Source: Paenibacillus kyungheensis (GTDB lineage Bacteria; Bacillota; Bacilli; Paenibacillales; Paenibacillaceae). From it: 64,000 bases of DNA. The notes beneath the pieces are model-generated. The model saw only the letters and a list, made by a program, of their open reading frames with translations, made no database searches and was not told the origin of the DNA. Position 1 is the first letter of the stretch. The number at the start of each line of letters is the position of its first letter. The position numbers and the translations under genes are program-made. Positions 1 to 64,000 of the stretch are shown piece after piece. The stretch spans positions 1,712,001 to 1,776,000 of the forward strand of contig NZ_CP117416.1 of NCBI RefSeq assembly GCF_028606985.1. The letters are read 5' to 3'.

Positions 1-1
1 T

Positions 2-688
2 GATACGTATGAAGGAAACGTTCTATTGGATCATTTGTTAGGTGCCGAAGTACGCTGGATTAGTAGTGAAGCGTATCTTGATCACCGGATGGATATTATG
101 AATGATATTGCTAGTGAAGTCTCTGCACATGGACAACAAGCTTATGTTATTCCAGAAGGAGCTTCCAGTGGCATCGGTGCATTTGGATATTATACAGCGC
201 TACAAGAAATCGTACAGCAAGAACAAGAATTAGGAATTTCATTTGATGCGATTGTTGTAGCATTAGGGTCGGGTGGGACACATGCTGGATTACTGCTAGC
301 TCAACAGTTACTTGAAACTTCGCACCGGATCTTAGGAATCAATGTATGTGATGATGAACAATATTTTCAAAAAGCGATCTCTACAGTTATCCAAGAAAGT
401 TCGCAATATATCGATCAACCTGTACATATACCGTTAAAAGCGATAGAAATCATAGACGGTTATGTAGGGAAAGGCTATGCTCAGAGTCAACCACAAGAAT
501 TAAAATGTATCCAAGACTTAGCTTCATTAGAGGGTGTGATTCTTGATCCTGTATATACGGGCAAAGCTTTTTACGGGTTATTAGAAGAAATTCGCAAAGG
601 CACATTCGAGGATATGCAAAACATTTTATTTATTCATACGGGTGGTCTGTATGGATTGTTTCCACATGCTTCATCGTTTCGATTTTGA
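2..688 (+). CDS. PLP-dependent D-cysteine desulfhydrase / ACC deaminase family protein (5' partial)
   Basis: The reading frame is open from base 2, before any start codon, so the gene begins outside the window. The first visible residues (DTYEGNVLLDHLLGAEVRW) match the middle of D-cysteine desulfhydrase and 1-aminocyclopropane-1-carboxylate deaminase proteins, which are fold-type II PLP enzymes. The glycine-rich stretch LGSGGTHAGLL would hold the PLP phosphate, and the C-terminal HTGGLYGLF motif is typical of the family. About 228 residues are visible of the usual 320-340, so the catalytic lysine lies upstream. The family releases sulfide or ammonia from small amino acids; sequence alone does not separate the D-cysteine, ACC and related activities. 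Confidence 0.85.
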   Translation, partial: DTYEGNVLLDHLLGAEVRWISSEAYLDHRMDIMNDIASEVSAHGQQAYVIPEGASSGIGAFGYYTALQEIVQQEQELGISFDAIVVALGSGGTHAGLLLAQQLLETSHRILGINVCDDEQYFQKAISTVIQESSQYIDQPVHIPLKAIEIIDGYVGKGYAQSQPQELKCIQDLASLEGVILDPVYTGKAFYGLLEEIRKGTFEDMQNILFIHTGGLYGLFPHASSFRF

Positions 689-696
689 AAGTGAAC

Positions 697-742
697 ACAA
701 AAAAGTCCACTAAACACACAATAATAAAGTGTTAGCAGACTT
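697..742 (-). terminator. Intrinsic terminator of the first L25 gene
   Basis: Arms at 703-717 and 729-742 pair with small bulges. On the minus strand the stem is followed by a T run (698-704), so it ends transcription of the L25 gene that reads leftwards. Confidence 0.7.
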
Positions 743-826
743 ATAAGTTGTGGATAAATAAGTACATTATACGATAGTAATTTATTTTAACATAAGTTTA
801 TATCGTATAAAATCTATAAAAAGTGA

Positions 827-1447
827 TTATGCTGATGGTTTGTCTACTTCTGGAACGACTGGAGTAGCTTCTGCTGATTCGTCTTCTAGCTCAGCTTCAA
901 TCGCAGCAGATACTTTGATTACAACAGCTGTAGGATCTGTTAATACTTCAATTCCTTTGTGGAATTCAAGATCAGATACTAATAAATGATCACCGATACC
1001 GACTTTGGTAATATCGACTTCAAATGCACTTAACAAGTCATCAGGCATACAACGAACTTCAACTTCATACAATTCAACTTGCATAACGCCACCTTCGTAT
1101 ACACCAATAGGTTCGCCAGAGAAATGAATCGTTACTTTAGTGTCCATCGCTACATTCATATTCAATTGGTGAAAATCGATATGCAAGATTTTGCGACTAA
1201 TCGGATCTTTTTGAATATGTTGAATCGTAACCGGCTTTTTACCTTTTTGCGGGATATCAGCCATAAGAATAGCACGAGGATTTTCTTTAATAGTAGCTAA
1301 AAACAATTTCTCTTCCACCATAACAGAAACACTACCAATGTCTTTGCCGTACACAGTAGCAGGAATATGACCACTGTTTCTTAGACCGCGAATTTGCGAA
1401 CCTGTTTGTTGGCTACTACGTTCATTTAATACGATAGCATTACTCAT
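827..1447 (-). CDS. 50S ribosomal protein L25/general stress protein Ctc, copy 1
   Basis: A 206-residue protein of the long bacterial L25 (TL5/Ctc) type. The N-terminal domain, with GSQIRGLRNSGHIPATVYG, binds 5S rRNA; the C-terminal beta domain is followed by an acidic Glu-rich tail. L25 sits on the central protuberance of the 50S subunit. The start at 1447 is chosen because AAGGAGG lies 8 bases upstream; an ATG at 1468 in frame would read through that ribosome binding site. The gene stands alone, with its own promoter, a leader hairpin and a terminator. A second, quite different L25 lies at 19103-19756. The family call is secure; a stress role for this copy is inferred from B. subtilis Ctc. 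Confidence 0.9.
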   Translation of the reverse strand: MSNAIVLNERSSQQTGSQIRGLRNSGHIPATVYGKDIGSVSVMVEEKLFLATIKENPRAILMADIPQKGKKPVTIQHIQKDPISRKILHIDFHQLNMNVAMDTKVTIHFSGEPIGVYEGGVMQVELYEVEVRCMPDDLLSAFEVDITKVGIGDHLLVSDLEFHKGIEVLTDPTAVVIKVSAAIEAELEDESAEATPVVPEVDKPSA

Positions 1448-1483
1448 TTGTATTGCCTCCTTGGACATTCAAGAAAATTTTAC

Positions 1484-1520
1484 GCAAAAAAGCCGATTAG
1501 CAATGAATGTCTAATCAGCT
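1484..1520 (-). terminator. Terminator-like hairpin in the 5' leader of the L25 gene (candidate attenuator)
   Basis: Ten-base arms at 1511-1520 and 1491-1500 pair fully on the minus strand, with one G-U wobble, around a 10-base loop and are followed by a T run (1490-1486). The hairpin lies about 40 bases before the L25 start and downstream of its likely promoter, so transcription must read through it. The loop ACATTC is complementary to GAATGT near 1466-1471, just ahead of the ribosome binding site. Confidence 0.6.
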
Positions 1521-1553
1521 CGCTATGCGAACACATTTTCTTGTTGTTATCTA

Positions 1554-1583
1554 ATATGTTACTACAAGTTTAGTGCTTGTCAA
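1554..1583 (-). promoter_or_regulatory. Likely sigma-A promoter of L25 copy 1
   Basis: On the minus strand TTGACA (1583-1578) is followed after 18 bases by ACATAT (1559-1554). The -10 box is weak. The predicted transcript contains the leader hairpin at 1484-1520. Confidence 0.45.
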
Positions 1584-1609
1584 ATATGTTACCTTAGAAA
1601 GTGAATTAT

Positions 1610-1638
1610 TTGACAACTTATCTATACAATGGTAAAGT
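1610..1638 (+). promoter_or_regulatory. Likely promoter of the mannose operon
   Basis: TTGACA (1610-1615) and TAAAGT (1633-1638) are separated by 17 bases. The leader to the first gene start at 1830 is about 190 bases and AT rich; I recognise no riboswitch in it. Confidence 0.5.
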
Positions 1639-1829
1639 TAGGGAAGCAGATAGGAACGGAAAGATACACATATCAGCTAAGAACATACATCATGACTACA
1701 TTTAATAACGCACACTATAAATACACACTCCAATATAAAATCAACTCGATCTTAAGAAATAAAGATATCTTTATTTCTTTTTTGTTATTTGATTTTGGAA
1801 AAAAATATAATAAAAGGGAGATAATAACT

Positions 1830-3011
1830 ATGAATGAAGAGACAACAAAACGCAATATTGTATTTTTGGGAACAAGTCTGCCAAGAGAATGCGGGTTGGC
1901 TACGTTCTCGCAAGATATGCTTGATGAAATTAAAAAAATAAATGACTTTAATCCACCGCATATTATGGCGGTTAATAATGATAAATCTTATGAATACGGC
2001 AGTCAGGTAATGGGAGAAATTAATCAATTTGAACGGGCAGATTACTTGCGAGCGGCTAATGATTTGAATCAATCCAATACAGATGTACTGGTTATTCAAC
2101 ATGAGTTCGGTATTTACGGCGGTGAAAGTGGAGAATATGTTGTCGAACTTGCAGCACAGTTAACGATACCTTTTATAGTTATTTTCCATACTGTTCTATC
2201 TGAACCTAGTGATAAACAGCGTCAGATTATGAAACAACTTGCTGATCTTAGTTATAAAGTAGTAACAATGGTAGAGAATAAAGTACAGGACTTAATCGAA
2301 GTGTATAATATTCCTGCTGAAAAAATAAAAATGTATCATCATGGTGTTCCTTTTGTTGACACAGGTAGTCGTACAGAATTAAAAGAGCGTTATGGATATA
2401 GCGATCGCCAAGTTTTATCTACATTTGGATTTTTGAGTCCAGGTAAAGGTATCGAATATGCTATTCAAGCGATGAGCGGTGTAGTCAAAACGCATCCAGA
2501 AGCACTTTATATTATCTGGGGCAAAACGCATCCTGTGGTTAAGCAACAAGTAGGTGAAGTATATCGTCAGAAGCTAACTGATTTGGTATCTGAACTTGGA
2601 CTTGAAAATAATGTTGCGTTCGTCGATCGACTGTTAACACAAGAAGAAGTGGTTCAGTCGCTAGTATTGTCTGATGTGTATTTGACTCCTTATTTAGGCA
2701 AAGATCAAGCAGTTAGTGGCACGTTAGCTTATGGCATAGGGTATGGAAGAGTTATTATTTCGACTCCTTACCGTTATGCAATAGAAATGTTAGCAGACGG
2801 AAGAGGATTGCTGGCAGAATTTAACGACTCTGCTTCTTTGGAAACGCATATTTTGAATATATTAGATCATCCAGCACTTAAAGCAGAAATGGAAGAAAAA
2901 ACGATGGCTTTAGGAAAAACAATGATGTGGAGCGAAGTAGCGAAGTCTTATGCTCAGTTGTTTCGTGAAGTCATGTCAAGCAGTTACGGATTAAAAGGGA
3001 GTGCAGTTTAA
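1830..3011 (+). CDS. GT4-like glycosyltransferase of the mannose operon
   Basis: A 393-residue GT-B fold glycosyltransferase. The start at 1830 is preceded by AAAAGGGAG; an upstream in-frame ATG at 1629 lies inside the promoter. The N-terminal Rossmann half has FLGTSLPRECGLATFSQDML and QHEFGIYGG. The C-terminal nucleotide-sugar half has GFLSPGKGIEYAI and, where GT4 enzymes usually carry E-x7-E, a variant reading GKDQAVSGTLAYGIGYGR. That variant recurs in a subfamily often found beside, or fused to, a barrel protein like the next gene. The gene for GDP-mannose synthesis in the same operon suggests GDP-mannose as donor, which is inference. It ends one base before the next start codon. Confidence 0.85.
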   Translation: MNEETTKRNIVFLGTSLPRECGLATFSQDMLDEIKKINDFNPPHIMAVNNDKSYEYGSQVMGEINQFERADYLRAANDLNQSNTDVLVIQHEFGIYGGESGEYVVELAAQLTIPFIVIFHTVLSEPSDKQRQIMKQLADLSYKVVTMVENKVQDLIEVYNIPAEKIKMYHHGVPFVDTGSRTELKERYGYSDRQVLSTFGFLSPGKGIEYAIQAMSGVVKTHPEALYIIWGKTHPVVKQQVGEVYRQKLTDLVSELGLENNVAFVDRLLTQEEVVQSLVLSDVYLTPYLGKDQAVSGTLAYGIGYGRVIISTPYRYAIEMLADGRGLLAEFNDSASLETHILNILDHPALKAEMEEKTMALGKTMMWSEVAKSYAQLFREVMSSSYGLKGSAV

Positions 3012-3012
3012 A

Positions 3013-4122
3013 ATGGAAAATATCATCGATTCAACGCCAACATCTACTCTATCAGCACACTATTTACGACGCTTAACCGATGATACAGGTATTTTTCAAC
3101 ATACCAAATTTGGTATTCCTGACCGTTCAAAAGGATATACTTCTGATGATAATGCAAGAGCATTAATAGCAGCGGTATTACTATACAAAACCAAACAAGA
3201 TCAAGCGTCTCTGGATCTTGTTCATACGTATCTTGCGTTTATCTATCATGCTCAAAATGAAAATGGTAGTTTCCGTAACTTTATGGATTATAATCGTACA
3301 TTTATAGAAAAAACAGGTTCAGAAGATTGTCAGGGCAGATGTCTATGGGCACTGGGTGTAACAATTGCTGAACCTTCGATTCCAGATAATTTGCAGAATA
3401 CTTGTAAATTTATGATTAATCGTGCGCTTCCCTTTTTGGAAAATATCCGCGCGCCAAGAGCGATTGGTTATGCGCTAATTGGTTTGACGACGATGTTAGA
3501 AACACCGGATGCACTAACCTATACATTCCCATTTGCTACAGGGGAAAGATCAGGCGCCTCTTTCTTACCACGTGCACGAATTGAAGCATTGATTCAGAAT
3601 ATGGGTATTCGTTTGCATAATCTATATCAAGGTCATGCCAGTGCAGATTGGCATTGGTTTGAAGATAAAGTGACTTATGGTAATGCTATGTTACCGTGGG
3701 CTTTGTTCAAAGCATCTCAATTTTCGAATACTGCTGCTTTTCAGCAGACAGCGCGAGAAAGCTTAGATTTTCTAGCAGAATTAACATTTACAGATGAAGG
3801 TTATTTCAAGCCGATTGGTAGTCATGGTTGGTTACAGCGTGGGAAGCCTGCTGCGCCGTATGATGAGCAACCGATTGAAGCTTCGGAAATGTTAATGGCT
3901 TGTTATGAAGCGTACAAAGTGCTTGGCGTGCAAAAATATCATGATCAAGCTTTGCTATGTTATCAGTGGTTCCACGGTCGCAATTCACGCAATGAATCGT
4001 TGATCGATCGTCAAACAGGTGGATGTTATGATGGAATTCATGCGGTAGGCTTAAATCTCAATCAAGGGTCAGAGAATATCGTCTCTTACTGCATGGCTCA
4101 TGCGGTGATGGGTAATGAATAG
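3013..4122 (+). CDS. Alpha/alpha-barrel-like partner protein of the GT4 enzyme
   Basis: A 369-residue protein with no signal peptide or membrane segment. The start at 3013 follows AAAGGGAG; a GTG at 3001 overlaps that site. Motifs such as LTDDTGIFQH, DRSKGYTSDDNARAL, QNENGSFRNF and GSEDCQGRCLWALG resemble (alpha/alpha)6-barrel glycan-active proteins and recur in proteins paired with GT4 enzymes of the preceding type. The repeated aromatic and acidic residues (DDNARA, SEDCQGR, ADWHWFEDKVTYGNA) suggest a sugar-binding or catalytic cleft. It starts right after the glycosyltransferase stop and overlaps manC by 8 bases, so translation is coupled. The reaction is not known to me; glycan hydrolysis or acceptor binding are possible. 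Confidence 0.7.
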   Translation: MENIIDSTPTSTLSAHYLRRLTDDTGIFQHTKFGIPDRSKGYTSDDNARALIAAVLLYKTKQDQASLDLVHTYLAFIYHAQNENGSFRNFMDYNRTFIEKTGSEDCQGRCLWALGVTIAEPSIPDNLQNTCKFMINRALPFLENIRAPRAIGYALIGLTTMLETPDALTYTFPFATGERSGASFLPRARIEALIQNMGIRLHNLYQGHASADWHWFEDKVTYGNAMLPWALFKASQFSNTAAFQQTARESLDFLAELTFTDEGYFKPIGSHGWLQRGKPAAPYDEQPIEASEMLMACYEAYKVLGVQKYHDQALLCYQWFHGRNSRNESLIDRQTGGCYDGIHAVGLNLNQGSENIVSYCMAHAVMGNE

Positions 4123-5194
4123 ATTTGCAACGATTCTGGCAGGTGGCGGAGGTACAAGATTCTGGCCTCTATCCCGTCAAGATCTTCCCAAACAATTATT
4201 AAATATCAGTGGTAATGATATTATGTTAAATGATACGATTCAGCGCTTTGATGGAGTCATCCCGATGGAGAATACGATTATTGTGACTCATCGTTCTCAA
4301 GCTGTTTTACTGGAAAGTATTATGCATACCAGTGTGCAAGCTTCTAATATTCTTGTCGAACCTGTATCCAAAAATACAGCCGCCAGTATTTTGCTAGCGG
4401 CTCTCTATATCGAAAAAAATCATGGGGATTCGTTAATGATTGTTTTTCCTTCCGATCATCATATTACTCAGGAAGAAAAATTTCGTGCTAAATTAGAAGA
4501 AGCATGCCAAATTGCTATGGAAACTGATAAAATTGTGACTATAGGAATTAAGCCTACTTTTGCAGCAACAGGCTATGGTTATATTTCATGTAAAAGTGAA
4601 CCTATGATGAGTGTACCTTGTCCTGTATATGAAGTGGCTGAATTTGTAGAAAAGCCTACGTTTGTCAAAGCGAAGTCTTATCTGGAAACGGGTCATTATC
4701 TATGGAATAGTGGTATGTTTATCTGGAAAACGTCTACGATTATTGATAATTTTAAGCGTTTTCTGCCGAGATTGTACAAAACGATGGTTCCTTTGATTGC
4801 TTATCTAGGAACGGATCAAGAAGAAGAAATGATCAATCAGATTTATCCGCTATTGCAAAACATTTCGATCGATTACGGTATTCTAGAACGTTGTGATGAA
4901 GTGGTTGTGCTTGAAGGCGATTTTGGTTGGAATGATATCGGAAGCTGGGATGCGTTGGGAGCTATTTTCCCACCGGATGAAGAAGGCAATATTGTCAAAG
5001 CCAATTATGTAGGTATTGATACGCGTAATTCGATTATTTATGGAGAAAAGCGATTGATTACTACGATAGGAATTGACCATTTAATTATTGCTGATACGGA
5101 AGATGCGTTGTTGATCTGTGCCAAAGATCGTGCGCAAGATATCAAAGATATGGTAATCATGCTAAAAGAAAAAGGACTTCAGGAATATACCTGA
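4115..5194 (+). CDS. manC: Mannose-1-phosphate guanylyltransferase
   Basis: A 359-residue nucleotidyltransferase making GDP-mannose from mannose 1-phosphate and GTP. The N-terminal signature ILAGGGGTRFWPLSR and PKQLL bind the nucleotide. Further motifs are FPSDHH, FVEKP and WNSGMF in the sugar-binding region, and SIDYGILER followed by GDFGWNDIGSWDAL, all typical of ManC/RfbM. The C-terminal isomerase domain of bifunctional enzymes is absent, so mannose-6-phosphate isomerase and phosphomannomutase must come from elsewhere. It overlaps the upstream gene by 8 bases and lies 20 bases from the GH130-like gene. Confidence 0.9.
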   Translation: MNRFATILAGGGGTRFWPLSRQDLPKQLLNISGNDIMLNDTIQRFDGVIPMENTIIVTHRSQAVLLESIMHTSVQASNILVEPVSKNTAASILLAALYIEKNHGDSLMIVFPSDHHITQEEKFRAKLEEACQIAMETDKIVTIGIKPTFAATGYGYISCKSEPMMSVPCPVYEVAEFVEKPTFVKAKSYLETGHYLWNSGMFIWKTSTIIDNFKRFLPRLYKTMVPLIAYLGTDQEEEMINQIYPLLQNISIDYGILERCDEVVVLEGDFGWNDIGSWDALGAIFPPDEEGNIVKANYVGIDTRNSIIYGEKRLITTIGIDHLIIADTEDALLICAKDRAQDIKDMVIMLKEKGLQEYT

Positions 5195-5214
5195 GAAAGG
5201 TTGCCTCTTACCTC

Positions 5215-6177
5215 ATGATGAAATTAGAATGGGATATCAAAACGTGCCGGGAACTACTGCTAGAATATACACCTGCTAAGGAAAAAGGAACCAAGATTCA
5301 CTTTACAGGAGTAGATAATCTGGATGTGTATAATATTACAGCTCCGTTTTGGAATGAAGGCGAATTGTATATTGCTGGACGTGTCGAAGCAAGAAATTCC
5401 GAAGATTCTGAAGTAATCTTTTTTACTCGTAATGGAGATGTCTGGGAACCGAAAGAAGATTTAACCCCGTTTCAATTACAAGATCCATTTATTACAAGGC
5501 TGGATAATGAATTGATTTTTGGTGGTGTTGAAATTTATCGTAATCAAGAACCAGATCACAAAATCATCGGCTGGCGTACTTTATTGTATCGTGGCAAAAC
5601 GATTCGTGATTTTGAATATGCAGTCAGTGGACCCTGGAGTATGAAAGATCTTCGTCTCAATGAAATGGCTGATGGTAATATAGCTGTTTTTTCTAGACCT
5701 TTTGGTGTAGAAGGAGCGGTAGCTTTGATTGGATTTGGTATTTTTGAATCGTTTCAAAATTTGTCAGAGTCTAATATTATTAGCGCTCCTGTATTTAAAG
5801 ATCAATTTGATAAAAATGAATGGGGCGGCGCTAACGAAATTCATTTATTGAAAAATGGCTTATTAGGTGTATTGGGGCATATAGCGTATCGAGACGAACA
5901 GAAAATGCTTCATTATCATGCGATGTCTTTTGTGGTGAATCCATGGACACGTGAGAAATCTGCAATGAAAATTATAGCAGTTCGAAGTGATTTTCCTGAA
6001 GGACCTGCTAAGCGTCCTGATCTGGTAGATGTTATTTTCAGTGGCGGAATGACTCGTGAAGCGAATGATCGTGCGATCTTGTACGTAGGTGCTAGCGATG
6101 TAGAATCGTATTGTCTGGATATTCCTGATCCATTTACAGAGTACGAGCAGATTGTTCTGGCAGAAGCGATGTCATAA
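5215..6177 (+). CDS. GH130-like beta-propeller protein, DUF1861 family (candidate beta-mannoside phosphorylase/transferase)
   Basis: A 320-residue protein with the five-bladed propeller landmarks of GH130-type mannoside phosphorylases: YNITAPFWNEGELYIAGRVE, LQDPFITRLDNELIFGG, WGGANEIHLLKNGLLGVLGH and a C-terminal ILYVGASD. I place it in DUF1861. As I recall, the Leishmania mannogen transferase/phosphorylases (CAZy GT108) belong to this group and make or break beta-1,2-mannose polymers with mannose 1-phosphate or GDP-mannose. Together with manC and a glycosyltransferase this points to synthesis or recycling of a cytosolic mannose polymer. No signal peptide is present. Start 5215 has a distant GAAAGG; 5218 is an alternative. 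Fold-level call is good; substrate is inferred. Confidence 0.7.
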   Translation: MMKLEWDIKTCRELLLEYTPAKEKGTKIHFTGVDNLDVYNITAPFWNEGELYIAGRVEARNSEDSEVIFFTRNGDVWEPKEDLTPFQLQDPFITRLDNELIFGGVEIYRNQEPDHKIIGWRTLLYRGKTIRDFEYAVSGPWSMKDLRLNEMADGNIAVFSRPFGVEGAVALIGFGIFESFQNLSESNIISAPVFKDQFDKNEWGGANEIHLLKNGLLGVLGHIAYRDEQKMLHYHAMSFVVNPWTREKSAMKIIAVRSDFPEGPAKRPDLVDVIFSGGMTREANDRAILYVGASDVESYCLDIPDPFTEYEQIVLAEAMS

Positions 6178-6223
6178 GAGTCTATCAAAAACCTATTTTA
6201 GATAGAAGTACGATACAAATAAA

Positions 6224-6266
6224 GAAGGCTATCTCCTGTCAGTAATCTGATAAGGGATAGCCTTTT
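6224..6266. terminator. Intrinsic terminator after the mannose operon
   Basis: AAGGCTATC and GATAGCCTT arms pair around a 20-base loop and are followed by TTTTATTT. An AAAGAA run on the other side makes it weakly bidirectional. Confidence 0.75.
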
Positions 6267-6440
6267 ATTTATGATCAGATTAAGCTTTCAGATCATTATT
6301 ATAGAAACGCTCCCAATTAGAATAGAGATCAATAACGTACATATGATGCAGATGGCTTTACAAAATGTATTAGTTTACCGAAAAGAATAATAGTGAATCT
6401 TATCAAACAATCCAATTTCCTCCAAATATTTATCAAAATG
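6267..6440. other. Intergenic stretch between the mannose and fru operons
   Basis: Between the terminator and the fru operators (whole gap 6178-6544) I see only the possible small-gene remnant on the minus strand and no RNA gene. Confidence 0.5.
6280..6342 (-). pseudogene. Possible remnant of a small minus-strand gene
   Basis: A 20-codon frame (starting MYVIDLYSNW) ends just before the bidirectional terminator on the minus strand and has a protein-like composition. A good ribosome binding site, GGAGG at 6423-6419, with TTG at 6410 lies upstream but in another frame, and stops lie between. This could be a decayed small gene of about 45 codons, or chance. Confidence 0.2.
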
Positions 6441-6522
6441 TGAACGAAAACAGTCATTGATTGAATTTTTATGGATTATTTTGAACGAAAATGATTGTTT
6501 TTTGTTAGGTTTGTGATACGAT
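6441..6522 (+). promoter_or_regulatory. fru operon promoter with FruR-type direct repeats
   Basis: TGAACGAAAA occurs at 6441-6450 and again at 6482-6491, 41 bases apart, about four helical turns. This suits a DeoR-family repressor binding cooperatively. Downstream, TTGTTT (6495-6500) and an extended -10 TACGAT (6517-6522, with TGA before it) are 16 bases apart. Confidence 0.6.
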
Positions 6523-6544
6523 AGTTGGAGTTGGAGGAATGAAC

Positions 6545-7291
6545 ATGCTGACAGAAGAACGCTACCATTTAATTCTACAGCGCTTACAGGAACGAAGCAT
6601 AGTTAAATTACAAGAATTAGTTGATATTTTAGGTGCTTCTGAATCAACGATTCGACGTGATCTTATCGATCTTGAAAGTCGCCAACTGCTAAAGCGTATA
6701 CATGGGGGAGCAGCCCTAGTTCATCAAAAAAGCCAAGAACCTGGTATGGACGAAAAAACATTCACAAACGTTCAACAAAAAGATGTAATCGCTAAATTAG
6801 CAGCACAAGAGCTTTTGGATGGAGAATGTATCTATCTAGATGCAGGTACCACTACGCTTGCCATGATTCCTTATATTGAAGCCAAAGACATTACAGTCGT
6901 GACCAATGGATTGTCTCATGTAGAAGCGCTCGTTCATCAACAGATCCGCAGTTATTTGTTGGGAGGGATGATGAAAATGCATACCAAAGCCGTTATTGGA
7001 AGTATAGCTCTCCAAAATATGGACAACTTCCGCTTTGATAAATGTTTTCTCGGAGCAAACGGTATTGATGCAGAGATGGGATATACGACTCCAGACCCTG
7101 AAGAAGCTTTAATTAAAAGACGTGCACATGAATTGTCCAGTCAGACGTATATATTAGCTGACTCTAGTAAGATCGGTGAGATTACGTTTGCCAAATTGTT
7201 TAGTCTTAATGAAGCCGTATTGATCACAGAAGCGATGCCAGAACAATGGCAACGTTCGATTGCTCAAAAAACTAAAATAATCGAGGGATAA
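6545..7291 (+). CDS. fruR: DeoR-family repressor of the fructose operon
   Basis: A 248-residue DeoR-family regulator. The N-terminal winged helix has VKLQELVDILGASESTIRRDLIDLE, and the C-terminal sugar-phosphate sensor domain has the DAGTTT, VTNGLSH, LLGG, FLGANGID, TTPDPEEA and ADSSKIG motifs. The start at 6545 is chosen over 6539 because GGAGG (6533-6537) is 7 bases from it. In the family the effector for fructose operons is fructose 1-phosphate. It ends 2 bases before fruK and is the first gene of the operon, so it is probably autoregulated through the direct repeats upstream. Confidence 0.9.
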   Translation: MLTEERYHLILQRLQERSIVKLQELVDILGASESTIRRDLIDLESRQLLKRIHGGAALVHQKSQEPGMDEKTFTNVQQKDVIAKLAAQELLDGECIYLDAGTTTLAMIPYIEAKDITVVTNGLSHVEALVHQQIRSYLLGGMMKMHTKAVIGSIALQNMDNFRFDKCFLGANGIDAEMGYTTPDPEEALIKRRAHELSSQTYILADSSKIGEITFAKLFSLNEAVLITEAMPEQWQRSIAQKTKIIEG

Positions 7292-7293
7292 CC

Positions 7294-8205
7294 ATGATAT
7301 ATACAATAACGCTTAATCCTTCCATAGACTATATCGTGGAAGTGGACGAATTGAAGTTAGGTGACTTGAACCGCATGAAGCGTGACTTAAAGCTTCCAGG
7401 TGGTAAAGGCATTAACGTATCTCGTATTTTGAATCGTTTGGATGCACCGAATACAGCACTTGGATTTGTCGGTGGATTTTCCGGTCAATATATAGAAGAT
7501 AAACTTCATGCTGAACACATTTCGACTGACTTTGTTCATGTGGCAGATGATACACGCATCAATGTAAAGCTCAAGCATGGAGAAGAAACAGAGATCAATG
7601 GTCAAGGGCCGAATATCAGTACGGAAGAAGCTGATGCGCTGGTAGCTAAATTATCTCAATTGCACAAAGAAGACGTGGTTGTTCTTTCAGGAAGTGTACC
7701 CCCGTCTTTGGGAGCGAATTTCTATGATCGTCTGATTGAAGTATGTAAGCAGACAGGAGCAGAATTTGTAATTGATACGACAGGGCCAGCATTGCTCAAA
7801 GCACTTGCAGATCGTCCATTATTAGTGAAGCCTAATCATCATGAATTAGCAGAACTGTTCAGCGTTGTGATTGCAAGTCGTGAAGATATTATTACGTACG
7901 GTCGCAAATTACTAGAACTTGGTGCTCAACATGTATTGATCTCGATGGCTGGTGACGGCGCATTGTTGATTACGCCGGAAGAAGTCTATCATGCTAATGT
8001 ACCTAAAGGAACGGTCAAAAACTCTGTCGGAGCAGGCGATTCTATGATTGCTGGATTTACCGGTACACTGGTATCGACTCATGATCCTCTTGAAGCTTTC
8101 CGTACAGGTGTTGCTTCTGGTAGTGCAACTGCTTTTTCAGACGATCTAGCGACACGTGAAAAAATTGAAGAATTACGTCCACAAGTTACTATTGTTACAT
8201 TATAG
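7294..8205 (+). CDS. fruK: 1-phosphofructokinase
   Basis: A 303-residue PfkB/ribokinase-fold kinase that converts fructose 1-phosphate to fructose 1,6-bisphosphate with ATP. It has the N-terminal ITLNPSIDY, the GGKGINVSRIL sugar-binding motif, VVLSGSVPPSLG, the conserved KPNHHEL and the GAGDSM anion-hole and catalytic aspartate motif. The length and motif order match FruK. It lies between fruR and fruA, the standard arrangement, and uses the product of the PTS transporter encoded next. Confidence 0.95.
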   Translation: MIYTITLNPSIDYIVEVDELKLGDLNRMKRDLKLPGGKGINVSRILNRLDAPNTALGFVGGFSGQYIEDKLHAEHISTDFVHVADDTRINVKLKHGEETEINGQGPNISTEEADALVAKLSQLHKEDVVVLSGSVPPSLGANFYDRLIEVCKQTGAEFVIDTTGPALLKALADRPLLVKPNHHELAELFSVVIASREDIITYGRKLLELGAQHVLISMAGDGALLITPEEVYHANVPKGTVKNSVGAGDSMIAGFTGTLVSTHDPLEAFRTGVASGSATAFSDDLATREKIEELRPQVTIVTL

Positions 8206-8242
8206 AAGCTATTGATTGAATCCAATAAAGGAGTGTAACCTA

Positions 8243-10201
8243 ATGAGAATTACAGATCTAATGATCAAAGAAACGATGATCATGGACTTACAGGCAACAA
8301 CCAAAGAAGCAGCGATTGATGAATTGATCGCTAGTCTTGCAACCAGTGGAAGAATCAATGACAAAGTACTATTTAAAGAAAAGATTTTGAAACGTGAAAG
8401 CGAATCAAGTACGGGTATCGGTGGCGGTATTGCGATGCCTCATGCCAAAACAACAGCGGTAAACGAGCCTACAGTTGTTTTTGCTAAAAGTACAAGAGGG
8501 GTAGATTACGAGTCTCTTGATGGTGAACCTGCTCATTTGTTCTTTATGATTGCAGCACCAGAAGGAGCAGCAAATACACATTTACGTACATTAGCTGCGC
8601 TCTCTAAGCTACTGATTGATAGCGATTTCATCGAAAAATTGATGAATACAACCAGTCCTGACGAAGTATCCGCACTTTTCGATACACAACAAGCTGAAAA
8701 AGAAGCGGCGGAAAAAGCAAAAGCTGAAGCCAAAGCAGCAAGAGAACAAGCCAAACAACAAGAAAATGCAACAGTGCAACAAGCAGAAGCTACGCTGGAA
8801 GGCAAAGACAACAAACCATTCGTGGTTGCTGTTACCGCTTGTCCTACAGGGATTGCTCATACCTTTATGGCAGAAGACGCATTGATCAAAAAAGCGCAAG
8901 AAATGGGCGTAGAGATCAGAGTCGAAACAAACGGTTCCGAGGGTGCTCAGACTGTACTAACTGACGATGAAATTCGTCGTGCAAGTGGTGTTATTGTAGC
9001 CGCTGACAAAAATGTAGAAATGGCGCGTTTTGATGGTAAGCCTGTTTTACAAAGACCGGTTAGTGATGGTATTCGCAAATCCGAAGAGTTGATTCGCAAA
9101 GCGATGAATGGAGACGCTCCGATCTATCATAGTGCTGGAGGAAAATCGTCTTCTGAAGCTTCATCTTCAAATGAAAAAACAAAAATAGGTAGTAAAATTT
9201 ATAAAGACTTAATGAATGGTATCTCGCATATGTTGCCGTTCGTTGTCGGTGGTGGTATTTTACTTGCGATCTCGTTCTTAATCGAACAGACAGCAGGCGA
9301 GAATAGCCAAATCTTCAAGCTATTGCAAACGATCGGTGGCGGAGAAGGCGCATTCTTCTTCCTGATTCCAATCCTAGCTGGTTTTATCGCAATGAGTATT
9401 GGGGATCGTCCTGCATTAATGCCTGGTATGGTCGGCGGTCTAATGGCAGCGAACTCTAACGCTGGTTTCCTCGGCGGTTTAGCAGCTGGTTTCTTGGCAG
9501 GTTATGTGATCCTTGCTCTACGTAAGTTACTTGCTGGATTACCAAAAACATTAGATGGTCTCAAACCGATTTTGTTATATCCTGTACTTGGTCTGTTAAT
9601 TACCGGTACGATTGCGTACTATATCTTCGATCCAATCTTTGGTGGTATTAATACGTGGTTGGTTAACGTCTTGAATAACCTTGGAACAGGAAATGCTGTT
9701 ATTCTAGGTCTGATCTTAGGCGGAATGATGTCAATCGATATGGGTGGGCCATTTAACAAAGCCGCTTATGCGTTTGCGATTGGTGTATTTACATCAAGTG
9801 GTAATGTAAATGGTACAATGATGGCGGCTGTTATGGCAGGCGGTATGGTTCCTCCACTTGCGATTGCTTTGGCTACTACATTCTTCAAAAACAAATTTAC
9901 AGAGCAAGAACGTAAGTCTGGTCTAACTAACTATGTACTTGGATTGTCCTTTATAACCGAAGGTGCGATTCCTTTTGCAGCAGCTGATCCATTACGTATT
10001 CTAACGTCTTGTATTATTGGTTCTGCAGTTGCAGGGGGCTTGACACAATTCTGGGGAATTAATATTCCTGCACCTCATGGTGGGATTTTCGTAGCAGCTC
10101 TTGCTAATCATGCTTTACTATTCTTATTAGCTGTTGCCATTGGCGCTGTTATTTCTGGTTTGATTTTAGGAATATGGAAAAAAGTACTTGTAGCTAAATA
10201 A
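8243..10201 (+). CDS. fruA: PTS fructose transporter, IIABC fusion
   Basis: A 652-residue fused permease that imports fructose as fructose 1-phosphate. The start at 8243 follows AAAGGAG; a TTG at 8216 lies before that site. Domain order is IIA (about 1-150, phospho-acceptor His67 in AMPHAKT), an Ala/Lys/Glu/Gln-rich linker (about 150-190), IIB (about 192-295, Cys200 in TACPTGIAHTFMAEDAL) and membrane domain IIC (about 320-650, with GGPFNKAA, FITEGAIPFAAADP and PAPHGG). Third gene of the operon, followed by a strong terminator. Confidence 0.95.
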   Translation: MRITDLMIKETMIMDLQATTKEAAIDELIASLATSGRINDKVLFKEKILKRESESSTGIGGGIAMPHAKTTAVNEPTVVFAKSTRGVDYESLDGEPAHLFFMIAAPEGAANTHLRTLAALSKLLIDSDFIEKLMNTTSPDEVSALFDTQQAEKEAAEKAKAEAKAAREQAKQQENATVQQAEATLEGKDNKPFVVAVTACPTGIAHTFMAEDALIKKAQEMGVEIRVETNGSEGAQTVLTDDEIRRASGVIVAADKNVEMARFDGKPVLQRPVSDGIRKSEELIRKAMNGDAPIYHSAGGKSSSEASSSNEKTKIGSKIYKDLMNGISHMLPFVVGGGILLAISFLIEQTAGENSQIFKLLQTIGGGEGAFFFLIPILAGFIAMSIGDRPALMPGMVGGLMAANSNAGFLGGLAAGFLAGYVILALRKLLAGLPKTLDGLKPILLYPVLGLLITGTIAYYIFDPIFGGINTWLVNVLNNLGTGNAVILGLILGGMMSIDMGGPFNKAAYAFAIGVFTSSGNVNGTMMAAVMAGGMVPPLAIALATTFFKNKFTEQERKSGLTNYVLGLSFITEGAIPFAAADPLRILTSCIIGSAVAGGLTQFWGINIPAPHGGIFVAALANHALLFLLAVAIGAVISGLILGIWKKVLVAK

Positions 10202-10216
10202 TAAAAGATAATACTC

Positions 10217-10281
10217 AAAACCTCTGTGTGAAGATCAAGCTGATTGGATATAGCTAATGTTCTTCTCACAGAGGTTTTTTT
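10217..10281 (+). terminator. Intrinsic terminator after fruA
   Basis: AAACCTCTGTG and CACAGAGGTTT pair, extended by GAAG/CTTC, and are followed by seven T. Confidence 0.85.
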
Positions 10282-10465
10282 GGTATCGTTGTGCAAAAGT
10301 AACATATTTAAATGTCGAATTTTGTATTGTATGACCATTTCATAAAATAAATAAAGAAAATGAGCGAATTCATGCAAATAAATGTAAATATTAGGCAAGA
10401 TAATGACGATATATAATCTATAACTCCTAGTATATTAAATAGTTCAAAAGAATTATAAAAATCTA
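10282..10465. other. AT-rich stretch upstream of the second PTS locus
   Basis: I see no gene or RNA here. The gap from fruA to the next start (10202-10625) otherwise holds the fruA terminator, a promoter with an overlapping cre-like site, and three CGATCA motifs at 10524-10569 that could be repressor sites. Confidence 0.4.
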
Positions 10466-10494
10466 TTTACAGTCTATGAAAACGCTGTTATAAT
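10466..10494 (+). promoter_or_regulatory. Promoter of the second PTS locus with an overlapping cre-like site
   Basis: TTTACA (10466-10471) and TATAAT (10489-10494) are 17 bases apart. ATGAAAACGCTGTTA (10476-10490) fits the CcpA cre consensus WTGNAANCGNWNNCW at 14 of 15 positions and overlaps the spacer and -10, where CcpA binding would repress. Confidence 0.65.
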
Positions 10495-10625
10495 CAAAAT
10501 CAATCAAGAGTAATCACAAACGATCACGAAAATTGTCGAAAAAAATCAATAAACGATCATCATCGATCATGAGCACATGTTCAACGTCATTATTAGCTAA
10601 CATATGTAGACAGGTGGAATGTCCC

Positions 10626-11390
10626 ATGCTTTTTGAAGAAGAACGAAAGCATAAAATGGTTCAATATTTACAAGAGAATCACCGGGCATCTGTTCAAGAA
10701 CTAGGGGAAGCTTTTGGAGTATCAGATTCAACGGTTCGTCGGGATCTCAAAGAGTTAGAAGATGCAAGGCGATTGAAAAGGACACACGGGGGAGCCGTAT
10801 CACTGCAAAGTGTTAATTTTGAACCCAATATGGTGGACAAAGAAGATTCTTTTCGAGAAGAGAAAGAGCGCATTGCGAAACGAGCGGTAGAGATGATCCA
10901 TCAAGGTGATACGATCTTGCTTGACTCGGGAACGACAACTCTTCCATTAGCAAAAGAACTAAAGCATATGTCCGGTATTCGAGTAATCACGAACTCGGTC
11001 ATTGTTCTTAGCGAACTTCGAGATTGTCGGAATATTGAATTGTCTATTATTGGCGGATTGTTAAGGCCAGACACACTAGCATTTGTTGGGCCGATAGCAG
11101 AACGTTCACTGGATATGGTACGTGTAGACAAAGCTTTTATTGCAACAAACGGTCTGGATCTCAAAGAAGGTGTAACCACCCCTAATCTGACAGAAGCTGC
11201 TATTAAGCGCAAAATGATTGATATTGCTAAGCAAGTTATTTTATTAGCAGATCATAGCAAGATTGGTAATATCGCTTATGCCAAATTTGCAGACGTATCA
11301 GAGATTGACCATTGTATTATGGATGATGGAGTACCGCTTCATATTATTCATCAACTGAAAAAGCTAGGTATAGGTGTGACGATCGCTTAA
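10626..11390 (+). CDS. DeoR-family transcriptional regulator of the second PTS locus
   Basis: A 254-residue DeoR-family repressor. The N-terminal HTH contains SVQELGEAFGVSDSTVRRDLKELE, then the C-terminal sensor has LDSGTTTLPLAKEL, VITNSVIV, IIGG, FIATNGLD, TTPNLTEAAIK and ADHSKIGN. The start at 10626 follows AGGTGG by 9 bases; the frame is open back to 10533, but that extension lacks a ribosome binding site and reads unlike the family. It is a paralogue of FruR and precedes the IIBC gene by about 100 bases. The effector is unknown, probably a hexose phosphate produced by the adjacent PTS. Confidence 0.85.
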   Translation: MLFEEERKHKMVQYLQENHRASVQELGEAFGVSDSTVRRDLKELEDARRLKRTHGGAVSLQSVNFEPNMVDKEDSFREEKERIAKRAVEMIHQGDTILLDSGTTTLPLAKELKHMSGIRVITNSVIVLSELRDCRNIELSIIGGLLRPDTLAFVGPIAERSLDMVRVDKAFIATNGLDLKEGVTTPNLTEAAIKRKMIDIAKQVILLADHSKIGNIAYAKFADVSEIDHCIMDDGVPLHIIHQLKKLGIGVTIA

Positions 11391-11432
11391 CTACACGTTG
11401 GGATCAGAAATACATGATACATCATGATGAAT

Positions 11433-11447
11433 TTGAAAGCGTTTTAA
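11433..11447 (+). promoter_or_regulatory. cre-like site upstream of the IIBC gene
   Basis: TTGAAAGCGTTTTAA matches the CcpA cre consensus at 14 of 15 positions. It lies 49 bases before the IIBC start, so it could add catabolite control inside the locus. Confidence 0.5.
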
Positions 11448-11495
11448 TAAAGGCGATAAAGGTTAGACCATTACTCATTATAAGGGGATATTACC

Positions 11496-12878
11496 ATGAA
11501 AAAATTATTGGCTGTTACCGCTTGTCCAACCGGTATTGCTCACACGTACATGGCTGCTGAGTCATTGCAAAAAGCTGCAGATCAAAAAGGTGTACCGATC
11601 AAAGTAGAAACTCGTGGTGCAGTTGGAGTCGAGAATGGTCTAACCGCTCAAGAAATCGCTGAAGCACATGCTATTATTATCGCTGCTGATACAGATGTAG
11701 ATGAAGATCGCTTTGCAGGCAAACCTGTTATTCGTGTAGCAGTTGCACAAGGGATCAAAGTTCCAGGAGAATTAATCGATCGTGCATTAGCTAAAGAAGC
11801 TTCCAGTGGTCTTGCTGCTTCACCAACAGCTACACCTGAAGAAAATGCAGGTCGTAAGCCTAATATGTTCTACAAACATTTAATGAATGGTGTATCCAAT
11901 ATGTTACCGCTTGTTATTGCAGGTGGTCTGATTATCGCATTCTCATTCTTATTCGCTTTCACTAAAGGCGGAGTCGATCAAGTAGAGGGTTCGTTTGGAG
12001 CTGCTTTATCCACAATTGGTGGCGCTTCAATGGGACTGATGGTTATCGTATTATCTGGATTCATTTCATTCTCTATCGCTGGTAAACCCGGACTTGCACC
12101 TGGTTTGGTAGGCGGTGTACTTGCTAAAGATATGGGTGCTGGATTTATCGGCGGTATTATCGCAGGTTTTGTAGCTGGTTATATTGCACATTACTTGATC
12201 AAAACAATCAAAATGCCTAAAAACTTTGAAGGACTTAAACCGATTCTAATCGTTCCTGTATTGTCTGTACTTGCTATTGGTCTATTGATGGTCTATGTTA
12301 TCGGTCAACCGATTGAATGGTTGTTGACAGGTTTGACAGCTTGGTTGACGAATATGGGTGCAGGAAATGCTATTATTCTAGGAGCTATTCTTGGTGCAAT
12401 GATGGCACTCGATATGGGGGGCCCTTTCAACAAAACCGCTTATACTTTTGCAGTAGGATTGCTAGGTGCTTCTCTTTATACGCCAATGGCGGCTGTTATG
12501 GCAGCAGGTATGACTCCACCACTTGGTATTTGGTTAGCAACTGTTATTGCTAAAAATCGCTTTACCAAAGAAGAGCGTGAAGCTGGTAAAGTGGCTTCGA
12601 TTCTAGGGCTATCGTTTATTACCGAAGGTGCTATTCCGTTCGGTGCGGCTGATCCGATTCGTGTTATTCCTTCCTTTATGGTAGGTTCGGCTGTAGCTGG
12701 TGCATTATCAATGTACTTCGGTGCAGGTCTACATGCTCCTCATGGTGGTGTATTCGTTCTCTTTATCCCGAATGCAATCGATCATTTGCCACAGTATGTA
12801 TTGTCTATTGTTATTGGTACTGTCGTTACAGCGTTGATGGTCTTGTTGCTTAAACGCAAAGCACCTGCTAAATTATAA
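11496..12878 (+). CDS. PTS fructose-type IIBC component
   Basis: A 460-residue PTS protein. IIB occupies about residues 1-105 with the phosphocysteine at Cys10 (VTACPTGIAHTYMAAESL). Domain IIC spans about 125-455 with many hydrophobic segments and the fructose-type motifs DMGGPFNKTAYTFA, FITEGAIPFGAADP and HAPHGGVFV. Unlike FruA it lacks a fused IIA, which is encoded separately at 13008. The start follows AAGGGG. The sugar cannot be read from sequence; the fructose-mannitol family also handles other ketoses, and no dedicated kinase gene is adjacent. Confidence 0.9.
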   Translation: MKKLLAVTACPTGIAHTYMAAESLQKAADQKGVPIKVETRGAVGVENGLTAQEIAEAHAIIIAADTDVDEDRFAGKPVIRVAVAQGIKVPGELIDRALAKEASSGLAASPTATPEENAGRKPNMFYKHLMNGVSNMLPLVIAGGLIIAFSFLFAFTKGGVDQVEGSFGAALSTIGGASMGLMVIVLSGFISFSIAGKPGLAPGLVGGVLAKDMGAGFIGGIIAGFVAGYIAHYLIKTIKMPKNFEGLKPILIVPVLSVLAIGLLMVYVIGQPIEWLLTGLTAWLTNMGAGNAIILGAILGAMMALDMGGPFNKTAYTFAVGLLGASLYTPMAAVMAAGMTPPLGIWLATVIAKNRFTKEEREAGKVASILGLSFITEGAIPFGAADPIRVIPSFMVGSAVAGALSMYFGAGLHAPHGGVFVLFIPNAIDHLPQYVLSIVIGTVVTALMVLLLKRKAPAKL

Positions 12879-12897
12879 GTAATTATAATTCATTACA

Positions 12898-12928
12898 AGC
12901 GACCGGAACGATGATTTGTCCGGTCGCT
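12898..12928 (+). other. Intercistronic hairpin between IIBC and IIA genes
   Basis: A perfect 10-base stem (AGCGACCGGA at 12898-12907 with TCCGGTCGCT at 12919-12928, loop 11 bases) lacks a proper T tail. It could be a partial terminator or a 3' stabiliser giving unequal IIBC and IIA levels. Confidence 0.55.
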
Positions 12929-13007
12929 GTCCATATTTTCAAGATTTACACTTAGGTTCTACCAGTTGACTATAAGATGATGACTATTAGAAGGAGTGAC
13001 ACTACCC

Positions 13008-13466
13008 ATGAATATCAGCGAACTATTAAGCACAGAAAGTATATTTTTACCTTCTAACGCAACAACACGTGAAGAAGCGATTCAACAAATGGCAGCAGGT
13101 ATGAAAGCTTCTGGAGCAGTTACGGATGAAGCAGCTTATGTTAATGCGGTTATGGCACGTGAACAACAAAGTTCAACAGGTATTGGTTTTGGCGTCGCTA
13201 TTCCTCACGGCAAGTCATCAGGGGTTGCCAAAGCAGCATTAGCTTTCTCACGCTTTGCAGAACCGCTTGATTGGGAATCTTTAGATGATCAGCCGGCTCA
13301 AATTGCATTTATGATCGGTGTACCTGAAGCCAATGCAGGAAATGAACATTTGCAGATTCTGGTAGCTCTTTCTCGCAAATTAATTCATGAAGAATTTCGG
13401 GCTGAATTGATTAACGCTCAGAGCAAACAAGAAATTATAGATATTTTAACTCGTACGATCGGTTAA
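13008..13466 (+). CDS. PTS fructose-type IIA component
   Basis: A 152-residue stand-alone IIA domain with the phospho-accepting His67 in GVAIPHGKSSG, preceded by STGIGFG, and with LLSTESIFL at the N-terminus. It would pass phosphate from HPr to the IIB domain of the upstream gene. The start at 13008 has AAGGAG 12 bases upstream; a GTG at 12996 directly abuts that site and is unlikely. It is the last gene of the locus and is followed by a terminator. It also resembles the IIA domain of FruA, suggesting domain fission or fusion between the two loci. Confidence 0.9.
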   Translation: MNISELLSTESIFLPSNATTREEAIQQMAAGMKASGAVTDEAAYVNAVMAREQQSSTGIGFGVAIPHGKSSGVAKAALAFSRFAEPLDWESLDDQPAQIAFMIGVPEANAGNEHLQILVALSRKLIHEEFRAELINAQSKQEIIDILTRTIG

Positions 13467-13496
13467 TCCTAATTAGATAGAATAGATATGTAAATA

Positions 13497-13533
13497 AAAG
13501 CGTATTGCCTGTTTATAGGTGATACGCTTTCTT
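13497..13533 (+). terminator. Intrinsic terminator after the IIA gene
   Basis: AAAGCGTAT and ATACGCTTT arms, with an inner CCT/AGG pairing, end in a T-rich tail. Confidence 0.75.
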
Positions 13534-13680
13534 TAATATACGTTGGCATCATCATCTATTGATTCTGATCTCTACATCTAAAATAGATACGCGTTTGAAA
13601 GTCATACATACGGTTAATGAAGATTATCTGATTCCAAGCAAATTAACAAGAAGATGAATCTAATACAAAGGTGGAACATA

Positions 13681-14607
13681 ATGAGTAAATGGGTAGAGTT
13701 TAGCCAGGCTTCGCGGTTGCATTTTGTGCCTTTAATGGCGATTTGTGTAGTGCAGGGAGCTTTAGCAGCATGGATATGGAATGATCAATTTAGCGTACTG
13801 ATTTTCCTTTTAACATTGATTGGTTCAAGTGCAATACATATTTTTTCGATGATGATTAATGATCTATGGGATTATCGCAGTGGTGTTGATGTTGCCGCTT
13901 ATCAATCCGAAGAATCGATTTCGACAGATTCAGGATATCTGACGACTGGTAAATGGAGTGAACAAACATTTGCAAAAGTAACATGGAGTATGCTCGCTAT
14001 CACGATCGTCTGCGCGTTAACATTATACTTTTTAAGTGGATGGGGCGTGTTATTACTCGGAGGAATTGGCGGATTACTTGCTTTATTTTATGTTGTTCCC
14101 CCGATCAAATATGGATATATCGGTAAAGGCAGTAGTGAACTGGCGCATGTATTATGTTTTGGCGTGTTCCCGGTGATGGGCGCTTATTATGTGCAGACAG
14201 GTCACTTTGATATACGGTTATTCTTTTTATCATTGCCTATGGGGTTGCTAACGACACTGACCTTTTTCAATCATCACTTTTTACACTGGAAAACAGACAA
14301 ACAGGTTGGTAAACGTACATTGGTCGTGGTATGGGGAGAACGAAAATCGTTTCGCTTTTCGATTTTCTTATTATGTCTGGCTTTGTGCAGTATTTTGCTC
14401 TGTGTACTTGTCGGTGGATTGCCGATCTACGGTATTCTTGCGCTATTAACAGCTATTCCGTTATGCCGTATGTACCAGCATATGAAAAATAAGCGCAACT
14501 TGCAGACACATCAGCAATTATTATGGTTGTCATTACGAACCTCGCTACAATGCGGAACAGTGATGATTTTAGTATTGTTAGTCGGGCGCTGGATATGGTT
14601 TATGTAA
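13681..14607 (+). CDS. UbiA-family membrane prenyltransferase
   Basis: A 308-residue integral membrane protein with about eight hydrophobic segments. The first aspartate motif is MINDLWDYRSGVD, as in MenA and archaeal-type enzymes. The second reads FNHHFLHWKTDKQVGKRT: compared with the usual RDxxxDxxxGK pattern, the first aspartate is replaced by histidine. Family members join a polyprenyl diphosphate to an aromatic or glyceryl acceptor. MenA (1,4-dihydroxy-2-naphthoate prenyltransferase) is one option; the substrate is open because no men gene is nearby. The start at 13681 follows AAAGGTGG; 13654 is an upstream in-frame ATG without a good site. Next downstream, after a terminator, is araM. 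Confidence 0.8.
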   Translation: MSKWVEFSQASRLHFVPLMAICVVQGALAAWIWNDQFSVLIFLLTLIGSSAIHIFSMMINDLWDYRSGVDVAAYQSEESISTDSGYLTTGKWSEQTFAKVTWSMLAITIVCALTLYFLSGWGVLLLGGIGGLLALFYVVPPIKYGYIGKGSSELAHVLCFGVFPVMGAYYVQTGHFDIRLFFLSLPMGLLTTLTFFNHHFLHWKTDKQVGKRTLVVVWGERKSFRFSIFLLCLALCSILLCVLVGGLPIYGILALLTAIPLCRMYQHMKNKRNLQTHQQLLWLSLRTSLQCGTVMILVLLVGRWIWFM

Positions 14608-14631
14608 AAGTAGATCCTACTTAAACAGGTT

Positions 14632-14671
14632 AAACAAAAAAGATATCTATAATAAGATGTCTTTTTTTGTT
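14632..14671. terminator. Intrinsic terminator after the UbiA-family gene
   Basis: The arms AAACAAAAAAGATATC and GATGTCTTTTTTTGTTT pair almost fully around a short loop, with runs of A and T on both sides. Confidence 0.75.
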
Positions 14672-14723
14672 TAGCACAACCGAAATGATTTTAAAAGATA
14701 GACATAACTACAAAATTTTTCTA

Positions 14724-14781
14724 AAATGTATGTACAAGTTAGATGTAAAAGCGCATAATTTAATAAATGATATGTACAAGT
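14724..14781 (+). promoter_or_regulatory. Two AraR-like operators upstream of araM
   Basis: AAATGTATGTACAAGT (14724-14739) and AATGATATGTACAAGT (14766-14781) match the B. subtilis AraR box ATTTGTACGTACAAAT at 12 and 11 of 16 positions. They are 42 bases apart, suiting cooperative binding. The araR gene lies two genes downstream of the UbiA-family gene, directly after araM. Confidence 0.65.
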
Positions 14782-14790
14782 TGAGAAATA

Positions 14791-14805
14791 TTGTAAGCGG
14801 TATCT
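14791..14805 (+). promoter_or_regulatory. CcpA cre site upstream of araM
   Basis: TTGTAAGCGGTATCT matches the cre consensus WTGNAANCGNWNNCW at every defined position, 26 bases before the araM start. Confidence 0.7.
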
Positions 14806-14830
14806 TGATTATACAAAAGGGGATGACAAC

Positions 14831-15994
14831 ATGAAGCAGCCATCATTATCTATTAACGAGCAAATTACGATCTGGAATCAAAAGTCAGCTTTAATTGCAG
14901 GTAATCAATCTTTTGAGACGATAGGGATTCATATTGAATTAGAAGCAGGAGCTATTCGCAAGTTACCCGCATATATCCATACCGAGCGTTATCAGCATAT
15001 TATGGTTGTGTATGATAAATTCACATATGAAGCAGCAGGTCGGCAAACGATAGATTTACTGCAAAGTATTGAGGTAGGTATTACAGAATTAGAGTTACGT
15101 GAAAATAAAGTAGGCGATGTAATTGCGGATGAAGCGACAATTGTACAATTATTGTTAGCTGTTACTCCTCAGACCGATGCGATTGTAGCGATTGGTTCAG
15201 GAACGATTCATGATGTTGTGCGAATTGTCAGTCACAAAATGAATAAGCCATTTTTGTCTGTTCCTACTGCAGCTTCGGTAGATGGATTTACTTCTGCCGG
15301 CGCACCACTTATTGTGAATGGAACCAAAGAAACATTTCAAGCCAAAGCACCAGAAGCTATTTTTGCAGACATTAATATTTTGATCAATGCTCCGCAAACA
15401 TTAACCGCCGCAGGATTTGGTGATATGTTAGGCAAATGCACTTCATTAGCAGATTGGAAAGTATCCCGTGATCTTGGAAAAGAACCTTATAATCAGTTGG
15501 TATACGATATTACAGAAGAAGCGCTTCATCAATGTATTGAAAAAGTAGATTTGATTGCTTCAGGTAGTGCAGAAGGTATCTATACGGTTATGTATTCACT
15601 ACTTGCTTCAGGAATAGCTATGTTGATCGCTGATCATTCGCGCTCAGCGTCAGGGGGAGAACACCATATTTCTCACCGCTGGGAAATGGAATTGATCAAA
15701 GGTGGACACAGACAAATTTTACATGGAGCCAAAGTAGGAGTGGCATCAGCACTTCTAGCCGATCATTATCGCCAATTAGCAATCGATCATCCAAAAGTTC
15801 AAGCTTTTGCCGCTTACAAAGATATCCCAACCAGCGCACAGATGAAGCAGTGGTTATCCGCAGTAGGTGGCCCAAGTGAATACGAACAATTAGATATGCC
15901 AGCTGAATGGTTAGAACTGGCTCTACATTCCGCTCACACTCTACGTAACCGATATACAGGGTTAAAATATATGAATGAACATCAATTGATCTAA
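14831..15994 (+). CDS. araM: sn-Glycerol-1-phosphate dehydrogenase
   Basis: A 387-residue member of the iron/zinc alcohol dehydrogenase-like group, matching AraM/EgsA of B. subtilis in length and motifs. It would reduce dihydroxyacetone phosphate to sn-glycerol 1-phosphate with NAD(P)H. Visible motifs are VAIGSGTIHDVVR for nucleotide binding, PTAASVDGFTSAGAPL and AGFGDMLGKCTSLADWK around the metal site, and SASGGEHHISH plus LHGAKVGVAS with metal-binding histidines. In Bacillus the product feeds an archaeal-type glyceryl ether made by PcrB. Here it precedes araR, with AraR-like boxes and a cre site upstream, so sugar-responsive control is likely. No arabinose catabolic gene lies in this window. 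Confidence 0.9.
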   Translation: MKQPSLSINEQITIWNQKSALIAGNQSFETIGIHIELEAGAIRKLPAYIHTERYQHIMVVYDKFTYEAAGRQTIDLLQSIEVGITELELRENKVGDVIADEATIVQLLLAVTPQTDAIVAIGSGTIHDVVRIVSHKMNKPFLSVPTAASVDGFTSAGAPLIVNGTKETFQAKAPEAIFADINILINAPQTLTAAGFGDMLGKCTSLADWKVSRDLGKEPYNQLVYDITEEALHQCIEKVDLIASGSAEGIYTVMYSLLASGIAMLIADHSRSASGGEHHISHRWEMELIKGGHRQILHGAKVGVASALLADHYRQLAIDHPKVQAFAAYKDIPTSAQMKQWLSAVGGPSEYEQLDMPAEWLELALHSAHTLRNRYTGLKYMNEHQLI

Positions 15995-16054
15995 TCAGTT
16001 GTGTTTATGGTAAAATAAAATATCTTATATCTTTATCAATCGTTCGGAGGAATT

Positions 16055-17149
16055 ATGGCCGCAAAATACAGACAAGTTCGAGATGAAATATTATCGTGGA
16101 TTCATTCATCCAAATTATTACCAGGTAGCCGATTGCCTTCGGAACATGAGATTGCTGATCAATTCAGTGTCAGTCGACAAACGGTACGTCAGGCTTTAGG
16201 GGAATTGGTGCGAGAAGGCTGGTTGAACCGGATGCAAGGCAAAGGGACATTTGTTGCTGATCCTGCTGTCAAATCAGTCGATGACAACAAAACGGTAGGT
16301 GTGATTACTACGTATATTTCGGATTATATTTTCCCCCAAATTGTGCAAGGTATCGAAACGAGACTACGTAGCGAAGGATATCGTCTACTGCTAGCGAGTA
16401 CAGAAAATGATCCAACCAAAGAGCGCGAGTGTCTTGAAATGATGCTCAATCAGTCTCCTGCGGCTTTGATTGTAGAACCTACTCGAAGTGGAGAACGCAG
16501 TGCCAATCTCAATTATTTTCTTACTATTGAAAATCGTTCAATACCTTATCTGATGATTAATGCGAGTTATGAAGAAATGGATTCCGCATGTCTACGAATG
16601 GATGATGAGCGTGGAGGATTTTTGGCGGCTCAACATCTGATAGAACTGGGACATCAACGGATTGCTGGCTTTTTCAAAACAGATGATATGCAAGGCGTAC
16701 GTCGTATGAAAGGATTCGTTGCGGCACATCGCAAGCATGGGATTGCTTTACAACCATCATTGATTTTTACGTATACTACAGATGACAAAAGCACTGCACC
16801 GATTCAACAAGCACAACAACTTATTAAGCAATCTGCTCAAGAGCGTGCAACCGGATGGGTACTATATAATGACGAATTAGCTATTAATCTGCTTCAAGTT
16901 GTGCGTGAAGCCGGTCTTTCGGTACCGAATGATCTATCGTTAGTCGGATTTGACGATTCTTTTCTAGCTACAGCTACAGAAGTGAAGCTAACAACACTTA
17001 GTCACCCCAAGCATGCATTGGGAACAGCGGCAGCAGAAATGATTTTGCAAATGTTAGATGGAGAACAACGGGGCTTAGGCGAAAAGATACATACCCCTGA
17101 GCTGATTATTCGTGAATCCACATCATCTCCTGCTGTAATACCCACATAA
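16055..17149 (+). CDS. araR: Arabinose-type repressor (GntR HTH fused to LacI ligand domain)
   Basis: A 364-residue chimeric regulator with a GntR winged helix (residues 1-70, SEHEIADQFSVSRQTVRQAL and the wing GKGTFVADP) and a LacI/periplasmic-binding-type ligand domain (about 78-355, VGVITTYISDYIFPQIVQGI, GFFKTDDMQG, SLVGFDDS). This architecture and length match AraR, which releases DNA when L-arabinose binds. The start follows CGGAGGAATT. It lies 60 bases after araM and likely controls it through the two boxes upstream of that gene. The inducer is inferred from the family. Confidence 0.85.
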   Translation: MAAKYRQVRDEILSWIHSSKLLPGSRLPSEHEIADQFSVSRQTVRQALGELVREGWLNRMQGKGTFVADPAVKSVDDNKTVGVITTYISDYIFPQIVQGIETRLRSEGYRLLLASTENDPTKERECLEMMLNQSPAALIVEPTRSGERSANLNYFLTIENRSIPYLMINASYEEMDSACLRMDDERGGFLAAQHLIELGHQRIAGFFKTDDMQGVRRMKGFVAAHRKHGIALQPSLIFTYTTDDKSTAPIQQAQQLIKQSAQERATGWVLYNDELAINLLQVVREAGLSVPNDLSLVGFDDSFLATATEVKLTTLSHPKHALGTAAAEMILQMLDGEQRGLGEKIHTPELIIRESTSSPAVIPT

Positions 17150-17205
17150 CTGTCTGGATCAGTGAAGATCTCTGGATAAGCTAGATTATAATTAGGAGTG
17201 TACGT

Positions 17206-17811
17206 ATGAAATCATTAGAAAAAGCATTATCACAATGGGTACAGACTCATCATCAATATAAAGTTAGCGGGCAATATATACCTGTATCGCCGGATACATT
17301 GCAGCACCAATGGCCAGATACAATTCCAAGTTCACCTGAATTGGATTATTATCTAAGTCATTATGAACCGTCTGATGTACTGGTTGAGACTGGATTTGCT
17401 CCGATTATATTCTGGCCTATCGATCAGTTGCAACAAGCATTGATTGGTTATCGCTGGGTAGGCATGTCAGAGCCTTTTACAGAAAGCGATACATGGCGTG
17501 CAGACTTTGTGATTATTGCAGATGATCTGGGCAAAGGTAATCCTATTATCGTCGCAACCAGTGAAGAAGGGACGCCTGTATATGCAGGATATGATGCAGG
17601 CGAGCCTTTTTTGATTGCACCTACACTGGCAGATTTTTTTGTAGCGATGAGCTTACTTATTGAGGTTGTATACGGATCATTTGAGATTTTTGAAATAACA
17701 GATGATGATAGTGTAGTGCTACCAGCGTTTGAAGAACAGCTCAAGACTGCGATTGAACCGATTCTGGGAGCGGAATTATTTGCGAATTTCTATGATTACT
17801 TTTACGGATAA
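17206..17811 (+). CDS. SUKH (SMI1/KNR4-like) family protein
   Basis: A 201-residue soluble acidic protein. Features typical of the SMI1/KNR4 superfamily are the early hydrophobic and proline-rich part, FWPIDQLQQALIGYRW, the central DFVIIADDLGKGNPIIVA strand pair, a short insert TSEEGTPVYAGYDAGEPFLIAPTLADFF, and a C-terminal helix. Members include immunity proteins against contact-dependent or polymorphic toxins, but many stand-alone copies have no known partner. No toxin gene is adjacent. It has a clear start and its own downstream terminator. Confidence 0.6.
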   Translation: MKSLEKALSQWVQTHHQYKVSGQYIPVSPDTLQHQWPDTIPSSPELDYYLSHYEPSDVLVETGFAPIIFWPIDQLQQALIGYRWVGMSEPFTESDTWRADFVIIADDLGKGNPIIVATSEEGTPVYAGYDAGEPFLIAPTLADFFVAMSLLIEVVYGSFEIFEITDDDSVVLPAFEEQLKTAIEPILGAELFANFYDYFYG

Positions 17812-17859
17812 TCGTTATTTATGGCTCGATAGGGGACAAGTCTATAGAACAGACATAAT

Positions 17860-17905
17860 AAAAACTCCGCTTCTCACTAGATATCGTGGGAAAGCGGAGT
17901 TTTTG
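17860..17905. terminator. Bidirectional intrinsic terminator
   Basis: AAAAACTCCGCTT and AAGCGGAGTTTTT pair around a 17-base loop between the SUKH-type gene and the convergent HTH gene. Confidence 0.85.
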
Positions 17906-17952
17906 TGCTGCTTATTTGGTTGTACCTATACATTCAATGTGAATATGCTAAA

Positions 17953-18555
17953 TTACGCTTGAGATTTTTCATCTTCGCCCAATACACAGTCAGCGAATAA
18001 GACGGATTTGGGAATACGGAAAAATTGTTCTGTTTTTTCTTGAAATGCTGGTGAAGGCAGTGTAGCTTGATGTAACCATTTACGGAAAGTACCGGGATGA
18101 ACACCAATCCAATGGCTAACATCGGTTACTGATAGATCATGTACCATACATAAGCCTGTCAAAATGTGATTACGTACCGGTGAACGAGTAATCGTTCTTT
18201 TCATAAAGCGAGATGGTTCTTGCTGGCAAATCACAGGGCTATTATTGATCACCTGCTGGTTAAACAAAATGTGGTGCGGGTATCCCAATTCCCGGCATAC
18301 TTTTTCAAGATTGGCTTTGCCAGGGAGGCGGCCTTCATAGACCCAAGCGCTTACGCTTCGTGATGAAACCGATAACCGTTCTGCAAGCTCAGATAGTTTG
18401 ATATCATTGACCATGAGCACAGCGAGCAATACTCGATTGCGGATTTGACAACGTGTTGGTCTGCGGAATCGCTTAACTCGCACTCCTTTGCCGAGGTACT
18501 TACGGTTGATCAGAGACCACGCCTCTATAAAGTGTCGTTCTGGTTGATTAGGCAT
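17953..18555 (-). CDS. Regulator with two HTH repeats
   Basis: A 200-residue basic protein containing two related segments. Residues about 38-100 begin RNRVLLAVLMVNDIKLSELA, and residues about 126-185 begin RNHILTGLCMVHDLSVTDVS. Each looks like a lambda-repressor/Xre-type helix-turn-helix of about 60 residues (first SVSSRSVSAWVYEGRLP, second GVHPGTFRKWLHQATLP). A basic stretch (VRVKRFRRPTR) precedes the first. The start is set by GGAGG 6 bases upstream. I do not recognise the family beyond this; the duplication suggests binding of a long or bipartite operator. No partner gene is adjacent. Confidence 0.65.
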   Translation of the reverse strand: MPNQPERHFIEAWSLINRKYLGKGVRVKRFRRPTRCQIRNRVLLAVLMVNDIKLSELAERLSVSSRSVSAWVYEGRLPGKANLEKVCRELGYPHHILFNQQVINNSPVICQQEPSRFMKRTITRSPVRNHILTGLCMVHDLSVTDVSHWIGVHPGTFRKWLHQATLPSPAFQEKTEQFFRIPKSVLFADCVLGEDEKSQA

Positions 18556-18609
18556 ATTTCCTCCGATTAATCTATTTTTTCTTGATATTAGGTTTAGTGT
18601 CCTTTCAAC

Positions 18610-18638
18610 ATCCTACAACACCCAGACGCTCGTTTCAA
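18610..18638 (-). promoter_or_regulatory. Possible promoter of the two-HTH regulator
   Basis: On the minus strand TTGAAA (18638-18633) and TAGGAT (18615-18610) are 17 bases apart, 55 bases before the start codon. Confidence 0.4.
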
Positions 18639-19040
18639 GCTGACATGGTCACTATTTTTAACCATTTAAGAATATTTATCAAATAAGAATGATTATAAGC
18701 ATATTTACTTATCTAAATCAGTAAGATGGATCACAACCATCTGCTTTATTTTAATAGAAGTCATTGATATTTGAAGCGTATAAAATAAGATAAAAAAGTG
18801 ATCCTTATATCCTTTTTTTGGAAGATATATCGCTATCATTTATAAAATACACAGAAGACTGGAGAAAAAAAACAGATATTCTTGCGTATAGACAGAAGTC
18901 TGCTTTTTCCTTGATATCACTCACTTTTGGAAGGATATCGATGAACATACAGGTTGTTATTTGAAAAAAATAAATCCATTTCTGATACATTTGTTGTGTA
19001 ATGGGGTATTAAATAAGACGATAGCCAATTTGCTTACTAA
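18639..19040. other. AT-rich intergenic region between the two-HTH gene and L25 copy 2
   Basis: No convincing gene or RNA is visible. There is a weak inverted repeat GATGG/CCATC near 18725-18742. A 61-codon minus-strand frame at 18805-18990 lacks a ribosome binding site. A CCAATTT/AAATTGG hairpin at 19025-19045 abuts the promoter of the next gene. Confidence 0.4.
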
Positions 19041-19045
19041 ATTGG

Positions 19046-19073
19046 TTGCAACATTAAAAAACTAACATACAAT
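19046..19073 (+). promoter_or_regulatory. Likely promoter of L25 copy 2
   Basis: TTGCAA (19046-19051) and TACAAT (19068-19073) are 16 bases apart, giving a short leader of about 23 bases. A perfect 7-base inverted repeat at 19025-19045 ends next to the -35 and might bind a regulator. GGGGTAT further upstream resembles a sigma-B -10, but no matching -35 is seen. Confidence 0.5.
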
Positions 19074-19102
19074 CGTTTTATATTATTAGGAGGCCAATAC
19101 TT

Positions 19103-19756
19103 ATGAGTACAAGTCATGAAAAACTTACAGCAACAAAAAGAGAAAGTTCAAAACGTTCTGAAATGCGTGAACTTCGTCTAAAAGGACGCGTTCCAGGTGT
19201 AGTATATGGCCCGGATTTGGGCAGTGTTCCTGTACATGTAGATTCTAAACAACTTCTAGCTCACGTTAAACGTGGTGGAGCAGAAATGTTCTCACTTGCT
19301 GTAGAAGGTGGAAAAGAAGTACAAGTTCTTATTAAAGATGTACAACGTGTAGACGGTCGCATCTTGCATGCTGACTTTATGCAAGTTTCCGATACTAAAC
19401 CAATTCATGTAACCATGCCAATTGACTTCCACGGTGAAGCAATCGGTACTAAATCTGGTGGTGTGTTACAACACCAAGCAACAGAATTAGAAGTAAGCGG
19501 TTTGGCTAAAAACTTGCCAAGTAGCCTTGAAGTTGATATTTCCGCTTTGGAAATCGGCGACAGAGTAACTGCTGGCGATGTTAAATTGCCTTCTGGCGTT
19601 ACATTGGTATCAAGTGAAGAAGAGATCATCGCTTCTGTTATCGTACCTCGTGTAGCTGAAGAAGATCTTGAGCCTACAACTGCTGAAGAAGCTGAAACTA
19701 CTGATGCTTCTACAAATAATCAAGGCGAAGAAGTTCCAGAAGTAGGTAAAGAATAA
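19103..19756 (+). CDS. 50S ribosomal protein L25/general stress protein Ctc, copy 2
   Basis: A 217-residue long-type L25. The N-terminal 5S rRNA-binding domain has RSEMRELRLKGRVPGVVYGP; then come ILHADFMQV, the beta domain with GGVLQHQATELEVSGLAKNLP, and an acidic tail of Glu, Thr and Asn. It differs strongly from copy 1 over the whole length, so the two are old paralogues rather than a recent duplication. AGGAGG stands 8 bases before the start. It is monocistronic, with its own promoter and terminator. The motif set here is closer to the common L25/Ctc form, so this may be the main ribosomal copy. Confidence 0.92.
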   Translation: MSTSHEKLTATKRESSKRSEMRELRLKGRVPGVVYGPDLGSVPVHVDSKQLLAHVKRGGAEMFSLAVEGGKEVQVLIKDVQRVDGRILHADFMQVSDTKPIHVTMPIDFHGEAIGTKSGGVLQHQATELEVSGLAKNLPSSLEVDISALEIGDRVTAGDVKLPSGVTLVSSEEEIIASVIVPRVAEEDLEPTTAEEAETTDASTNNQGEEVPEVGKE

Positions 19757-19799
19757 TAGTTGCATCTATCTGTACAATGCGTACTATATAGCATAACGA

Positions 19800-19836
19800 A
19801 AAAGCTGATACTCTTTAAGAGTGTCAGCTTTTTTTA
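19800..19836 (+). terminator. Intrinsic terminator after L25 copy 2
   Basis: AAAGCTGATACTCTT and AAGAGTGTCAGCTTT pair with one wobble and are followed by seven T. Confidence 0.85.
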
Positions 19837-19909
19837 TCAGCGCATCTATTGATTATTTATGATACGATAAGAAAGAAACTTATTGTCTATATAAAGGAGC
19901 TATTCTGTT

Positions 19910-20197
19910 ATGATCAAACACATTGTCTTATTTAAGTTGAAAAATCCTACAACTGAAGTCGTGAATGAAACCGTAGCCAAATTAAGAAGTTTGGAAGGAA
20001 AAGTGGATTCACTGATTGCTTTGGAAATCGGGGCAGACATTTTGCGTACAGAACGTTCTTATGATGTTGCGTTAACAGCTACATTTGAGACATTAGAAGG
20101 TTTACAAGCGTATCAAGTGCATCCAGAACATGTGAAAATCATTGAATACATGAATAGTGTGAGAGAAAGTTCAATAGCAGCAGACTACGAATACTAA
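19910..20197 (+). CDS. Dabb (stress-responsive A/B barrel) family protein
   Basis: A 95-residue protein with the dimeric alpha/beta-barrel signature: MIKHIVLFKLK at the start, a central GADILRTERSYDVALTATFE strand pair and YQVHPEHVKIIEYM near the end. Members are small dimeric proteins; a few plant members are cyclases, while most bacterial ones have no assigned reaction. AAAGGAG precedes the start. The next gene begins 15 bases after its stop, so the two are probably co-transcribed. Confidence 0.8.
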   Translation: MIKHIVLFKLKNPTTEVVNETVAKLRSLEGKVDSLIALEIGADILRTERSYDVALTATFETLEGLQAYQVHPEHVKIIEYMNSVRESSIAADYEY

Positions 20198-20212
20198 GGC
20201 GGTGTGACTCTT

Positions 20213-20686
20213 TTGTACTATATAAACCGTGAACAGATTGAACGAAGAATTGTAGCCTTAGAAGATGTATGTGAAGCATTACAACAAGTGTCTACGGATT
20301 GGGATAACAGTCTTATTTCTGGTTTTGTTCAAGAGCGGGCACTTCATTTAGCGATTGAATGTGTAACTGATATCGGCAGTTATTTAATTGATGGTTTTAT
20401 TATGCGAGATGCTAGTAGTTATGACGATATCGTAGATATTATGCGTGATGAAAAAGTAATCGATCAACCGATGGGCGAAATGTTGACAGCACTGGTGCGT
20501 CTGCGTCGTCCGCTAGTACAAGAGTATTATGATTGGAATCGCACTGAACTTCATCCGCTGACTACTCCTCTAGTAGAGGTATTAAAAGAATTCGGTCAAC
20601 GGATTTATACGTATCTAGATCAAGAATTAGATTCGTTAACAGTGGTAAATGTAGACAGATCATCAGGTACCTCGACGTCTACATAA
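20213..20686 (+). CDS. DUF86/HepT-like protein (YutE type)
   Basis: A 157-residue helical protein of the DUF86 (HepT) superfamily. The start is put at TTG 20213, because AAGGCGG lies about 9 bases upstream and the resulting MYYINREQIERRI matches the start of YutE; a GTG at 20204 abuts the site. Motifs are LAIECVTDIGSYLIDGFIMRD and DDIVDIMRDEKVI. The HepT RNase motif R-x4-H-x-Y reads RRPLVQEY here, so the catalytic histidine is Gln, as I recall for YutE too. No MntA-type nucleotidyltransferase partner is adjacent, so an active toxin is unlikely. The function is unknown. Confidence 0.75.
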   Translation: MYYINREQIERRIVALEDVCEALQQVSTDWDNSLISGFVQERALHLAIECVTDIGSYLIDGFIMRDASSYDDIVDIMRDEKVIDQPMGEMLTALVRLRRPLVQEYYDWNRTELHPLTTPLVEVLKEFGQRIYTYLDQELDSLTVVNVDRSSGTSTST

Positions 20687-20733
20687 GCTACCCTATTATA
20701 GTAAATATCTTGTTTGAAATGAATGCTTTGGAA

Positions 20734-20762
20734 TTTACATCGCTGAGTGGATACGCTACAAT
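20734..20762 (+). promoter_or_regulatory. Promoter of the SufR-like regulator
   Basis: TTTACA (20734-20739) and TACAAT (20757-20762) are separated by 17 bases. Transcription would begin near 20769, leaving a leader of about 85 bases. Confidence 0.6.
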
Positions 20763-20775
20763 AGCGTTAATCCAC

Positions 20776-20850
20776 AAAGGGATAATGTGACCCTTTTCGC
20801 TGACAAAGCGGATCGGGTCATTTTTATTTCAATTTAGAGCAAGGGGGTCA
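20776..20850 (+). promoter_or_regulatory. Structured leader with mutually exclusive hairpins
   Basis: TGACCC (20788-20793) can pair with GGGTCA (20815-20820) around an inner CGCT/AGCG stem, and TTTTTATTT follows: a terminator. AAAGGG (20776-20781) can instead pair with CCCTTT (20791-20796), which would break that stem. A second GGGTCA (20845-20850) lies in the ribosome binding region of the next gene and could also pair with TGACCC. This resembles an attenuator; the TGACCC/GGGTCA repeats could alternatively be operator half-sites. Confidence 0.5.
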
Positions 20851-20854
20851 TACG

Positions 20855-21496
20855 ATGAAGTCCCATCAGGAACCATCGACCCGGCGCAGTATTATGATTA
20901 TGCTCAAAACACAAGGACCCTTCAGTGTATCTGAGCTAGCACGGGAATTGAATATTACAGAGATGGCGGTCAGACGTCATATTCATACGTTAGATCAAGA
21001 AGGATTATTGATTACCGAAACGGTGCGTATTCCAACAGGTAGACCGTTTTTACGCTTTCGGTTAAGTGAACGTGCAGAAGAACATTTTCCTCATAATTAT
21101 CATCAACTAGCGTTAGATCTGCTAAGTGAGTTGGATGAAGACGCAGTGGCTGTATTATTTGAAGGACGTAAGCAGAAATTGTTATCTCGTTATCAAAGTA
21201 TTGCAGATACTCAAGATCACCAAGAACGAGTAGCTGCTTTGACTGATATTCAGCATCATGGTGGATATATGGCACGTTATGAGCAACAAAGTGAGGATCA
21301 GTATACGATTTATGAATATAACTGTCCCATCAATCAGATTGCGAATCGCTATGATATTGCTTGTCAGTGTGAACAACAGTTATTTGAACAATTACTACAA
21401 GCAGATGTAAAGCGAACTGAATGTATCGCCAAAGGTGGACATTGTTGCGTATATCAGATTCAATTTCCATCCAATTCAGCAGCAGATTCAGAGTAA
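20855..21496 (+). CDS. SufR-like winged-helix metalloregulator
   Basis: A 213-residue regulator. The N-terminal winged helix (residues 10-65) has FSVSELARELNITEMAVRRHI and a wing with GRPFLRFRL. The C-terminal part has YEYNCPINQIANRYDIACQC, then TECIAKGGHCCVYQI, a cysteine set like that of SufR-type proteins, which bind an iron-sulfur cluster and control cluster assembly genes. Extra cysteines (CQC, CC) make the exact ligands uncertain. No suf gene is adjacent in this window. The start follows AAGGGGG. The structured leader upstream suggests autoregulation. Confidence 0.7.
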   Translation: MKSHQEPSTRRSIMIMLKTQGPFSVSELARELNITEMAVRRHIHTLDQEGLLITETVRIPTGRPFLRFRLSERAEEHFPHNYHQLALDLLSELDEDAVAVLFEGRKQKLLSRYQSIADTQDHQERVAALTDIQHHGGYMARYEQQSEDQYTIYEYNCPINQIANRYDIACQCEQQLFEQLLQADVKRTECIAKGGHCCVYQIQFPSNSAADSE

Positions 21497-21524
21497 AAGC
21501 AGATCGATTATCGGTCTGCTTTTT
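21494..21524 (+). terminator. Intrinsic terminator after the SufR-like gene
   Basis: AAAGCAGA and TCTGCTTT, with inner CGAT/ATCG pairing, are followed by a T run. Confidence 0.7.
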
Positions 21525-21622
21525 GATTTATCTGATGATGATCTATCGACAGGTGGGATTTTTAAGCGGTGTGTGGGTAATACACATATAGAAAAGATAA
21601 GTGAAACGAAGGAGAGATAACG

Positions 21623-21937
21623 ATGCCAAATCATAACAAATCGAAAAGTTTAACATGTGGTATTTTGACAGGACTATTAGTAGGAGGATCGACAGCACTT
21701 TTGCTAGCTCCTAAAGGCGGTCGTGAACTGCGTTCAGATATTTCCACCAATGCTCGTATTGCAGGAGCAAAAGGTCGTGAATTAGCAGAACTGAGCAGAG
21801 AAGTGGTAGGCGTAGTCAAAGATTGGAAAGAACAGATCAATATCGCAACAGCAGAGGTGAAAGTAGAACTAGCTGCTCTCAAAGCAGAACAAGCGGATCA
21901 ACCAGGTCCACAAACTAAAGGAAATTATAGCGTCTAA
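21623..21937 (+). CDS. YtxH-like small membrane-associated protein
   Basis: A 104-residue protein with one N-terminal hydrophobic segment (about residues 11-29, GILTGLLVGGSTALLLAPK) followed by GGRELRSDI and a long, charged, mostly helical tail. This is the YtxH/gas-vesicle-like pattern of Firmicutes; B. subtilis YtxH is stress induced, but its molecular role is unknown. The start follows AAGGAGAG. The protein probably sits on the inner membrane face with the helical tail in the cytoplasm. Confidence 0.75.
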   Translation: MPNHNKSKSLTCGILTGLLVGGSTALLLAPKGGRELRSDISTNARIAGAKGRELAELSREVVGVVKDWKEQINIATAEVKVELAALKAEQADQPGPQTKGNYSV

Positions 21938-21957
21938 ACAAACGTTACATCTTTCAC

Positions 21958-21985
21958 TTGCTACTAATTGTGTATACGGTATAAT
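21958..21985 (+). promoter_or_regulatory. Likely promoter of the glutamate racemase gene
   Basis: TTGCTA (21958-21963) and a consensus TATAAT (21980-21985) are 16 bases apart. Confidence 0.55.
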
Positions 21986-22012
21986 AAGTACAGTTTACGA
22001 AAAGGAAGCGAT

Positions 22013-22828
22013 ATGTACGTGCAACAACCGATAGCTATATTCGACTCAGGTGTGGGAGGATTAACTGTTGCTAAAGAAGTGATGCGACAACTACCACGCG
22101 AAAAAATTATTTATTTTGGAGATACAGCACGTGCACCTTATGGGCCTCGTTCTCTAGAAGAAGTGAAAGAATTCACCGAGCAAATTGTGAATTATTTGAT
22201 GACCTTTCAGCCGAAGATGATTGTGATTGCTTGTAACACCGCAACGGCAGCAGCATTGGAACATATCAGTGCACAGGTATCTATACCGGTGATTGGTGTT
22301 ATTCATCCAGGCTCACGAGCTGCGATTAGCGCGACCAAAACAGGCTTTATCGGTGTAATCGGGACATTAGGAACGATTAACAGTGGGGCATATTCAGCAG
22401 CGTTGAAGCAATTATCACCTTTTGTACAAGTGTATAGTCAGGCTTGTCCTGATTTCGTACCGTTGGTGGAGCGTGGAGTGTTTTTGGATCAGGAAGCTTA
22501 TGAGGTAGCTCAGCAAGTGTTAGCACCTGTGCGTAGTTATCCTATTGATTGTCTGATTCTAGGCTGTACGCATTATCCATTTCTGACCGAAGCGATCCAA
22601 GCAGCAGTCGGGCCTGATGTGAAATTGATCAATTCAGCCGAAGAAACTGCGCGCGAGATCAGTACCATTTTGTACAACAAAGGAAAACTTGCTCTTACAG
22701 AAGATCTACCTGTACATGAATTTTTCTGTAGTGGAACTGCGGAGATTTTTCAACAGATTGCCCGTCAATGGTTAGGAGAGCAGATCAAGCTTACTCCAGT
22801 ACTATGGCAAGTCTCGCGAATGATGTAA
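22013..22828 (+). CDS. murI: Glutamate racemase
   Basis: A 271-residue cofactor-independent racemase that makes D-glutamate for peptidoglycan. Both catalytic cysteine motifs are present: VIACNTATAAAL and ILGCTHYPFL. The N-terminal FDSGVGGLTVAKEV and the FGDTARAPYGPRS motif are characteristic. The start at 22013 follows AAAAGGAAG; a frame extension to 21968 runs into the -10 box of the promoter. It is a single-gene unit ending in a bidirectional terminator. Confidence 0.95.
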   Translation: MYVQQPIAIFDSGVGGLTVAKEVMRQLPREKIIYFGDTARAPYGPRSLEEVKEFTEQIVNYLMTFQPKMIVIACNTATAAALEHISAQVSIPVIGVIHPGSRAAISATKTGFIGVIGTLGTINSGAYSAALKQLSPFVQVYSQACPDFVPLVERGVFLDQEAYEVAQQVLAPVRSYPIDCLILGCTHYPFLTEAIQAAVGPDVKLINSAEETAREISTILYNKGKLALTEDLPVHEFFCSGTAEIFQQIARQWLGEQIKLTPVLWQVSRMM

Positions 22829-22857
22829 ATGGATGATTCTATTTGCAATAAGTACAT

Positions 22858-22902
22858 AAAAAAGCTACCTTCATGCTGTATAAGTTGAAGGTAGCTTTTT
22901 TG
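22858..22902. terminator. Bidirectional terminator between murI and mtnK
   Basis: AAAAAAGCTACCTTCA and TGAAGGTAGCTTTTTT form a strong stem with A and T runs on both sides. Confidence 0.85.
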
Positions 22903-23006
22903 ATTATATTTTGAATTGAATTACATATGATTAAAGAATAGGATTAAGCGCTTATCCCTATGATGAGCAGGTATCATTTATCTGAATAGACAGGTTCAAT
23001 GGTCTA

Positions 23007-24221
23007 TTACAATGAGGGGTGGACGATAGATGCTCCTGTAACGACCTGTTGTAGCGCCTGTACGAGTTGTGCAGGGCTTTGATATAAAGAGCGGTTGACG
23101 ATAAAGTCACGTCCTAGTGCCGCTGCATTGCGCTTAACAGTGAGTCTATGAGCATCTTCTATGATCGCTTCGATATCCCGTGCATGAGCCAAACCGAAAA
23201 TGCGGCGGATTATTTCACTTCCAGCAAATCCAACAGCATCTTCAAAAATATGCTGTAACTGATATTCCAGATAACCCTCGATAGATGCAAAATCTTCTAC
23301 ATTGTTCTGTTGCCATAGAGTAGAAAAGGTGTCTACAAATACATCCCATACATTGGTGATATGGAATAAAAGAGCATCCCGTCCATCTTCTTCACGAGCG
23401 AGCGCAGACAATAATGTATTGGCTATAAAGAGCCCAATATCGAATCCAATCGGCCCGTAAAAAGCAAATTCAGGATCGATCACTTTCGTTTCTTCGTCAC
23501 TAGCGAAAATACTTCCTGTATGCAGATCACCATGTAACAATGCTTCCGCATGAGTGATAAATGTCTGTTTTAACTTTGCCGCCTCAAGTAAAAGGGATTG
23601 ATCTCCCCATATCTGTTCAGCAATGGGACGCAGTATAGGTTCTACATCATTTGTCTCATGGTCGAATAGAGGATACGTAAATACAAAGTTTTCTGTAATT
23701 TTACACAATTCAGGATTATGAAATTGTAATGCAAGTTCGCGCTTCTCTTGCGGACCCATAGCAAAATCTGAAGTTGCAAACAGAGTCTTTGCCAAAAATT
23801 CACCAATATGTGTAGAAAGCAGTGGATAGGTAGAGCCGCTAGCTAATCCAGTACGTACAATCGTGAGATGAGACAAGTCTTCCATCACTGTAATAGCATA
23901 GGTAGGATCAGTATAATAAATTTCAGGTACATATTGAGGAACATGTTTGGCAAAATGTCGTAACGCTTCACTTTCAATTACAGCCCGATTCAGTGTCAAA
24001 GGCCATCCTTCACCAATCACACGTACATAAGGAAGAGCTTGTTTAATAATAATGCCACGCTTAGCCGCAGGTTCGGTGATCCGAAAAACCATATTCAGAT
24101 TACCATCACCAATCTCATGACAGATAAGATCAGCATCTGCGCTGAAAAGTTCTAATGTTTTGGCAAGGGCGATTGCGGTTGTTTCTGTTAGTGCTTCATA
24201 TGATGGTTCAGAACGAGTCAT
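23007..24221 (-). CDS. mtnK: S-methyl-5-thioribose kinase
   Basis: A 404-residue kinase of the aminoglycoside phosphotransferase-like fold that phosphorylates 5-methylthioribose at C1 for methionine salvage. Diagnostic motifs are the N-terminal EIGDGNLNMVFRI, IIIKQALPYVR, the catalytic HGDLHTGSI and the metal-binding VIDPEFAFYGP. The start at 24221 follows AGGAGG; an ATG at 24239 overlaps that site. It is the last gene of a minus-strand operon with a ribose-type ABC importer, 72 bases after the permease gene. No mtnA isomerase is adjacent. Relatives also phosphorylate 5-deoxyribose. Confidence 0.9.
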   Translation of the reverse strand: MTRSEPSYEALTETTAIALAKTLELFSADADLICHEIGDGNLNMVFRITEPAAKRGIIIKQALPYVRVIGEGWPLTLNRAVIESEALRHFAKHVPQYVPEIYYTDPTYAITVMEDLSHLTIVRTGLASGSTYPLLSTHIGEFLAKTLFATSDFAMGPQEKRELALQFHNPELCKITENFVFTYPLFDHETNDVEPILRPIAEQIWGDQSLLLEAAKLKQTFITHAEALLHGDLHTGSIFASDEETKVIDPEFAFYGPIGFDIGLFIANTLLSALAREEDGRDALLFHITNVWDVFVDTFSTLWQQNNVEDFASIEGYLEYQLQHIFEDAVGFAGSEIIRRIFGLAHARDIEAIIEDAHRLTVKRNAAALGRDFIVNRSLYQSPAQLVQALQQVVTGASIVHPSL

Positions 24222-24293
24222 TCTATATATCCTCCTCATAGAAAAGATTTGACTTAGTACAATGCTGATTGATCATTTATAAAAAAAGAAATC

Positions 24294-25280
24294 TTATACT
24301 TTTTGCCGTTTACGATGAACAAAAGTTACTGCCAAAGCGAGAACAAGTACTGCTCCTTTGATAATATCTGTTGTGTAATACTGCACATGAAGCATAGTCA
24401 TACCGTTAACCAGTACGCCCATTAATACAGCACCGAAAAAAGTACCAATTACATTAGGACGACCTGCACCGAATACAGAATAGCCGACAAAAACAGCCGC
24501 TAGCGCATCCATTTGCATCGATGATCCTGCATCAATCTGACCGGAACCTACACGAGCTGCGAATAGAATTCCGCCTACCGCTGCAAACACACCGGAAGCC
24601 ACATAAGCAAGAGTACGTACACGATTTACCCGCAATCCAGATAAGCGAGCCGCTTCTTCATTGCTACCTGTCATAATCATTTGCCGTCCACCACGTGTAT
24701 ATTTGAAAAATAAATGCATACCAATTACAGCAACTAGCATCAGAATAACTGGAAAAGGAACGCCCAACAATTTACCCTGACCAATCCAGAGAAACGAATC
24801 CAACATTACTCCAGGCGCTTTGGTTCCATCTTGAAATTGCATATTGTTGTAGATCGAGTAGCCTTTGGTATACGTTCGATGAATTCCGCTGACGATATAC
24901 ATTACAGCTAACGTTGCCAGTAGATCAGGAATCCGAATTTTGACAATTAAAAAGGAATTCAATAAGCCTACTAGAGCACCAATAATCAACGGAACAATCA
25001 ATACTAAAATCAACGGCATCTGGTGCCAGACCATCATTGCCGCCACTACAACCGTAGTCAGCGATACTGTCGATCCAGCAGAAAGATCGAATCCATCAAC
25101 CGTGAGTGAGATCGTAATGCCTATCGCTACAAATGTAACAATCGAAATCGAACGTAAAATATCGCTTATATTGTTGTATGTGAAAAAGTGTTGATTATAA
25201 ATAGAGAAAAACAGTAATACCAATCCGATAAAAATTAAAGCTCCATAACGATACGAAAACTGAGCGATTTTGTGGTTCAT
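24294..25280 (-). CDS. Ribose-type ABC transporter permease
   Basis: A 328-residue membrane protein with eight to ten hydrophobic segments, of the RbsC/BPD_transp_2 family. Typical motifs are GFDLSAGSTVSL near residue 65, LLATLAVMYIVSGI near 130 and the cytoplasmic loop GSNEEAARLSGLRV that contacts the ATPase. It overlaps the ATPase gene by 4 bases. It would form the membrane channel of the importer encoded by this operon. Confidence 0.9.
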   Translation of the reverse strand: MNHKIAQFSYRYGALIFIGLVLLFFSIYNQHFFTYNNISDILRSISIVTFVAIGITISLTVDGFDLSAGSTVSLTTVVVAAMMVWHQMPLILVLIVPLIIGALVGLLNSFLIVKIRIPDLLATLAVMYIVSGIHRTYTKGYSIYNNMQFQDGTKAPGVMLDSFLWIGQGKLLGVPFPVILMLVAVIGMHLFFKYTRGGRQMIMTGSNEEAARLSGLRVNRVRTLAYVASGVFAAVGGILFAARVGSGQIDAGSSMQMDALAAVFVGYSVFGAGRPNVIGTFFGAVLMGVLVNGMTMLHVQYYTTDIIKGAVLVLALAVTFVHRKRQKV

Positions 25281-26806
25281 ACAAGTTCCTCCCGGCCAGC
25301 GCTGGCATAGTATAACAATTCTTGTTGTGAAGCTTCTCCATAAGCAAAAGATTTCATGATTTTACCGTCACACATCACGAGAATACGATCAGCCAGCCCG
25401 ATCGCTTCTTCAAATTCACATGTGAGATAGAGTATTCCTTTTCCTTGAGCCGCTAATTCTCCGATCACTTTGAAAATATCACGTTTGGCACCAATATCGA
25501 CCCCTTTGGTCGGTTCATCTAATATAAAAAGTTCAGCATCGGTCTGCATCCATTTTCCAATCGCTACTTTTTGCTGATTCCCTCCGCTAAGATAGCCTGT
25601 TAATTGCTGGTCAGACGATGTTTTGATACCTAGCGATTGAATCAATTGATCCCCGTGCTGCTTTTCGGCTGATTTGGAGACCATACCAAGATTCGTAATT
25701 TTTTTTAATACAGGCAAGCTTAAATTATGCAATACTGATTCTTTGACCAGAATACCTTCTTTGCGACGTTCTTCAGGAACAAGTACAATGCCAGAGCTGA
25801 CTGCATGATAAGGAGTTTTGGAATGAATAGCACGACCATTTAATTGAATCGATCCTCGTTCCGGTTGATCTGCTCCGAATAAGAGTTTAGACAATTCTGT
25901 TTTGCCTGCTCCGACTAACCCCACTACAGCAACCACTTCACCACGCCGAACATCAAGATCAACCCCTTGCACATAGCGACCTGCCGCAAGATCAGATACG
26001 GTTAGTAAAGGTTCACCAATCGGTACAAATGTTTTGGGATATTCTTCTGCAAAAGCTCTACCGAGCATAGAGTGTACCACTTCATTAGCATTTGTCTCGG
26101 CTGTAAGAACAGTACTTACTTTTTTGCCATCACGCATCACTGTAATCTTATCGCACACTCTGAAAATTTCAGGTAATCGATGAGAGATAAAAATAACGCC
26201 AATCCCCTGTGCTTTGAGGTCTTCCATAATAGTAAATAAGCGTTCTGCTTCTTCCATACTAAGTGGAGCTGTCGGTTCATCGAAAATAACGAATTTGGCT
26301 TGTTCTGCCATAATACGTGCAATCAATACTAACTGCTTTTCGGCTAACGATAATTCGCTCACAGGCTGACGGGCTGAAATAGCAAATCCAAGCTTTTGTA
26401 AAATATCTTCAGCTTGTCGGTATATCGATTTCCAATGCAGAATCGGACTACCTTGAGAAGAAGTTAGACGACTTAATAAAATATTTTCGGCTACCGACAA
26501 CTGCGGAATAAGCGAAGTATCCACTTCTTGATACACACACTGAATACCGGCTTGCTTGGCGGCGGCTGGGGAATCAATATGAACTTGCTGACCATTAATC
26601 ACAATCTGACCCTGATCTGCTGTATAAGCGCCGGACAAAATTTTCATTAGTGTGCTTTTGCCAGCACCATTAGCACCGAGTAGAGCATGAATCTCACCGC
26701 TACCCACTGTAAATTCAACATCAGTTAATGCGGGCACATTAGCAAATGATTTGTAGATTCCGCTCATCACCAGACTGCTAGATGATGGTTCGATCGAAGT
26801 AGTCAT
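25277..26806 (-). CDS. Ribose-type ABC transporter ATP-binding protein, two fused NTP domains
   Basis: A 509-residue RbsA/MglA-type protein with two ATPase domains. The first (about 10-245) has Walker A GANGAGKST, signature LSLAEKQLV and Walker B FVIFDEPT. The second (about 265-500) has a degenerate Walker A, GLVGAGKTE, with LSGGNQQKV and LFILDEPTKG. Such asymmetric pairs are normal for sugar importers of this class. It lies between the binding-protein and permease genes and overlaps the permease gene by 4 bases. Confidence 0.92.
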   Translation of the reverse strand: MTTSIEPSSSSLVMSGIYKSFANVPALTDVEFTVGSGEIHALLGANGAGKSTLMKILSGAYTADQGQIVINGQQVHIDSPAAAKQAGIQCVYQEVDTSLIPQLSVAENILLSRLTSSQGSPILHWKSIYRQAEDILQKLGFAISARQPVSELSLAEKQLVLIARIMAEQAKFVIFDEPTAPLSMEEAERLFTIMEDLKAQGIGVIFISHRLPEIFRVCDKITVMRDGKKVSTVLTAETNANEVVHSMLGRAFAEEYPKTFVPIGEPLLTVSDLAAGRYVQGVDLDVRRGEVVAVVGLVGAGKTELSKLLFGADQPERGSIQLNGRAIHSKTPYHAVSSGIVLVPEERRKEGILVKESVLHNLSLPVLKKITNLGMVSKSAEKQHGDQLIQSLGIKTSSDQQLTGYLSGGNQQKVAIGKWMQTDAELFILDEPTKGVDIGAKRDIFKVIGELAAQGKGILYLTCEFEEAIGLADRILVMCDGKIMKSFAYGEASQQELLYYASAGREELV

Positions 26807-26914
26807 CGGATTCTTCCTTTCTTAATCGTTATCCATATAGACAAAATCCGGATCGGTCTCCTAAGAAACCGCCGGAATTGGAGTCTACTGTGAAGTAGAA
26901 ATAAGTATATTTAA

Positions 26915-28009
26915 TTATTTCCCAGCGACAGATTTTTCAAGTGCTTTTAGGTTATCTGTATTGCCTTGATCACTTTCACCCCAGCCTTTTACATATTCAT
27001 TCAGGTCGGCTGTTGTTACTTTTTTATCTTTTGGTAGATCATCACGCTGTACATAGACAGGTTCCAATTCTACTTTTTCGTCTTTTGTATTTCCATCGAA
27101 TTTTTGGTACAAATAACGAACTTGTACACGTCCGATCGTTGTTGGATCTACAGCAGCAGAAGCGATCCATGGACTATTTTTATCTTGAATCAATGCTAAG
27201 TCTTCATCACTAAGATCAATACCATATACTTTGATCTCATCGCGTCCTGCTTGCTTAATCGCATTACTTGCTCCTTTAGCAAATTCGTCCCATGCTGCCC
27301 AGACAGCTGTAATATCACCTTTGTTTGGATATTGTTTTAAAATAGCTTCCATCTGAGTCTGTGCATCTAGTTGGGCATTGTCTGCTGTACCGAAAGCAGC
27401 GATTTCTTTAATGTCAGGATATTTAGCTTGAAACGCTTTATAGGAAATTTGACGAGATTCCATAGGAGGGAAGCCAGCTACCCAGATTTTGACGATATTA
27501 CCTTTACCATTTGCATCTTTAGCAAGTTGGTCTAATGTTAACTCTGCCATTTTTTGATCATTTTGAGCTAGATTAGTGACACCTTGTACACCATCTAATG
27601 CAGAGTCAAATGCAACGATAGGAATATTGGCTTGCACTGCTTTTTGCACACCCATTGTTAGTGCTCCTGCATCGCCATGATCTAGTAAAATTCCATCAAA
27701 TTCACCTTGATTGACAGCCGCATCAAGAGCAGATGCCATTTTACTAAGATCATTATCTGCTGTAATAACTGTAACTGTACCGCCGTATTTCGCTACTTGA
27801 TCTTTTACACCATCGACATATTGAGCGGAAAATGTACCATTGTTCAAACGCATAATCAAAGCGATATTTTTACCTTTAAGTGGTTGATCTGTAGATGAAC
27901 CTGTAGCAGCCGTATCGTTACTAGCTGCACCGTTGCCGCAAGCACTTAAAGCGAGCACCAGAACTACCATTAATGTAAGCAAGCTAGCAAACTTTGAACT
28001 TTTTTTCAT
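26915..28009 (-). CDS. Sugar-binding lipoprotein of the ABC importer
   Basis: A 364-residue type I periplasmic-binding-like protein with a lipoprotein signal peptide: basic MKKSSK, a hydrophobic core and the lipobox LSAC at about residues 21-24. A Gly/Ala/Asn/Thr-rich linker follows. The domain has NIALIMRLNNGTFSAQYVDGV, ILLDHGDA, IVAFDSAL and YGIDLSDEDLALI, as in ribose, galactose and xylose binding proteins. It would capture ligand outside the membrane. Operon partners suggest methylthioribose or another pentose derivative. It is the first gene, preceded by GGGGG and a clear promoter. Confidence 0.88.
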   Translation of the reverse strand: MKKSSKFASLLTLMVVLVLALSACGNGAASNDTAATGSSTDQPLKGKNIALIMRLNNGTFSAQYVDGVKDQVAKYGGTVTVITADNDLSKMASALDAAVNQGEFDGILLDHGDAGALTMGVQKAVQANIPIVAFDSALDGVQGVTNLAQNDQKMAELTLDQLAKDANGKGNIVKIWVAGFPPMESRQISYKAFQAKYPDIKEIAAFGTADNAQLDAQTQMEAILKQYPNKGDITAVWAAWDEFAKGASNAIKQAGRDEIKVYGIDLSDEDLALIQDKNSPWIASAAVDPTTIGRVQVRYLYQKFDGNTKDEKVELEPVYVQRDDLPKDKKVTTADLNEYVKGWGESDQGNTDNLKALEKSVAGK

Positions 28010-28071
28010 TTTCTTTTCCCCCTGTACATAATCGCTTTAAAGCTTTCAAGTAATTTATAATGTTAAAATTT

Positions 28072-28100
28072 AATATAGAAGCTAAAACCAAGTATGTCAA
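28072..28100 (-). promoter_or_regulatory. Promoter of the ABC importer-mtnK operon
   Basis: On the minus strand TTGACA (28100-28095) and TATATT (28077-28072) are 17 bases apart. The leader of about 55 bases holds no SAM (S-box) riboswitch motif, unlike many mtn operons. Confidence 0.7.
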
Positions 28101-28340
28101 TGGGTTTTATTTTATTTGATGATTTTTGTCGAAAAAATGCAGTTTGAATATGATGTGAAAGACAGTATTTTGGGTTTTCGAGGTGCAGTTTATTCCTTGT
28201 TTTATAGCTATTTTTATTGTTATATTTCAAAAAAGAAAAAAATAGCCAGGCGATCGATATTTCAGCAATAGGTAGTATTCTATCTAGGAGATGATCTTAA
28301 TCTGAACATTTTGAACAACTAAGAATAAGAGTCTGAAAAT
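28101..28340. other. Intergenic region upstream of the surface locus, left part
   Basis: I see no gene in this AT-rich stretch. The full gap 28010-28772 also holds the importer promoter, a decayed repeat fragment (28341-28460), a strong terminator (28512-28545), and about 200 AT-rich bases without a clear promoter before the secreted-protein gene. Confidence 0.4.
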
Positions 28341-28460
28341 ATGGATAGCGAATCAAGTTCTGCACTTCAAGCATCAGGAACAGATACAGTATTCGAAGAC
28401 GATGTAGACTTCGATCTTTTGAGGAATAGTGAAGTGACAACAGACACGTATACGAAATAA
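28341..28460 (+). pseudogene. Decayed fragment of the 36-residue repeat protein
   Basis: A 39-codon frame encodes ALQASGTDTVFEDDVDFDLL followed by RNSEVTTDTYTK. This aligns with one repeat of the LPKTG protein about 2 kb downstream (SGTDTVVGDDLHVGVLDN, then a Thr/Ser/Asp linker). An in-frame stop lies 15 bases before the ATG and no ribosome binding site is seen, so it is probably the end of a degraded repeat-protein gene, followed by its terminator. Confidence 0.55.
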
Positions 28461-28511
28461 AAGAAATCAAATCAGATATTGCAACTCATATGTTGTATTA
28501 TCTAAATCACC

Positions 28512-28545
28512 AAAAACCCCTTCAAGATGTTGAAGGGGTTTTTGA
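28512..28545. terminator. Strong intrinsic terminator after the decayed repeat fragment
   Basis: AAAAACCCCTTCA and TGAAGGGGTTTTT form a perfect 13-base stem with a 6-base loop. Confidence 0.9.
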
Positions 28546-28755
28546 CGTATTAACAAGCATTTTATATAGATATTGGCTATAGACGCAATACGAATAACAA
28601 TATACTTAAAGTATGCGATAAGAATAAATATTAATCCTAAAAAAGTATAAAAATGGATATCAATGAGTAACCTAAAGGGTAATATATAAGTAATTAAAAC
28701 TTTAACTGTTGTAATAATTGTCTAAACATAGTTGTCTCAACATTCTTATATAGAA

Positions 28756-28775
28756 AGGAGGTGAAAGCTCCTATG
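28756..28775 (+). promoter_or_regulatory. Hairpin sequestering the ribosome binding site of the secreted-protein gene
   Basis: The ribosome binding site AAAGGAGGTG, a full match to the 16S anti-site, contains AGGAG that can pair with CTCCT just before the ATG (7-base loop). A short hairpin would cover the site. Confidence 0.4.
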
Positions 28776-30143
28776 AAATATCGAGTGTTAGCTTTATTGA
28801 TTGCTTTGTTTTTATATTATTTTACTCATCATGATATCGCACGTGCACATGGAGAAGTGCCTGATCCAGAATCGTCTTCAACTCAGACATCATCCACTGG
28901 TAATGACTCCTCGAAGTCAACACCAAGTCTAGTCGGTAATATAGTAAATAAAACAACAAGTACAGTTACAGATGTAGTACAAGACACCGTCAAAGGTACA
29001 ACCGAGACTGTCGACAAAACAGTAGATAATGTAGCCAACACAGTAACAGATACTACAACTCAAGTATCTACAACTGTAGATCAAGTTACGATAGACGTAG
29101 ATAAAGTTGTCAAAGATGCTGTAGATATTCCTGCTGATGTTATTACCGAGGTAGATAAAGCAGCAAAAGGACAATCTTCTGACGTACTGGGTAGTGTAAC
29201 TTCTTCTGTAGACCAAACTGTAAACAATGTTACAGGAACAGTGCAACATACAGTTGGAAATACAACCAATACAGTAACAGGTGTTATTGAATCTACTGTT
29301 CAAACTGCTAGTGATGCTGTAACTTCTGTTGTAGATACAACGACAACCGTTATCCCAGAAGTAGTACCTGTTGTTCCAGATGTACCGGTGATCCATCTTC
29401 CGCCGATTGTACCGCAGCTTCCAGTAGAAGTTACACCTACTCCGGTACCGGATGATGTGATAGCACCAACTCCATCTAAGAACACCAATACAACCCACCA
29501 TACTCAGAAAAATAGTACTCAAGGTAATCCGGAAATCACACCATCTTCACAACCGGCTCTACCTGCTGTCCCATCGGTTCATAAAGCAACCCAGTCCCCA
29601 TCAACAGAGGCAGTACAATCTTCACCGATTCATGAGTCTAACGATAAAGATCCACAAGCTATGATTGCATCAATTCAGAAAGGGACAACACAATATGTAC
29701 CTGTAGTCCCACAGCCAGTACAACCAAAAGGAAAACCTCAGTATCCTGCATCAAAAACAACTGCTGTACCATTGGATGAGACCGTATCGAATGTATCTGA
29801 TACAGATGTTGCTACAGCTCAAGCAATAGTTCAACCTCAATCAGAGAATATTCCTGCTATTTCAAGTGAACAAGGTACACAACCGGTTTCTCCAGCAGCA
29901 GCCATCTGGCTTGATGTTAAAGGTATTCAAGGATTAATCGTTGCGGGTTCTTCGAATGTATCAGAATTGTCTAATAGTAATACTTCCAATTCGCAAAATG
30001 TATTTGTCAATAATCGTTTGGCTAATTGGAAGCATTATCGTATCCATCTTTTAACGTATCGTGCTCAATCTGAGCATGGCAGTAATCAATGGACACATGC
30101 ACCACCAGGACAGCCACCACAGCAAGCTCCCTATTTTATTTGA
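28773..30143 (+). CDS. Secreted Thr/Val/Pro-rich protein of the surface locus
   Basis: A 456-residue exported protein of unknown family. The start at 28773 follows AAAGGAGGTG; a GTG at 28761 lies inside that site. The N-terminus (MKYRVLALLIALFLYYF) is a signal peptide. Residues about 50-190 are a repetitive Thr/Val/Asp pattern (units like VDKTVDNVANTV, VDQTVNNVTGTV), possibly a long beta or amphipathic structure. Residues about 190-330 are rich in Pro, Val, Ser and Gln (VVPDVPVIHLPPIVPQLP), as in wall-spanning segments. The C-terminus (RLANWKHYRIHLLTYRAQ, then Pro/Gln-rich) has no LPxTG motif. It lies 31 bases before the LPKTG gene, so the two are probably one operon. Confidence 0.6.
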   Translation: MKYRVLALLIALFLYYFTHHDIARAHGEVPDPESSSTQTSSTGNDSSKSTPSLVGNIVNKTTSTVTDVVQDTVKGTTETVDKTVDNVANTVTDTTTQVSTTVDQVTIDVDKVVKDAVDIPADVITEVDKAAKGQSSDVLGSVTSSVDQTVNNVTGTVQHTVGNTTNTVTGVIESTVQTASDAVTSVVDTTTTVIPEVVPVVPDVPVIHLPPIVPQLPVEVTPTPVPDDVIAPTPSKNTNTTHHTQKNSTQGNPEITPSSQPALPAVPSVHKATQSPSTEAVQSSPIHESNDKDPQAMIASIQKGTTQYVPVVPQPVQPKGKPQYPASKTTAVPLDETVSNVSDTDVATAQAIVQPQSENIPAISSEQGTQPVSPAAAIWLDVKGIQGLIVAGSSNVSELSNSNTSNSQNVFVNNRLANWKHYRIHLLTYRAQSEHGSNQWTHAPPGQPPQQAPYFI

Positions 30144-30174
30144 AAAAATAAAAAATTAAAGGGAGCGATTAACA

Positions 30175-32604
30175 ATGAAATGGTCAATGAAAACAATGGT
30201 AGCAACAGGTTGTCTAGCGGCGGTATTGGGATGGTCACAAGGAACAGTATCAGCAGATTCAACAAGTGATGCATTAGTACATGTTGATCTTCAGCACGAC
30301 GAATCTTCTTCAAGTACTGTTCAGGTTGGTATTTTGCAAAATAAAAATACGTCATCTTCAACAGACACTGCTGAATCGAATGCAGTGATTAGTATCCAGA
30401 CAGAAGATACTATATTGGGTGATGAACTAGACGTTGATATTTTGCCAGAAAATCATACAACTACGGCAACTGATCAACAAAATCATCAAGCTGTAGTGGA
30501 TGTGACAGGAACAGATAGTATCGTAGCAGACGACTTGCATGTTGGTGTATTGGATCAACACAACCAATCCATTAACAACAGTACCAATGACCATGACGCA
30601 GTAGTCGAAGTAAGCGGAACGGATACTATTGTCGGCGATGACTTACACGTAGGCGTATTAGATAACAACGATTCGTCTACAGACACTACGGATAGCAATC
30701 ACGAAGCTTTAGTGGAAGTGAGTGGAACTGACACTGTAGTCGGAGACGACTTACATGTAGGAGTGTTAGACAACACTAATTCTTCCACAGACACTACAGA
30801 TACTAACCACGAAGCTGTAGTGGAAGTAAGTGGAACGGATACTATTGTCGGCGATGATTTACATGTAGGAGTGTTAGACAACACTAATTCATCTACAGAC
30901 ACTACAGATAGCAATCACGAAGCTGTAGTGGAAGTGAGTGGAACGGACACTGTAGTAGGCGACGACTTACATGTAGGAGTGTTAGACAACACTAATTCAT
31001 CTACAGACACTACAGATAGCAACCATGAAGCTGTGGTCGAAGTAAGTGGAACGGACACTGTAGTCGGAGACGACTTGCATGTAGGAGTGTTAGACAACAC
31101 TAATTCGTCCACAGATACTACAGATAGCAACCACGAAGCTGTGGTCGAAGTAAGCGGAACGGACACTGTAGTCGGAGACGACTTACATGTAGGAGTGTTA
31201 GACAACAATAATTCGTCTACCGACACTACAAATACCAACCACGAAGCTGTGGTCGAAGTAAGCGGAACCGATACTGTAGTAGGCGATAACCTACACGTAG
31301 GAGTATTAGACAATAATAGTGATTCGTCTACCGACACTACAGATAGCAACCACGAAGCTGTAGTAGAAGTAAGTGGAACCGACACTGTGGTAGGAGACGA
31401 CTTACATGTCGGAGTATTAGACAATACTAATTCGTCTACCGACACTACAAATACCAACCACGAAGCTTTGGTCGAAGTAAGCGGAACCGATACTGTAGTA
31501 GGCGATAACCTACACGTAGGAGTGTTAGACAACACTAATTCATCTACCGACACTACAGATAGCAACCATGAAGCTGTGGTCGAAGTAAGTGGAACGGACA
31601 CAGTAGTCGGAGACGACTTACATGTAGGAGTATTAGACAACGCTAATTCATCTACAGACACTACAGATCATAACCAACAAGCTGTTGTGCAAGTAGCGAC
31701 AACTGATCTGATTGTAGATGCGATTGACCTTTCTATTTTGGAAAATAGCAGTCAGCAAAATGCGGAAGGTCAAACAGACCGTTCTTCTCTTATTTCAGTA
31801 GGGTTACTGGATAATGTATTGCCTGGTATCGATGTAGCTGTATTGGAAAATGTAACATTTACACCAACACCAAATACAGAAGATCCAGATACGACAACTC
31901 CAGACAACAATACACCGACGGTTCCACAACAACCAGATAACAATAACGGTAATGGAACAGAAGGCAATACAGGAAATAATGGGAATAACGGAAATGGCAA
32001 TAATAACAACGATAATGATACAACAAGTGGAAATAGTAATAATGGCTCTAATCCTAACAACAATACAGGCAATACCAGTGGCAACTCTAATGGAAACACT
32101 GGCAATAATAGCGACACAGCTAGTACAAATAATGGCATTTCATCTGCAAGTAATGGTAGTCGTGTACCTGTAGATGTATCTAGTGATATTGCAACATCTA
32201 ACCCTGTTCCTACTAGCACTGGATCATCTACTGTAACAACAACGTCTACTACTGATCCTAGTCCAGTAATGATTGACGATATGGAAGCAACAGCTTTGCC
32301 ATCCGATAATATCAATTCAAATCAACCGAATCATGTAATTACAGCTTCTGCCGATGTACCGCAATTGGTATCTTTATCTACAGATCGTTCTTCACAGCCA
32401 GCGCGTGGAGTCGTCACTGCGGCTACTGTAAATTCTAACAACGCAGATGCTACAACCAATATGTCTACACCTTCCTTATCTGTTTTGCCAAAAACAGGAG
32501 AATGGGCAGACTCTACAGTACTTTACACATTAGGTAGCTTGATGGTGATACTCGGATGGATCGTTCGTCGTCGTTCTTTACGCTTTGATCGTCAAGGACG
32601 GTGA
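30175..32604 (+). CDS. LPKTG-anchored surface protein with 36-residue repeats
   Basis: An 809-residue cell-wall protein. It has a signal peptide (MKWSMKTMVATGCLAAVLGW, likely cut after VSA), two diverged repeat-like segments, about eleven units of 36 residues (consensus core EVSGTDTVVGDDLHVGVLDN plus a Ser/Thr/Asp/Asn linker), a degenerate unit, an Asn/Gly-rich stretch (about 590-660), a Ser/Thr-rich stalk and a C-terminal sorting signal (LPKTG near residue 772, hydrophobic segment, RRRSLRFDRQGR tail). Sortase would link it to peptidoglycan. AAAGGGAG precedes the start. The adjacent sortase is the likely partner. The repeats are of no family I recognise. Confidence 0.85.
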   Translation: MKWSMKTMVATGCLAAVLGWSQGTVSADSTSDALVHVDLQHDESSSSTVQVGILQNKNTSSSTDTAESNAVISIQTEDTILGDELDVDILPENHTTTATDQQNHQAVVDVTGTDSIVADDLHVGVLDQHNQSINNSTNDHDAVVEVSGTDTIVGDDLHVGVLDNNDSSTDTTDSNHEALVEVSGTDTVVGDDLHVGVLDNTNSSTDTTDTNHEAVVEVSGTDTIVGDDLHVGVLDNTNSSTDTTDSNHEAVVEVSGTDTVVGDDLHVGVLDNTNSSTDTTDSNHEAVVEVSGTDTVVGDDLHVGVLDNTNSSTDTTDSNHEAVVEVSGTDTVVGDDLHVGVLDNNNSSTDTTNTNHEAVVEVSGTDTVVGDNLHVGVLDNNSDSSTDTTDSNHEAVVEVSGTDTVVGDDLHVGVLDNTNSSTDTTNTNHEALVEVSGTDTVVGDNLHVGVLDNTNSSTDTTDSNHEAVVEVSGTDTVVGDDLHVGVLDNANSSTDTTDHNQQAVVQVATTDLIVDAIDLSILENSSQQNAEGQTDRSSLISVGLLDNVLPGIDVAVLENVTFTPTPNTEDPDTTTPDNNTPTVPQQPDNNNGNGTEGNTGNNGNNGNGNNNNDNDTTSGNSNNGSNPNNNTGNTSGNSNGNTGNNSDTASTNNGISSASNGSRVPVDVSSDIATSNPVPTSTGSSTVTTTSTTDPSPVMIDDMEATALPSDNINSNQPNHVITASADVPQLVSLSTDRSSQPARGVVTAATVNSNNADATTNMSTPSLSVLPKTGEWADSTVLYTLGSLMVILGWIVRRRSLRFDRQGR
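30601..31680 (+). repeat. Ten near-identical 108-bp coding repeats
   Basis: Ten tandem units of about 108 bases encode the 36-residue repeats; two units differ by one codon in length and cancel out. A diverged unit precedes them near 30493 and another follows at 31681. Silent differences are scattered among units (GTAGTC/GTAGTAGG/GTCGGCG forms), so the array has been evolving by exchange between units. Unit number is likely variable between strains. Confidence 0.9.
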
Positions 32605-32610
32605 GCAGGA

Positions 32611-33249
32611 ATGTCCCAATTTGTAGCTAGATGTGGAACATTATTATTATTGCTAGGTATAGCGACGATTGGCTATACACTGTATTCCAACTGGCATACG
32701 AATCAAGTACAAGCTTCACTCAAGCAGACGTTTGCTACAGGATTGGATCAAGGTAGAGAAGTAGAAGCTAAGATACAATCTGTCGCAAGCAAAAGTAATA
32801 CAAATAAGCAAACATCTACGATCAGTCAAAATGTAAATGGTCTTCATGTACAGGGAATCCTTACTGTTCCTAAGTTGAATCTGGAAGCGGCTATTGTAGA
32901 AGGCGCTGATCCAGAACAATTACAATCTGCTTTAGGGCATATTCGTGGTGGTGGCGAAGCAGGGCAGACCAATAGCAATTATTCTATTGCAGGTCACCGT
33001 TCCAGTCGATATGGCAAGTTTTTTAATCGTCTGCATGAATTGAATAAGCATGATGCTTTTCAGTTACAGACATCCACAGGTAAGTATGATTATCAGGTCT
33101 ACGATATTCAGATTGTAGAACCGGATCAAGTCGAAGTACTACAACCTGAATCTGGGCAATCGATTGTGACGCTGATTACTTGCTACCCTGATCACTCCAG
33201 TCAATACCGTCTTATTGTCAAAGGAAAACTTGTCTCACAATCAACGTAA
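32611..33249 (+). CDS. Class D-type sortase
   Basis: A 212-residue sortase with an N-terminal membrane anchor (about residues 8-27), a spacer, and the catalytic domain. Catalytic residues are visible: His in SIAGHRSSRYGKFF, Cys in TLITCYPD and Arg in SSQYRLIVKG. TLxTC and the length suggest class D. The gene starts 6 bases after the stop of the LPKTG protein gene, so it is very probably the dedicated enzyme for that substrate. It acts outside the membrane, cutting between Thr and Gly of LPKTG. It is followed by a terminator. Confidence 0.92.
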   Translation: MSQFVARCGTLLLLLGIATIGYTLYSNWHTNQVQASLKQTFATGLDQGREVEAKIQSVASKSNTNKQTSTISQNVNGLHVQGILTVPKLNLEAAIVEGADPEQLQSALGHIRGGGEAGQTNSNYSIAGHRSSRYGKFFNRLHELNKHDAFQLQTSTGKYDYQVYDIQIVEPDQVEVLQPESGQSIVTLITCYPDHSSQYRLIVKGKLVSQST

Positions 33250-33304
33250 TAAGTAGCACAGATAGAGAGAATAGGTTTGTAGATGCAAGATCATAAAATA
33301 GACT

Positions 33305-33346
33305 AAGGCTTTCTTCGAGTACTATAACGAAGAAAGCCTTTTTTTG
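33305..33346 (+). terminator. Intrinsic terminator after the sortase gene
   Basis: AAGGCTTTCTTCG and CGAAGAAAGCCTT form a perfect 13-base stem followed by seven T. Confidence 0.9.
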
Positions 33347-33490
33347 TGAGGAGGGCTATAGATATTGGCAATTTTAGAACAGGTTCTTATAGAAAATTGA
33401 AACTTTTTGATTAGTTTACCGTAATACTAGAGCAAGACGCTAAAAGTGTCAGTAGATATTGGTTTGTTATAGAAAAGGGAGAGATGGATT

Positions 33491-33751
33491 GTGAAATGGA
33501 ATCGATTTTTTTCGTTACAACAATGGGCGCATGTATTTAAAAGACTGCCAAGCTTGTTAACCTCCCGGGAATTACCTCTAGGAGAAAAATTATTGTTTCT
33601 TATACCTGTGTTAACGTATTGGGTGTTGCCTGATGTAATGCCGTTTATGCCTATAGATGATATTGGAGTAACTTTATTAATGATGAATTGGTTCGTAACC
33701 CGGGCAGAGCGCAAAACAGCAATGGTCTATGAACACAAGAAACTTCGCTAA
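33491..33751 (+). CDS. DUF1232/YkvA-like small membrane protein
   Basis: An 86-residue protein starting at GTG with GGGAGAG about 8 bases upstream. The core LLFLIPVLTYWVLPDVMPFM, followed by PIDDIGVTLLMMNWF, matches the DUF1232 pattern with its conserved proline and aspartate pairs between two short hydrophobic helices. The tail is basic. The function of the family is unknown. It stands alone. Confidence 0.6.
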   Translation: MKWNRFFSLQQWAHVFKRLPSLLTSRELPLGEKLLFLIPVLTYWVLPDVMPFMPIDDIGVTLLMMNWFVTRAERKTAMVYEHKKLR

Positions 33752-33763
33752 GTAAAGTATTCA

Positions 33764-33825
33764 AATTGTGAATAGCATCATAGTTCACTGTTCCAATTGT
33801 GAATAGCATCATAGTTCACTGTTCC
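33764..33825. repeat. Perfect 31-bp tandem duplication
   Basis: A 31-base unit (beginning AATTGTGAATAGC) occurs twice in tandem without mismatch. Each unit holds a small inverted repeat, GTGAA/TTCAC. It lies just after the DUF1232-type gene. Confidence 0.9.
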
Positions 33826-33853
33826 AAGTCTATTTTTATAGTAGAATAAAATA

Positions 33854-33883
33854 AAGAGCGCTTGCGGTTCTAAGCGCTCTTAG
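33854..33883 (+). terminator. Possible terminator, perfect 10-base stem with weak T tail
   Basis: AAGAGCGCTT and AAGCGCTCTT pair around an 8-base loop, but the following bases (AGTCTTGCG) are a poor tail. Confidence 0.45.
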
Positions 33884-34088
33884 TCTTGCGTATTGCGCAG
33901 TAGAGCTATACAATAGTATAGGTTAAAGTTACGGAATAAGTATCTGAACCGATCATGAATGTTGAAGTAAAGGAAACCCAAAAAGTAGTATTGGGTTCAT
34001 TTCTTTTTCAAAAAAGAATATAATGATCGGATATTCCAAATATGGTTCCTGCATATAGCAGGCTAGTCGATGAAGAGGAGCTGATCTT
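33884..34088. other. Leader region of the HesB-like gene
   Basis: This completes the gap 33752-34088, which also holds the 31-bp duplication and the 10-base stem. AACCCAA/TTGGGTT at about 33975-33997 with a T-rich tail may be a weak terminator ahead of the next gene. No further gene is seen. Confidence 0.35.
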
Positions 34089-34391
34089 ATGAAAGTCAAA
34101 ATTACACGTAATGCAGCGAAAGTGATTCAAGCTGAATTGGATAAACCCGAAAATGAAGGTCTAAAATTGCGCGTATTTATTACGAATTCTCATGGTGATC
34201 ATGTTCATTATGGTATGGATTTAGGTCAACCAGAAGGTGCAGAAGAATTAGTAAGCACAGATAAAGAAATTGATGTAGCTGTAGATCCAAATGAATCCTG
34301 GTTAGATGGAATCAAGATTGATTATTTATATTTGCCAGAAGAAGGCTTCGTTATTACTAACCCTTCCAAAGGCAATCATGGCGATCACTAA
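34089..34391 (+). CDS. HesB/IscA-like protein lacking cysteines
   Basis: A 100-residue protein with the HesB/IscA (Fe-S biogenesis) fold pattern: VKITRNAAKVIQAEL at the start, LKLRVFITNSHGDHVHYGMDL in the middle and DGIKIDYLYLPEEGFVITNP near the end. The three cysteines used by A-type Fe-S carriers are all absent; several histidines (SHGDHVHY, GNHGDH) occur instead. A role in Fe-S transfer is therefore doubtful; this resembles the YneR-type branch. GAGGAG precedes the start. It lies 24 bases before the DUF1450 gene, so the two may be co-transcribed. Confidence 0.75.
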   Translation: MKVKITRNAAKVIQAELDKPENEGLKLRVFITNSHGDHVHYGMDLGQPEGAEELVSTDKEIDVAVDPNESWLDGIKIDYLYLPEEGFVITNPSKGNHGDH

Positions 34392-34415
34392 GACCGCTAT
34401 AGAAGGGAAAGTATA

Positions 34416-34655
34416 ATGGCTAACGATATTCGCGTATGTGATAAATGCAATCATGTTCGCTTGAAAACGATGATTCCAAAGTTGGAAAAAATGGCTCCTG
34501 ATGCCGAAATTAAAATAGGATGTAAATCGTACTGTGGGCCTTGTGGCAAGCGTGCTTTTGTCTATATTAACGGTCGCTATGTCAGTGCACCTACAGAAGA
34601 TGAAGTTCTAGAAAAAGCATCTAAATTCATTAAAAAACCATCTGTGCAAGCATAA
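34416..34655 (+). CDS. DUF1450 (YuzB-like) small protein
   Basis: A 79-residue protein with VCDKCNHV near the start and CKSYCGPCGKRAFVYINGRYV in the middle. The Cys pairs suggest metal or redox chemistry, and the pattern matches YuzB/DUF1450. The function is unknown. AAGGGAAAG precedes the start, and a strong terminator follows. Confidence 0.8.
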   Translation: MANDIRVCDKCNHVRLKTMIPKLEKMAPDAEIKIGCKSYCGPCGKRAFVYINGRYVSAPTEDEVLEKASKFIKKPSVQA

Positions 34656-34674
34656 TCATTAGGAATAAAAATAG

Positions 34675-34727
34675 AAAAGCCTTTGTCAATCACACGATAA
34701 TGTGTAGATCGACAAAGGCTTTTTTTG
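34675..34727. terminator. Intrinsic terminator between the DUF1450 and LtaS genes
   Basis: AAAAGCCTTTGTC and GACAAAGGCTTTTTTT pair, with an inner CACAC/GTGTG hairpin. Confidence 0.85.
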
Positions 34728-34795
34728 TTGAACTATCTATCTGTTATCTATCTGTTGTGAATCTACGAGCGAATAGACTATACACTCACAACAAA

Positions 34796-36814
34796 TTATT
34801 TAGATGTTGAAGATTTAGCTTCATGAAATTGACGAATCAGATCGTACGTGATGAGTTCATCCGATATATTGAGTCGTTTTTGTGCTTCATCATAACTTGA
34901 ACGAGCTTGCTCCACATCGGTCACTTCACGTGTTTTCATATCATAAGCAGTACCATTTTCAAATATGCCATCTGCTGAGGGAATATAAAATACTTTTCCA
35001 TCGGTAAATGCACCGGTACGTAAAACGACAAGTTTATCTTCTTTCTGATTGAACATATCGTTACCCATCAGATAATAAGAGCTCGCTTGAATACCGAGTA
35101 AATGCAAGATCGAAGGCGTCATATCTAACTGCCCGGCAGGTTCATTATAAGTACCCGCATGACGATCATCCGGCAAATGAACAAGCATTGGCACTTGATT
35201 CATCAATTGTTCCATATCCAGATCAGATAAAGAACGACCTAGAAATTCTTCCATCGGTTCTTTTTCTTTTAATGAATTGTCATGATCTCCATAGAACATA
35301 AGAATCGTTTTATCCCATAATCCATTGTCTTTCATTTCTTGTTCCATTTCACCTAATGCGGCATCAACATAATGAAGTGATTGAATATAATCACCGAATG
35401 TCGTTCCGCTTAGATCGCCCATATCCAATTCTTGAACAGAAGCAGGCAAGCTAAATGGATGATGGCTGGATAAAGTGATCAAAAAAGAGTAAAACGGTTG
35501 TTTCAACTCTGTCATTTTATCAAGCGATTGACGGAAAAAGGATTTGTCGCCAAGAGACCAGCCAAGTGGTTCATCGATCGTAAAATCAGGTTTACTGTAA
35601 AAAGTATCGTAGCCCATATTTTGATACATGATTGACCGATTCCAGAAGCTACTTTCATAAGCATGGAATACATTGGTACTGTAATCTTTGCTTTTGAGTA
35701 TTTTGGGTAACGTATCAAATTCATGATCAGGATAACGGATAAATACCGAACCTGTCGGTAGCGGATGAAGAGAAGCATTAGAAGCCATATCAGCATCGGA
35801 TGTACGACCTTGACCGGTCTGATGATAATACTGGCTAAAATACATACTTTTTTTCATCAAGCGATTAATATTCGGTGTGATTTCTTGTCCATTGTAGCTT
35901 TTGCCAATCACAAAATTCATAAAGGCTTCACCTTGAACTACAATCACATTTTTACCTTTATAAGCACCAAATAGATCATCATCACCTGCTTTGGATCTAG
36001 TGGCTTGTTTGGCATCGAACCATTGTTTAACTTCATCTGTTTTGTCTGTCGACAATTGATCTTGAGGGCCAAAATGATCATCAGCATATCGATAAGCATC
36101 ATATCCATGAAAAGCAAGTAGACCAGTTACATTGTAAAGAGACATATTCCACCAGTTCCCTACAAATAGTCCTGTTGCCCATGTAGATGTAGCAAATTTG
36201 ATCGGCCCTACTGTCAATACCAGACCAAGCACAAATACAATCATTCCTTGGACAAACCGTTTGGAAAAGCGCTTGGCCAAAAGATCATTATACATAGAGG
36301 AATGCTGGCGATTTGATGAATAATATCGCGGAGTGCGTCTACGTATACGACGTACCAGCAAAAATAACCCAACAAGTAACAATGCAATCCAATCTGCAAA
36401 CATCCATATATCTTCTACATAGATCAATTCCCAGATACTATCTCCAAGCGAGTCGACTTGACCTGCTTGCAACAATACAGGAATCGTGATGAAGTCTTGA
36501 AAATAACGGAAATAAACCAGATCTGAAAAAATTAAAAAAGTTAACAATACATCTAATACAATCAAAGCAATAATCCGTCCACGATACGGCAAAAAGATCG
36601 TCCAAAAAGAGGCAAGCATAATAGAACCCACAGCCGTAACCACATCAAGTGGATTCATATCAATATTTTGCAGATGCAAATGACTATGCAAAATGACTAA
36701 TTTGGTCAGCATTAGGATAATAAAAATTATATAATCTATTCGACTAAACGACACCAGCCACTTCAGGCGATCAAGCCAACTGCCACGCTCTGAACGAGAA
36801 GTTAAGTATGGCAA
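34796..36814 (-). CDS. Lipoteichoic acid synthase family protein
   Basis: A 672-residue membrane protein with about five N-terminal transmembrane segments (residues 25-225) and an extracellular sulfatase-like domain (about 285-640). LtaS landmarks are VVQGEAFMNF with a metal ligand, the nucleophile region YYHQTGQGRTSDAD, WNRSIMYQNMGYDTFYS, ITLSSHHPF and LMFYGDHD. LtaS polymerises glycerol phosphate from phosphatidylglycerol onto a glycolipid; paralogues act as primases or stress enzymes, and the copy type cannot be settled here. The start is TTG at 36814, since AAGGAGGT lies 8 bases upstream and no ATG fits. Confidence 0.9.
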   Translation of the reverse strand: MPYLTSRSERGSWLDRLKWLVSFSRIDYIIFIILMLTKLVILHSHLHLQNIDMNPLDVVTAVGSIMLASFWTIFLPYRGRIIALIVLDVLLTFLIFSDLVYFRYFQDFITIPVLLQAGQVDSLGDSIWELIYVEDIWMFADWIALLLVGLFLLVRRIRRRTPRYYSSNRQHSSMYNDLLAKRFSKRFVQGMIVFVLGLVLTVGPIKFATSTWATGLFVGNWWNMSLYNVTGLLAFHGYDAYRYADDHFGPQDQLSTDKTDEVKQWFDAKQATRSKAGDDDLFGAYKGKNVIVVQGEAFMNFVIGKSYNGQEITPNINRLMKKSMYFSQYYHQTGQGRTSDADMASNASLHPLPTGSVFIRYPDHEFDTLPKILKSKDYSTNVFHAYESSFWNRSIMYQNMGYDTFYSKPDFTIDEPLGWSLGDKSFFRQSLDKMTELKQPFYSFLITLSSHHPFSLPASVQELDMGDLSGTTFGDYIQSLHYVDAALGEMEQEMKDNGLWDKTILMFYGDHDNSLKEKEPMEEFLGRSLSDLDMEQLMNQVPMLVHLPDDRHAGTYNEPAGQLDMTPSILHLLGIQASSYYLMGNDMFNQKEDKLVVLRTGAFTDGKVFYIPSADGIFENGTAYDMKTREVTDVEQARSSYDEAQKRLNISDELITYDLIRQFHEAKSSTSK

Positions 36815-36876
36815 AGCCAGACCTCCTTACGGTTGAAAAAATAAATCAAACGAATCTGATTTGTATAACACGTTGG

Positions 36877-38028
36877 TTATGCTTCTACTTTGGGTTGACG
36901 AGGAGGCAAAGGTCCAAGATATTGAAGGAATTGACATTCAATCCGTCCATTGTATAGTTTGCGACGTTTGTCTGCTTTACGACCGAAATATTGTTCGAAT
37001 TGACGGGTCGGACTGATTGCAAATACAGACCAATCAGGTAAATAAATCGTGGCACGTCCTAGATCACGAATCATTTTTTCGACTTCTTTTACTTCACTTA
37101 GACGCTCCCCATAAGGAGGGTTGGTGATAATACAACCGAATTTACCTTGTGGTTGAACACGAGATACAGGCATAACTTTAAATTCGATCTCGTTACCAAG
37201 CCCTGCACTTTTCGCACAAGCTTGAGCAATTTCGATCGCTTCTGGATCAATATCGCTACCAACTAATTGTAAAGGCACATCGTCTTTGACAGCATCATAA
37301 GCTTCGTCACGTGCTTGTTCCCACAGTTCATCAGGAATAATCGACCAACCTTCAGAAGGGAATGAACGACGAAGTCCAGGAGCAATATTCCAACCGATCA
37401 TCGCAGCTTCAATCAATAATGTACCTGAACCACAAAATGGATCATATAACGGACGGTGAGGGCCCCAGCGACTAAGTAACACTAACGCAGCAGCTAATGT
37501 TTCTTTAAGCGGTGCTTCTGTTGCATGTTTGCGATAGCCCCGTTTGTGAAGAGAAGGACCTGTTGTATCCAAAGTTAGCAAAGCGATATCATCATATAAA
37601 GAGACATCTAATTTGTATAATGCACCATCTTCAGGGAACCATTCGGTGTTATACGTTAATTTGAGCTTTTCAACAACCGCTTTTTTCACAATACCCTGAC
37701 TTGCAGGAACACTGCTTAGTTGTGATTTTTGCGAACGGCCGGATACAGGGAATTCACCATCAGCAGGGATAAATTGATCCCATGGTAAAGCTTTAGTACC
37801 TTCAAATAATTCATCAAAAGTGGTAGCTTTGAACTCGCCCATTTTGATCAATACACGATCAGCAGTACGCAACCAGTAATTACAACGGCAAATATCAGCA
37901 AAGTCACCACTGAAAGTAACACGTCCATTTTCAGTTTGAGTATCATGATAACCGAGTAATTTTAATTCTCTTGCGACTACAGCTTCAAGTCCCATCGGAC
38001 AAGTCGCTATTAATTTCAATTCTTTCAT
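36877..38028 (-). CDS. THUMP-domain 23S rRNA methyltransferase (RlmL/YpsC type)
   Basis: A 383-residue SAM-dependent RNA methyltransferase. The N-terminal THUMP-containing half (about 1-165) begins LIATCPMGLEAVVARELK and includes VSGRSQKSQLSSVPASQGI. The catalytic half has YDPFCGSGTLLIEAAMIG for SAM binding, VGSDIDPEAIEIA and the N2-guanine motif NPPYGER. It matches the YpsC/RlmL group that methylates 23S rRNA guanine. It lies 62 bases upstream of the LtaS gene on the same strand, without an obvious terminator between, so read-through is possible. Confidence 0.9.
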   Translation of the reverse strand: MKELKLIATCPMGLEAVVARELKLLGYHDTQTENGRVTFSGDFADICRCNYWLRTADRVLIKMGEFKATTFDELFEGTKALPWDQFIPADGEFPVSGRSQKSQLSSVPASQGIVKKAVVEKLKLTYNTEWFPEDGALYKLDVSLYDDIALLTLDTTGPSLHKRGYRKHATEAPLKETLAAALVLLSRWGPHRPLYDPFCGSGTLLIEAAMIGWNIAPGLRRSFPSEGWSIIPDELWEQARDEAYDAVKDDVPLQLVGSDIDPEAIEIAQACAKSAGLGNEIEFKVMPVSRVQPQGKFGCIITNPPYGERLSEVKEVEKMIRDLGRATIYLPDWSVFAISPTRQFEQYFGRKADKRRKLYNGRIECQFLQYLGPLPPRQPKVEA

Positions 38029-38084
38029 TTTACAATGTCAACTCCATTTAAACTTGTAGGGTAGTTCCGAAAACCATACAATCT

Positions 38085-38113
38085 AGTATAGGTGAATGAA
38101 GCTATACTTACAA
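38085..38113 (-). promoter_or_regulatory. Likely promoter of the rRNA methyltransferase gene
   Basis: On the minus strand TTGTAA (38113-38108) and TATACT (38090-38085) are 17 bases apart. Confidence 0.55.
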
Positions 38114-38344
38114 ACGTTTCTATGCCAATATAAATAAAATAAATAGGCATCATTTGAGGGCATATCGCTATTTTAAAAAGGATATTGCGCTTATATACGT
38201 GATTGTATAGGATAAGGTACTCCGCACATATTGATTTTAATTTCTATTGTAACAGGTTAACGCCATGTAAAACCAAACAAAAATGATCAACAGACTATAA
38301 AATGATAACCAGTGATCATAATATCCAAAGGAGAAATCAAGATA
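38114..38344. other. Divergent intergenic region
   Basis: With the promoter at 38085-38113 this fills the gap 38029-38344 between divergent genes. AAAGGAG at 38327-38333 serves the O-methyltransferase gene. I see no other element. Confidence 0.35.
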
Positions 38345-38989
38345 ATGACAGAACAATCATTGCCAGATGCTGAACAATATATGGATGAATTGCTTCAAGA
38401 AGATCCATTATTAATTCAAATTAAACAAACGATTCGTGAAAAAGGAATGCCAGAAGTATCGGTAGCGCCTGGATATGGTCGACTATTAACGATGCTCGTA
38501 CAGTTAGCACGTGCAGAACAAGTGCTTGAGATCGGAGCGCTTGGTGGCTACAGCGGTGTCTGTCTTGGTAGAGGATTAACATCTACAGGTCACATTACTT
38601 CATTAGAATTACAAGCAGATTATGCAGAACTTGCCAGACAACATATGACACTTGCCGGTTTGGGAAGTCAAGTTGAATATCGGATTGGCGAAGCGATCCA
38701 TAGTCTGGAGCAATTGAAGCAAGAAGGAAGACAATTTGACTTCTTTTTTATCGACGCAGACAAAGGAAATTATTTAAACTATTTGGAATATGCGATTACA
38801 TTAGCTCGCCCGGGGGCGATTATTGCTGGTGATAATCTGTTATTGCGTGGACGTACACTGAATCCAGACAAAAATGGGCCTGCTGTACAAGCGGTACGTG
38901 AGTTCAACCGTCGTATGGTGACTGATCCTAGACTTACCGGAACACTGTTGCCTGCTTACGATGGATTAGCATTAGCAATGGTCAAATAG
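38345..38989 (+). CDS. SAM-dependent O-methyltransferase (family 3)
   Basis: A 214-residue cation-dependent O-methyltransferase of the catechol/caffeoyl-CoA type. Motifs are VLEIGALGGYSGVCLGRGL for SAM, ITSLELQADYAELA, FFFIDADKGNYLNYLEYA with the metal-binding aspartates, and IIAGDNLLLRGRT. It is similar to YrrM. The start at 38345 follows AAAGGAG; the frame is open back to 38312 without a site. Bacterial members methylate phenolic or hydroxylated substrates, including tRNA wobble uridine derivatives (TrmR/YrrM), so an RNA target is possible. Confidence 0.85.
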   Translation: MTEQSLPDAEQYMDELLQEDPLLIQIKQTIREKGMPEVSVAPGYGRLLTMLVQLARAEQVLEIGALGGYSGVCLGRGLTSTGHITSLELQADYAELARQHMTLAGLGSQVEYRIGEAIHSLEQLKQEGRQFDFFFIDADKGNYLNYLEYAITLARPGAIIAGDNLLLRGRTLNPDKNGPAVQAVREFNRRMVTDPRLTGTLLPAYDGLALAMVK

Positions 38990-39015
38990 ATCAACGGATA
39001 TAGAACTACTTTGAT

Positions 39016-39073
39016 AAAAGAACCATCTGATTTCTTCTGGTTATCTTATAGAAGAGATCGGATGGTTCTTTGT
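39016..39073. terminator. Intrinsic terminator between the O-methyltransferase and MFS genes
   Basis: AAAGAACCATC and GATGGTTCTTT pair, with an inner TTCTTC/GAAGA stem. It serves at least the plus-strand gene. Confidence 0.75.
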
Positions 39074-39120
39074 GTTTCATATCGAATCATAATTAAATCG
39101 TTCAGATCATGAAGACAATA

Positions 39121-40380
39121 TCACTTTTTAGTATACTGACTTTGCTTAGACTCTAAAGCGCTAGATGGATTGTGTTTTAATGCCCCAGGTTTAACGTACA
39201 ATTTGGTGCGTACCCATACCATATTGAGCAATAATAAGACCCCAGCCATAATAAAGAGTCCTTCAATACCGATAAAGCCTGCCAAGACACCGCCCATAAC
39301 TGCTCCTGTCATATTACCAAGTGCTGTTGTACTACTGTTAAATCCAAAAGCTCGACTTTCCATACCATCCGGTGTGTAATAACGAATTAATGAGTTAACG
39401 CTAGGCAGTAGACCACCCATACAGATCCCCATCATAAAGCGCACAATAATCAATTGCTCTACACTTTGAACAAAAGCTTGCGGGATTAACATTAATCCTG
39501 CTCCTATTAATGAAAATGTGAGTACCCGATGAGCTCCGTACTTATCACTAACTTTGCCTAGAATCGGAGCCATTAACATATTGGATAATCCGGTGACTGC
39601 ACTCACCAGCCCTGCCCAGAAAGCTACATTTTCGGCTGTCCCATGTAATTTCTGTACATACAAAGGCATCAGTGTCATCGGACTGATCATCGCAAATTGT
39701 AGCAGTAAAGTCACTGTAAATAATGCAGGCAATTGCGGGGTTAAGCTAAGTTCGCGGAATCCTGATAGCACCGATACTTTAGGCATTTTAGATGCAGCTA
39801 GACGATCGAATTTCTCCCGTACAAGGAATAGAGCTAACAATGTCGCCATAAAAATACATGTTCCTGTAATATAGAAAATCGAGCGGAATCCAACTGTATC
39901 TGCCATAATTCCACCGATTAACGGGCCTAGTATACTACCGGCAACTGTTCCCGATTGGCTGATTCCCATTGCAAAGCCCATTTTTTCTTTGGGTGTACTG
40001 CTGGAGATCAAAGATATCGAAGCTGGATTAAAGCCAGATATCGTTCCGTTCAATAATCGCAGTACAAGTAGATGCCACGGCTGAGTTGCAAAGCCCATCG
40101 CTGTAAATACAATCGCCATCCCGAATCCAGAGCGAAGTAGCATTACTTTGCGTCCATACTGATCTGATAATTTGCCCCACAACGGTTGGAACAAAAATGA
40201 AGTCACAAAGTTGGCAGCAAAAATAACCCCGGACCAGATTGCTACCCGGTGTTCACCTTGCACGCCGATATCTTGTGATAAATAGAGCGCTATAAAAGGA
40301 ATGATCATTGTGGTTCCTGCATTAACCAGAAATTGACCAAACCATAACACGATCAGATTTACTTTCCATGCTTGCATCAT
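39121..40380 (-). CDS. MFS multidrug efflux transporter (MdtG/YitG-like)
   Basis: A 419-residue 12-helix major facilitator protein. MFS motif A (GKLSDQYGRKVMLL) lies between helices 2 and 3, with a second copy (GKVSDKYGAHRVL) between helices 8 and 9. ISQSGTVAGSILGPLIGG in helix 5 is the drug-proton antiporter motif C. The start is at one of two adjacent ATGs after AAGGAAGTG. The substrates are unknown. It is divergent from the haem genes across the 76-bp repeat array. Confidence 0.88.
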   Translation of the reverse strand: MMQAWKVNLIVLWFGQFLVNAGTTMIIPFIALYLSQDIGVQGEHRVAIWSGVIFAANFVTSFLFQPLWGKLSDQYGRKVMLLRSGFGMAIVFTAMGFATQPWHLLVLRLLNGTISGFNPASISLISSSTPKEKMGFAMGISQSGTVAGSILGPLIGGIMADTVGFRSIFYITGTCIFMATLLALFLVREKFDRLAASKMPKVSVLSGFRELSLTPQLPALFTVTLLLQFAMISPMTLMPLYVQKLHGTAENVAFWAGLVSAVTGLSNMLMAPILGKVSDKYGAHRVLTFSLIGAGLMLIPQAFVQSVEQLIIVRFMMGICMGGLLPSVNSLIRYYTPDGMESRAFGFNSSTTALGNMTGAVMGGVLAGFIGIEGLFIMAGVLLLLNMVWVRTKLYVKPGALKHNPSSALESKQSQYTKK

Positions 40381-40450
40381 GTTTCACTTCCTTAAAAAAG
40401 TCCATTCATATAGTATACCATAATTGAAGACACTTTTTAGGGGTGAAAAG

Positions 40451-40828
40451 AAAGAAATTTTGCTATGTAAAATCATTTTTGATGAGGTAAAAGATGTAGC
40501 GTTTATAATGCCAAGTGCTGAATGTAAGATATTTTGCTGAGCAAAAATCATTTTTTATTGGAGCAGGAGATAGAGCGCTTATGGTGCCAAGCGCTTTATG
40601 TAAGATATTTTGCTGAGCAAAAATCATTTTTTATTGGAGTAGGGGATGTAGCACTTATGATGCCAAGCGCTTTATGTAAGATATTTTGCTATGCAAAAAT
40701 CACTTTTTATTGGAGTAGGGGATGTAGTGCTTATGATGCCAAGCGCTTTATGTAAGATATTTTGCTATGCAAAAATCATTTTTTATTGGAGTAGAAGATG
40801 TAGCGCTTATGATGCCAAGCGCTAGATT
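40451..40828. repeat. 76-bp tandem repeat array (five units)
   Basis: Units begin at 40451 (diverged, 74 bases), 40525, 40601, 40677 and 40753; the last four are almost identical and exactly 76 bases long. Each holds two inverted repeats: TTTTGCTnAGCAAAA or TTTTGCTATGCAAAA near the start, and AGCGCTTATGATGCCAAGCGCT near the end. The period is not a multiple of three and the frames differ between units, so it is not a coding repeat. No unique spacers exist, so it is not CRISPR. Confidence 0.92.
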
Positions 40829-40919
40829 CATCGGATTGTCATGGGATGTTCATGGTTGGGGAGTTGTCCCACCACTTAAAAAAGGGCATAATTAATAAGT
40901 GAGATTGTAGACAGGAACC

Positions 40920-40983
40920 ATAATTTGTTATGCCAAAATCATTATAGATTGAAGCGGCAGATATAGATCTTATTGTGCGATGC
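40920..40983 (+). repeat. Decayed sixth unit of the 76-bp repeat
   Basis: ATAATTTGTTATGCCAAAAT and the bases after it align without gaps to 64 bases of the repeat unit at about 75 percent identity by eye. It ends about 30 bases before the hemE ribosome binding site. Confidence 0.6.
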
Positions 40984-41025
40984 ACTATAGGAGAAAGATT
41001 TTTATTAAGCAGCGGAGGAAAAAAG

Positions 41026-42084
41026 ATGACATATAATGATTCCTTTATACGCGCATGTCGAAAACAAGACGTAGATCGTTTGCCTGTCTGGTATATGAGA
41101 CAAGCAGGACGTTATGATCCCGATTATCGCAAAATTAAAGAAAATTACAGTTTACTTGAAATTTGCTTGCAACCAGAACTTGCAGCAGAAGTGACGATGA
41201 TGCCTGTACGCAAGTTAGGTGTAGATGCAGCTATTTTGTATTCAGATATTATGAACCCTGTAGCATCGATCGGTATCGATTTTGATATTGTCAAAAATAT
41301 TGGCCCGGTCATAGCGAATCCGATTCGTAGTGCTGCTGATATCGAGCGGTTACGTCCTATTCAAGTAGAGCAAGATTTGTCTCATATTTTAGAAACGATT
41401 CAGATTTTGGATAAAGAATTAGAAGTTCCGTTGATTACATTTGCAGGAGCACCATTTACCATTGCCAGCTACTTGATCGAAGGTAGACCTTCCAAAAACT
41501 ATATTCGTACCAAAACGATGATGTATAGTGAACCGGAATTATGGCATTCCTTGATGCGTAAGCTAGGAGATATGGTAGCAACCTATTTACGTGCCCATGT
41601 ACAATATGGCGGCAAAGCATTCCAGTTATTTGATAGCTGGGTAGGAGCATTGTCACCACGAGATTTCAAAACGTATGTATTGCCAACGATTCAATATATT
41701 TTTGATCAGCTTCAAGATTTGGATGTACCGAAGATTTATTTCCCGGGAGTCAGCTCAGGAGAATTGTTGCCGGAACTTCGTCAATTGCCTGTAGATGTGA
41801 TCGGTATTGATTGGCGTGTATCACTTGCTGAAGCACGCAAACGGTTAGATTACAAATATGCGGTACAAGGTAATCTTGATCCTTATTTGCTCACCGGGCC
41901 TTCTTCACTGATCCATGAACAAGCCAAATTGATTATTGATGAAGGCTTACAAGATCCAGGGTACATTTTCAACTTGGGTCATGGTCTATTCCCGGAAGCT
42001 TCGATTGATAAGTTAAAAGAATTAACAGATTATGTCCATGAGTATTCAGCAGAAGTGCTTCGTCAGCGCATCACTTCGAAATAA
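41026..42084 (+). CDS. hemE: Uroporphyrinogen III decarboxylase
   Basis: A 352-residue enzyme that removes four carboxyl groups to give coproporphyrinogen III. The signature LPVWYMRQAGRYDPDYR lies near residue 25, and the catalytic aspartate region is AAILYSDIM. GAPFTIASYLIEG and FNLGHGLFPEA are also diagnostic. The start at 41026 follows GGAGG by 6 bases; the frame is open to 40975 inside the decayed repeat. It is the first gene of hemE-hemH-hemY, with a 53-base gap to hemH. Confidence 0.95.
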   Translation: MTYNDSFIRACRKQDVDRLPVWYMRQAGRYDPDYRKIKENYSLLEICLQPELAAEVTMMPVRKLGVDAAILYSDIMNPVASIGIDFDIVKNIGPVIANPIRSAADIERLRPIQVEQDLSHILETIQILDKELEVPLITFAGAPFTIASYLIEGRPSKNYIRTKTMMYSEPELWHSLMRKLGDMVATYLRAHVQYGGKAFQLFDSWVGALSPRDFKTYVLPTIQYIFDQLQDLDVPKIYFPGVSSGELLPELRQLPVDVIGIDWRVSLAEARKRLDYKYAVQGNLDPYLLTGPSSLIHEQAKLIIDEGLQDPGYIFNLGHGLFPEASIDKLKELTDYVHEYSAEVLRQRITSK

Positions 42085-42137
42085 TGGATGTATAGGTAAT
42101 CTAGAATAACGATACGATTTGAAGGAGAGAATGAATC

Positions 42138-43085
42138 ATGAGTAAAAAAATTGGTGTTTTGGTTATGTCTTATGGTACGCCAGCAAGCTTGGATGATGTA
42201 GAAGCGTATTACACACATATCCGTCGCGGGAATCCACCTGCTCCTGAACAATTAAAAGAGTTAAAAGATCGTTATGAAGCGATTGTCGGCGGTGTGTTTC
42301 CGTTACGTGAAAATACAGATAATCAAGTTCAAGGTATGCAAGATATGCTCAATGAACATACCAAAGACAGCGAATTGGAATTTGTATGTTACCAGGGGTT
42401 AAAACATGCTTTTCCATTTATTGAAGATGGTGTGGAACAAATGGCAGCTGATGGAATTACAGAAGCAGTCGGTATAGTACTCGCTCCTCATTATTCTACA
42501 ATGAGTGTAGCAAGTTATATCAAACGTGCGAAAGAAACAGCAGAAAAACATAACTTGCCGATCTCATTTATCGAAAGTTATCATTTGCATCCTAAATTGA
42601 TCGAAACATTATCGAATCGTGTTAATGCTAAATTAGAGCTGTTTGAAGAAACAGGTGCGACGCGTGAGCAAGTACGTGTATTGTTTAGTGCACATAGTCT
42701 ACCTGAACGTATTTTGACTATGGGTGATCCTTATCGTGATCAATTGATGGAGACTTCCAAAGCGATTGCTGAACGTGCTAATGTACCTTCATGGCAGTTC
42801 ACATGGCAAAGTGCCGGACGTACTGCTGAGCCTTGGTTAGGGCCAGATGTACTAGACACGATGCAAGAGTTAGCTAAAGAACAAGTTAAATATGTATTGG
42901 TAGCTCCTATTGGATTCGTATCTGATCATCTAGAAGTATTGTATGATCTGGATATTGAAGCACAAGAATTAGCAACTGAAATTGATATGCGTCTTATGCG
43001 TATTGATTCATTAAATACTGATCCGTTATATATGGAAGTATTAGCAGACGAAGTCATTCGTAAATATAAAGAGGTGTATGCGTAA
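42138..43085 (+). CDS. hemH: Ferrochelatase (coproporphyrin III type)
   Basis: A 315-residue class II chelatase. VLVMSYGTPASLDDVEAYY opens the protein, the metal-binding histidine lies in LFSAHSLPERIL, and FTWQSAGRTAEPWLGPD followed by PIGFVSDHLEVLYDLD forms the second half of the active site. In Firmicutes this enzyme inserts iron into coproporphyrin III (CpfC). AAGGAG precedes the start. Its stop overlaps the hemY start (TAATG), so translation is coupled. Confidence 0.95.
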   Translation: MSKKIGVLVMSYGTPASLDDVEAYYTHIRRGNPPAPEQLKELKDRYEAIVGGVFPLRENTDNQVQGMQDMLNEHTKDSELEFVCYQGLKHAFPFIEDGVEQMAADGITEAVGIVLAPHYSTMSVASYIKRAKETAEKHNLPISFIESYHLHPKLIETLSNRVNAKLELFEETGATREQVRVLFSAHSLPERILTMGDPYRDQLMETSKAIAERANVPSWQFTWQSAGRTAEPWLGPDVLDTMQELAKEQVKYVLVAPIGFVSDHLEVLYDLDIEAQELATEIDMRLMRIDSLNTDPLYMEVLADEVIRKYKEVYA

Positions 43086-44518
43086 TGAGTCAATCTACTC
43101 GCCGCGTAGTTGTTATTGGCGCAGGGATGACTGGACTCAGTGCCGCTTACTACATGCGCAAATTTTTGCAAGAAGCAGAAATTACTGCACAGATCACGAT
43201 TGTAGATCAAGATGATCATATTGGTGGAAAAGTTAACACATTACAACGTGATGGTTTTGTAATCGAACGCGGGCCGGATTCTTTTCTTGCTCGCAAAACA
43301 GCGATGGTGGATCTAGCAACAGAACTTGGAATGGAAGATGAATTGGTTACCACGAATCCTGATGCCAAAAAAACGTATATTTTGCATGATGGTCAATTGC
43401 ATCCGATGCCTTCCGGTCTGGTACTTGGTATTCCTACAGAATTAAGATCATTTATGGAAAGTGATCTATTGTCGATGGATGGCAAAATTCGTGCATTGGA
43501 TGATTTTCTATTACCTGCCAAAATGGATGGCAAAGACGAATCGTTAGGTGACTTTATCGAACGTCGTCTGGGAAAAGAAGTATTGGAAAATGTAACCGAG
43601 CCATTGCTTGCAGGCATTTATGCTGGAGATACACGCAAGTTAAGTCTGCAAGCTACTTTCCCGCAATTTGGTGTCGTGGAACGTGAATATGGTAGCTTGA
43701 TCAAAGGAATGAATACAGGGAGTAAGCCTGTAGAAACGCACACAGGTACAAAGAAAAGTGCATTTCTAACGTTCCGCAATGGATTACAAAGTCTGATTAA
43801 TCGTCTTGGTGAATCATTATCTACAGCAGATCTACGTCTGAATACAGGTGTACAATCGATTCAGCCTCAAGCAGATGGTACGTATATTGTGTTATTAAGT
43901 GATGGACAAGAAGTTGTTGCCGATCATGTGATTGTCACTGTACAGACATTTGCCGCTTCCAAATTGTTGAAGCCGCTGGTAGATACCAAAGCGTTAGAGA
44001 TGATCAATTATGTATCTGTAGCCAATGTCGTTATGGCATTTGATCGCAAAGATATTGAGACAGAATATGATGGTTCTGGCTTCCTTGTACCGCGTAAAGA
44101 AGGTCGCACGATTACAGCATGTACATGGACATCCACTAAATGGCTTCATACCAGTCCAGATGATCGTGTACTGATGCGTTTCTATGTAGGACGTTCTGGT
44201 GATGAGCAAGTTGTTGATGAAACGGATGAACAGATTACAGCGAAAGTGCTACATGATATGCGCGAATTGATGGGTATTGATGCACAGCCATTATTTACCG
44301 AGATTACACGACTTCATCATTCGATGCCTCAATATCCAGTAGGGCATATGGATAATATTGCGATGCTACGTGCTCAATTAGCAGCACAATATCCAGGCGT
44401 ATTAGCACTTGGAGCAGGATACGATGGTGTAGGACTACCTGACTGTATTCGTACAGCCAAAGAAATGGCGATAAAAGAAGCAGAACGAGTGACTTCATTT
44501 TCTAATAGTCATTCGTAA
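43085..44518 (+). CDS. hemY: Coproporphyrinogen III oxidase (HemY/CgoX type)
   Basis: A 477-residue FAD-dependent oxidase. The N-terminal dinucleotide-binding motif is VVIGAGMTGLSAAYYM, followed by IGGKVNTLQRDGFVIERGPDSFLARK. The C-terminal ALGAGYDGVGLPDCIRTAKE closes the FAD site. In Gram-positive bacteria it oxidises coproporphyrinogen III to coproporphyrin III, the substrate of the neighbouring HemH. The pathway also needs a HemQ/ChdC decarboxylase, which is not in this window. It ends before a large terminator. Confidence 0.93.
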   Translation: MSQSTRRVVVIGAGMTGLSAAYYMRKFLQEAEITAQITIVDQDDHIGGKVNTLQRDGFVIERGPDSFLARKTAMVDLATELGMEDELVTTNPDAKKTYILHDGQLHPMPSGLVLGIPTELRSFMESDLLSMDGKIRALDDFLLPAKMDGKDESLGDFIERRLGKEVLENVTEPLLAGIYAGDTRKLSLQATFPQFGVVEREYGSLIKGMNTGSKPVETHTGTKKSAFLTFRNGLQSLINRLGESLSTADLRLNTGVQSIQPQADGTYIVLLSDGQEVVADHVIVTVQTFAASKLLKPLVDTKALEMINYVSVANVVMAFDRKDIETEYDGSGFLVPRKEGRTITACTWTSTKWLHTSPDDRVLMRFYVGRSGDEQVVDETDEQITAKVLHDMRELMGIDAQPLFTEITRLHHSMPQYPVGHMDNIAMLRAQLAAQYPGVLALGAGYDGVGLPDCIRTAKEMAIKEAERVTSFSNSHS

Positions 44519-44539
44519 TAATCATATAGCTGTATAAGC

Positions 44540-44640
44540 AACCTTCTGTTGTGCAAAGTCTTTTGAACACATCTATCCGTCGTATATTTTATACACTTGG
44601 ATGGATGTGTCATAGAGATCAAACACAACAGAAGGTTTTC
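44540..44640. terminator. Long terminator structure after hemY
   Basis: AACCTTCTGTTGTG and CACAACAGAAGGTT form a perfect 14-base stem enclosing an inner hairpin (ACACATCTATCC/GGATGGATGTGT) and are followed by TTCTTG. Confidence 0.8.
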
Positions 44641-44660
44641 TTGTATAGAGAGGTCAGCTT

Positions 44661-44688
44661 TTGCCGAACAACTATAACCTGTTATAAT
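44661..44688 (+). promoter_or_regulatory. Likely promoter of the CapA-like gene
   Basis: TTGCCG (44661-44666) and TATAAT (44683-44688) are 16 bases apart, about 100 bases before the start codon. Confidence 0.55.
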
Positions 44689-44786
44689 AGACAAAGTGTA
44701 AAATGCTACAAATGGTCTGTATGATTCGATATAGTCAAAAAGACATTTGGTATAGTAAACTATTTTATGCTTTAAAGGAGTTCGTT

Positions 44787-46295
44787 ATGTACACAACAAG
44801 GTCTCAACAATCTCGTCAGCGTCAGCAAGCAAAAAAACAGCGTCAAAAACGGATCCGTTATTGGATCATGTTTAACACTGTGCTGGTTCTGTCTATTGTT
44901 GCGCTTGGCGGTTATTACTGGCTTCATATCAAGCCACAGGAAGTACAGCAAGCTTCGAGTGTTCAGACAGATAATACATTAGATCCGGCAAATAGATCAG
45001 ATCAAGATGTACCTGATCCTGCTATAGAAAACAATGATTCTTCAGAGCTATCAGATCATGAAAATGACAATGAGAATGATCTTTCACTTTCTAAGACAGA
45101 AGGAGATGTAGAGCATCTAGATCAGACGTCAACTGATGATCAAGAAGCACAACCTTCTGATTTGGAGCAAAGTGCAGAAGAAACAGACTCGCAATCATCG
45201 GATACACCATCTAATGAATCTACAGCAACCGATAAAGCGCCAGAACAGACAACAACATCGGATTCATCTACTAATACGCCAGCACCTTCTGAATCATCTT
45301 CAGATTCGTCCAACAAAGCACTTCAGCCTGCTACTAACACAACACCATCCGGTCAGACGGTGACGCTTAATTTTGGCGGAGATGTGATGTTTTCAGGAAA
45401 AGTCGGTGAAAAGTTAGCGAAAGCAGGATATGATTATCCATATCAATATGTTAAAGGTTCGTTTACTTCGGATGATCTAACAGTGGTGAATCTAGAAACG
45501 CCTGTGACTGATTCAAATACAACGGCCGCTGACAAAACATATGCTTTTAAATCATCGCCTCAAGCGCTTCCACATATGGCGCAAGCAGGTATTGACGCAG
45601 TAAATTTAGCAAACAATCATATTTTGGATCAAGGCATTACAGGATTAACCGATACGATTACTCAACTGGATCAAAGTGGGATTGCTTATGTAGGAGCTGG
45701 CAAAGACAGTGCTCGTGCGTACCAACCGGTTTATTTTGATCGTAAAGGAATTAAAATTGCTCTTTTGGGATTTAGTCGAGTCATTCCAGAAACCAGTTGG
45801 AATGCTGGTAAGAATCAAGCAGGTGTAGCGACAGCTTATGATGCAACAGCTGCGCAGGCAGCTATTCGCGAAGCCAAAAGCAAAGCCGATCTTGTCGTTG
45901 TCGTCGCTCACTGGGGCATCGAACGTTCAGATACTCTTGCAGATCATCAAAGTGATCTAGCACATACATTTGTCGATGCAGGAGCTGATCTTGTTATTGG
46001 CGGTCATCCGCATGTGTTACAAGGGCTAGAGCATTACAAAGGAAAATGGATTGCTTACAGTACAGGCAATTTTATTTTTACCCGTTCATTGGTGGAGAAG
46101 ACATGGGATACCGGTGTATTTCAAGCCAAATGTACAGTAAACGGTGATTGCAGTATGCAGGTGATTCCATATACCGCAGAGTTAGGTCAACCTGTACCTA
46201 TGACATCAGACAAAGCACAAGCATTACTCAAACGATTACAAACACTATCCAGTAGTATTGCATTTGATACCAAAGGAAATGCTATCGCTAGTTAA
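44787..46295 (+). CDS. CapA/PgsA-family membrane-anchored metallophosphatase-like protein
   Basis: A 502-residue protein with a basic cytoplasmic N-terminus (RQRQQAKKQRQKR), one transmembrane segment (about 28-48), a roughly 140-residue disordered linker rich in Ser, Asp, Glu and Thr, and a C-terminal extracellular CapA domain (about 192-500). The domain has FGGDVMFSGKVG, VVNLETPVTD, VNLANNHILDQG, VVVAHWGIE and VIGGHPHVLQGLE, the calcineurin-like metal motifs. Relatives take part in poly-gamma-glutamate capsule export, but no other pgs/cap gene is here, so the role is open. The start at 44787 follows AAAGGAG. Confidence 0.85.
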   Translation: MYTTRSQQSRQRQQAKKQRQKRIRYWIMFNTVLVLSIVALGGYYWLHIKPQEVQQASSVQTDNTLDPANRSDQDVPDPAIENNDSSELSDHENDNENDLSLSKTEGDVEHLDQTSTDDQEAQPSDLEQSAEETDSQSSDTPSNESTATDKAPEQTTTSDSSTNTPAPSESSSDSSNKALQPATNTTPSGQTVTLNFGGDVMFSGKVGEKLAKAGYDYPYQYVKGSFTSDDLTVVNLETPVTDSNTTAADKTYAFKSSPQALPHMAQAGIDAVNLANNHILDQGITGLTDTITQLDQSGIAYVGAGKDSARAYQPVYFDRKGIKIALLGFSRVIPETSWNAGKNQAGVATAYDATAAQAAIREAKSKADLVVVVAHWGIERSDTLADHQSDLAHTFVDAGADLVIGGHPHVLQGLEHYKGKWIAYSTGNFIFTRSLVEKTWDTGVFQAKCTVNGDCSMQVIPYTAELGQPVPMTSDKAQALLKRLQTLSSSIAFDTKGNAIAS

Positions 46296-46341
46296 TCTCA
46301 TGTATTCATCATATATTATTGATCACAGAGGAGAATGTACA

Positions 46342-46965
46342 ATGACTGCTATTCAAAACGTATATTGTGTAGGTCGTAATTATCGTCTTCATGCTGAAGA
46401 ATTAGGGAATGAAGTACCGACTGAACCGATGATTTTTATGAAACCTTCTCATGCAGCTGTACCTCTAGAACAGGCTGAATTGGTATTACCCAAAGACAAA
46501 GGTGAAATTCATTATGAAGCCGAGTTAGTAATTCGAATTGGATGCAATTATGAACCTGGTCTTTCAGTAGAACAAATGGTAGATGGATTAGCACTTGGAA
46601 TCGATTTTACATTGCGTGATGTACAAAGTGTACTCAAGAAAAAAGGACATCCATGGACAGCAGCGAAAGGATTCAAAAACTCTGCACCATTGACTGCTTT
46701 TGTTCCTTTCCCGGATGCCGCTACATGGGCTGAACAACCTTTTGCTTTGCTCAAAAACGATCAACAAGTTCAGCTAGGATACACACGCAATATGATCTTT
46801 TCCCTTGAAACGATTATTGCTCATATCGGAGACAATTATGGACTTGCAGCCGGCGATATTATTTTTACAGGTACGCCTGAAGGTGTAGGCCCTGTAGCAA
46901 CTGGCGATACATTTGAATTAATCTATGCAGGCGCTTCTGTAGGTAAGTGCCGGATCGCTGAATAA
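46342..46965 (+). CDS. Fumarylacetoacetate hydrolase-family protein
   Basis: A 207-residue FAH-fold enzyme. VYCVGRNYRLHAEELG opens the protein, the metal ligands fall in IHYEAELVIRIG and LGIDFTLRDVQ, and GDIIFTGTPEGVGPV is the C-terminal signature. The family cleaves or decarboxylates acylpyruvates and related beta-diketo acids, including oxaloacetate. The start at 46342 follows GAGGAG. Its stop overlaps the start of the DUF92 gene (TAATG). The substrate cannot be set from context. Confidence 0.88.
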   Translation: MTAIQNVYCVGRNYRLHAEELGNEVPTEPMIFMKPSHAAVPLEQAELVLPKDKGEIHYEAELVIRIGCNYEPGLSVEQMVDGLALGIDFTLRDVQSVLKKKGHPWTAAKGFKNSAPLTAFVPFPDAATWAEQPFALLKNDQQVQLGYTRNMIFSLETIIAHIGDNYGLAAGDIIFTGTPEGVGPVATGDTFELIYAGASVGKCRIAE

Positions 46966-47801
46966 TGTTAGATTGGTTGATTGGTGCAGTATGCGCCGGA
47001 TTAATCGCTGCACTTGCGTATAAAAAGCAGTGGTTATCCGGTTCGGGTGCCTATGCGGCAGCTATTATGGGTACCATTTATTATGGAGCAGGGAATCTAT
47101 TATGGTTTGGCTTGCTTATTTTATTTTTTATCAGTGGTAGTCTGCTGTCCAAAATGAAAGGCGAACGCAAACGTAAATTAGAACAAGATTATGCCAAAAC
47201 GTCACGTCGTGATGCAGGGCAAGTATTTGCTAACGGTGGATTGGGTATGATTCTGTGCCTGGGTCATGCTGTGATACCTCATCCAGCATGGATATATGCT
47301 TTTGTAGGCGTGATGGCGACTGTTACAGCAGATACATGGGCGACTGAATGGGGAAGCCTTAGTCGCAAGCCTCCGCGCTCTGTATTGAATGGTCGTGTAT
47401 TAGAACCAGGAGCTTCAGGCGGGGTATCGGTTCGTGGTACAGTCGCAGCCGCAATAGGGGCATTGATGATCGGTCTAGCGGCATGGGCATTTTCGTTATG
47501 GTCAGGTGCATCTATAGAATCAAGCAGTGTTGGAGCTAAAGATGGTATACTTACTATTGGTCTATTGCCACTTGTTGGATTGATTGGCGGATTAGCTGGT
47601 TGTTTTGCCGATTCATTTTTAGGAGCAACCGTACAAGTCATGTATCAATGCGAGGTCTGCGGCAAAGTCGTAGAAACCAAAGTACACTGTAATCGTCCAA
47701 CATCCTACTTACGTGGCTGGTCATGGATGACTAATGATATTGTGAATGGGCTTAGCTCTATTATCGGTGGAGTGGTAGCATTGATATTTTTATGGGTATA
47801 G
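46965..47801 (+). CDS. DUF92 (TMEM19/VTE6-like) membrane protein
   Basis: A 278-residue protein with about six to seven hydrophobic segments. Family motifs are SGAYAAAIMGTIYYGAGN, RDAGQVFANGG, TADTWATEWGSLSRKPPRSV and GCFADSFLGATVQ. Plant VTE6 in this family phosphorylates phytyl phosphate, so an isoprenyl-phosphate kinase role is possible. The cytoplasmic CEVCGKVVETKVHC segment contains a cysteine pair. It is translationally coupled to the FAH-family gene and followed after 12 bases by a TetR gene. Confidence 0.85.
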   Translation: MLDWLIGAVCAGLIAALAYKKQWLSGSGAYAAAIMGTIYYGAGNLLWFGLLILFFISGSLLSKMKGERKRKLEQDYAKTSRRDAGQVFANGGLGMILCLGHAVIPHPAWIYAFVGVMATVTADTWATEWGSLSRKPPRSVLNGRVLEPGASGGVSVRGTVAAAIGALMIGLAAWAFSLWSGASIESSSVGAKDGILTIGLLPLVGLIGGLAGCFADSFLGATVQVMYQCEVCGKVVETKVHCNRPTSYLRGWSWMTNDIVNGLSSIIGGVVALIFLWV

Positions 47802-47813
47802 GAGAGTGGGCTA

Positions 47814-48437
47814 ATGAGCAGCACCACAGGTGAAAAGTTAGAATTGATTTTGGATGCTGCTTACGATCTTTTTGGTTCCAATGGATTTTATGAGACCAAA
47901 ATTTCAGATATCGCACACCAGGCGGGAATAGCGAAAGGCACTGTATATTTATATTTTAAAAGCAAAGAAGAACTATTTATGGCAGTTACTCGTCGAGATT
48001 GCGAACATTTTCTCGGCGGTTTAGATACTAATTTGCAAAATTGTAGTACGATGGCAGAACGCTTACTGGTCATTGCTAAGCATCATTCGATGTATTATTT
48101 TGAACGCAAACATCGTACCAAGTTATTTTTCCGTACGCCCAACAATGATCCTGAACTTATGGATTATATGAAGCAGTTTATGTTGCGTTATATGCAAGCT
48201 GTAGAGAAAGTACTCACAGAAGGTGGCGTATCTCAGCCTGTATGGTGTGCAGAATCCTATATTGGAATGCTGGATCGCATACGTATGGATATTTTATTCA
48301 ACCCTGAATTTCCGATAGAACAACTTCATGAACGGACAGATTTTGTAGCACGTTTGTTTTTAGAAGGATGTAATCATTCGGGAGATCATCAGGATCAAAT
48401 AGACCGGGACAATTCCCAAGAAGGTGAGTCACAATGA
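47814..48437 (+). CDS. TetR-family regulator
   Basis: A 207-residue regulator with the N-terminal TetR HTH (ILDAAYDLFGSNGFYETKIS, then DIAHQAGIAKGTVYLYFKSKEELF). The rest is a helical ligand and dimer domain. GGAGAG precedes the start. Its stop overlaps the ABC-F start (ATGA), so the two are co-expressed. A regulator coupled in this way may control its own transcript in response to a drug or metabolite, which is inference. Confidence 0.88.
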   Translation: MSSTTGEKLELILDAAYDLFGSNGFYETKISDIAHQAGIAKGTVYLYFKSKEELFMAVTRRDCEHFLGGLDTNLQNCSTMAERLLVIAKHHSMYYFERKHRTKLFFRTPNNDPELMDYMKQFMLRYMQAVEKVLTEGGVSQPVWCAESYIGMLDRIRMDILFNPEFPIEQLHERTDFVARLFLEGCNHSGDHQDQIDRDNSQEGESQ

Positions 48438-50374
48438 ATATTATGACAGTGGAGTCAATCTCCAAAAGTTACGGCGAAAAAGTATTGTTTGAAAATGCTT
48501 CATTTGGGATGGAAGATCAAGATAAAATCGGAATCGTCGGAGTCAATGGAACAGGGAAATCGACTTTTCTTAAAGTGATTGCAGGCATGGAAAGTACAGA
48601 AAGTGGACGTGTGACATTAAATAATGGATTGCGTATTCGTTATCTAGCACAGAATCCACCTTATGATCCAGAAGCAACCGTGTTACGTCAGGTATTTGAT
48701 GGTGGCGGAGAAGAACTTCAAATTGTCGGTGCATACATGAATGTACTGGAACAATTAGAGACTCATCCCGAAGACGAAGCTGTATTAGAGCAATTGATTC
48801 ATTTGAATCAAGAATTGGAACGTCTGGATGCATGGTCACTTGAAAGTGAAGCCAAAAATATTTTGTCCAAATTAGGCATTCATCATTATGATGCTCTAAT
48901 GGGTACACTATCCGGTGGTCAACGTAAACGGGTAGCGCTAGCGTCTGCACTTATTCAACCCTCTGATCTATTAATTTTAGATGAGCCTACCAACCATATT
49001 GATCATGATTCGATTACATGGTTAGAACAATTTTTGCAAAAGCGTCGTGGCGCTTTACTAATGATCACCCATGATCGCTACTTCCTAGATCGTGTTGCAA
49101 ATGTCATGATCGAACTGGATCATGGTAGTCTGTATCGTTATGAAGCCAACTATTCACGTTTTCTTGAACTCAAAGCAGAGCGTGAAGAACGAGAAGCAGC
49201 ATCAGAAGACAAACGTCAAAATCTATTACGTCGTGAATTAGCATGGATCAGACGTGGAGCCAAAGCACGTACAACCAAACAACAAGCACGTATTAACCGT
49301 TTTGAACAATTGAAAAATGATGGACCTGGTCGTCGTGATGAAGCGATGGATATGTCAGCCATTTCATCTCGTCTTGGTAAGCAAATTGTAGAGTTGGATC
49401 ATGTTTCTTTAACACTTGGTGGCAAAGAACTCATTCACGATCTGACGTATCATGCAGTTCCAGGAGATCGTATCGGAATTGTAGGACCTAATGGACGTGG
49501 TAAATCGACATTACTCAATCTGGTATCCGGTCGTCTGGTTGCTAGTGAAGGTAATGTGGTTACAGGTCAGACTGTTAAATTTGGCTATTTCACGCAGGAA
49601 CATCAAGAAATGGATGAATCGATGCGTGTGATCGAATATATCAAAGATGTAGCAGAAGTAGTCGAAACCGCAGATGGTAGCAAAATTTCTGCTTCACAAA
49701 TGCTAGAGCGCTTTTTATTTACACCAGCAGCACAATGGACACCGATCTCCAAATTATCGGGTGGCGAAAAGCGTAGACTGTATTTGCTACGTGTATTGAT
49801 GGGTGCACCTAACGTATTGTTACTGGATGAGCCTACCAATGATCTGGATATCACTACATTAACCGTTCTGGAACAGTATCTTGATGAGTTCCCTGGCGTT
49901 GTGTTCTCGGTCTCACATGATCGCTACTTCCTAGATCGTACGTGTGATCGCATCTTTGCTTTTGAAGGTGAAGGTCAAGTTAGTATTCATGCAGGGAATT
50001 ACAGTGATTATGAAGAGCGAATCGCTGATCTTGCCAAAAGTGCTAAAGCAGCTAGTACACCAGTCGTAGCACCCAAAGCAGTAGAACCTGTAAAAGAAAA
50101 AGCACCTGCGCCAGACAAAAACGCTTGGCGGAATAAATTAAAATTCTCATACAAAGAGCAATTAGAATATGAAAAAATTGATGATGATATTGCAGCAACA
50201 GAGCAGAAGCTAGTCGATCTTACAAATGATATGGAGAAAGCGTTCAGTGACTCTGTAAGACTGCAAGAGCTGATGGCTGAGCAGACAGCAACTGAGAAGC
50301 ATCTAGAGCATCTTATGGAACGCTGGACGTATCTAACCGAACTGGCTGAAAAGATAGCACAAAGTCAGAACTAA
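48434..50374 (+). CDS. ABC-F family ATPase (Uup-like)
   Basis: A 646-residue soluble protein with two ABC domains and no membrane part. The first has Walker A GVNGTGKST, signature LSGGQRKRVALA and Walker B LLILDEPTNHID; the second has GPNGRGKST, LSGGEKRRLYLL and VLLLDEPTNDLD. The linker between them is charged (RREEREAAS-like). The C-terminal coiled coil (about 560-640) is typical of Uup. ABC-F proteins act on the ribosome E site; some give antibiotic protection, others help stalled translation. The C-terminal domain favours the housekeeping Uup type. Confidence 0.9.
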   Translation: MNIMTVESISKSYGEKVLFENASFGMEDQDKIGIVGVNGTGKSTFLKVIAGMESTESGRVTLNNGLRIRYLAQNPPYDPEATVLRQVFDGGGEELQIVGAYMNVLEQLETHPEDEAVLEQLIHLNQELERLDAWSLESEAKNILSKLGIHHYDALMGTLSGGQRKRVALASALIQPSDLLILDEPTNHIDHDSITWLEQFLQKRRGALLMITHDRYFLDRVANVMIELDHGSLYRYEANYSRFLELKAEREEREAASEDKRQNLLRRELAWIRRGAKARTTKQQARINRFEQLKNDGPGRRDEAMDMSAISSRLGKQIVELDHVSLTLGGKELIHDLTYHAVPGDRIGIVGPNGRGKSTLLNLVSGRLVASEGNVVTGQTVKFGYFTQEHQEMDESMRVIEYIKDVAEVVETADGSKISASQMLERFLFTPAAQWTPISKLSGGEKRRLYLLRVLMGAPNVLLLDEPTNDLDITTLTVLEQYLDEFPGVVFSVSHDRYFLDRTCDRIFAFEGEGQVSIHAGNYSDYEERIADLAKSAKAASTPVVAPKAVEPVKEKAPAPDKNAWRNKLKFSYKEQLEYEKIDDDIAATEQKLVDLTNDMEKAFSDSVRLQELMAEQTATEKHLEHLMERWTYLTELAEKIAQSQN

Positions 50375-50440
50375 ATTAGATTCGATTTGCAACGACTGTT
50401 ATTGTACAAGCATCTTAGTAGGATATCAGCAGTATATATC

Positions 50441-50487
50441 AAAAAACCTTCTTTCTCGTCAGAAATGATAAGAAAGAAGGTTTTTTG
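50441..50487. terminator. Bidirectional terminator between the ABC-F and M42 peptidase genes
   Basis: AAAAAACCTTCTTTCT and AGAAAGAAGGTTTTTT pair around a 14-base loop. Confidence 0.9.
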
Positions 50488-50514
50488 TTAATTCACAAGG
50501 GATGCACCCTATGT

Positions 50515-51555
50515 TTATTTAGCAGTAATATAAGCACCTAGCAACTTGGCTGTATTGATAACAGCATCGGTATGAGTACGTTCCATAGAGTGGGAAGCAT
50601 GTACACCAGGCCCGATTAAGGCTGCACGAATATTATTACCAGCACGTAGAGCAGCAGAAGCATCTGAACCATAGTGAGGATATACATCGATCGCATAAGC
50701 AATATTTCCTGCTTGAGCCAATTCAATTAATTTGCCTGTCATTTCATAATCATAAGGACCGGAAGAATCTTTTGCACAGATAGATACATCTGTTTCTTTA
50801 CAACTGAGATCATCACCAATACAACCCATATCTACAGCGATCATTTCATGAATTCCTTCAGGAATATAAGCTGTACCATGTCCTACTTCTTCATAATTGG
50901 AAATAAGAAATTGAGTGCGATACTGTGGTTTCCATTTCTGGGTGTATTGTGATTCTAAAAGTGCAAACAATGCAGCAACACTTGCTTTATCATCCAAATG
51001 ACGGGACTTGATATAACCGCTTGATGTGACGACAGGACGTGCATCAAATGAAATATAATCTCCAACTTCTATACCAAGCTGTTGGACATCTTCTTTGGAA
51101 TCTACCAATTCATCAATTCGAACTTCCATATTTTCTTCTTCACGTTTGAGTCCGCGAGCTTCATCATATACGTGAACAGAAGGTTGAATAGACAAAATAG
51201 TCCCTGTATACGTTTTGCCACTACGTGTATGAATCGTGCAGTATTCATTTTCAATACTGTTCATACTGAATCCACCTAGAATTGTAAATCGGATCGTTCC
51301 TTGTGGCTTAATGGCACGTACCATCGCACCTAGTGTATCAACATGTGCGCTTAAAGCAATCGTTTTGGAATCATCCTGACCGTCTAATGTCAAAATCAGA
51401 CCGCCTTTTTGATTGTATTCTGTAGTTACACCAAATTTGCCTGCTTCTTCTGCAATCCGCTTGATAATATCGTGAGTGAATCCTGTAGGACTAGCAGTAG
51501 ATAATAATTCTGTAAGCAAAGAGATCGTATAATCTTGATTGATCGTTATCGTCAT
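50515..51555 (-). CDS. M42-family metalloaminopeptidase
   Basis: A 346-residue cytoplasmic peptidase with a two-metal site: LSAHVDTLGAMV, KSRHLDDKASVAAL, the catalytic NYEEVGHG and VDMGCIG, and a C-terminal histidine in GVHASHSMERTH. The family forms large dodecameric shells that trim peptides from the N-terminus; glutamyl aminopeptidase and YsdC-type enzymes belong here. AAAGGAG precedes the start. It stands alone between terminators. Confidence 0.9.
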   Translation of the reverse strand: MTITINQDYTISLLTELLSTASPTGFTHDIIKRIAEEAGKFGVTTEYNQKGGLILTLDGQDDSKTIALSAHVDTLGAMVRAIKPQGTIRFTILGGFSMNSIENEYCTIHTRSGKTYTGTILSIQPSVHVYDEARGLKREEENMEVRIDELVDSKEDVQQLGIEVGDYISFDARPVVTSSGYIKSRHLDDKASVAALFALLESQYTQKWKPQYRTQFLISNYEEVGHGTAYIPEGIHEMIAVDMGCIGDDLSCKETDVSICAKDSSGPYDYEMTGKLIELAQAGNIAYAIDVYPHYGSDASAALRAGNNIRAALIGPGVHASHSMERTHTDAVINTAKLLGAYITAK

Positions 51556-51694
51556 AATAAAAGGTCTCCTTTATAATAAATCCAATTTTAACAATATCCA
51601 GTGACTACAATAACATGCTACTGATGAACGGAGATAGATTCATATTCTGTTTTGACAAATAGGATATCCATCATGGATTCAAAAAATAACCAAC

Positions 51695-51750
51695 AAAAAA
51701 ACCACTTATCTGTTGACTGAAATCAGACAACAAAAGATAAGTGGTTTTTC
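51695..51750. terminator. Intrinsic terminator after the LapA-like gene
   Basis: AAAAACCACTTATCT and AGATAAGTGGTTTTT pair with an inner GTTGTCTGA-type stem; T runs lie on both sides. Confidence 0.85.
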
Positions 51751-51792
51751 ATCTTGATCAGCAAGTAATTACATGTAGCTTTTCAGCATGAA

Positions 51793-52143
51793 TTACTTAC
51801 GGTTAGAAAAAGAAGTTGCAGTCGTATCATTATCAGTATACATCGGTTTAAGCGGATCATTGTCTACAGATGATGTAGTCAAAGGAGTCGTAGCAGCTGG
51901 AACCTGAGCTAACTCTGCTTTCAGTTGTTTGATCTCACGCTGTAAACGGTACTGACGATAGATACCATAAAATCCTACAATTAGACCACCTAACAAAGCG
52001 CATCCAATAATCAAAAGAATTAAAGGTACTTGTACTACATTGAAATAAAGATTGACCTGTACTGGATTCACGTTAATTACGGCAAACACCGCGGTAATCA
52101 GTGCAAATATCAAACCTAAAATAAGCATCCATTGCATTTTCAA
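51793..52143 (-). CDS. LapA/DUF1049-like membrane protein
   Basis: A 116-residue protein starting at TTG 52143, which lies 9 bases after AGGGGG; an ATG two codons later is the alternative, and the frame open to 52161 covers the binding site. Two transmembrane segments (about 4-26 and 38-62) surround the conserved INVNPVQVNLYF loop, followed by a coiled coil (RQYRLQREIKQLKAELAQV) and a Ser/Thr/Asp-rich tail. E. coli LapA acts in envelope lipid control with LapB; in Firmicutes the role is unknown. Confidence 0.8.
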   Translation of the reverse strand: MKMQWMLILGLIFALITAVFAVINVNPVQVNLYFNVVQVPLILLIIGCALLGGLIVGFYGIYRQYRLQREIKQLKAELAQVPAATTPLTTSSVDNDPLKPMYTDNDTTATSFSNRK

Positions 52144-52296
52144 AATAAATAACCCCCTCAAATTAGCATAAGGTCAAATCTTTCCTTATCTAATCTATAA
52201 AACGCAAACAGTCCTATTGTAAACATGTCTTTACAAGTATTGGGCGAATATTGGAGGAAATGCAAGGTCTGGGTGTGATTCACCGATGTTCAATAC

Positions 52297-54087
52297 TTAC
52301 TTTGCTAACTGTTCCATTTCAGTAATTAGAGCTTCGAATACACTCATAGCTTCACGAATAGGAGCTGGAGTAGACATATCAACACCTGCTTTGGCAAGAA
52401 TATTGATAGAATAATCGCTACCGCCGCTTTTCAGGAAACCAGTATAACGATCTACCGCAGATTGTCCTTCTTCCAAAATTTGTTTGGAGAAGCTAGTTGC
52501 AGCAGAGAAGCCTGTCGCATATTTATATACATAGAAGCTATTATAGAAATGCGGAATACGTGCCCATTCCATTTCGATATCTTGATCTACATGCATACCT
52601 TCACCATGATATTTCACATTCAGGTCATAGTAGATTTTGGATAGTTCTTGTGGAGTTAGGGACTCGCCAGCTTCTGCACGAGCATGTGTAATCATTTCAA
52701 ATTCTGCAAACATCGTCTGACGGAAAACTGTCGTACGGAATTGATCTGCATAATAAGTTAACAAGTACATTTTTTCTTTTGGATCAGTCGATTTTTTCAA
52801 AAGATAATCCATTAATAATGCTTCATTCGTGGTCGAAGCCACTTCTGCAAGGAAAATAGTGTATTGTGCATCACGATAAGGAAGAGCATTGTCTGAATAA
52901 TAACTATGCAGTGCATGACCCATTTCGTGAGCAAGTGTAAACATACTATTTAGATTGTCTTTGTGATTCAGTAGAACGTAAGGATGGACACCATAAGCAC
53001 CCCAGCTATAAGCACCTGTACGTTTTCCTTCATTTTCATACACATCGATCCAGCCTTCGTTGTAACCGGCTTGAAGCGCTTGTTGATAATCTTCACCGAG
53101 TGGTTTGAGGCCTTCTGCTACTGTTGCTTTTGCTTCTTCATAAGTGATATCCATTTTGAATTCATCTACAAGTGGAGCAAATAGATCATACATATGCAGT
53201 TCATCTACACCAAGTAATTTTTTGCGTAACGCAATATAGCGATGCAGTAGAGGAAGACCTTCATGAATCGTCTCAATCAGATTCGTATACACTTCTTTAG
53301 GAATATTATCTCCATAAAGTGCTTTTTCCAAAACAGATGGATATTTACGTACATTTGCATAGAACATATTTTTGTTGATATTGGCAGTTAATGTAGCACC
53401 AATCGTATTTTTTTGACGAGCATATGCACTGTAAATCGCTTTGAATGCACGTTCACGTAATTCACGATTCGGATTTTCCAAAAATTGAATATAACGACCA
53501 TGAGTAAGTTCTACTTCATTACCATTTTCATCAATAATGTTAGGGAATTTCATATCTGCATTATTCAACATCCCAAAAATCGTCTGTGGTGCTTGAGACA
53601 GGTTACCTACTTGTGCTAACAAAGCTTCTTCCGCTTGTGATAACACATGTGCTTTTTCCCGTTTCATTTCTTGTAGCGTAAAGCGGTAAGGAGCGAGAAG
53701 AGAAGACTCTAGCAATTCATCTAACTTCTCATCAGACAGACCTAGAATTTCAGGTGTGATAAAAGAAAGAGCTTGTCCCAATTCTACGCCTAATTTTTTA
53801 ACTTTTTGCGATAATGCCTGATATGTAGGATTCGTTGTATCTTCATCCTGATGCATATGAGCATACGCATATAATTGTTCTACCTGTAGACCGATACGAT
53901 CTTCTAGCTCAAATGCCGACTTAACTGCTTCAGCAGTATGAAGTTTACCTTGTAATTGAGCCGCTTCAGGCAATTCTTGTTTTACTTTGTCATACGCTTG
54001 ATCCCAAGCTTGTTGATCTGCGAACAGATCGGATAAATTCCAGCAATTTTCCTGTGACACTTCAGACCGTTTAAGTATTTGCTGCAT
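52297..54087 (-). CDS. pepF: Oligoendopeptidase F
   Basis: A 596-residue M3-family zinc peptidase that cuts oligopeptides in the cytoplasm. The zinc motif is TLAHEMGHALHSYYS (HExxH), with the third ligand in FLAEVASTTNEALL. The N-terminal helical part begins NCWNLSDLFAD. The start at 54087 follows GAGGAGG; the frame is open to 54162 without a site. It is probably a single-gene unit. Confidence 0.95.
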   Translation of the reverse strand: MQQILKRSEVSQENCWNLSDLFADQQAWDQAYDKVKQELPEAAQLQGKLHTAEAVKSAFELEDRIGLQVEQLYAYAHMHQDEDTTNPTYQALSQKVKKLGVELGQALSFITPEILGLSDEKLDELLESSLLAPYRFTLQEMKREKAHVLSQAEEALLAQVGNLSQAPQTIFGMLNNADMKFPNIIDENGNEVELTHGRYIQFLENPNRELRERAFKAIYSAYARQKNTIGATLTANINKNMFYANVRKYPSVLEKALYGDNIPKEVYTNLIETIHEGLPLLHRYIALRKKLLGVDELHMYDLFAPLVDEFKMDITYEEAKATVAEGLKPLGEDYQQALQAGYNEGWIDVYENEGKRTGAYSWGAYGVHPYVLLNHKDNLNSMFTLAHEMGHALHSYYSDNALPYRDAQYTIFLAEVASTTNEALLMDYLLKKSTDPKEKMYLLTYYADQFRTTVFRQTMFAEFEMITHARAEAGESLTPQELSKIYYDLNVKYHGEGMHVDQDIEMEWARIPHFYNSFYVYKYATGFSAATSFSKQILEEGQSAVDRYTGFLKSGGSDYSINILAKAGVDMSTPAPIREAMSVFEALITEMEQLAK

Positions 54088-54198
54088 AAATAAATCCTCC
54101 TCTTGAGCAATAATTATGAATAGATATTTGAAATGAATAGCACTGATTTGGGTATAATCCATTCAGCGTCAGAGTACATTGATCTACATCAAGCTATA

Positions 54199-54387
54199 TT
54201 ATGTGTTAGGGTTAACGGCAACCAAAAATCCGTAGATCATTAAGAAGAACGCAATCAATAACATGACAATAGCAAAAATAGCAAGCCAGCGCTTTAAAGG
54301 CGCTGGAATGGTTTCCTTATAAGCAATCAGTACAAACCCTTGCAAAAAAGCAAGAATAATAAATATGACAATCGCTGTATAATTCAT
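54199..54387 (-). CDS. Small two-helix membrane protein
   Basis: A 62-residue protein with hydrophobic segments at about 3-21 and 34-56, joined by KETIPAPLKRW. GGGAGGT lies 11 bases before the start. No family is recognised. It is 10 bases downstream of the next minus-strand frame, so the two may be co-transcribed. Confidence 0.6.
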   Translation of the reverse strand: MNYTAIVIFIILAFLQGFVLIAYKETIPAPLKRWLAIFAIVMLLIAFFLMIYGFLVAVNPNT

Positions 54388-54396
54388 TGGAAAAGG

Positions 54397-54627
54397 TTAT
54401 ACCTCCCGGAAAGCATTCATAATTTCTTCCCATTCGGCTTCTGTCTCAAAGCGTTCTTTAGGAAAACGATCACTTGCCCATTGCATCAAAGCTGGACGAC
54501 TCAAGAAATCATGTGTTTCTTCGCCCCATTCGTCAGAGATTTCTCTCAGTACGATTTTGCGTCCTTGAACTTCAACAGTCATCATATTCCAATTGTCTTT
54601 TTTATAAATCTGGTGTTTTTTTATCAT
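54397..54627 (-). CDS. Small acidic hypothetical protein
   Basis: A 76-residue frame. GGGAG lies 12 bases before the ATG at 54627. An internal ATG gives a shorter form starting TVEVQGRKIVLREISDEWGE. The sequence alternates short hydrophobic and acidic stretches, ending RFETEAEWEEIMNAFREV. I recognise no family. Protein-like composition and a good site support it. Confidence 0.5.
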   Translation of the reverse strand: MIKKHQIYKKDNWNMMTVEVQGRKIVLREISDEWGEETHDFLSRPALMQWASDRFPKERFETEAEWEEIMNAFREV

Positions 54628-54707
54628 TATAGTATTCTACTCCCTGTTCGTTTGCTAAAATCATACCCTTTGCCTTCATTAATTGCAAATCATAACAGCT
54701 GTTTTAT

Positions 54708-54736
54708 TTGCTATTTCAGAACATGTACGTTATACT
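54708..54736 (+). promoter_or_regulatory. Likely promoter of the cold shock gene
   Basis: TTGCTA (54708-54713) and TATACT (54731-54736) are 17 bases apart. Confidence 0.55.
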
Positions 54737-54780
54737 AGGTTCATGCGTCATATATGGCGATATTCTAGGAGGTTTTTTGA

Positions 54781-54978
54781 ATGAAAGGTACAGTTAAATG
54801 GTTTAATGCAGAAAAAGGTTTCGGATTTATTGAAGTTGAAGGTGGAGAAGACGTATTCGTACATTTCTCAGCTATTCAAAGCGATGGTTTTAAATCGTTA
54901 GATGAAGGTCAAGCGGTAGAATTCGACATCACTGAAGGTAACCGTGGTCCTCAAGCAGCTAACGTAATTAAATTATAA
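54781..54978 (+). CDS. Cold shock protein (CspA/CspB family)
   Basis: A 65-residue OB-fold RNA chaperone with both RNA-binding motifs, KGFGFIEV and VFVHFSAI, and the standard start [11 protein letters not shown] and end [18 protein letters not shown] precedes the start. The short leader of about 40 bases is unlike the long cold-responsive leaders of some csp genes. Confidence 0.95.
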
Positions 54979-55044
54979 GACCGATATCCGGTAACGGATC
55001 ACTTATATATTGAGCATTCATTGAATGTTCATCCATATGTTAGT

Positions 55045-55092
55045 AAAAGCGCAAGTTTCCTTGATTCATTTCAAGGGACTTGCGCTTTTTCA
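55045..55092 (+). terminator. Intrinsic terminator after the cold shock gene
   Basis: AAAGCGCAAGT and ACTTGCGCTTT, with inner CCTTGA/TCAAGG pairing, are followed by TTCATG. Confidence 0.8.
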
Positions 55093-55193
55093 TGTTTATA
55101 AACAAATCCTCGATACAAACAAATAGGTCTTTTTTAAAGTAGATCAAGTTCTCTTCTAAAACAGATCATTTCAAATGATGTATCAAAACGGAC

Positions 55194-55248
55194 AAAAAAT
55201 ACCCTTTATTTGCTCCACCATAATCTAGAACAAACAAAAGGTATTTGA
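55194..55248 (-). terminator. Intrinsic terminator after the MOP-type exporter gene
   Basis: On the minus strand AAATACCTTTTGTTTG pairs with CAAATAAAGGGTATTTTTTG, with a T run beyond. Confidence 0.7.
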
Positions 55249-55289
55249 ATTAATCTTATTTTCTCATCTATAACATGCTACACATATGA

Positions 55290-56603
55290 TCAGTTGTTTA
55301 CTTGAAGTCCGGAACGTCTGCCCGTCCGTCGGATGACCAGCGTAATAATAGCCAATTCAGCAGCAAGCCCTAATGACTGTGCCAAAGCTCCGATAACACC
55401 ATTCCATGCTGGAAATATGAACAATAATATAATCAGAACAATAAAAGTACATATAGCATTCGCCATCTGAGAGCGGAACATTGCTTTGGTCTGTCCACGT
55501 AAAAGAATAAGTCCATTAGAATAATCCAACCAGGGCATAACCAGTGCATATAATACAAAAGCTCGCAGTGTATATAGACTTTGAGTTAATAATTCTCCAT
55601 TTACATTCATAATATGTCCGAGCACCCAATAACTCATAGGTGTATAAGCAATCAGAGCTAATAACGTCACAGGGATAAATCCAGTCACTAATCCAAATCG
55701 ACGTACTTTTTTGGGATCGATATGATAGAAATTTAATACAATCTGATGAATATAAGTAAAAAAGCTAAGCATTAACTGCAATAGACTGCTTGCTATTGCA
55801 AACGAAGAAATAGCGAGAGCAATCCCTTCTGTTTTACCTAGCACTACATTGATAGCAGGGCCGATTAACATGGCAACAAAAGATGAGAAAAGAAGCGGTT
55901 TATAAAATTTAAACACATCTGCTCGTGTTTCTACAGGATGTTCAGGACGCTTTTCAGGCATTTTTTTGGCGATATTCCGTCCTTCACTATAACTAACAAT
56001 CGCTTCGATAATCATACCAGTCAAAAATAAAATAGCACCGACAGTTCCACTTGTAATGTGATGATAATAAATAAAATAAAGCGATAAGGAGTACATTCCT
56101 GCCAAACGGAATACCATGCCAATCGTTAACCATTTGGTACGATTGTTGGTAATAATAATACCTTGATAAATATTGCGAATAACTGAAAAGATGCTCACAA
56201 ACATCAAAATAGCATACACATCAATCACCAGAGGAACCATAGAATCTTTGATGCCAAACAATGTACTGAATATCCATTTTCCTATAGGCGTGTACACAAT
56301 CAGTATTCCAATCGCTAAAACAAAAGCTAGAAAAATCCAAGTCACTTTAAGCAAAGCTTTAAATGAAAGTCGGTCTCGAACCAGAGCAGAACAAGTCTGG
56401 CGTAATAAAGTAGACGGTCGTTCTGTAATCGTCACCAGACTCATTGCCAATGCATAGCTAGCAATCACCACTTCAGCATCCACAGCAAAAGCAAGTGTAC
56501 GATTAATAATGACATGTGAAATAGTGACCAGTGAAGCTGAAATTCCAAGTGGTACAAAAAATGAAAACAACCGCCTCCATGAGAGCGGTTCTTGTGTGGA
56601 CAT
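55290..56603 (-). CDS. MOP-superfamily membrane exporter (ANK/flippase-like)
   Basis: A 437-residue protein with about 12 hydrophobic segments. The N-terminal region LFSFFVPLGISASLVTISHV and the lack of the usual MATE signatures place it near the ANK/MVF/polysaccharide flippase branches of the multidrug/oligosaccharidyl-lipid/polysaccharide superfamily rather than NorM. A loop RQTCSALVRDRLSFKALLK and a central basic loop divide it into two halves. The transported molecule is unknown. It stands alone. Confidence 0.65.
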   Translation of the reverse strand: MSTQEPLSWRRLFSFFVPLGISASLVTISHVIINRTLAFAVDAEVVIASYALAMSLVTITERPSTLLRQTCSALVRDRLSFKALLKVTWIFLAFVLAIGILIVYTPIGKWIFSTLFGIKDSMVPLVIDVYAILMFVSIFSVIRNIYQGIIITNNRTKWLTIGMVFRLAGMYSLSLYFIYYHHITSGTVGAILFLTGMIIEAIVSYSEGRNIAKKMPEKRPEHPVETRADVFKFYKPLLFSSFVAMLIGPAINVVLGKTEGIALAISSFAIASSLLQLMLSFFTYIHQIVLNFYHIDPKKVRRFGLVTGFIPVTLLALIAYTPMSYWVLGHIMNVNGELLTQSLYTLRAFVLYALVMPWLDYSNGLILLRGQTKAMFRSQMANAICTFIVLIILLFIFPAWNGVIGALAQSLGLAAELAIITLVIRRTGRRSGLQVNN

Positions 56604-56921
56604 ATGTAATCTTCTCCCTTTGGTCTATAAAAATTATGGTTAGTATATCATAACCGTTTTGAAGAGAGTATGATTTATACAACAAAAAGTTACATTTATT
56701 TAAAATTCTATCTGTTTTTATGTATATTTGGCGAGGAGAAACGATCATAAGCGTCTATGTGGAAAGTCAAAACAAAAAGTAGTGTTTTTGATCCGATTTC
56801 CAACATTGAATATCCTTTTTGTATTCTATTCAAAGACCATAGTGAAAATAAGAAATATATGTCCTTAAAATGAAGAAGAAAATGAGCAAAACCCATATAG
56901 GGCGCGGTGTGATAAATTCAA
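56604..56921. other. Divergent intergenic region upstream of ytpB
   Basis: With the promoter and leader of ytpB, this fills the gap 56604-56999. I see a palindrome-like GGTTA/TAACC near 56638-56661, upstream of the exporter gene, and otherwise only AT-rich sequence. Confidence 0.35.
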
Positions 56922-56950
56922 TTGTACGTTGTGAGCACTCTGAATATAAT
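56922..56950 (+). promoter_or_regulatory. Promoter of the ytpB gene
   Basis: TTGTAC (56922-56927) and TATAAT (56945-56950) are 17 bases apart. The -35 box coincides with the earliest in-frame TTG, which shows that codon is not the start. Confidence 0.7.
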
Positions 56951-56999
56951 GTATGATAATACTGATAGGTTCAACAGACAACTATGTGGAGGAAGCCCA

Positions 57000-58079
57000 T
57001 TGAATGATATGATGAAAGTCCGTTATCCGTTTCCGCGTAATGCTGTTTCTTTGATGAGACGCGTATACAAACACGGAATACCGGAAGTCCGTAAAGAGTT
57101 TGCTCGCTGGCGCGAACAGGCAAACTTGATACCTGATGCAGAATTGCGATATCAAGCGCTTGATAGTCTAAGCAATAAGCAATTCCACTGTGATGGTGGG
57201 TCAGTATATGCCGTAGCGAATATGGCTCAATTTCATAATTTGCTACCTTTGATTGTAGCATTCCAGACGATTTGCGATTATGCCGATAACTTATCGGATC
57301 GTCCTCAATGTACAAATGTTGAAGATTTTCGTCTATTGCACCAGGCTTTGCTTGATGCGATTGTTCCAGGCGTAGAACCAAGAGACTATTATGTATTTAA
57401 TAGCGAAAGTGAAGTTGGTTATATGTCTACACTGGTAAAAGCTTGCCAGGGATATATTAGTGAACTTCCAGATTACGATATTGTATATCCTTATTTGCGT
57501 GATCTGGTTGAATTATATTGCGGTTTACAAACATACAAACATATCGCTCCTGAATTACGTCAAGCGACATTGATGGAGTGGTGGTCTGAGCATAAGCATC
57601 GTACACCTCATTTATACTGGCACGAGTTTGCTGCTGCAACAGGTTCAACGTTAGGTATATTTATGATGTTTTTAGCAGCAAGTGGTCTTCCAGGCATGAA
57701 TGATGCGGCTGCCAAGCAAGCACATGCTGCTTATTTTCCAAATGTATGTTGCCTTCATATTATGCTGGATTATGTTATTGATCAGGAAGAAGATCAGCAT
57801 TCTGGCGATCTTAATTTTTGCGATTATTATGACCCATCGATTAAAGTCATTGATCGAATTGAGAAGATCGTTGATTGGGCGCGTGCAGATGTACATCAAC
57901 TGCCGGGTGCTTCATTCCATCTTATGATTGTTGAAGGTTTAGTCGCACTATACTTAACAGACCCCAAGGTCAAAACACAACAAGAAGTGCGTGCTATCTC
58001 TAAACGGCTATTGCGAAAAGGTCCTCCTATGCGTGCCTTTTTTATCTTGAATAGCCAGGTGATCCGCAAGTATTTGTAA
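57000..58079 (+). CDS. ytpB: Tetraprenyl-beta-curcumene synthase family protein (YtpB, DUF2600)
   Basis: A 359-residue terpene synthase of the YtpB type, which cyclises a C35 prenyl diphosphate to tetraprenyl-beta-curcumene, the precursor of sporulenes and related spore lipids. Putative metal-binding motifs are ICDYADNLSDR and MLDYVIDQEEDQ. The start is TTG 57000, 8 bases after GGAGG; ATG codons at 57009 and 57012 are too far from the site. pfkA follows 26 bases downstream and may be read with it. The product presumably serves the spore or membrane; the window has no squalene-hopene cyclase. Confidence 0.9.
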   Translation: MNDMMKVRYPFPRNAVSLMRRVYKHGIPEVRKEFARWREQANLIPDAELRYQALDSLSNKQFHCDGGSVYAVANMAQFHNLLPLIVAFQTICDYADNLSDRPQCTNVEDFRLLHQALLDAIVPGVEPRDYYVFNSESEVGYMSTLVKACQGYISELPDYDIVYPYLRDLVELYCGLQTYKHIAPELRQATLMEWWSEHKHRTPHLYWHEFAAATGSTLGIFMMFLAASGLPGMNDAAAKQAHAAYFPNVCCLHIMLDYVIDQEEDQHSGDLNFCDYYDPSIKVIDRIEKIVDWARADVHQLPGASFHLMIVEGLVALYLTDPKVKTQQEVRAISKRLLRKGPPMRAFFILNSQVIRKYL

Positions 58080-58105
58080 ACATATTAACAAGGGGGCAAT
58101 TTGAA

Positions 58106-59077
58106 ATGTCAGCAGTCAAAAAAATTGCAGTACTAACAAGTGGAGGAGACTCCCAAGGAATGAATGCTGCGGTTCGTGCAGTTGTACGTAGCGCACTTTA
58201 TTTCGGTCTTGAAGTATGCGGGGTTCAACGTGGATATCAGGGGTTACTAAATGAAGATATTTTCCCTATGGATCTACGTAGTGTAGGTGATATTATCCAA
58301 CGCGGGGGAACAGTACTTCAGTCTGCACGTTGTAAAGAATTCATGACACTTGAAGGTCAACAAAAAGGCGCTGATATTCTGCGCAAACACGGTATCGACG
58401 GATTGGTTGTTATCGGCGGAGACGGATCTTATCAAGGTGCGAACAAATTGAGTAAATTAGGTATCAAAACAATGGCATTGCCAGGAACAATCGATAACGA
58501 TATTTCGTATACAGATACAACGATTGGTTTTGATACAGCAGTAGGCATTGTAGTAGATGCAGTAAACAAATTACGTGATACGATGTCTTCTCATGAACGT
58601 GTCTCTATCGTAGAAGTGATGGGTCGTCATTGTGGCGATATCGCTCTTCATTCTGGTCTAGCTTCTGGTGCAGAAACTATTCTTGTACCTGAAGTATCAT
58701 ATGATCTAAAAGAAGTAGCAGATCGTATGCATCACAACTTTGCTTGTGGTAAACGTCATAGTATCGTGATCGTAGCTGAAGGCGCAGGTCGTGGAGAAGA
58801 TATCGCAGAACAATTGCATATCCATTATCCTAACTTGGAGCCTCGTGTAACGGTTCTTGGACATATTCAACGGGGTGGAACACCAACTCCTCGTGACCGT
58901 AATTTAGCAAGTCGTCTAGGAGACTTTGCAGTGCGTAAATTAATCGAAGGTGAATCCGATAAAGCTTGCGGTGTAATCAAAGGCGAAATCGTATTGACAG
59001 ATATCGATAAAGTAGTAAATAGCAAAAAAGAGTTCGATCATGAAACTTATGAGCTGGCACTTCGTTTATCTCAATAA
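58106..59077 (+). CDS. pfkA: 6-Phosphofructokinase
   Basis: A 323-residue ATP-dependent phosphofructokinase, the committing step of glycolysis. Motifs are LTSGGDSQGMNAAVRA for ATP, VVIGGDGSYQGA, PGTIDNDI with the catalytic aspartates, EVMGRHCGDIAL and VLGHIQRGG. The usual Pro in the GGDxPGMN loop is Gln, which I recall as common in this genus. A pyk gene does not follow; ytpB precedes it and a terminator follows. AAGGGGG precedes the start. Confidence 0.95.
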   Translation: MSAVKKIAVLTSGGDSQGMNAAVRAVVRSALYFGLEVCGVQRGYQGLLNEDIFPMDLRSVGDIIQRGGTVLQSARCKEFMTLEGQQKGADILRKHGIDGLVVIGGDGSYQGANKLSKLGIKTMALPGTIDNDISYTDTTIGFDTAVGIVVDAVNKLRDTMSSHERVSIVEVMGRHCGDIALHSGLASGAETILVPEVSYDLKEVADRMHHNFACGKRHSIVIVAEGAGRGEDIAEQLHIHYPNLEPRVTVLGHIQRGGTPTPRDRNLASRLGDFAVRKLIEGESDKACGVIKGEIVLTDIDKVVNSKKEFDHETYELALRLSQ

Positions 59078-59123
59078 TCAGTGCTATGTTTAGAAAAAAG
59101 TAAATGTTTCAATCATTAACTTT

Positions 59124-59184
59124 AAAAAGCGTGCTAAATCTTACGTAATCTTCGGATTGCTAATATTTGCGCGCTTTTTATTTT
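59124..59184 (+). terminator. Intrinsic terminator after pfkA
   Basis: AAAAAGCGTGC and GCGCGCTTTTT pair around a long loop and are followed by TATTTTG. Confidence 0.65.
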
Positions 59185-59357
59185 GTTAAAAATTGTTTTT
59201 AGATATCACTTTTGTAAAAAATATGATAAGAAATGGTAAAAATTTTGAATTAAAGATTAGAAGTAACGGTTAAATTATTGTACTATAAGGGAGTAAGTCA
59301 TTTATATCCTCACTCCGTAGGAACTGGAGAGACCAACTAGAAGGGGGCTACCATACA

Positions 59358-59954
59358 TTGGCGAGAGAAAAAGGAGCAAAAGGAAGGGAGAGCCGTTTAC
59401 GTTTGCTACACGCTGCTGCTAAACAATTTGCTATTCATGGTTTTCACGAAACGAAAGTGAGTTCTATTGTTGCAGAAGCCAAGCTTTCACAACCCGCATT
59501 TTATTTGTATTTTGAAAGTAAAGATGCTGTTTTTGAGGAGTTAGTGAAGCTTTTCCATGTTCGCTTGACGACAGTTATTAATGAAAGTCGTCTTCCTGAA
59601 ATCAATTCAACCGATGGGGTATTGAACCAATTATGTCATACGTTGACATTAATGTTTGATTATTTTTATGCTAACCCTTATTTAACTCGGATAGGATTTC
59701 ATTTGGCACCACAATCGCAAAATATGAAACAAGAACTGGTTCAATGGGTTGAGCAGATGTTATCGGGTGAACAACGTTCTGGACAATTCAAATCTGATTT
59801 TCGGATGAATATGGTTGCAGAATGTTTGGTAGGCACGATCGAACGTATTGTATTTACACAGCTTCTTCCTGGCAAAGTTGCACCAGAACAATTAGCATTA
59901 GATATTGTTAACTTATATGTATCAGGTATTGGAATGAAACAAAGCAAAGTGTAA
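59358..59954 (+). CDS. TetR-family regulator
   Basis: A 198-residue regulator starting at TTG 59358, with AAGGGGG 10 bases upstream. The HTH is LLHAAAKQFAIHGFHETKVS, then SIVAEAKLSQPAFYLYFESKDAVF. The C-terminal helical domain (about 65-195) would bind a ligand. It is followed after 28 bases by the DUF72 gene, likely on the same transcript. The target and ligand are unknown. Confidence 0.85.
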   Translation: MAREKGAKGRESRLRLLHAAAKQFAIHGFHETKVSSIVAEAKLSQPAFYLYFESKDAVFEELVKLFHVRLTTVINESRLPEINSTDGVLNQLCHTLTLMFDYFYANPYLTRIGFHLAPQSQNMKQELVQWVEQMLSGEQRSGQFKSDFRMNMVAECLVGTIERIVFTQLLPGKVAPEQLALDIVNLYVSGIGMKQSKV

Positions 59955-59982
59955 TCGATAGAGCTAGGAGGTTCATTTTCAT

Positions 59983-60864
59983 ATGATTACTGTCGGTTTA
60001 ACCGGATGGGGAGATCATGATTCTCTTTATCTAACCAAAGAAGCAAATAAGAACAAATTACCCACTTATAGCTCACTATTCCGCACCGTAGAGGTAGATA
60101 GTTCATTTTATGCGATCCAGTCCCGGCGGAATATGGAAAAATGGACCGAGGAAACACCTGGTTCTTTTCGTTTTCTTGTAAAAGCTTTTCAGGGTATGAC
60201 CGGGCATTCGCGTGGTAAGATTCCTTTTGATAGTGAAGCCGAAATGTTTGAAGCATTTCGCTTATCGATTAGCACGATGGAGCAAGCGGGTAAATTGATG
60301 GCTGCACTATTTCAATTTCCACCCTGGTTCGATTGTAATCGAGAAAATGTCAAAACACTTCGACATATTCGTGAACTGATGGGAGATTACCCATGTGCAC
60401 TCGAATTTCGTCATCAAAGTTGGTACACGTCTGAAATGCGAGACAAAACGATCCAATTTATGCGCAAAGAAAACTGGATTCATAGTATCTGTGATGAACC
60501 ACAAGCAGGAATTGGTTCTGTACCGATTGTAGAAGAAGTCACAGATCGTCAATTAACAGTCGTGCGTATGCATGGCCGTAATGAATCAGGCTGGAATTCA
60601 TCGGGTCAACCGAATTGGCGGGAAGTCCGTTATCTGTATCGCTATAATGAGACAGAGTTACAAGAATGGGCAGAACGCTTACAGCGATTAGAACAACAAT
60701 CGGATGAAGTGTGTGTGATTTTCAATAATAATTCTGGTGGAGATGCAGCAGATAACGCCAGACAATTGATGGGCATGTTAGGACAAGAGATACCTGCTAT
60801 TCCAGAAGAAAAGAAAGTAGAAATGGAACAGATTGATCTTTTCGACTGGAGTGGACAAGAATAG
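59983..60864 (+). CDS. DUF72 (YecE-like) family protein
   Basis: A 293-residue TIM-barrel-like protein of the DUF72 family. The opening ITVGLTGWGDHDSLY, the VEVDSSFYAIQSRRNMEKW segment, FLVKAFQGMTGH, ALEFRHQSWYTSE, VRMHGRNESGW and VIFNNNSGGDAADNARQL match the family, which has no settled reaction. GGAGG precedes the start. A TetR gene lies upstream and a terminator follows. Confidence 0.85.
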   Translation: MITVGLTGWGDHDSLYLTKEANKNKLPTYSSLFRTVEVDSSFYAIQSRRNMEKWTEETPGSFRFLVKAFQGMTGHSRGKIPFDSEAEMFEAFRLSISTMEQAGKLMAALFQFPPWFDCNRENVKTLRHIRELMGDYPCALEFRHQSWYTSEMRDKTIQFMRKENWIHSICDEPQAGIGSVPIVEEVTDRQLTVVRMHGRNESGWNSSGQPNWREVRYLYRYNETELQEWAERLQRLEQQSDEVCVIFNNNSGGDAADNARQLMGMLGQEIPAIPEEKKVEMEQIDLFDWSGQE

Positions 60865-60911
60865 AAAAGCGACATTTTCCCGATTGAGGAGAATGTCGCT
60901 TTTGTTTTTTG
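60864..60911. terminator. Intrinsic terminator between the DUF72 and MATE genes
   Basis: AAAAGCGACATT and AATGTCGCTTTT pair, with inner TCC/GGA, followed by GTTTTTTG. Confidence 0.85.
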
Positions 60912-60954
60912 TGATCAATGATGATTTGATATAGAGATCAACAATGACGTAATA

Positions 60955-62322
60955 CTATTTAGATTCAGAAGGTACAAAATGTATAGCTTGTCGTTGTACC
61001 CATAGTAAACGAGACAGCAATGTGATCGCGCCTACTGCAAGTCCTGTACTGAGACCAATCCAATATCCAAAAGCAGCATAATCGGTATAATTAGCAATTA
61101 GGTAACCGACAGGTAATCCTATAATCCAGTATGAGATAAAGGTTAAAACGAAAGCAGGATTCACATCTTTGTATCCTCGGAGTGCTCCCTGTACAGGTGT
61201 AGCAATAGCATCTGATATTTGATAAAAAGCAGCATAAATCATAAAATGAGCTATCAGATCAATCAATACAGGATCAGAAGAGTAAAGCGCTGATACCGAT
61301 TGACGAAATGCAAGTAGAATTACAGCGGTGCATAATGACAAAGCAAGCGCTAAGCCAAGACCAAGCTTTGTATATTGCCTCGCATCTTTCAGACGCTTAG
61401 CACCGACCTCGTAACCGACTAAAATCGTTAACGCTGTACAAATACTTAACGGTATCATATAAAGGGTTGCAGCAAAGTTCTGAGCCGCCTGATGAGCTGC
61501 AATCGTCATCGTATCGTAGTTGCTCATAAATAAAGTAACTCCAGCGAAAATAGCCACTTCAAAAAAGATGGCAAAGCCCATCGGAATACCTAATTTTAAA
61601 ATTTCGCCCCATTTTTGCAAAGAAGGGGAGTGCCACCTACTAAACAACTGATCTTGGCGAAAAGGTTTTGCGATACGTATAACGAGTACGGCGATCAAAA
61701 ATACACACCAGTAAGTGATCGCAGATGCTACACCAGCTCCGATTCCGCCTAATTTAGGGAATCCAAATTTACCGAAAATCAATAAATAATTAATCGCGAC
61801 ATTGATCGGTAACGCACATAATGTAATCATCATTGAAAATCGTGTTTGACCTAGAGCATCGATATAACTTCGCAGCACAGTGTAAGCAAATAAAGGAATA
61901 ATCCCTGTGGATAAACATACGATAAAACCATGAGCCACTTCACGTACATAAGGTTCTAGACTCATCAGATCCAGAATTGGATTTAATAACAATCCACCGA
62001 TAATTAGAATGACAATGGATACAACAACTGATAATAATAAAGCTTGGACTACATTAAAGCTGATTTTGGATCGTTGATTCGAACCGATCAATTGTGACAC
62101 AATCGGCGTCACTGCTACTAGAATACCACTAAGCCCCGCTTGAATCGGAACCCACAGACTCGATCCTATCGCGACACCAGCCAAATCTTCTGCACTGGCA
62201 TGACCGGACATATTCGTATCGAAAAAAGTCATTAAAGATAAAGCAATCTGGGTAATCAGAATAGGAAATAATATTTTCAAAAACTCACTGAACTTCTGCA
62301 AAAGTGTAACAGTAGGGATCAT
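60955..62322 (-). CDS. MATE-family multidrug efflux transporter
   Basis: A 455-residue NorM-type cation/drug antiporter with 12 predicted helices. ILFPILITQIALSLMTFFDT with MSGHASAEDLAGVAIGSSLW opens the first half, and PTVTLLQ precedes it. LGIPMGFAIFFEVAIFAGVTLFMSN opens the second half. These are classic MATE features. AGGTTAG precedes the start. Substrates are unknown. It is separated from the glycosidase-like gene upstream by a terminator. Confidence 0.9.
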   Translation of the reverse strand: MIPTVTLLQKFSEFLKILFPILITQIALSLMTFFDTNMSGHASAEDLAGVAIGSSLWVPIQAGLSGILVAVTPIVSQLIGSNQRSKISFNVVQALLLSVVVSIVILIIGGLLLNPILDLMSLEPYVREVAHGFIVCLSTGIIPLFAYTVLRSYIDALGQTRFSMMITLCALPINVAINYLLIFGKFGFPKLGGIGAGVASAITYWCVFLIAVLVIRIAKPFRQDQLFSRWHSPSLQKWGEILKLGIPMGFAIFFEVAIFAGVTLFMSNYDTMTIAAHQAAQNFAATLYMIPLSICTALTILVGYEVGAKRLKDARQYTKLGLGLALALSLCTAVILLAFRQSVSALYSSDPVLIDLIAHFMIYAAFYQISDAIATPVQGALRGYKDVNPAFVLTFISYWIIGLPVGYLIANYTDYAAFGYWIGLSTGLAVGAITLLSRLLWVQRQAIHFVPSESK

Positions 62323-62424
62323 AGACTAACCTCATTTACGATAATCAATTATGTGTATTTGAACGAACTTCTAGATAAGTCCATTAAAAAATGATTGTAC
62401 AGGATATCATTTCTTTTGAATAGA

Positions 62425-62460
62425 CAAAAAAAGAACCCGGACAATGATCCGGGTTCTTAC
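62425..62460 (-). terminator. Intrinsic terminator after the DUF4015 gene
   Basis: On the minus strand AAGAACCCGGA and TCCGGGTTCTT form a perfect stem with a 6-base loop and a run of seven T. Confidence 0.9.
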
Positions 62461-62504
62461 TGATCCATAACGTATGCTCTAGTATATAAAGCACAGATTA
62501 AAGA

Positions 62505-63677
62505 TTAATAATTAGCATTAGCGGTATAACGGTTACCGGCATTCCATAATAGATACTCGTCGATTCCTTTTTCATGCATTGCACGAATCTGGTCATTGAC
62601 TTCTTTTGCACCGTATTGTGTATAATGACCGCTACCTAACCAGCTTGCTGTAAAGTCTTGAATCCATGGACGGATAATAGGCGTCTGATCACCAAGTGGT
62701 TTCAGCTTTTTCAATGTATCTTCCATAGAACCTTTAATCGTTGCATATGGGTTTTTGTCAGGATCTTTTACACCGAACCAACCTGTAGAATAGTGACTTG
62801 GATAGACCATTGGACTAATAACATCTACATTTTCTGAAATTTTGGCAAAATCTTGTCCGATACCTTCAGCAGCAGGTACAGAAGCCGCATAACCGAAAAT
62901 ATCTACAGATACACGTACACCCAAAGGAGCAAGCTCTTTACGAGCATATTGTACAAATTCAGCAATCACATCTACACGCGATTGTTTGGTTTTGGTAAAT
63001 TTCAACTCGGATTCATGATTTTCGAATCCTTCTGGGAAACGAACATAATCAAATTGGATTTCTTTGAAGCCCATTGCTGCTGCTTCTTTAGCTAATTCAA
63101 TATTGTAATCCCATACATCTTTGTTATATGGATTTACGAAGTTGTCACCTTTACCATTACTCCATACTTGTCCATTGCTTTTAACAAAAGAAAGTTCAGG
63201 ATGTTTTTTGGCAAGGATAGAGTCTTTGAATACTACGATACGAGCAATAGGATAAACATCATGTTTTTTCAAGCGTTTCATCATAGCGTCTGGATCAGCG
63301 ATAAATTTTTGCGGACTGCCCATTTCTTTTAACTTGGCATTTTTGGTTTGATACGTTATGTATCCAGCGTCATCTTTTAGATCAATAACCATAGCATTTA
63401 GCTCTGTTTTATCCAAAAGATCAAGCAGGGTAGTCATACGCGAACCACCAGCACTATAAGCAGTAACATAGACACCTTTTACTTTAGGCGCATCTACTTG
63501 CGGATCAATTTTGGCAGGAGGATTATCTGCATCTACCTCTGTGTTACTTAATTGACTGTGAATCGCCGCCTGGTTCAAAGCGGATTTAAGCGTAGTGGAC
63601 TTAGCTGTAGCTTGTCCATCTTGTCCACCACTAAGCGTTGTCGATGCGAGCAGCATAATTGCCCATAAAATTTCCAT
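62505..63677 (-). CDS. DUF4015 putative glycoside hydrolase, exported
   Basis: A 390-residue protein with an N-terminal hydrophobic segment that could be a short signal peptide (MEILWAIMLLASTTLSG), a spacer of about 50 residues, and a TIM-barrel domain (about 65-385) of the DUF4015/GHL13 type. Landmarks are VKGVYVTAYSAGG, NAMVIDLKDDAGYITY, MGFKEIQFDYVRFPEGFE with probable catalytic acids, VSVDIFGYAA, ISPMVYPSHY and IRPWIQDFT. Members are thought to be carbohydrate-active; no substrate is known. AGGAGC precedes the start. Confidence 0.8.
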   Translation of the reverse strand: MEILWAIMLLASTTLSGGQDGQATAKSTTLKSALNQAAIHSQLSNTEVDADNPPAKIDPQVDAPKVKGVYVTAYSAGGSRMTTLLDLLDKTELNAMVIDLKDDAGYITYQTKNAKLKEMGSPQKFIADPDAMMKRLKKHDVYPIARIVVFKDSILAKKHPELSFVKSNGQVWSNGKGDNFVNPYNKDVWDYNIELAKEAAAMGFKEIQFDYVRFPEGFENHESELKFTKTKQSRVDVIAEFVQYARKELAPLGVRVSVDIFGYAASVPAAEGIGQDFAKISENVDVISPMVYPSHYSTGWFGVKDPDKNPYATIKGSMEDTLKKLKPLGDQTPIIRPWIQDFTASWLGSGHYTQYGAKEVNDQIRAMHEKGIDEYLLWNAGNRYTANANY

Positions 63678-63933
63678 GTGTTAGCTCCTTCTCTGTATGT
63701 ATAATCATGACGTCAGAATGGATTTACTTTTTAAGTATAACGGATGTCCATCAACTGTAAAGCAACATAATTGTTACCGTTAGTGCCTAAAAATACCCAT
63801 CTTCACTATTTAAACATGTAAAACCATAGCGAAACAATTGAATGACCAATAAAAGTATACAACATAAAAATGCCACTGTAATCATCTATAAAAGATGTAA
63901 CAGTGACATTTTTAATATCGTTATCAATTAATC
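63678..63933. other. Intergenic region at the right end
   Basis: Contains the upstream region of the DUF4015 gene and the terminator of the gene at the window edge. No further element is seen. Confidence 0.4.
63866..63920. terminator. Bidirectional-looking terminator
   Basis: AAAAATGCCACTGT and ACAGTGACATTTTT pair with one mismatch around a loop that contains an ATC-rich inner stem. On the minus strand it follows the stop at 63934. Confidence 0.75.
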
Positions 63934-64000
63934 TTATTGCATGAATTGCTGGCTTTGATTTTCGCAAATACTGTGGTGGATAATTTCCATAGCATCCTCT
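63934..64000 (-). CDS. C-terminal end of a minus-strand gene (partial)
   Basis: From the window edge a minus-strand frame of 21 codons reads EDAMEIIHHSICENQSQQFM and ends at TAA, just before a terminator in the right orientation. It is too short to identify; the terminator is the main support. Confidence 0.4.
   Translation of the reverse strand, partial: EDAMEIIHHSICENQSQQFMQ

Follow-up and report, generated by a model that had tools for sequence, protein, structure and literature searches.

A conserved GT4-barrel-DUF1861 gene set in Paenibacillus kyungheensis as a possible cytosolic module of mannoside synthesis and turnover

The window analysed here is a stretch of 64,000 nucleotides from Paenibacillus kyungheensis, and all positions below are counted from its first letter. 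Its forward strand carries four genes, in the order GT4-type glycosyltransferase (1830-3011), (alpha/alpha)-barrel protein (3001-4122), ManC-type mannose-1-phosphate guanylyltransferase (4115-5194) and DUF1861 protein (5215-6177). All four were found where the first-pass annotation had placed them, in the tight, overlapping order that it described; however, the 8 bases that it put between the barrel and manC genes (4115-4122) are an overlap, not a gap. The GT4 and barrel genes overlap by 11 bases, and 20 bases separate manC from the DUF1861 gene. The GT4 reading frame opens at 1629; the start was set at 1830 because the five orthologues in the genus are 392-393 aa long and AAGGGAG precedes the ATG there. 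The operon is flanked by a divergent gene on one side and by an intrinsic terminator hairpin (6223-6266, forward strand, -26.4 kcal/mol, z -6.9) on the other, and the gene spacing, along with this terminator, suggests that the four genes form a single transcript. The best promoter-like site before the operon (1610-1638, forward strand; TTGACA-17-TAAAGT, with TG preceding the second hexamer) is only suggestive, since the consensus scan found 25 such sites, close to the 19.5 (sd 4.5) expected. Chance clustering of the genes is ruled out by the conservation of the set across genomes.

The DUF1861 protein (320 aa) matches PF08950 with 353.8 bits against a cut-off of 28 (8.6e-106), and its best solved relatives include the Leishmania enzyme MPT-4 (6q50, 7.2e-47), 2b4w (7e-45), MPT-1 (6e-44) and MPT-2 (2e-42). 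Thus, judging from its sequence, this propeller protein is a member of the GT108 clan; it falls inside, rather than outside, the GH130/GT108 clan, as the first-pass annotation had expected. The GH130 family PF04041 was not matched, PF08950 being the sole match at E up to 0.001, and a profile-profile comparison of DUF1861 with GH130 (246 columns aligned, probability 26.7%, E 7e-4) indicates a distant relation. In this alignment, D90 (codon 5482-5484, forward strand), which also corresponds to the Asp changed in the D94N mutant of MPT-2 (6q4z), falls on the Asp of the GH130 EDPR motif, and K144 (codon 5644-5646, forward strand) falls on the Lys of the KDA motif; the latter is probably equivalent to the Lys that determines beta-1,2 specificity (PMC4599007). 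R161 (codon 5695-5697, forward strand) agrees with the Arg of MPT-4 and with 2b4w but differs from MPT-1 and MPT-2, which have His. Together with R147 and H222, these three residues are present in all 55 bacterial DUF1861 proteins compared (58 matches less three short ones). A literature search found no assayed enzyme of this DUF1861 subtype.

ManC (359 aa) combines an NTP_transferase domain (PF00483, 4.8e-40) with the ManC beta-helix domain (PF22640, 3.9e-21), in line with its earlier naming as a mannose-1-phosphate guanylyltransferase. Its match to the bifunctional GMP_PMI model TIGR01479 (333.6 bits, cut-off 372.95) covers the model only up to position 353 of 467, so that the isomerase half is missing.

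The GT4 protein (393 aa; Glycos_transf_1, PF00534, 3e-11) is predicted to adopt the GT-B fold, with sucrose-phosphate synthase, HepE, MshA and PimA matching the model at Z 34-36. The donor motif of GT4 enzymes is EX7E. PimA has Glu274 and Glu282 (in the available part of PMC9883506). In the operon GT4, where the motif was placed by eye and not on the structure, the two glutamates are absent and are replaced by Q293, invariant in 35 GT4 sequences, and Y301, found in at least 90% of 87. Since the EX7E glutamates are absent, the donor is unsure; presumably, it is GDP-mannose. GT4 enzymes are retaining and so form alpha products, whereas the GT108/GH130 phosphorylase clan cleaves beta links. A retaining GT4 would therefore make from GDP-mannose an alpha-linked product that is no substrate for an inverting beta-mannoside phosphorylase, and this conflict makes doubtful the initial proposal that the GT4 enzyme polymerises the very chain that is later phosphorolysed.

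The barrel protein (GTG start, 373 aa) belongs to no Pfam family, even at E up to 10, and to no NCBIfam family. The predicted structure (mean pLDDT 90.9) is an (alpha/alpha)-barrel whose closest solved fold is YPO2471 of Yersinia pestis (PDB 7tem; Z 37.7, rmsd 2.4, 332 aligned; next Z 29.5), which is also its top sequence match (9.7e-4). The PDB title of YPO2471 is "putative exported protein", and no paper under the name YPO2471 was found. The N-acylglucosamine/cellobiose 2-epimerase superfamily matches the fold at Z about 24-29.5, and we considered whether the barrel might be an enzyme of the cellobiose 2-epimerase type that supplies a mannosyl-glucose phosphorylase. Members of this superfamily have two catalytic His residues. 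Such an enzyme is not favoured because the barrel has a single invariant His (H34, 57 sequences) and because the GH130 proteins in equivalent gene sets are of the E-D-P-R, beta-1,2-like type.

How widespread is the gene set? Within the genus, GT4, barrel and DUF1861 genes occur together in 6 of 16 genomes; of the other ten, two carry just a more divergent DUF1861 and eight carry none, the weak barrel matches in four of these ten (E 2e-4 to 5.5e-4) not being counted. ManC is optional, lying inside the set in two of the six genomes; the other four have no ManC in the set and a second GMP/PMI-like gene elsewhere. The absence of ManC in these four genomes is uninformative as a test of GDP-mannose dependence because TIGR01479 is matched in all 16 genus genomes, in none above the cut-off; NF052502 is likewise matched in 16/16, and in 14/14 control genomes.

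More widely, a neighbourhood survey bore out the lasting gene linkage suspected at the outset: GT4 adjoins the barrel gene in 80/80 named barrel loci, a sample that, being the best 80 of at least 583, leans to close relatives. Near the barrel in these best 80 loci, DUF1861 was found in 34, GH130 in 31, both in none and neither in 15, a class that may be overcounted because some loci stop at contig ends (e.g. L086, L094, L095); genes were called longest ORF first, so that some neighbours were missed or mis-started. Twelve of the 15 genomes without an adjoining gene carry DUF1861 and/or GH130 elsewhere, and three have the GT4-barrel pair with neither family anywhere, the completeness of these genomes being unstated. 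The counts near the barrel overstate how strictly DUF1861 and GH130 exclude each other, because the split largely tracks phylogeny, with Paenibacillaceae on one side and Clostridia and Negativicutes on the other. Among family genomes with a strong barrel match (E <= 1e-150, a line set post hoc, with the list already seen), 40/40 have DUF1861, against 147/295 above the cut-off overall. The DUF1861 genes come in two main arrangements and in separate clades. Their tree, in which rows are not all independent since some genomes were reached twice (L025/L045, L027/L057, L029/L054), requires the "beside barrel" state to change at least three times, perhaps through one gain and two losses. Distant GT4-barrel types often have no adjoining phosphorylase gene. 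Specifically, 20 further Paenibacillaceae stretches, picked largely where adjacency was missing or unknown, yielded DUF1861 in three (L159, L160, L173) and GH130 in none. These 20 include ten loci of a second barrel type that is more distant, nine of them with neither phosphorylase family (L161-L168, L174), and four loci of a third, longer type, all with neither (L169-L172).

The GH130 version of the gene set has a published counterpart. The Teth514_1785-1796 cluster of Thermoanaerobacter X-514, published in 2014 and read as a GDP-mannose salvage pathway, comprises, according to the available part of PMC4264767, GT4, a hypothetical protein, mannose-1-phosphate guanylyltransferase and beta-1,2-mannoside phosphorylases. 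In Thermoanaerobacter sp. A7A (locus L098), the order is two GH130 genes, nucleotidyltransferase, GT4 and barrel, so that, by analogy, Teth514_1785 would be the barrel homologue. Both GH130 proteins of this locus score above the cut-off of the NCBIfam model for beta-1,2-mannobiose phosphorylase, and they match characterised beta-1,2-mannobiose and 1,2-beta-oligomannan phosphorylases (PDB 7fip, 9fj8; PMC4264767); for the first, the match to 7fip reaches 675 bits. The nucleotidyltransferase is of the hexapeptide type, with man1P_GTase_Rv as the best NCBIfam match (278.6 bits, below the cut-off of 440). Thus, in other genomes, matches to characterised beta-1,2-mannoside phosphorylases occupy the place that DUF1861 has in this gene set. 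Together with D90 and K144, this substitution leads us to predict beta-1,2-mannoside phosphorolysis for the DUF1861 protein. The gene context, the GH130 stand-ins and the residues point to a reaction that would supply mannose 1-phosphate to ManC, which gives qualified backing to this part of the first-pass annotation. We consider it quite likely that the protein acts on beta-mannosides and probable that it works mainly as a phosphorylase, and we lean slightly to a substrate made by the cell itself rather than imported; phosphorolysis, linkage and cytosolic location are what we infer from genes and residues.

Taken together, these observations lead us to propose tentatively, with confidence just short of an even balance, a cytosolic module dedicated to the synthesis and turnover of a mannose glycoside. 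In it, ManC would convert mannose 1-phosphate to GDP-mannose, from which the GT4 enzyme and its constant barrel partner would build or process a mannoside; the DUF1861 protein, as a GT108-type inverting enzyme, would catalyse reversible phosphorolysis of terminal beta-mannosyl links, most likely beta-1,2, and would return alpha-mannose 1-phosphate to ManC without ATP. Possibly the DUF1861 protein also makes the beta links, either by running backwards or by using GDP-mannose in the way reported for Leishmania. Several observations speak against the proposal: the alpha products expected of GT4, its missing EX7E glutamates, the GT4-barrel pairs with no adjoining phosphorylase gene, the three genomes with neither phosphorylase family, and the four genus genomes whose set lacks ManC. 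The mannogen-like reading of the operon is, then, partly supported, and the closed storage or stress-protection cycle once attached to it is not. It appears unlikely that many Paenibacillaceae, Clostridia and Negativicutes form a beta-1,2-mannan inside the cell, a bacterial mannogen, via a GT4-barrel pair not recognised before, and degrade it with either a GT108 or a GH130 phosphorylase, the two distantly related propeller families serving as alternatives in one pathway.

The same genes could serve salvage: external beta-1,2-mannosides would enter the cell and be phosphorolysed by DUF1861, ManC would form GDP-mannose, and the GT4-barrel pair would make an unrelated alpha-mannosylated product. 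Such a route has been proposed in print for the GH130 version (PMC4264767, in its available part); it is free of the stereochemical conflict, suits the GT4-barrel pairs without an adjoining phosphorylase gene, and can draw on the uptake-type DUF1861 genes of relatives. However, a sugar permease gene lies within 4 kb in only 8/80 barrel loci (best 80 of at least 583), against 11/14 DUF1861 loci that lack a barrel; the genome from which the window comes encodes a single DUF1861 protein and no GH130 protein, and Pfam detects no transporter among the four operon genes. In some Clostridia and Negativicutes, the set also includes genes of the phosphoglucomutase/phosphomannomutase type and for mannose-6-phosphate isomerase; this, too, counts against salvage, since that route would not need mannose phosphates made de novo. 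We regard salvage as a rather unlikely account of the operon.

It seems still less probable that DUF1861 is chiefly a synthase, forming beta-1,2-mannan from GDP-mannose on a GT4-made primer trimmed by the barrel. A review credits GT108 enzymes with both transferase and phosphorylase activity (available part of PMC8950772), and ManC is encoded directly upstream of DUF1861, 20 bases away; but the GH130 proteins that take the place of DUF1861 in other loci match phosphorylases working with mannose 1-phosphate (PMC4264767, available part). The MPT-4-type R161, in place of the His of MPT-1 and MPT-2, also speaks against a synthase. Finally, GT4 and ManC are common in exopolysaccharide, wall-polymer and glycolipid clusters, but service to such a product, with DUF1861 trimming or recycling it, is improbable given that the operon is bounded by a divergent gene and a terminator, that none of its four genes is recognised by Pfam as a flippase, polymerase or membrane gene, and that the genome has other GMP/PMI-like genes outside the operon.

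With respect to known systems, the mycobacterial methylmannose polysaccharide cluster pairs ManT, a GDP-mannose-dependent GT-B transferase, with MmpH, a barrel-fold hydrolase, in four genes among which the available part of PMC9883506 names no beta-phosphorylase; the window operon, for its part, has no methyltransferase. Fold matches to this system are clear (7qsg, Z 32.1, rmsd 2.9, 332 aligned; 7qsj, Z 25.6, rmsd 3.0, 290 aligned), but several other families match GT4 and barrel equally well or better. Like the window operon, the Thermoanaerobacter cluster unites a phosphorylase-clan gene, a guanylyltransferase and GT4, but its phosphorylases are GH130 rather than DUF1861 and, in the available part of PMC4264767, it includes an ABC transporter and GH5. 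The notion that such a cycle had not been described in this group agrees with our literature search, which found no such report, but must allow for this very similar GH130 architecture. The Leishmania mannogen MPT enzymes (GT108; 6q4w, 6q4x-z, 6q50) belong to the same family as the window protein, which keeps the catalytic Asp and has the MPT-4-type Arg; unlike them, the DUF1861 protein is bacterial and shares its operon with the GT4, barrel and manC genes. Bacterial DUF1861 proteins thereby gain a testable function, tied to the GH130 beta-1,2-mannoside phosphorylases through a common gene set, and an uncharacterised (alpha/alpha)-barrel family is marked out as the constant partner of the GT4 enzyme. 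Should the operon's product be a mannan kept inside the cell, many spore-formers and anaerobes would possess a reserve polymer that is known from Leishmania, and the salvage model put forward for Thermoanaerobacter in 2014 would have to be revised.

The operon is best read as a mannoside turnover module, in which mannose 1-phosphate would be converted to GDP-mannose, the GT4 and barrel (alpha/alpha-barrel) proteins would make a mannoside, and the DUF1861 protein would return mannose 1-phosphate from it. Its layout is as the first-pass annotation described: ORF calls place four genes, GT4, barrel, ManC and DUF1861, on the plus strand at 1830-6177; GT4 and barrel overlap by 11 bases, barrel and ManC overlap by 8 bases, and ManC and DUF1861 lie 20 bases apart. 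The GT4 reading frame opens at 1629, and its start was taken as the ATG at 1830 since this fits the length of the five orthologues from the genus (392-393 residues). ManC matches PF00483 and PF22640, with the isomerase half absent by Pfam and NCBIfam. A hairpin (6223-6266; -26.4 kcal/mol, z -6.9) lies 3' of the operon. The genome is a single contig of 5.26 Mb. Pfam identifies a divergent, Ctc-like gene for ribosomal protein L25 upstream (827-1468) and a DeoR regulator gene downstream. In the stretch 6539-12878, where Pfam was applied to this DeoR and the remaining assignments were made by eye, the regulator is followed by reading frames resembling 1-phosphofructokinase and a fructose PTS, and then by a second DeoR-like frame and a second fructose-type PTS frame.

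A barrel scan of genome contigs provided 80 loci, the best 80 of at least 583 confirmed relatives, with neighbours counted over fetched stretches of up to 8 kb per side (less at contig ends). Among these best 80, GT4 adjoins the barrel in all 80; DUF1861 is near the barrel in 34 and the related phosphorylase family GH130 in 31, both in none and neither in 15; a ManC-profile match is nearby in 31 of the 34 DUF1861 loci, 10 of the 31 GH130 loci and 6 of the 15 others; and an L25 gene homologue is found close to the GT4-barrel set in 34. At least one of the two phosphorylase families is encoded elsewhere in 12 of the 15 genomes with neither neighbour, and both are missing from the other 3. In Clostridia, Negativicutes or Bacteroidales, a hexapeptide-type nucleotidyltransferase (Pfam) precedes GT4 in 8/8 loci tried; the nucleotidyltransferase sequence cluster covers 26 loci, and at least the protein of locus L057 resembles GlgC by eye. 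Genes of the phosphoglucomutase/phosphomannomutase type cluster in 8 loci and those of the mannose-6-phosphate isomerase type in 5, with Pfam agreement in 3/3 tried for each. In a Ruminococcaceae MAG (L088:6840-9044), a single reading frame of 734 residues encodes both GT4 and barrel, a natural fusion of the pair. Three Clostridia loci (L092, L095, L100) have a common pair of upstream genes, one of which is, by eye, similar to a PlsY-type membrane protein.

In a sample of 295 genomes of the family, DUF1861 occurs in 40/40 of those whose barrel match is strong (E of 1e-150 or below) versus 147/295 over the cut-off overall. Within the genus, 6 of 16 genomes encode the barrel, with DUF1861 adjacent in all 6; of the other 10, 2 have only a more distant DUF1861. 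Among 20 further Paenibacillaceae stretches, chosen mostly where adjacency was missing or unknown, DUF1861 was found only in L159, L160 and L173 (3/20) and GH130 in none. Four of these stretches (L155-L158) have a strong barrel, GT4 and ManC, with DUF1861 on another contig or not adjacent. A second barrel type has GT4 but no phosphorylase gene adjacent in 9/10 loci, with no adjacent DUF1861, GH130 or window-type ManC in L161-L168 and L174; a third, longer type (413-420 aa; L169-L172, genus g24) has its own GT4 partner but no adjacent DUF1861 or GH130 in 4/4 loci. Thus, GT4 and barrel can occur as a pair by themselves, with the phosphorylase as a frequent but not constant companion.

The DUF1861 protein (PF08950, 8.6e-106) has as PDB relatives 2b4w and the Leishmania mannogen enzymes MPT-4, MPT-1 and MPT-2. 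Its D90 aligns with the Asp mutated in MPT-2 D94N; R161 and P162 are shared with MPT-4 and 2b4w, whereas in MPT-1 and MPT-2 His replaces Arg. The mannose 1-phosphate enzymes are given as MPT-3, -4, -6 and -7, in a family termed dual, and 6q50 (MPT-4) is a phosphate complex (PMC8950772). In a survey of 55 bacterial DUF1861 proteins, retained from 58 matches, D90, K144, R147, R161 and H222 are present in 55/55. In an alignment to 11 GH130 proteins by hhalign, which spans 246 columns at a probability of 26.7% and an E of 7e-4, D90 falls on the EDPR Asp and K144-D145 on the KD of KDA. Lys199 of BT3780 is described as marking beta-1,2 enzymes, Teth514_1788 and 1789 included, and beta-1,4 enzymes as having no equivalent (PMC4599007). 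Among the GH130 sequences compared, E-D-P-R type proteins carry the KD Lys but the sole Y-D-P-R protein (L041) lacks it, from which we infer that this Lys would be the equivalent of Lys199.

In a tree of the 55 proteins labelled by barrel adjacency, barrel-adjacent members fall into separate clades: that of the window (15 rows, 97/96), where DUF1861 follows the barrel on the same strand, and a second one (21 rows, 100/98), where DUF1861 is upstream of the barrel and oppositely oriented. Most barrel-less members group with the second clade (96/91). The tree forces at least 3 label changes versus 14.1 in shuffles, none of 500 shuffles being as low; gene order in the named loci, the window aside, is of the former kind in 11/34 and of the latter in 23/34. 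Sugar permease genes are present at a distance of up to 4 kb in 8/80 barrel loci (best 80 of at least 583) versus 11/14 barrel-less DUF1861 loci, so that DUF1861 appears in two contexts, uptake and barrel. In six barrel-less loci (L030, L032, L035, L038, L039, L041), all of which have a sugar permease gene no more than 4 kb away, DUF1861 directly adjoins GH130, a co-occurrence absent from the best 80 barrel loci.

The barrel protein matches no Pfam or NCBIfam family. Its model (pLDDT 90.9) is nearest to 7tem (Z 37.7), followed by cellobiose 2-epimerases (Z about 28-29.5), GH76 proteins (Z 23.5-27.3) and MmpH (Z 25.6). The entry 7tem is the solved Yersinia pestis YPO2471, closest to the barrel by both fold and sequence; no paper was found under that name. 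Across 57 sequences, D49, D50, D288, E293 and E358 are the invariant acids, E108, D109 and E221 are nearly invariant, and H34 is the single invariant His, a pattern that suggests a glycoside-acting site.

GT4 matches PF00534 and PF13692 and no NCBIfam model above its cut-off. Its AlphaFold2 model (mean pLDDT 89.3) matches sucrose-phosphate synthase, HepE, MshA and PimA at a comparable Z of 34-36; hence, the donor is not given by the fold. Each position of its C-terminal donor motif, QAVSGTLAY, is conserved in 90% or more of the 87 relatives aligned, and both EX7E glutamates are absent from the motif.

GT4 enzymes are retaining and form alpha links, whereas GT108 and GH130 enzymes are inverting and act on beta links. 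Stereochemistry is the weak point of the turnover module. Either the DUF1861 protein itself makes beta links, or its substrate is taken up from outside, or the branch to which this GT4 belongs is unusual, for which the missing EX7E motif leaves room. Because of this conflict, neither the proposal of the first-pass annotation that GT4 polymerises a chain that is later phosphorolysed nor the storage role is accepted as shown, and its interpretation has partial support.

Among the matches listed, no open-access paper has, by title, a bacterial GT108 as its evident subject; the link to known chemistry comes through Thermoanaerobacter. In Thermoanaerobacter sp. A7A (L098), the gene order is GH130, GH130, nucleotidyltransferase, GT4, barrel. 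Both GH130 proteins pass the NCBIfam cut-off for beta-1,2-mannobiose phosphorylase (545 and 543 bits vs 450), and the first scores 675 bits against 7fip, followed by 9fj8 (1,2-beta-oligomannan phosphorylase). The best match of the nucleotidyltransferase is a mannose-1-phosphate guanylyltransferase model, under its cut-off (278.6 vs 440). Teth514_1788 and 1789 have been assayed, and GDP-mannose salvage was proposed for their cluster, in which a guanylyltransferase, a GT4 and a hypothetical protein are named (PMC4264767); the latter is probably the barrel. Whereas the Thermoanaerobacter cluster has GH130 phosphorylases, the Paenibacillaceae gene set has DUF1861 in their place: the window operon is a variant of the arrangement published for Thermoanaerobacter, GT108 replacing GH130.
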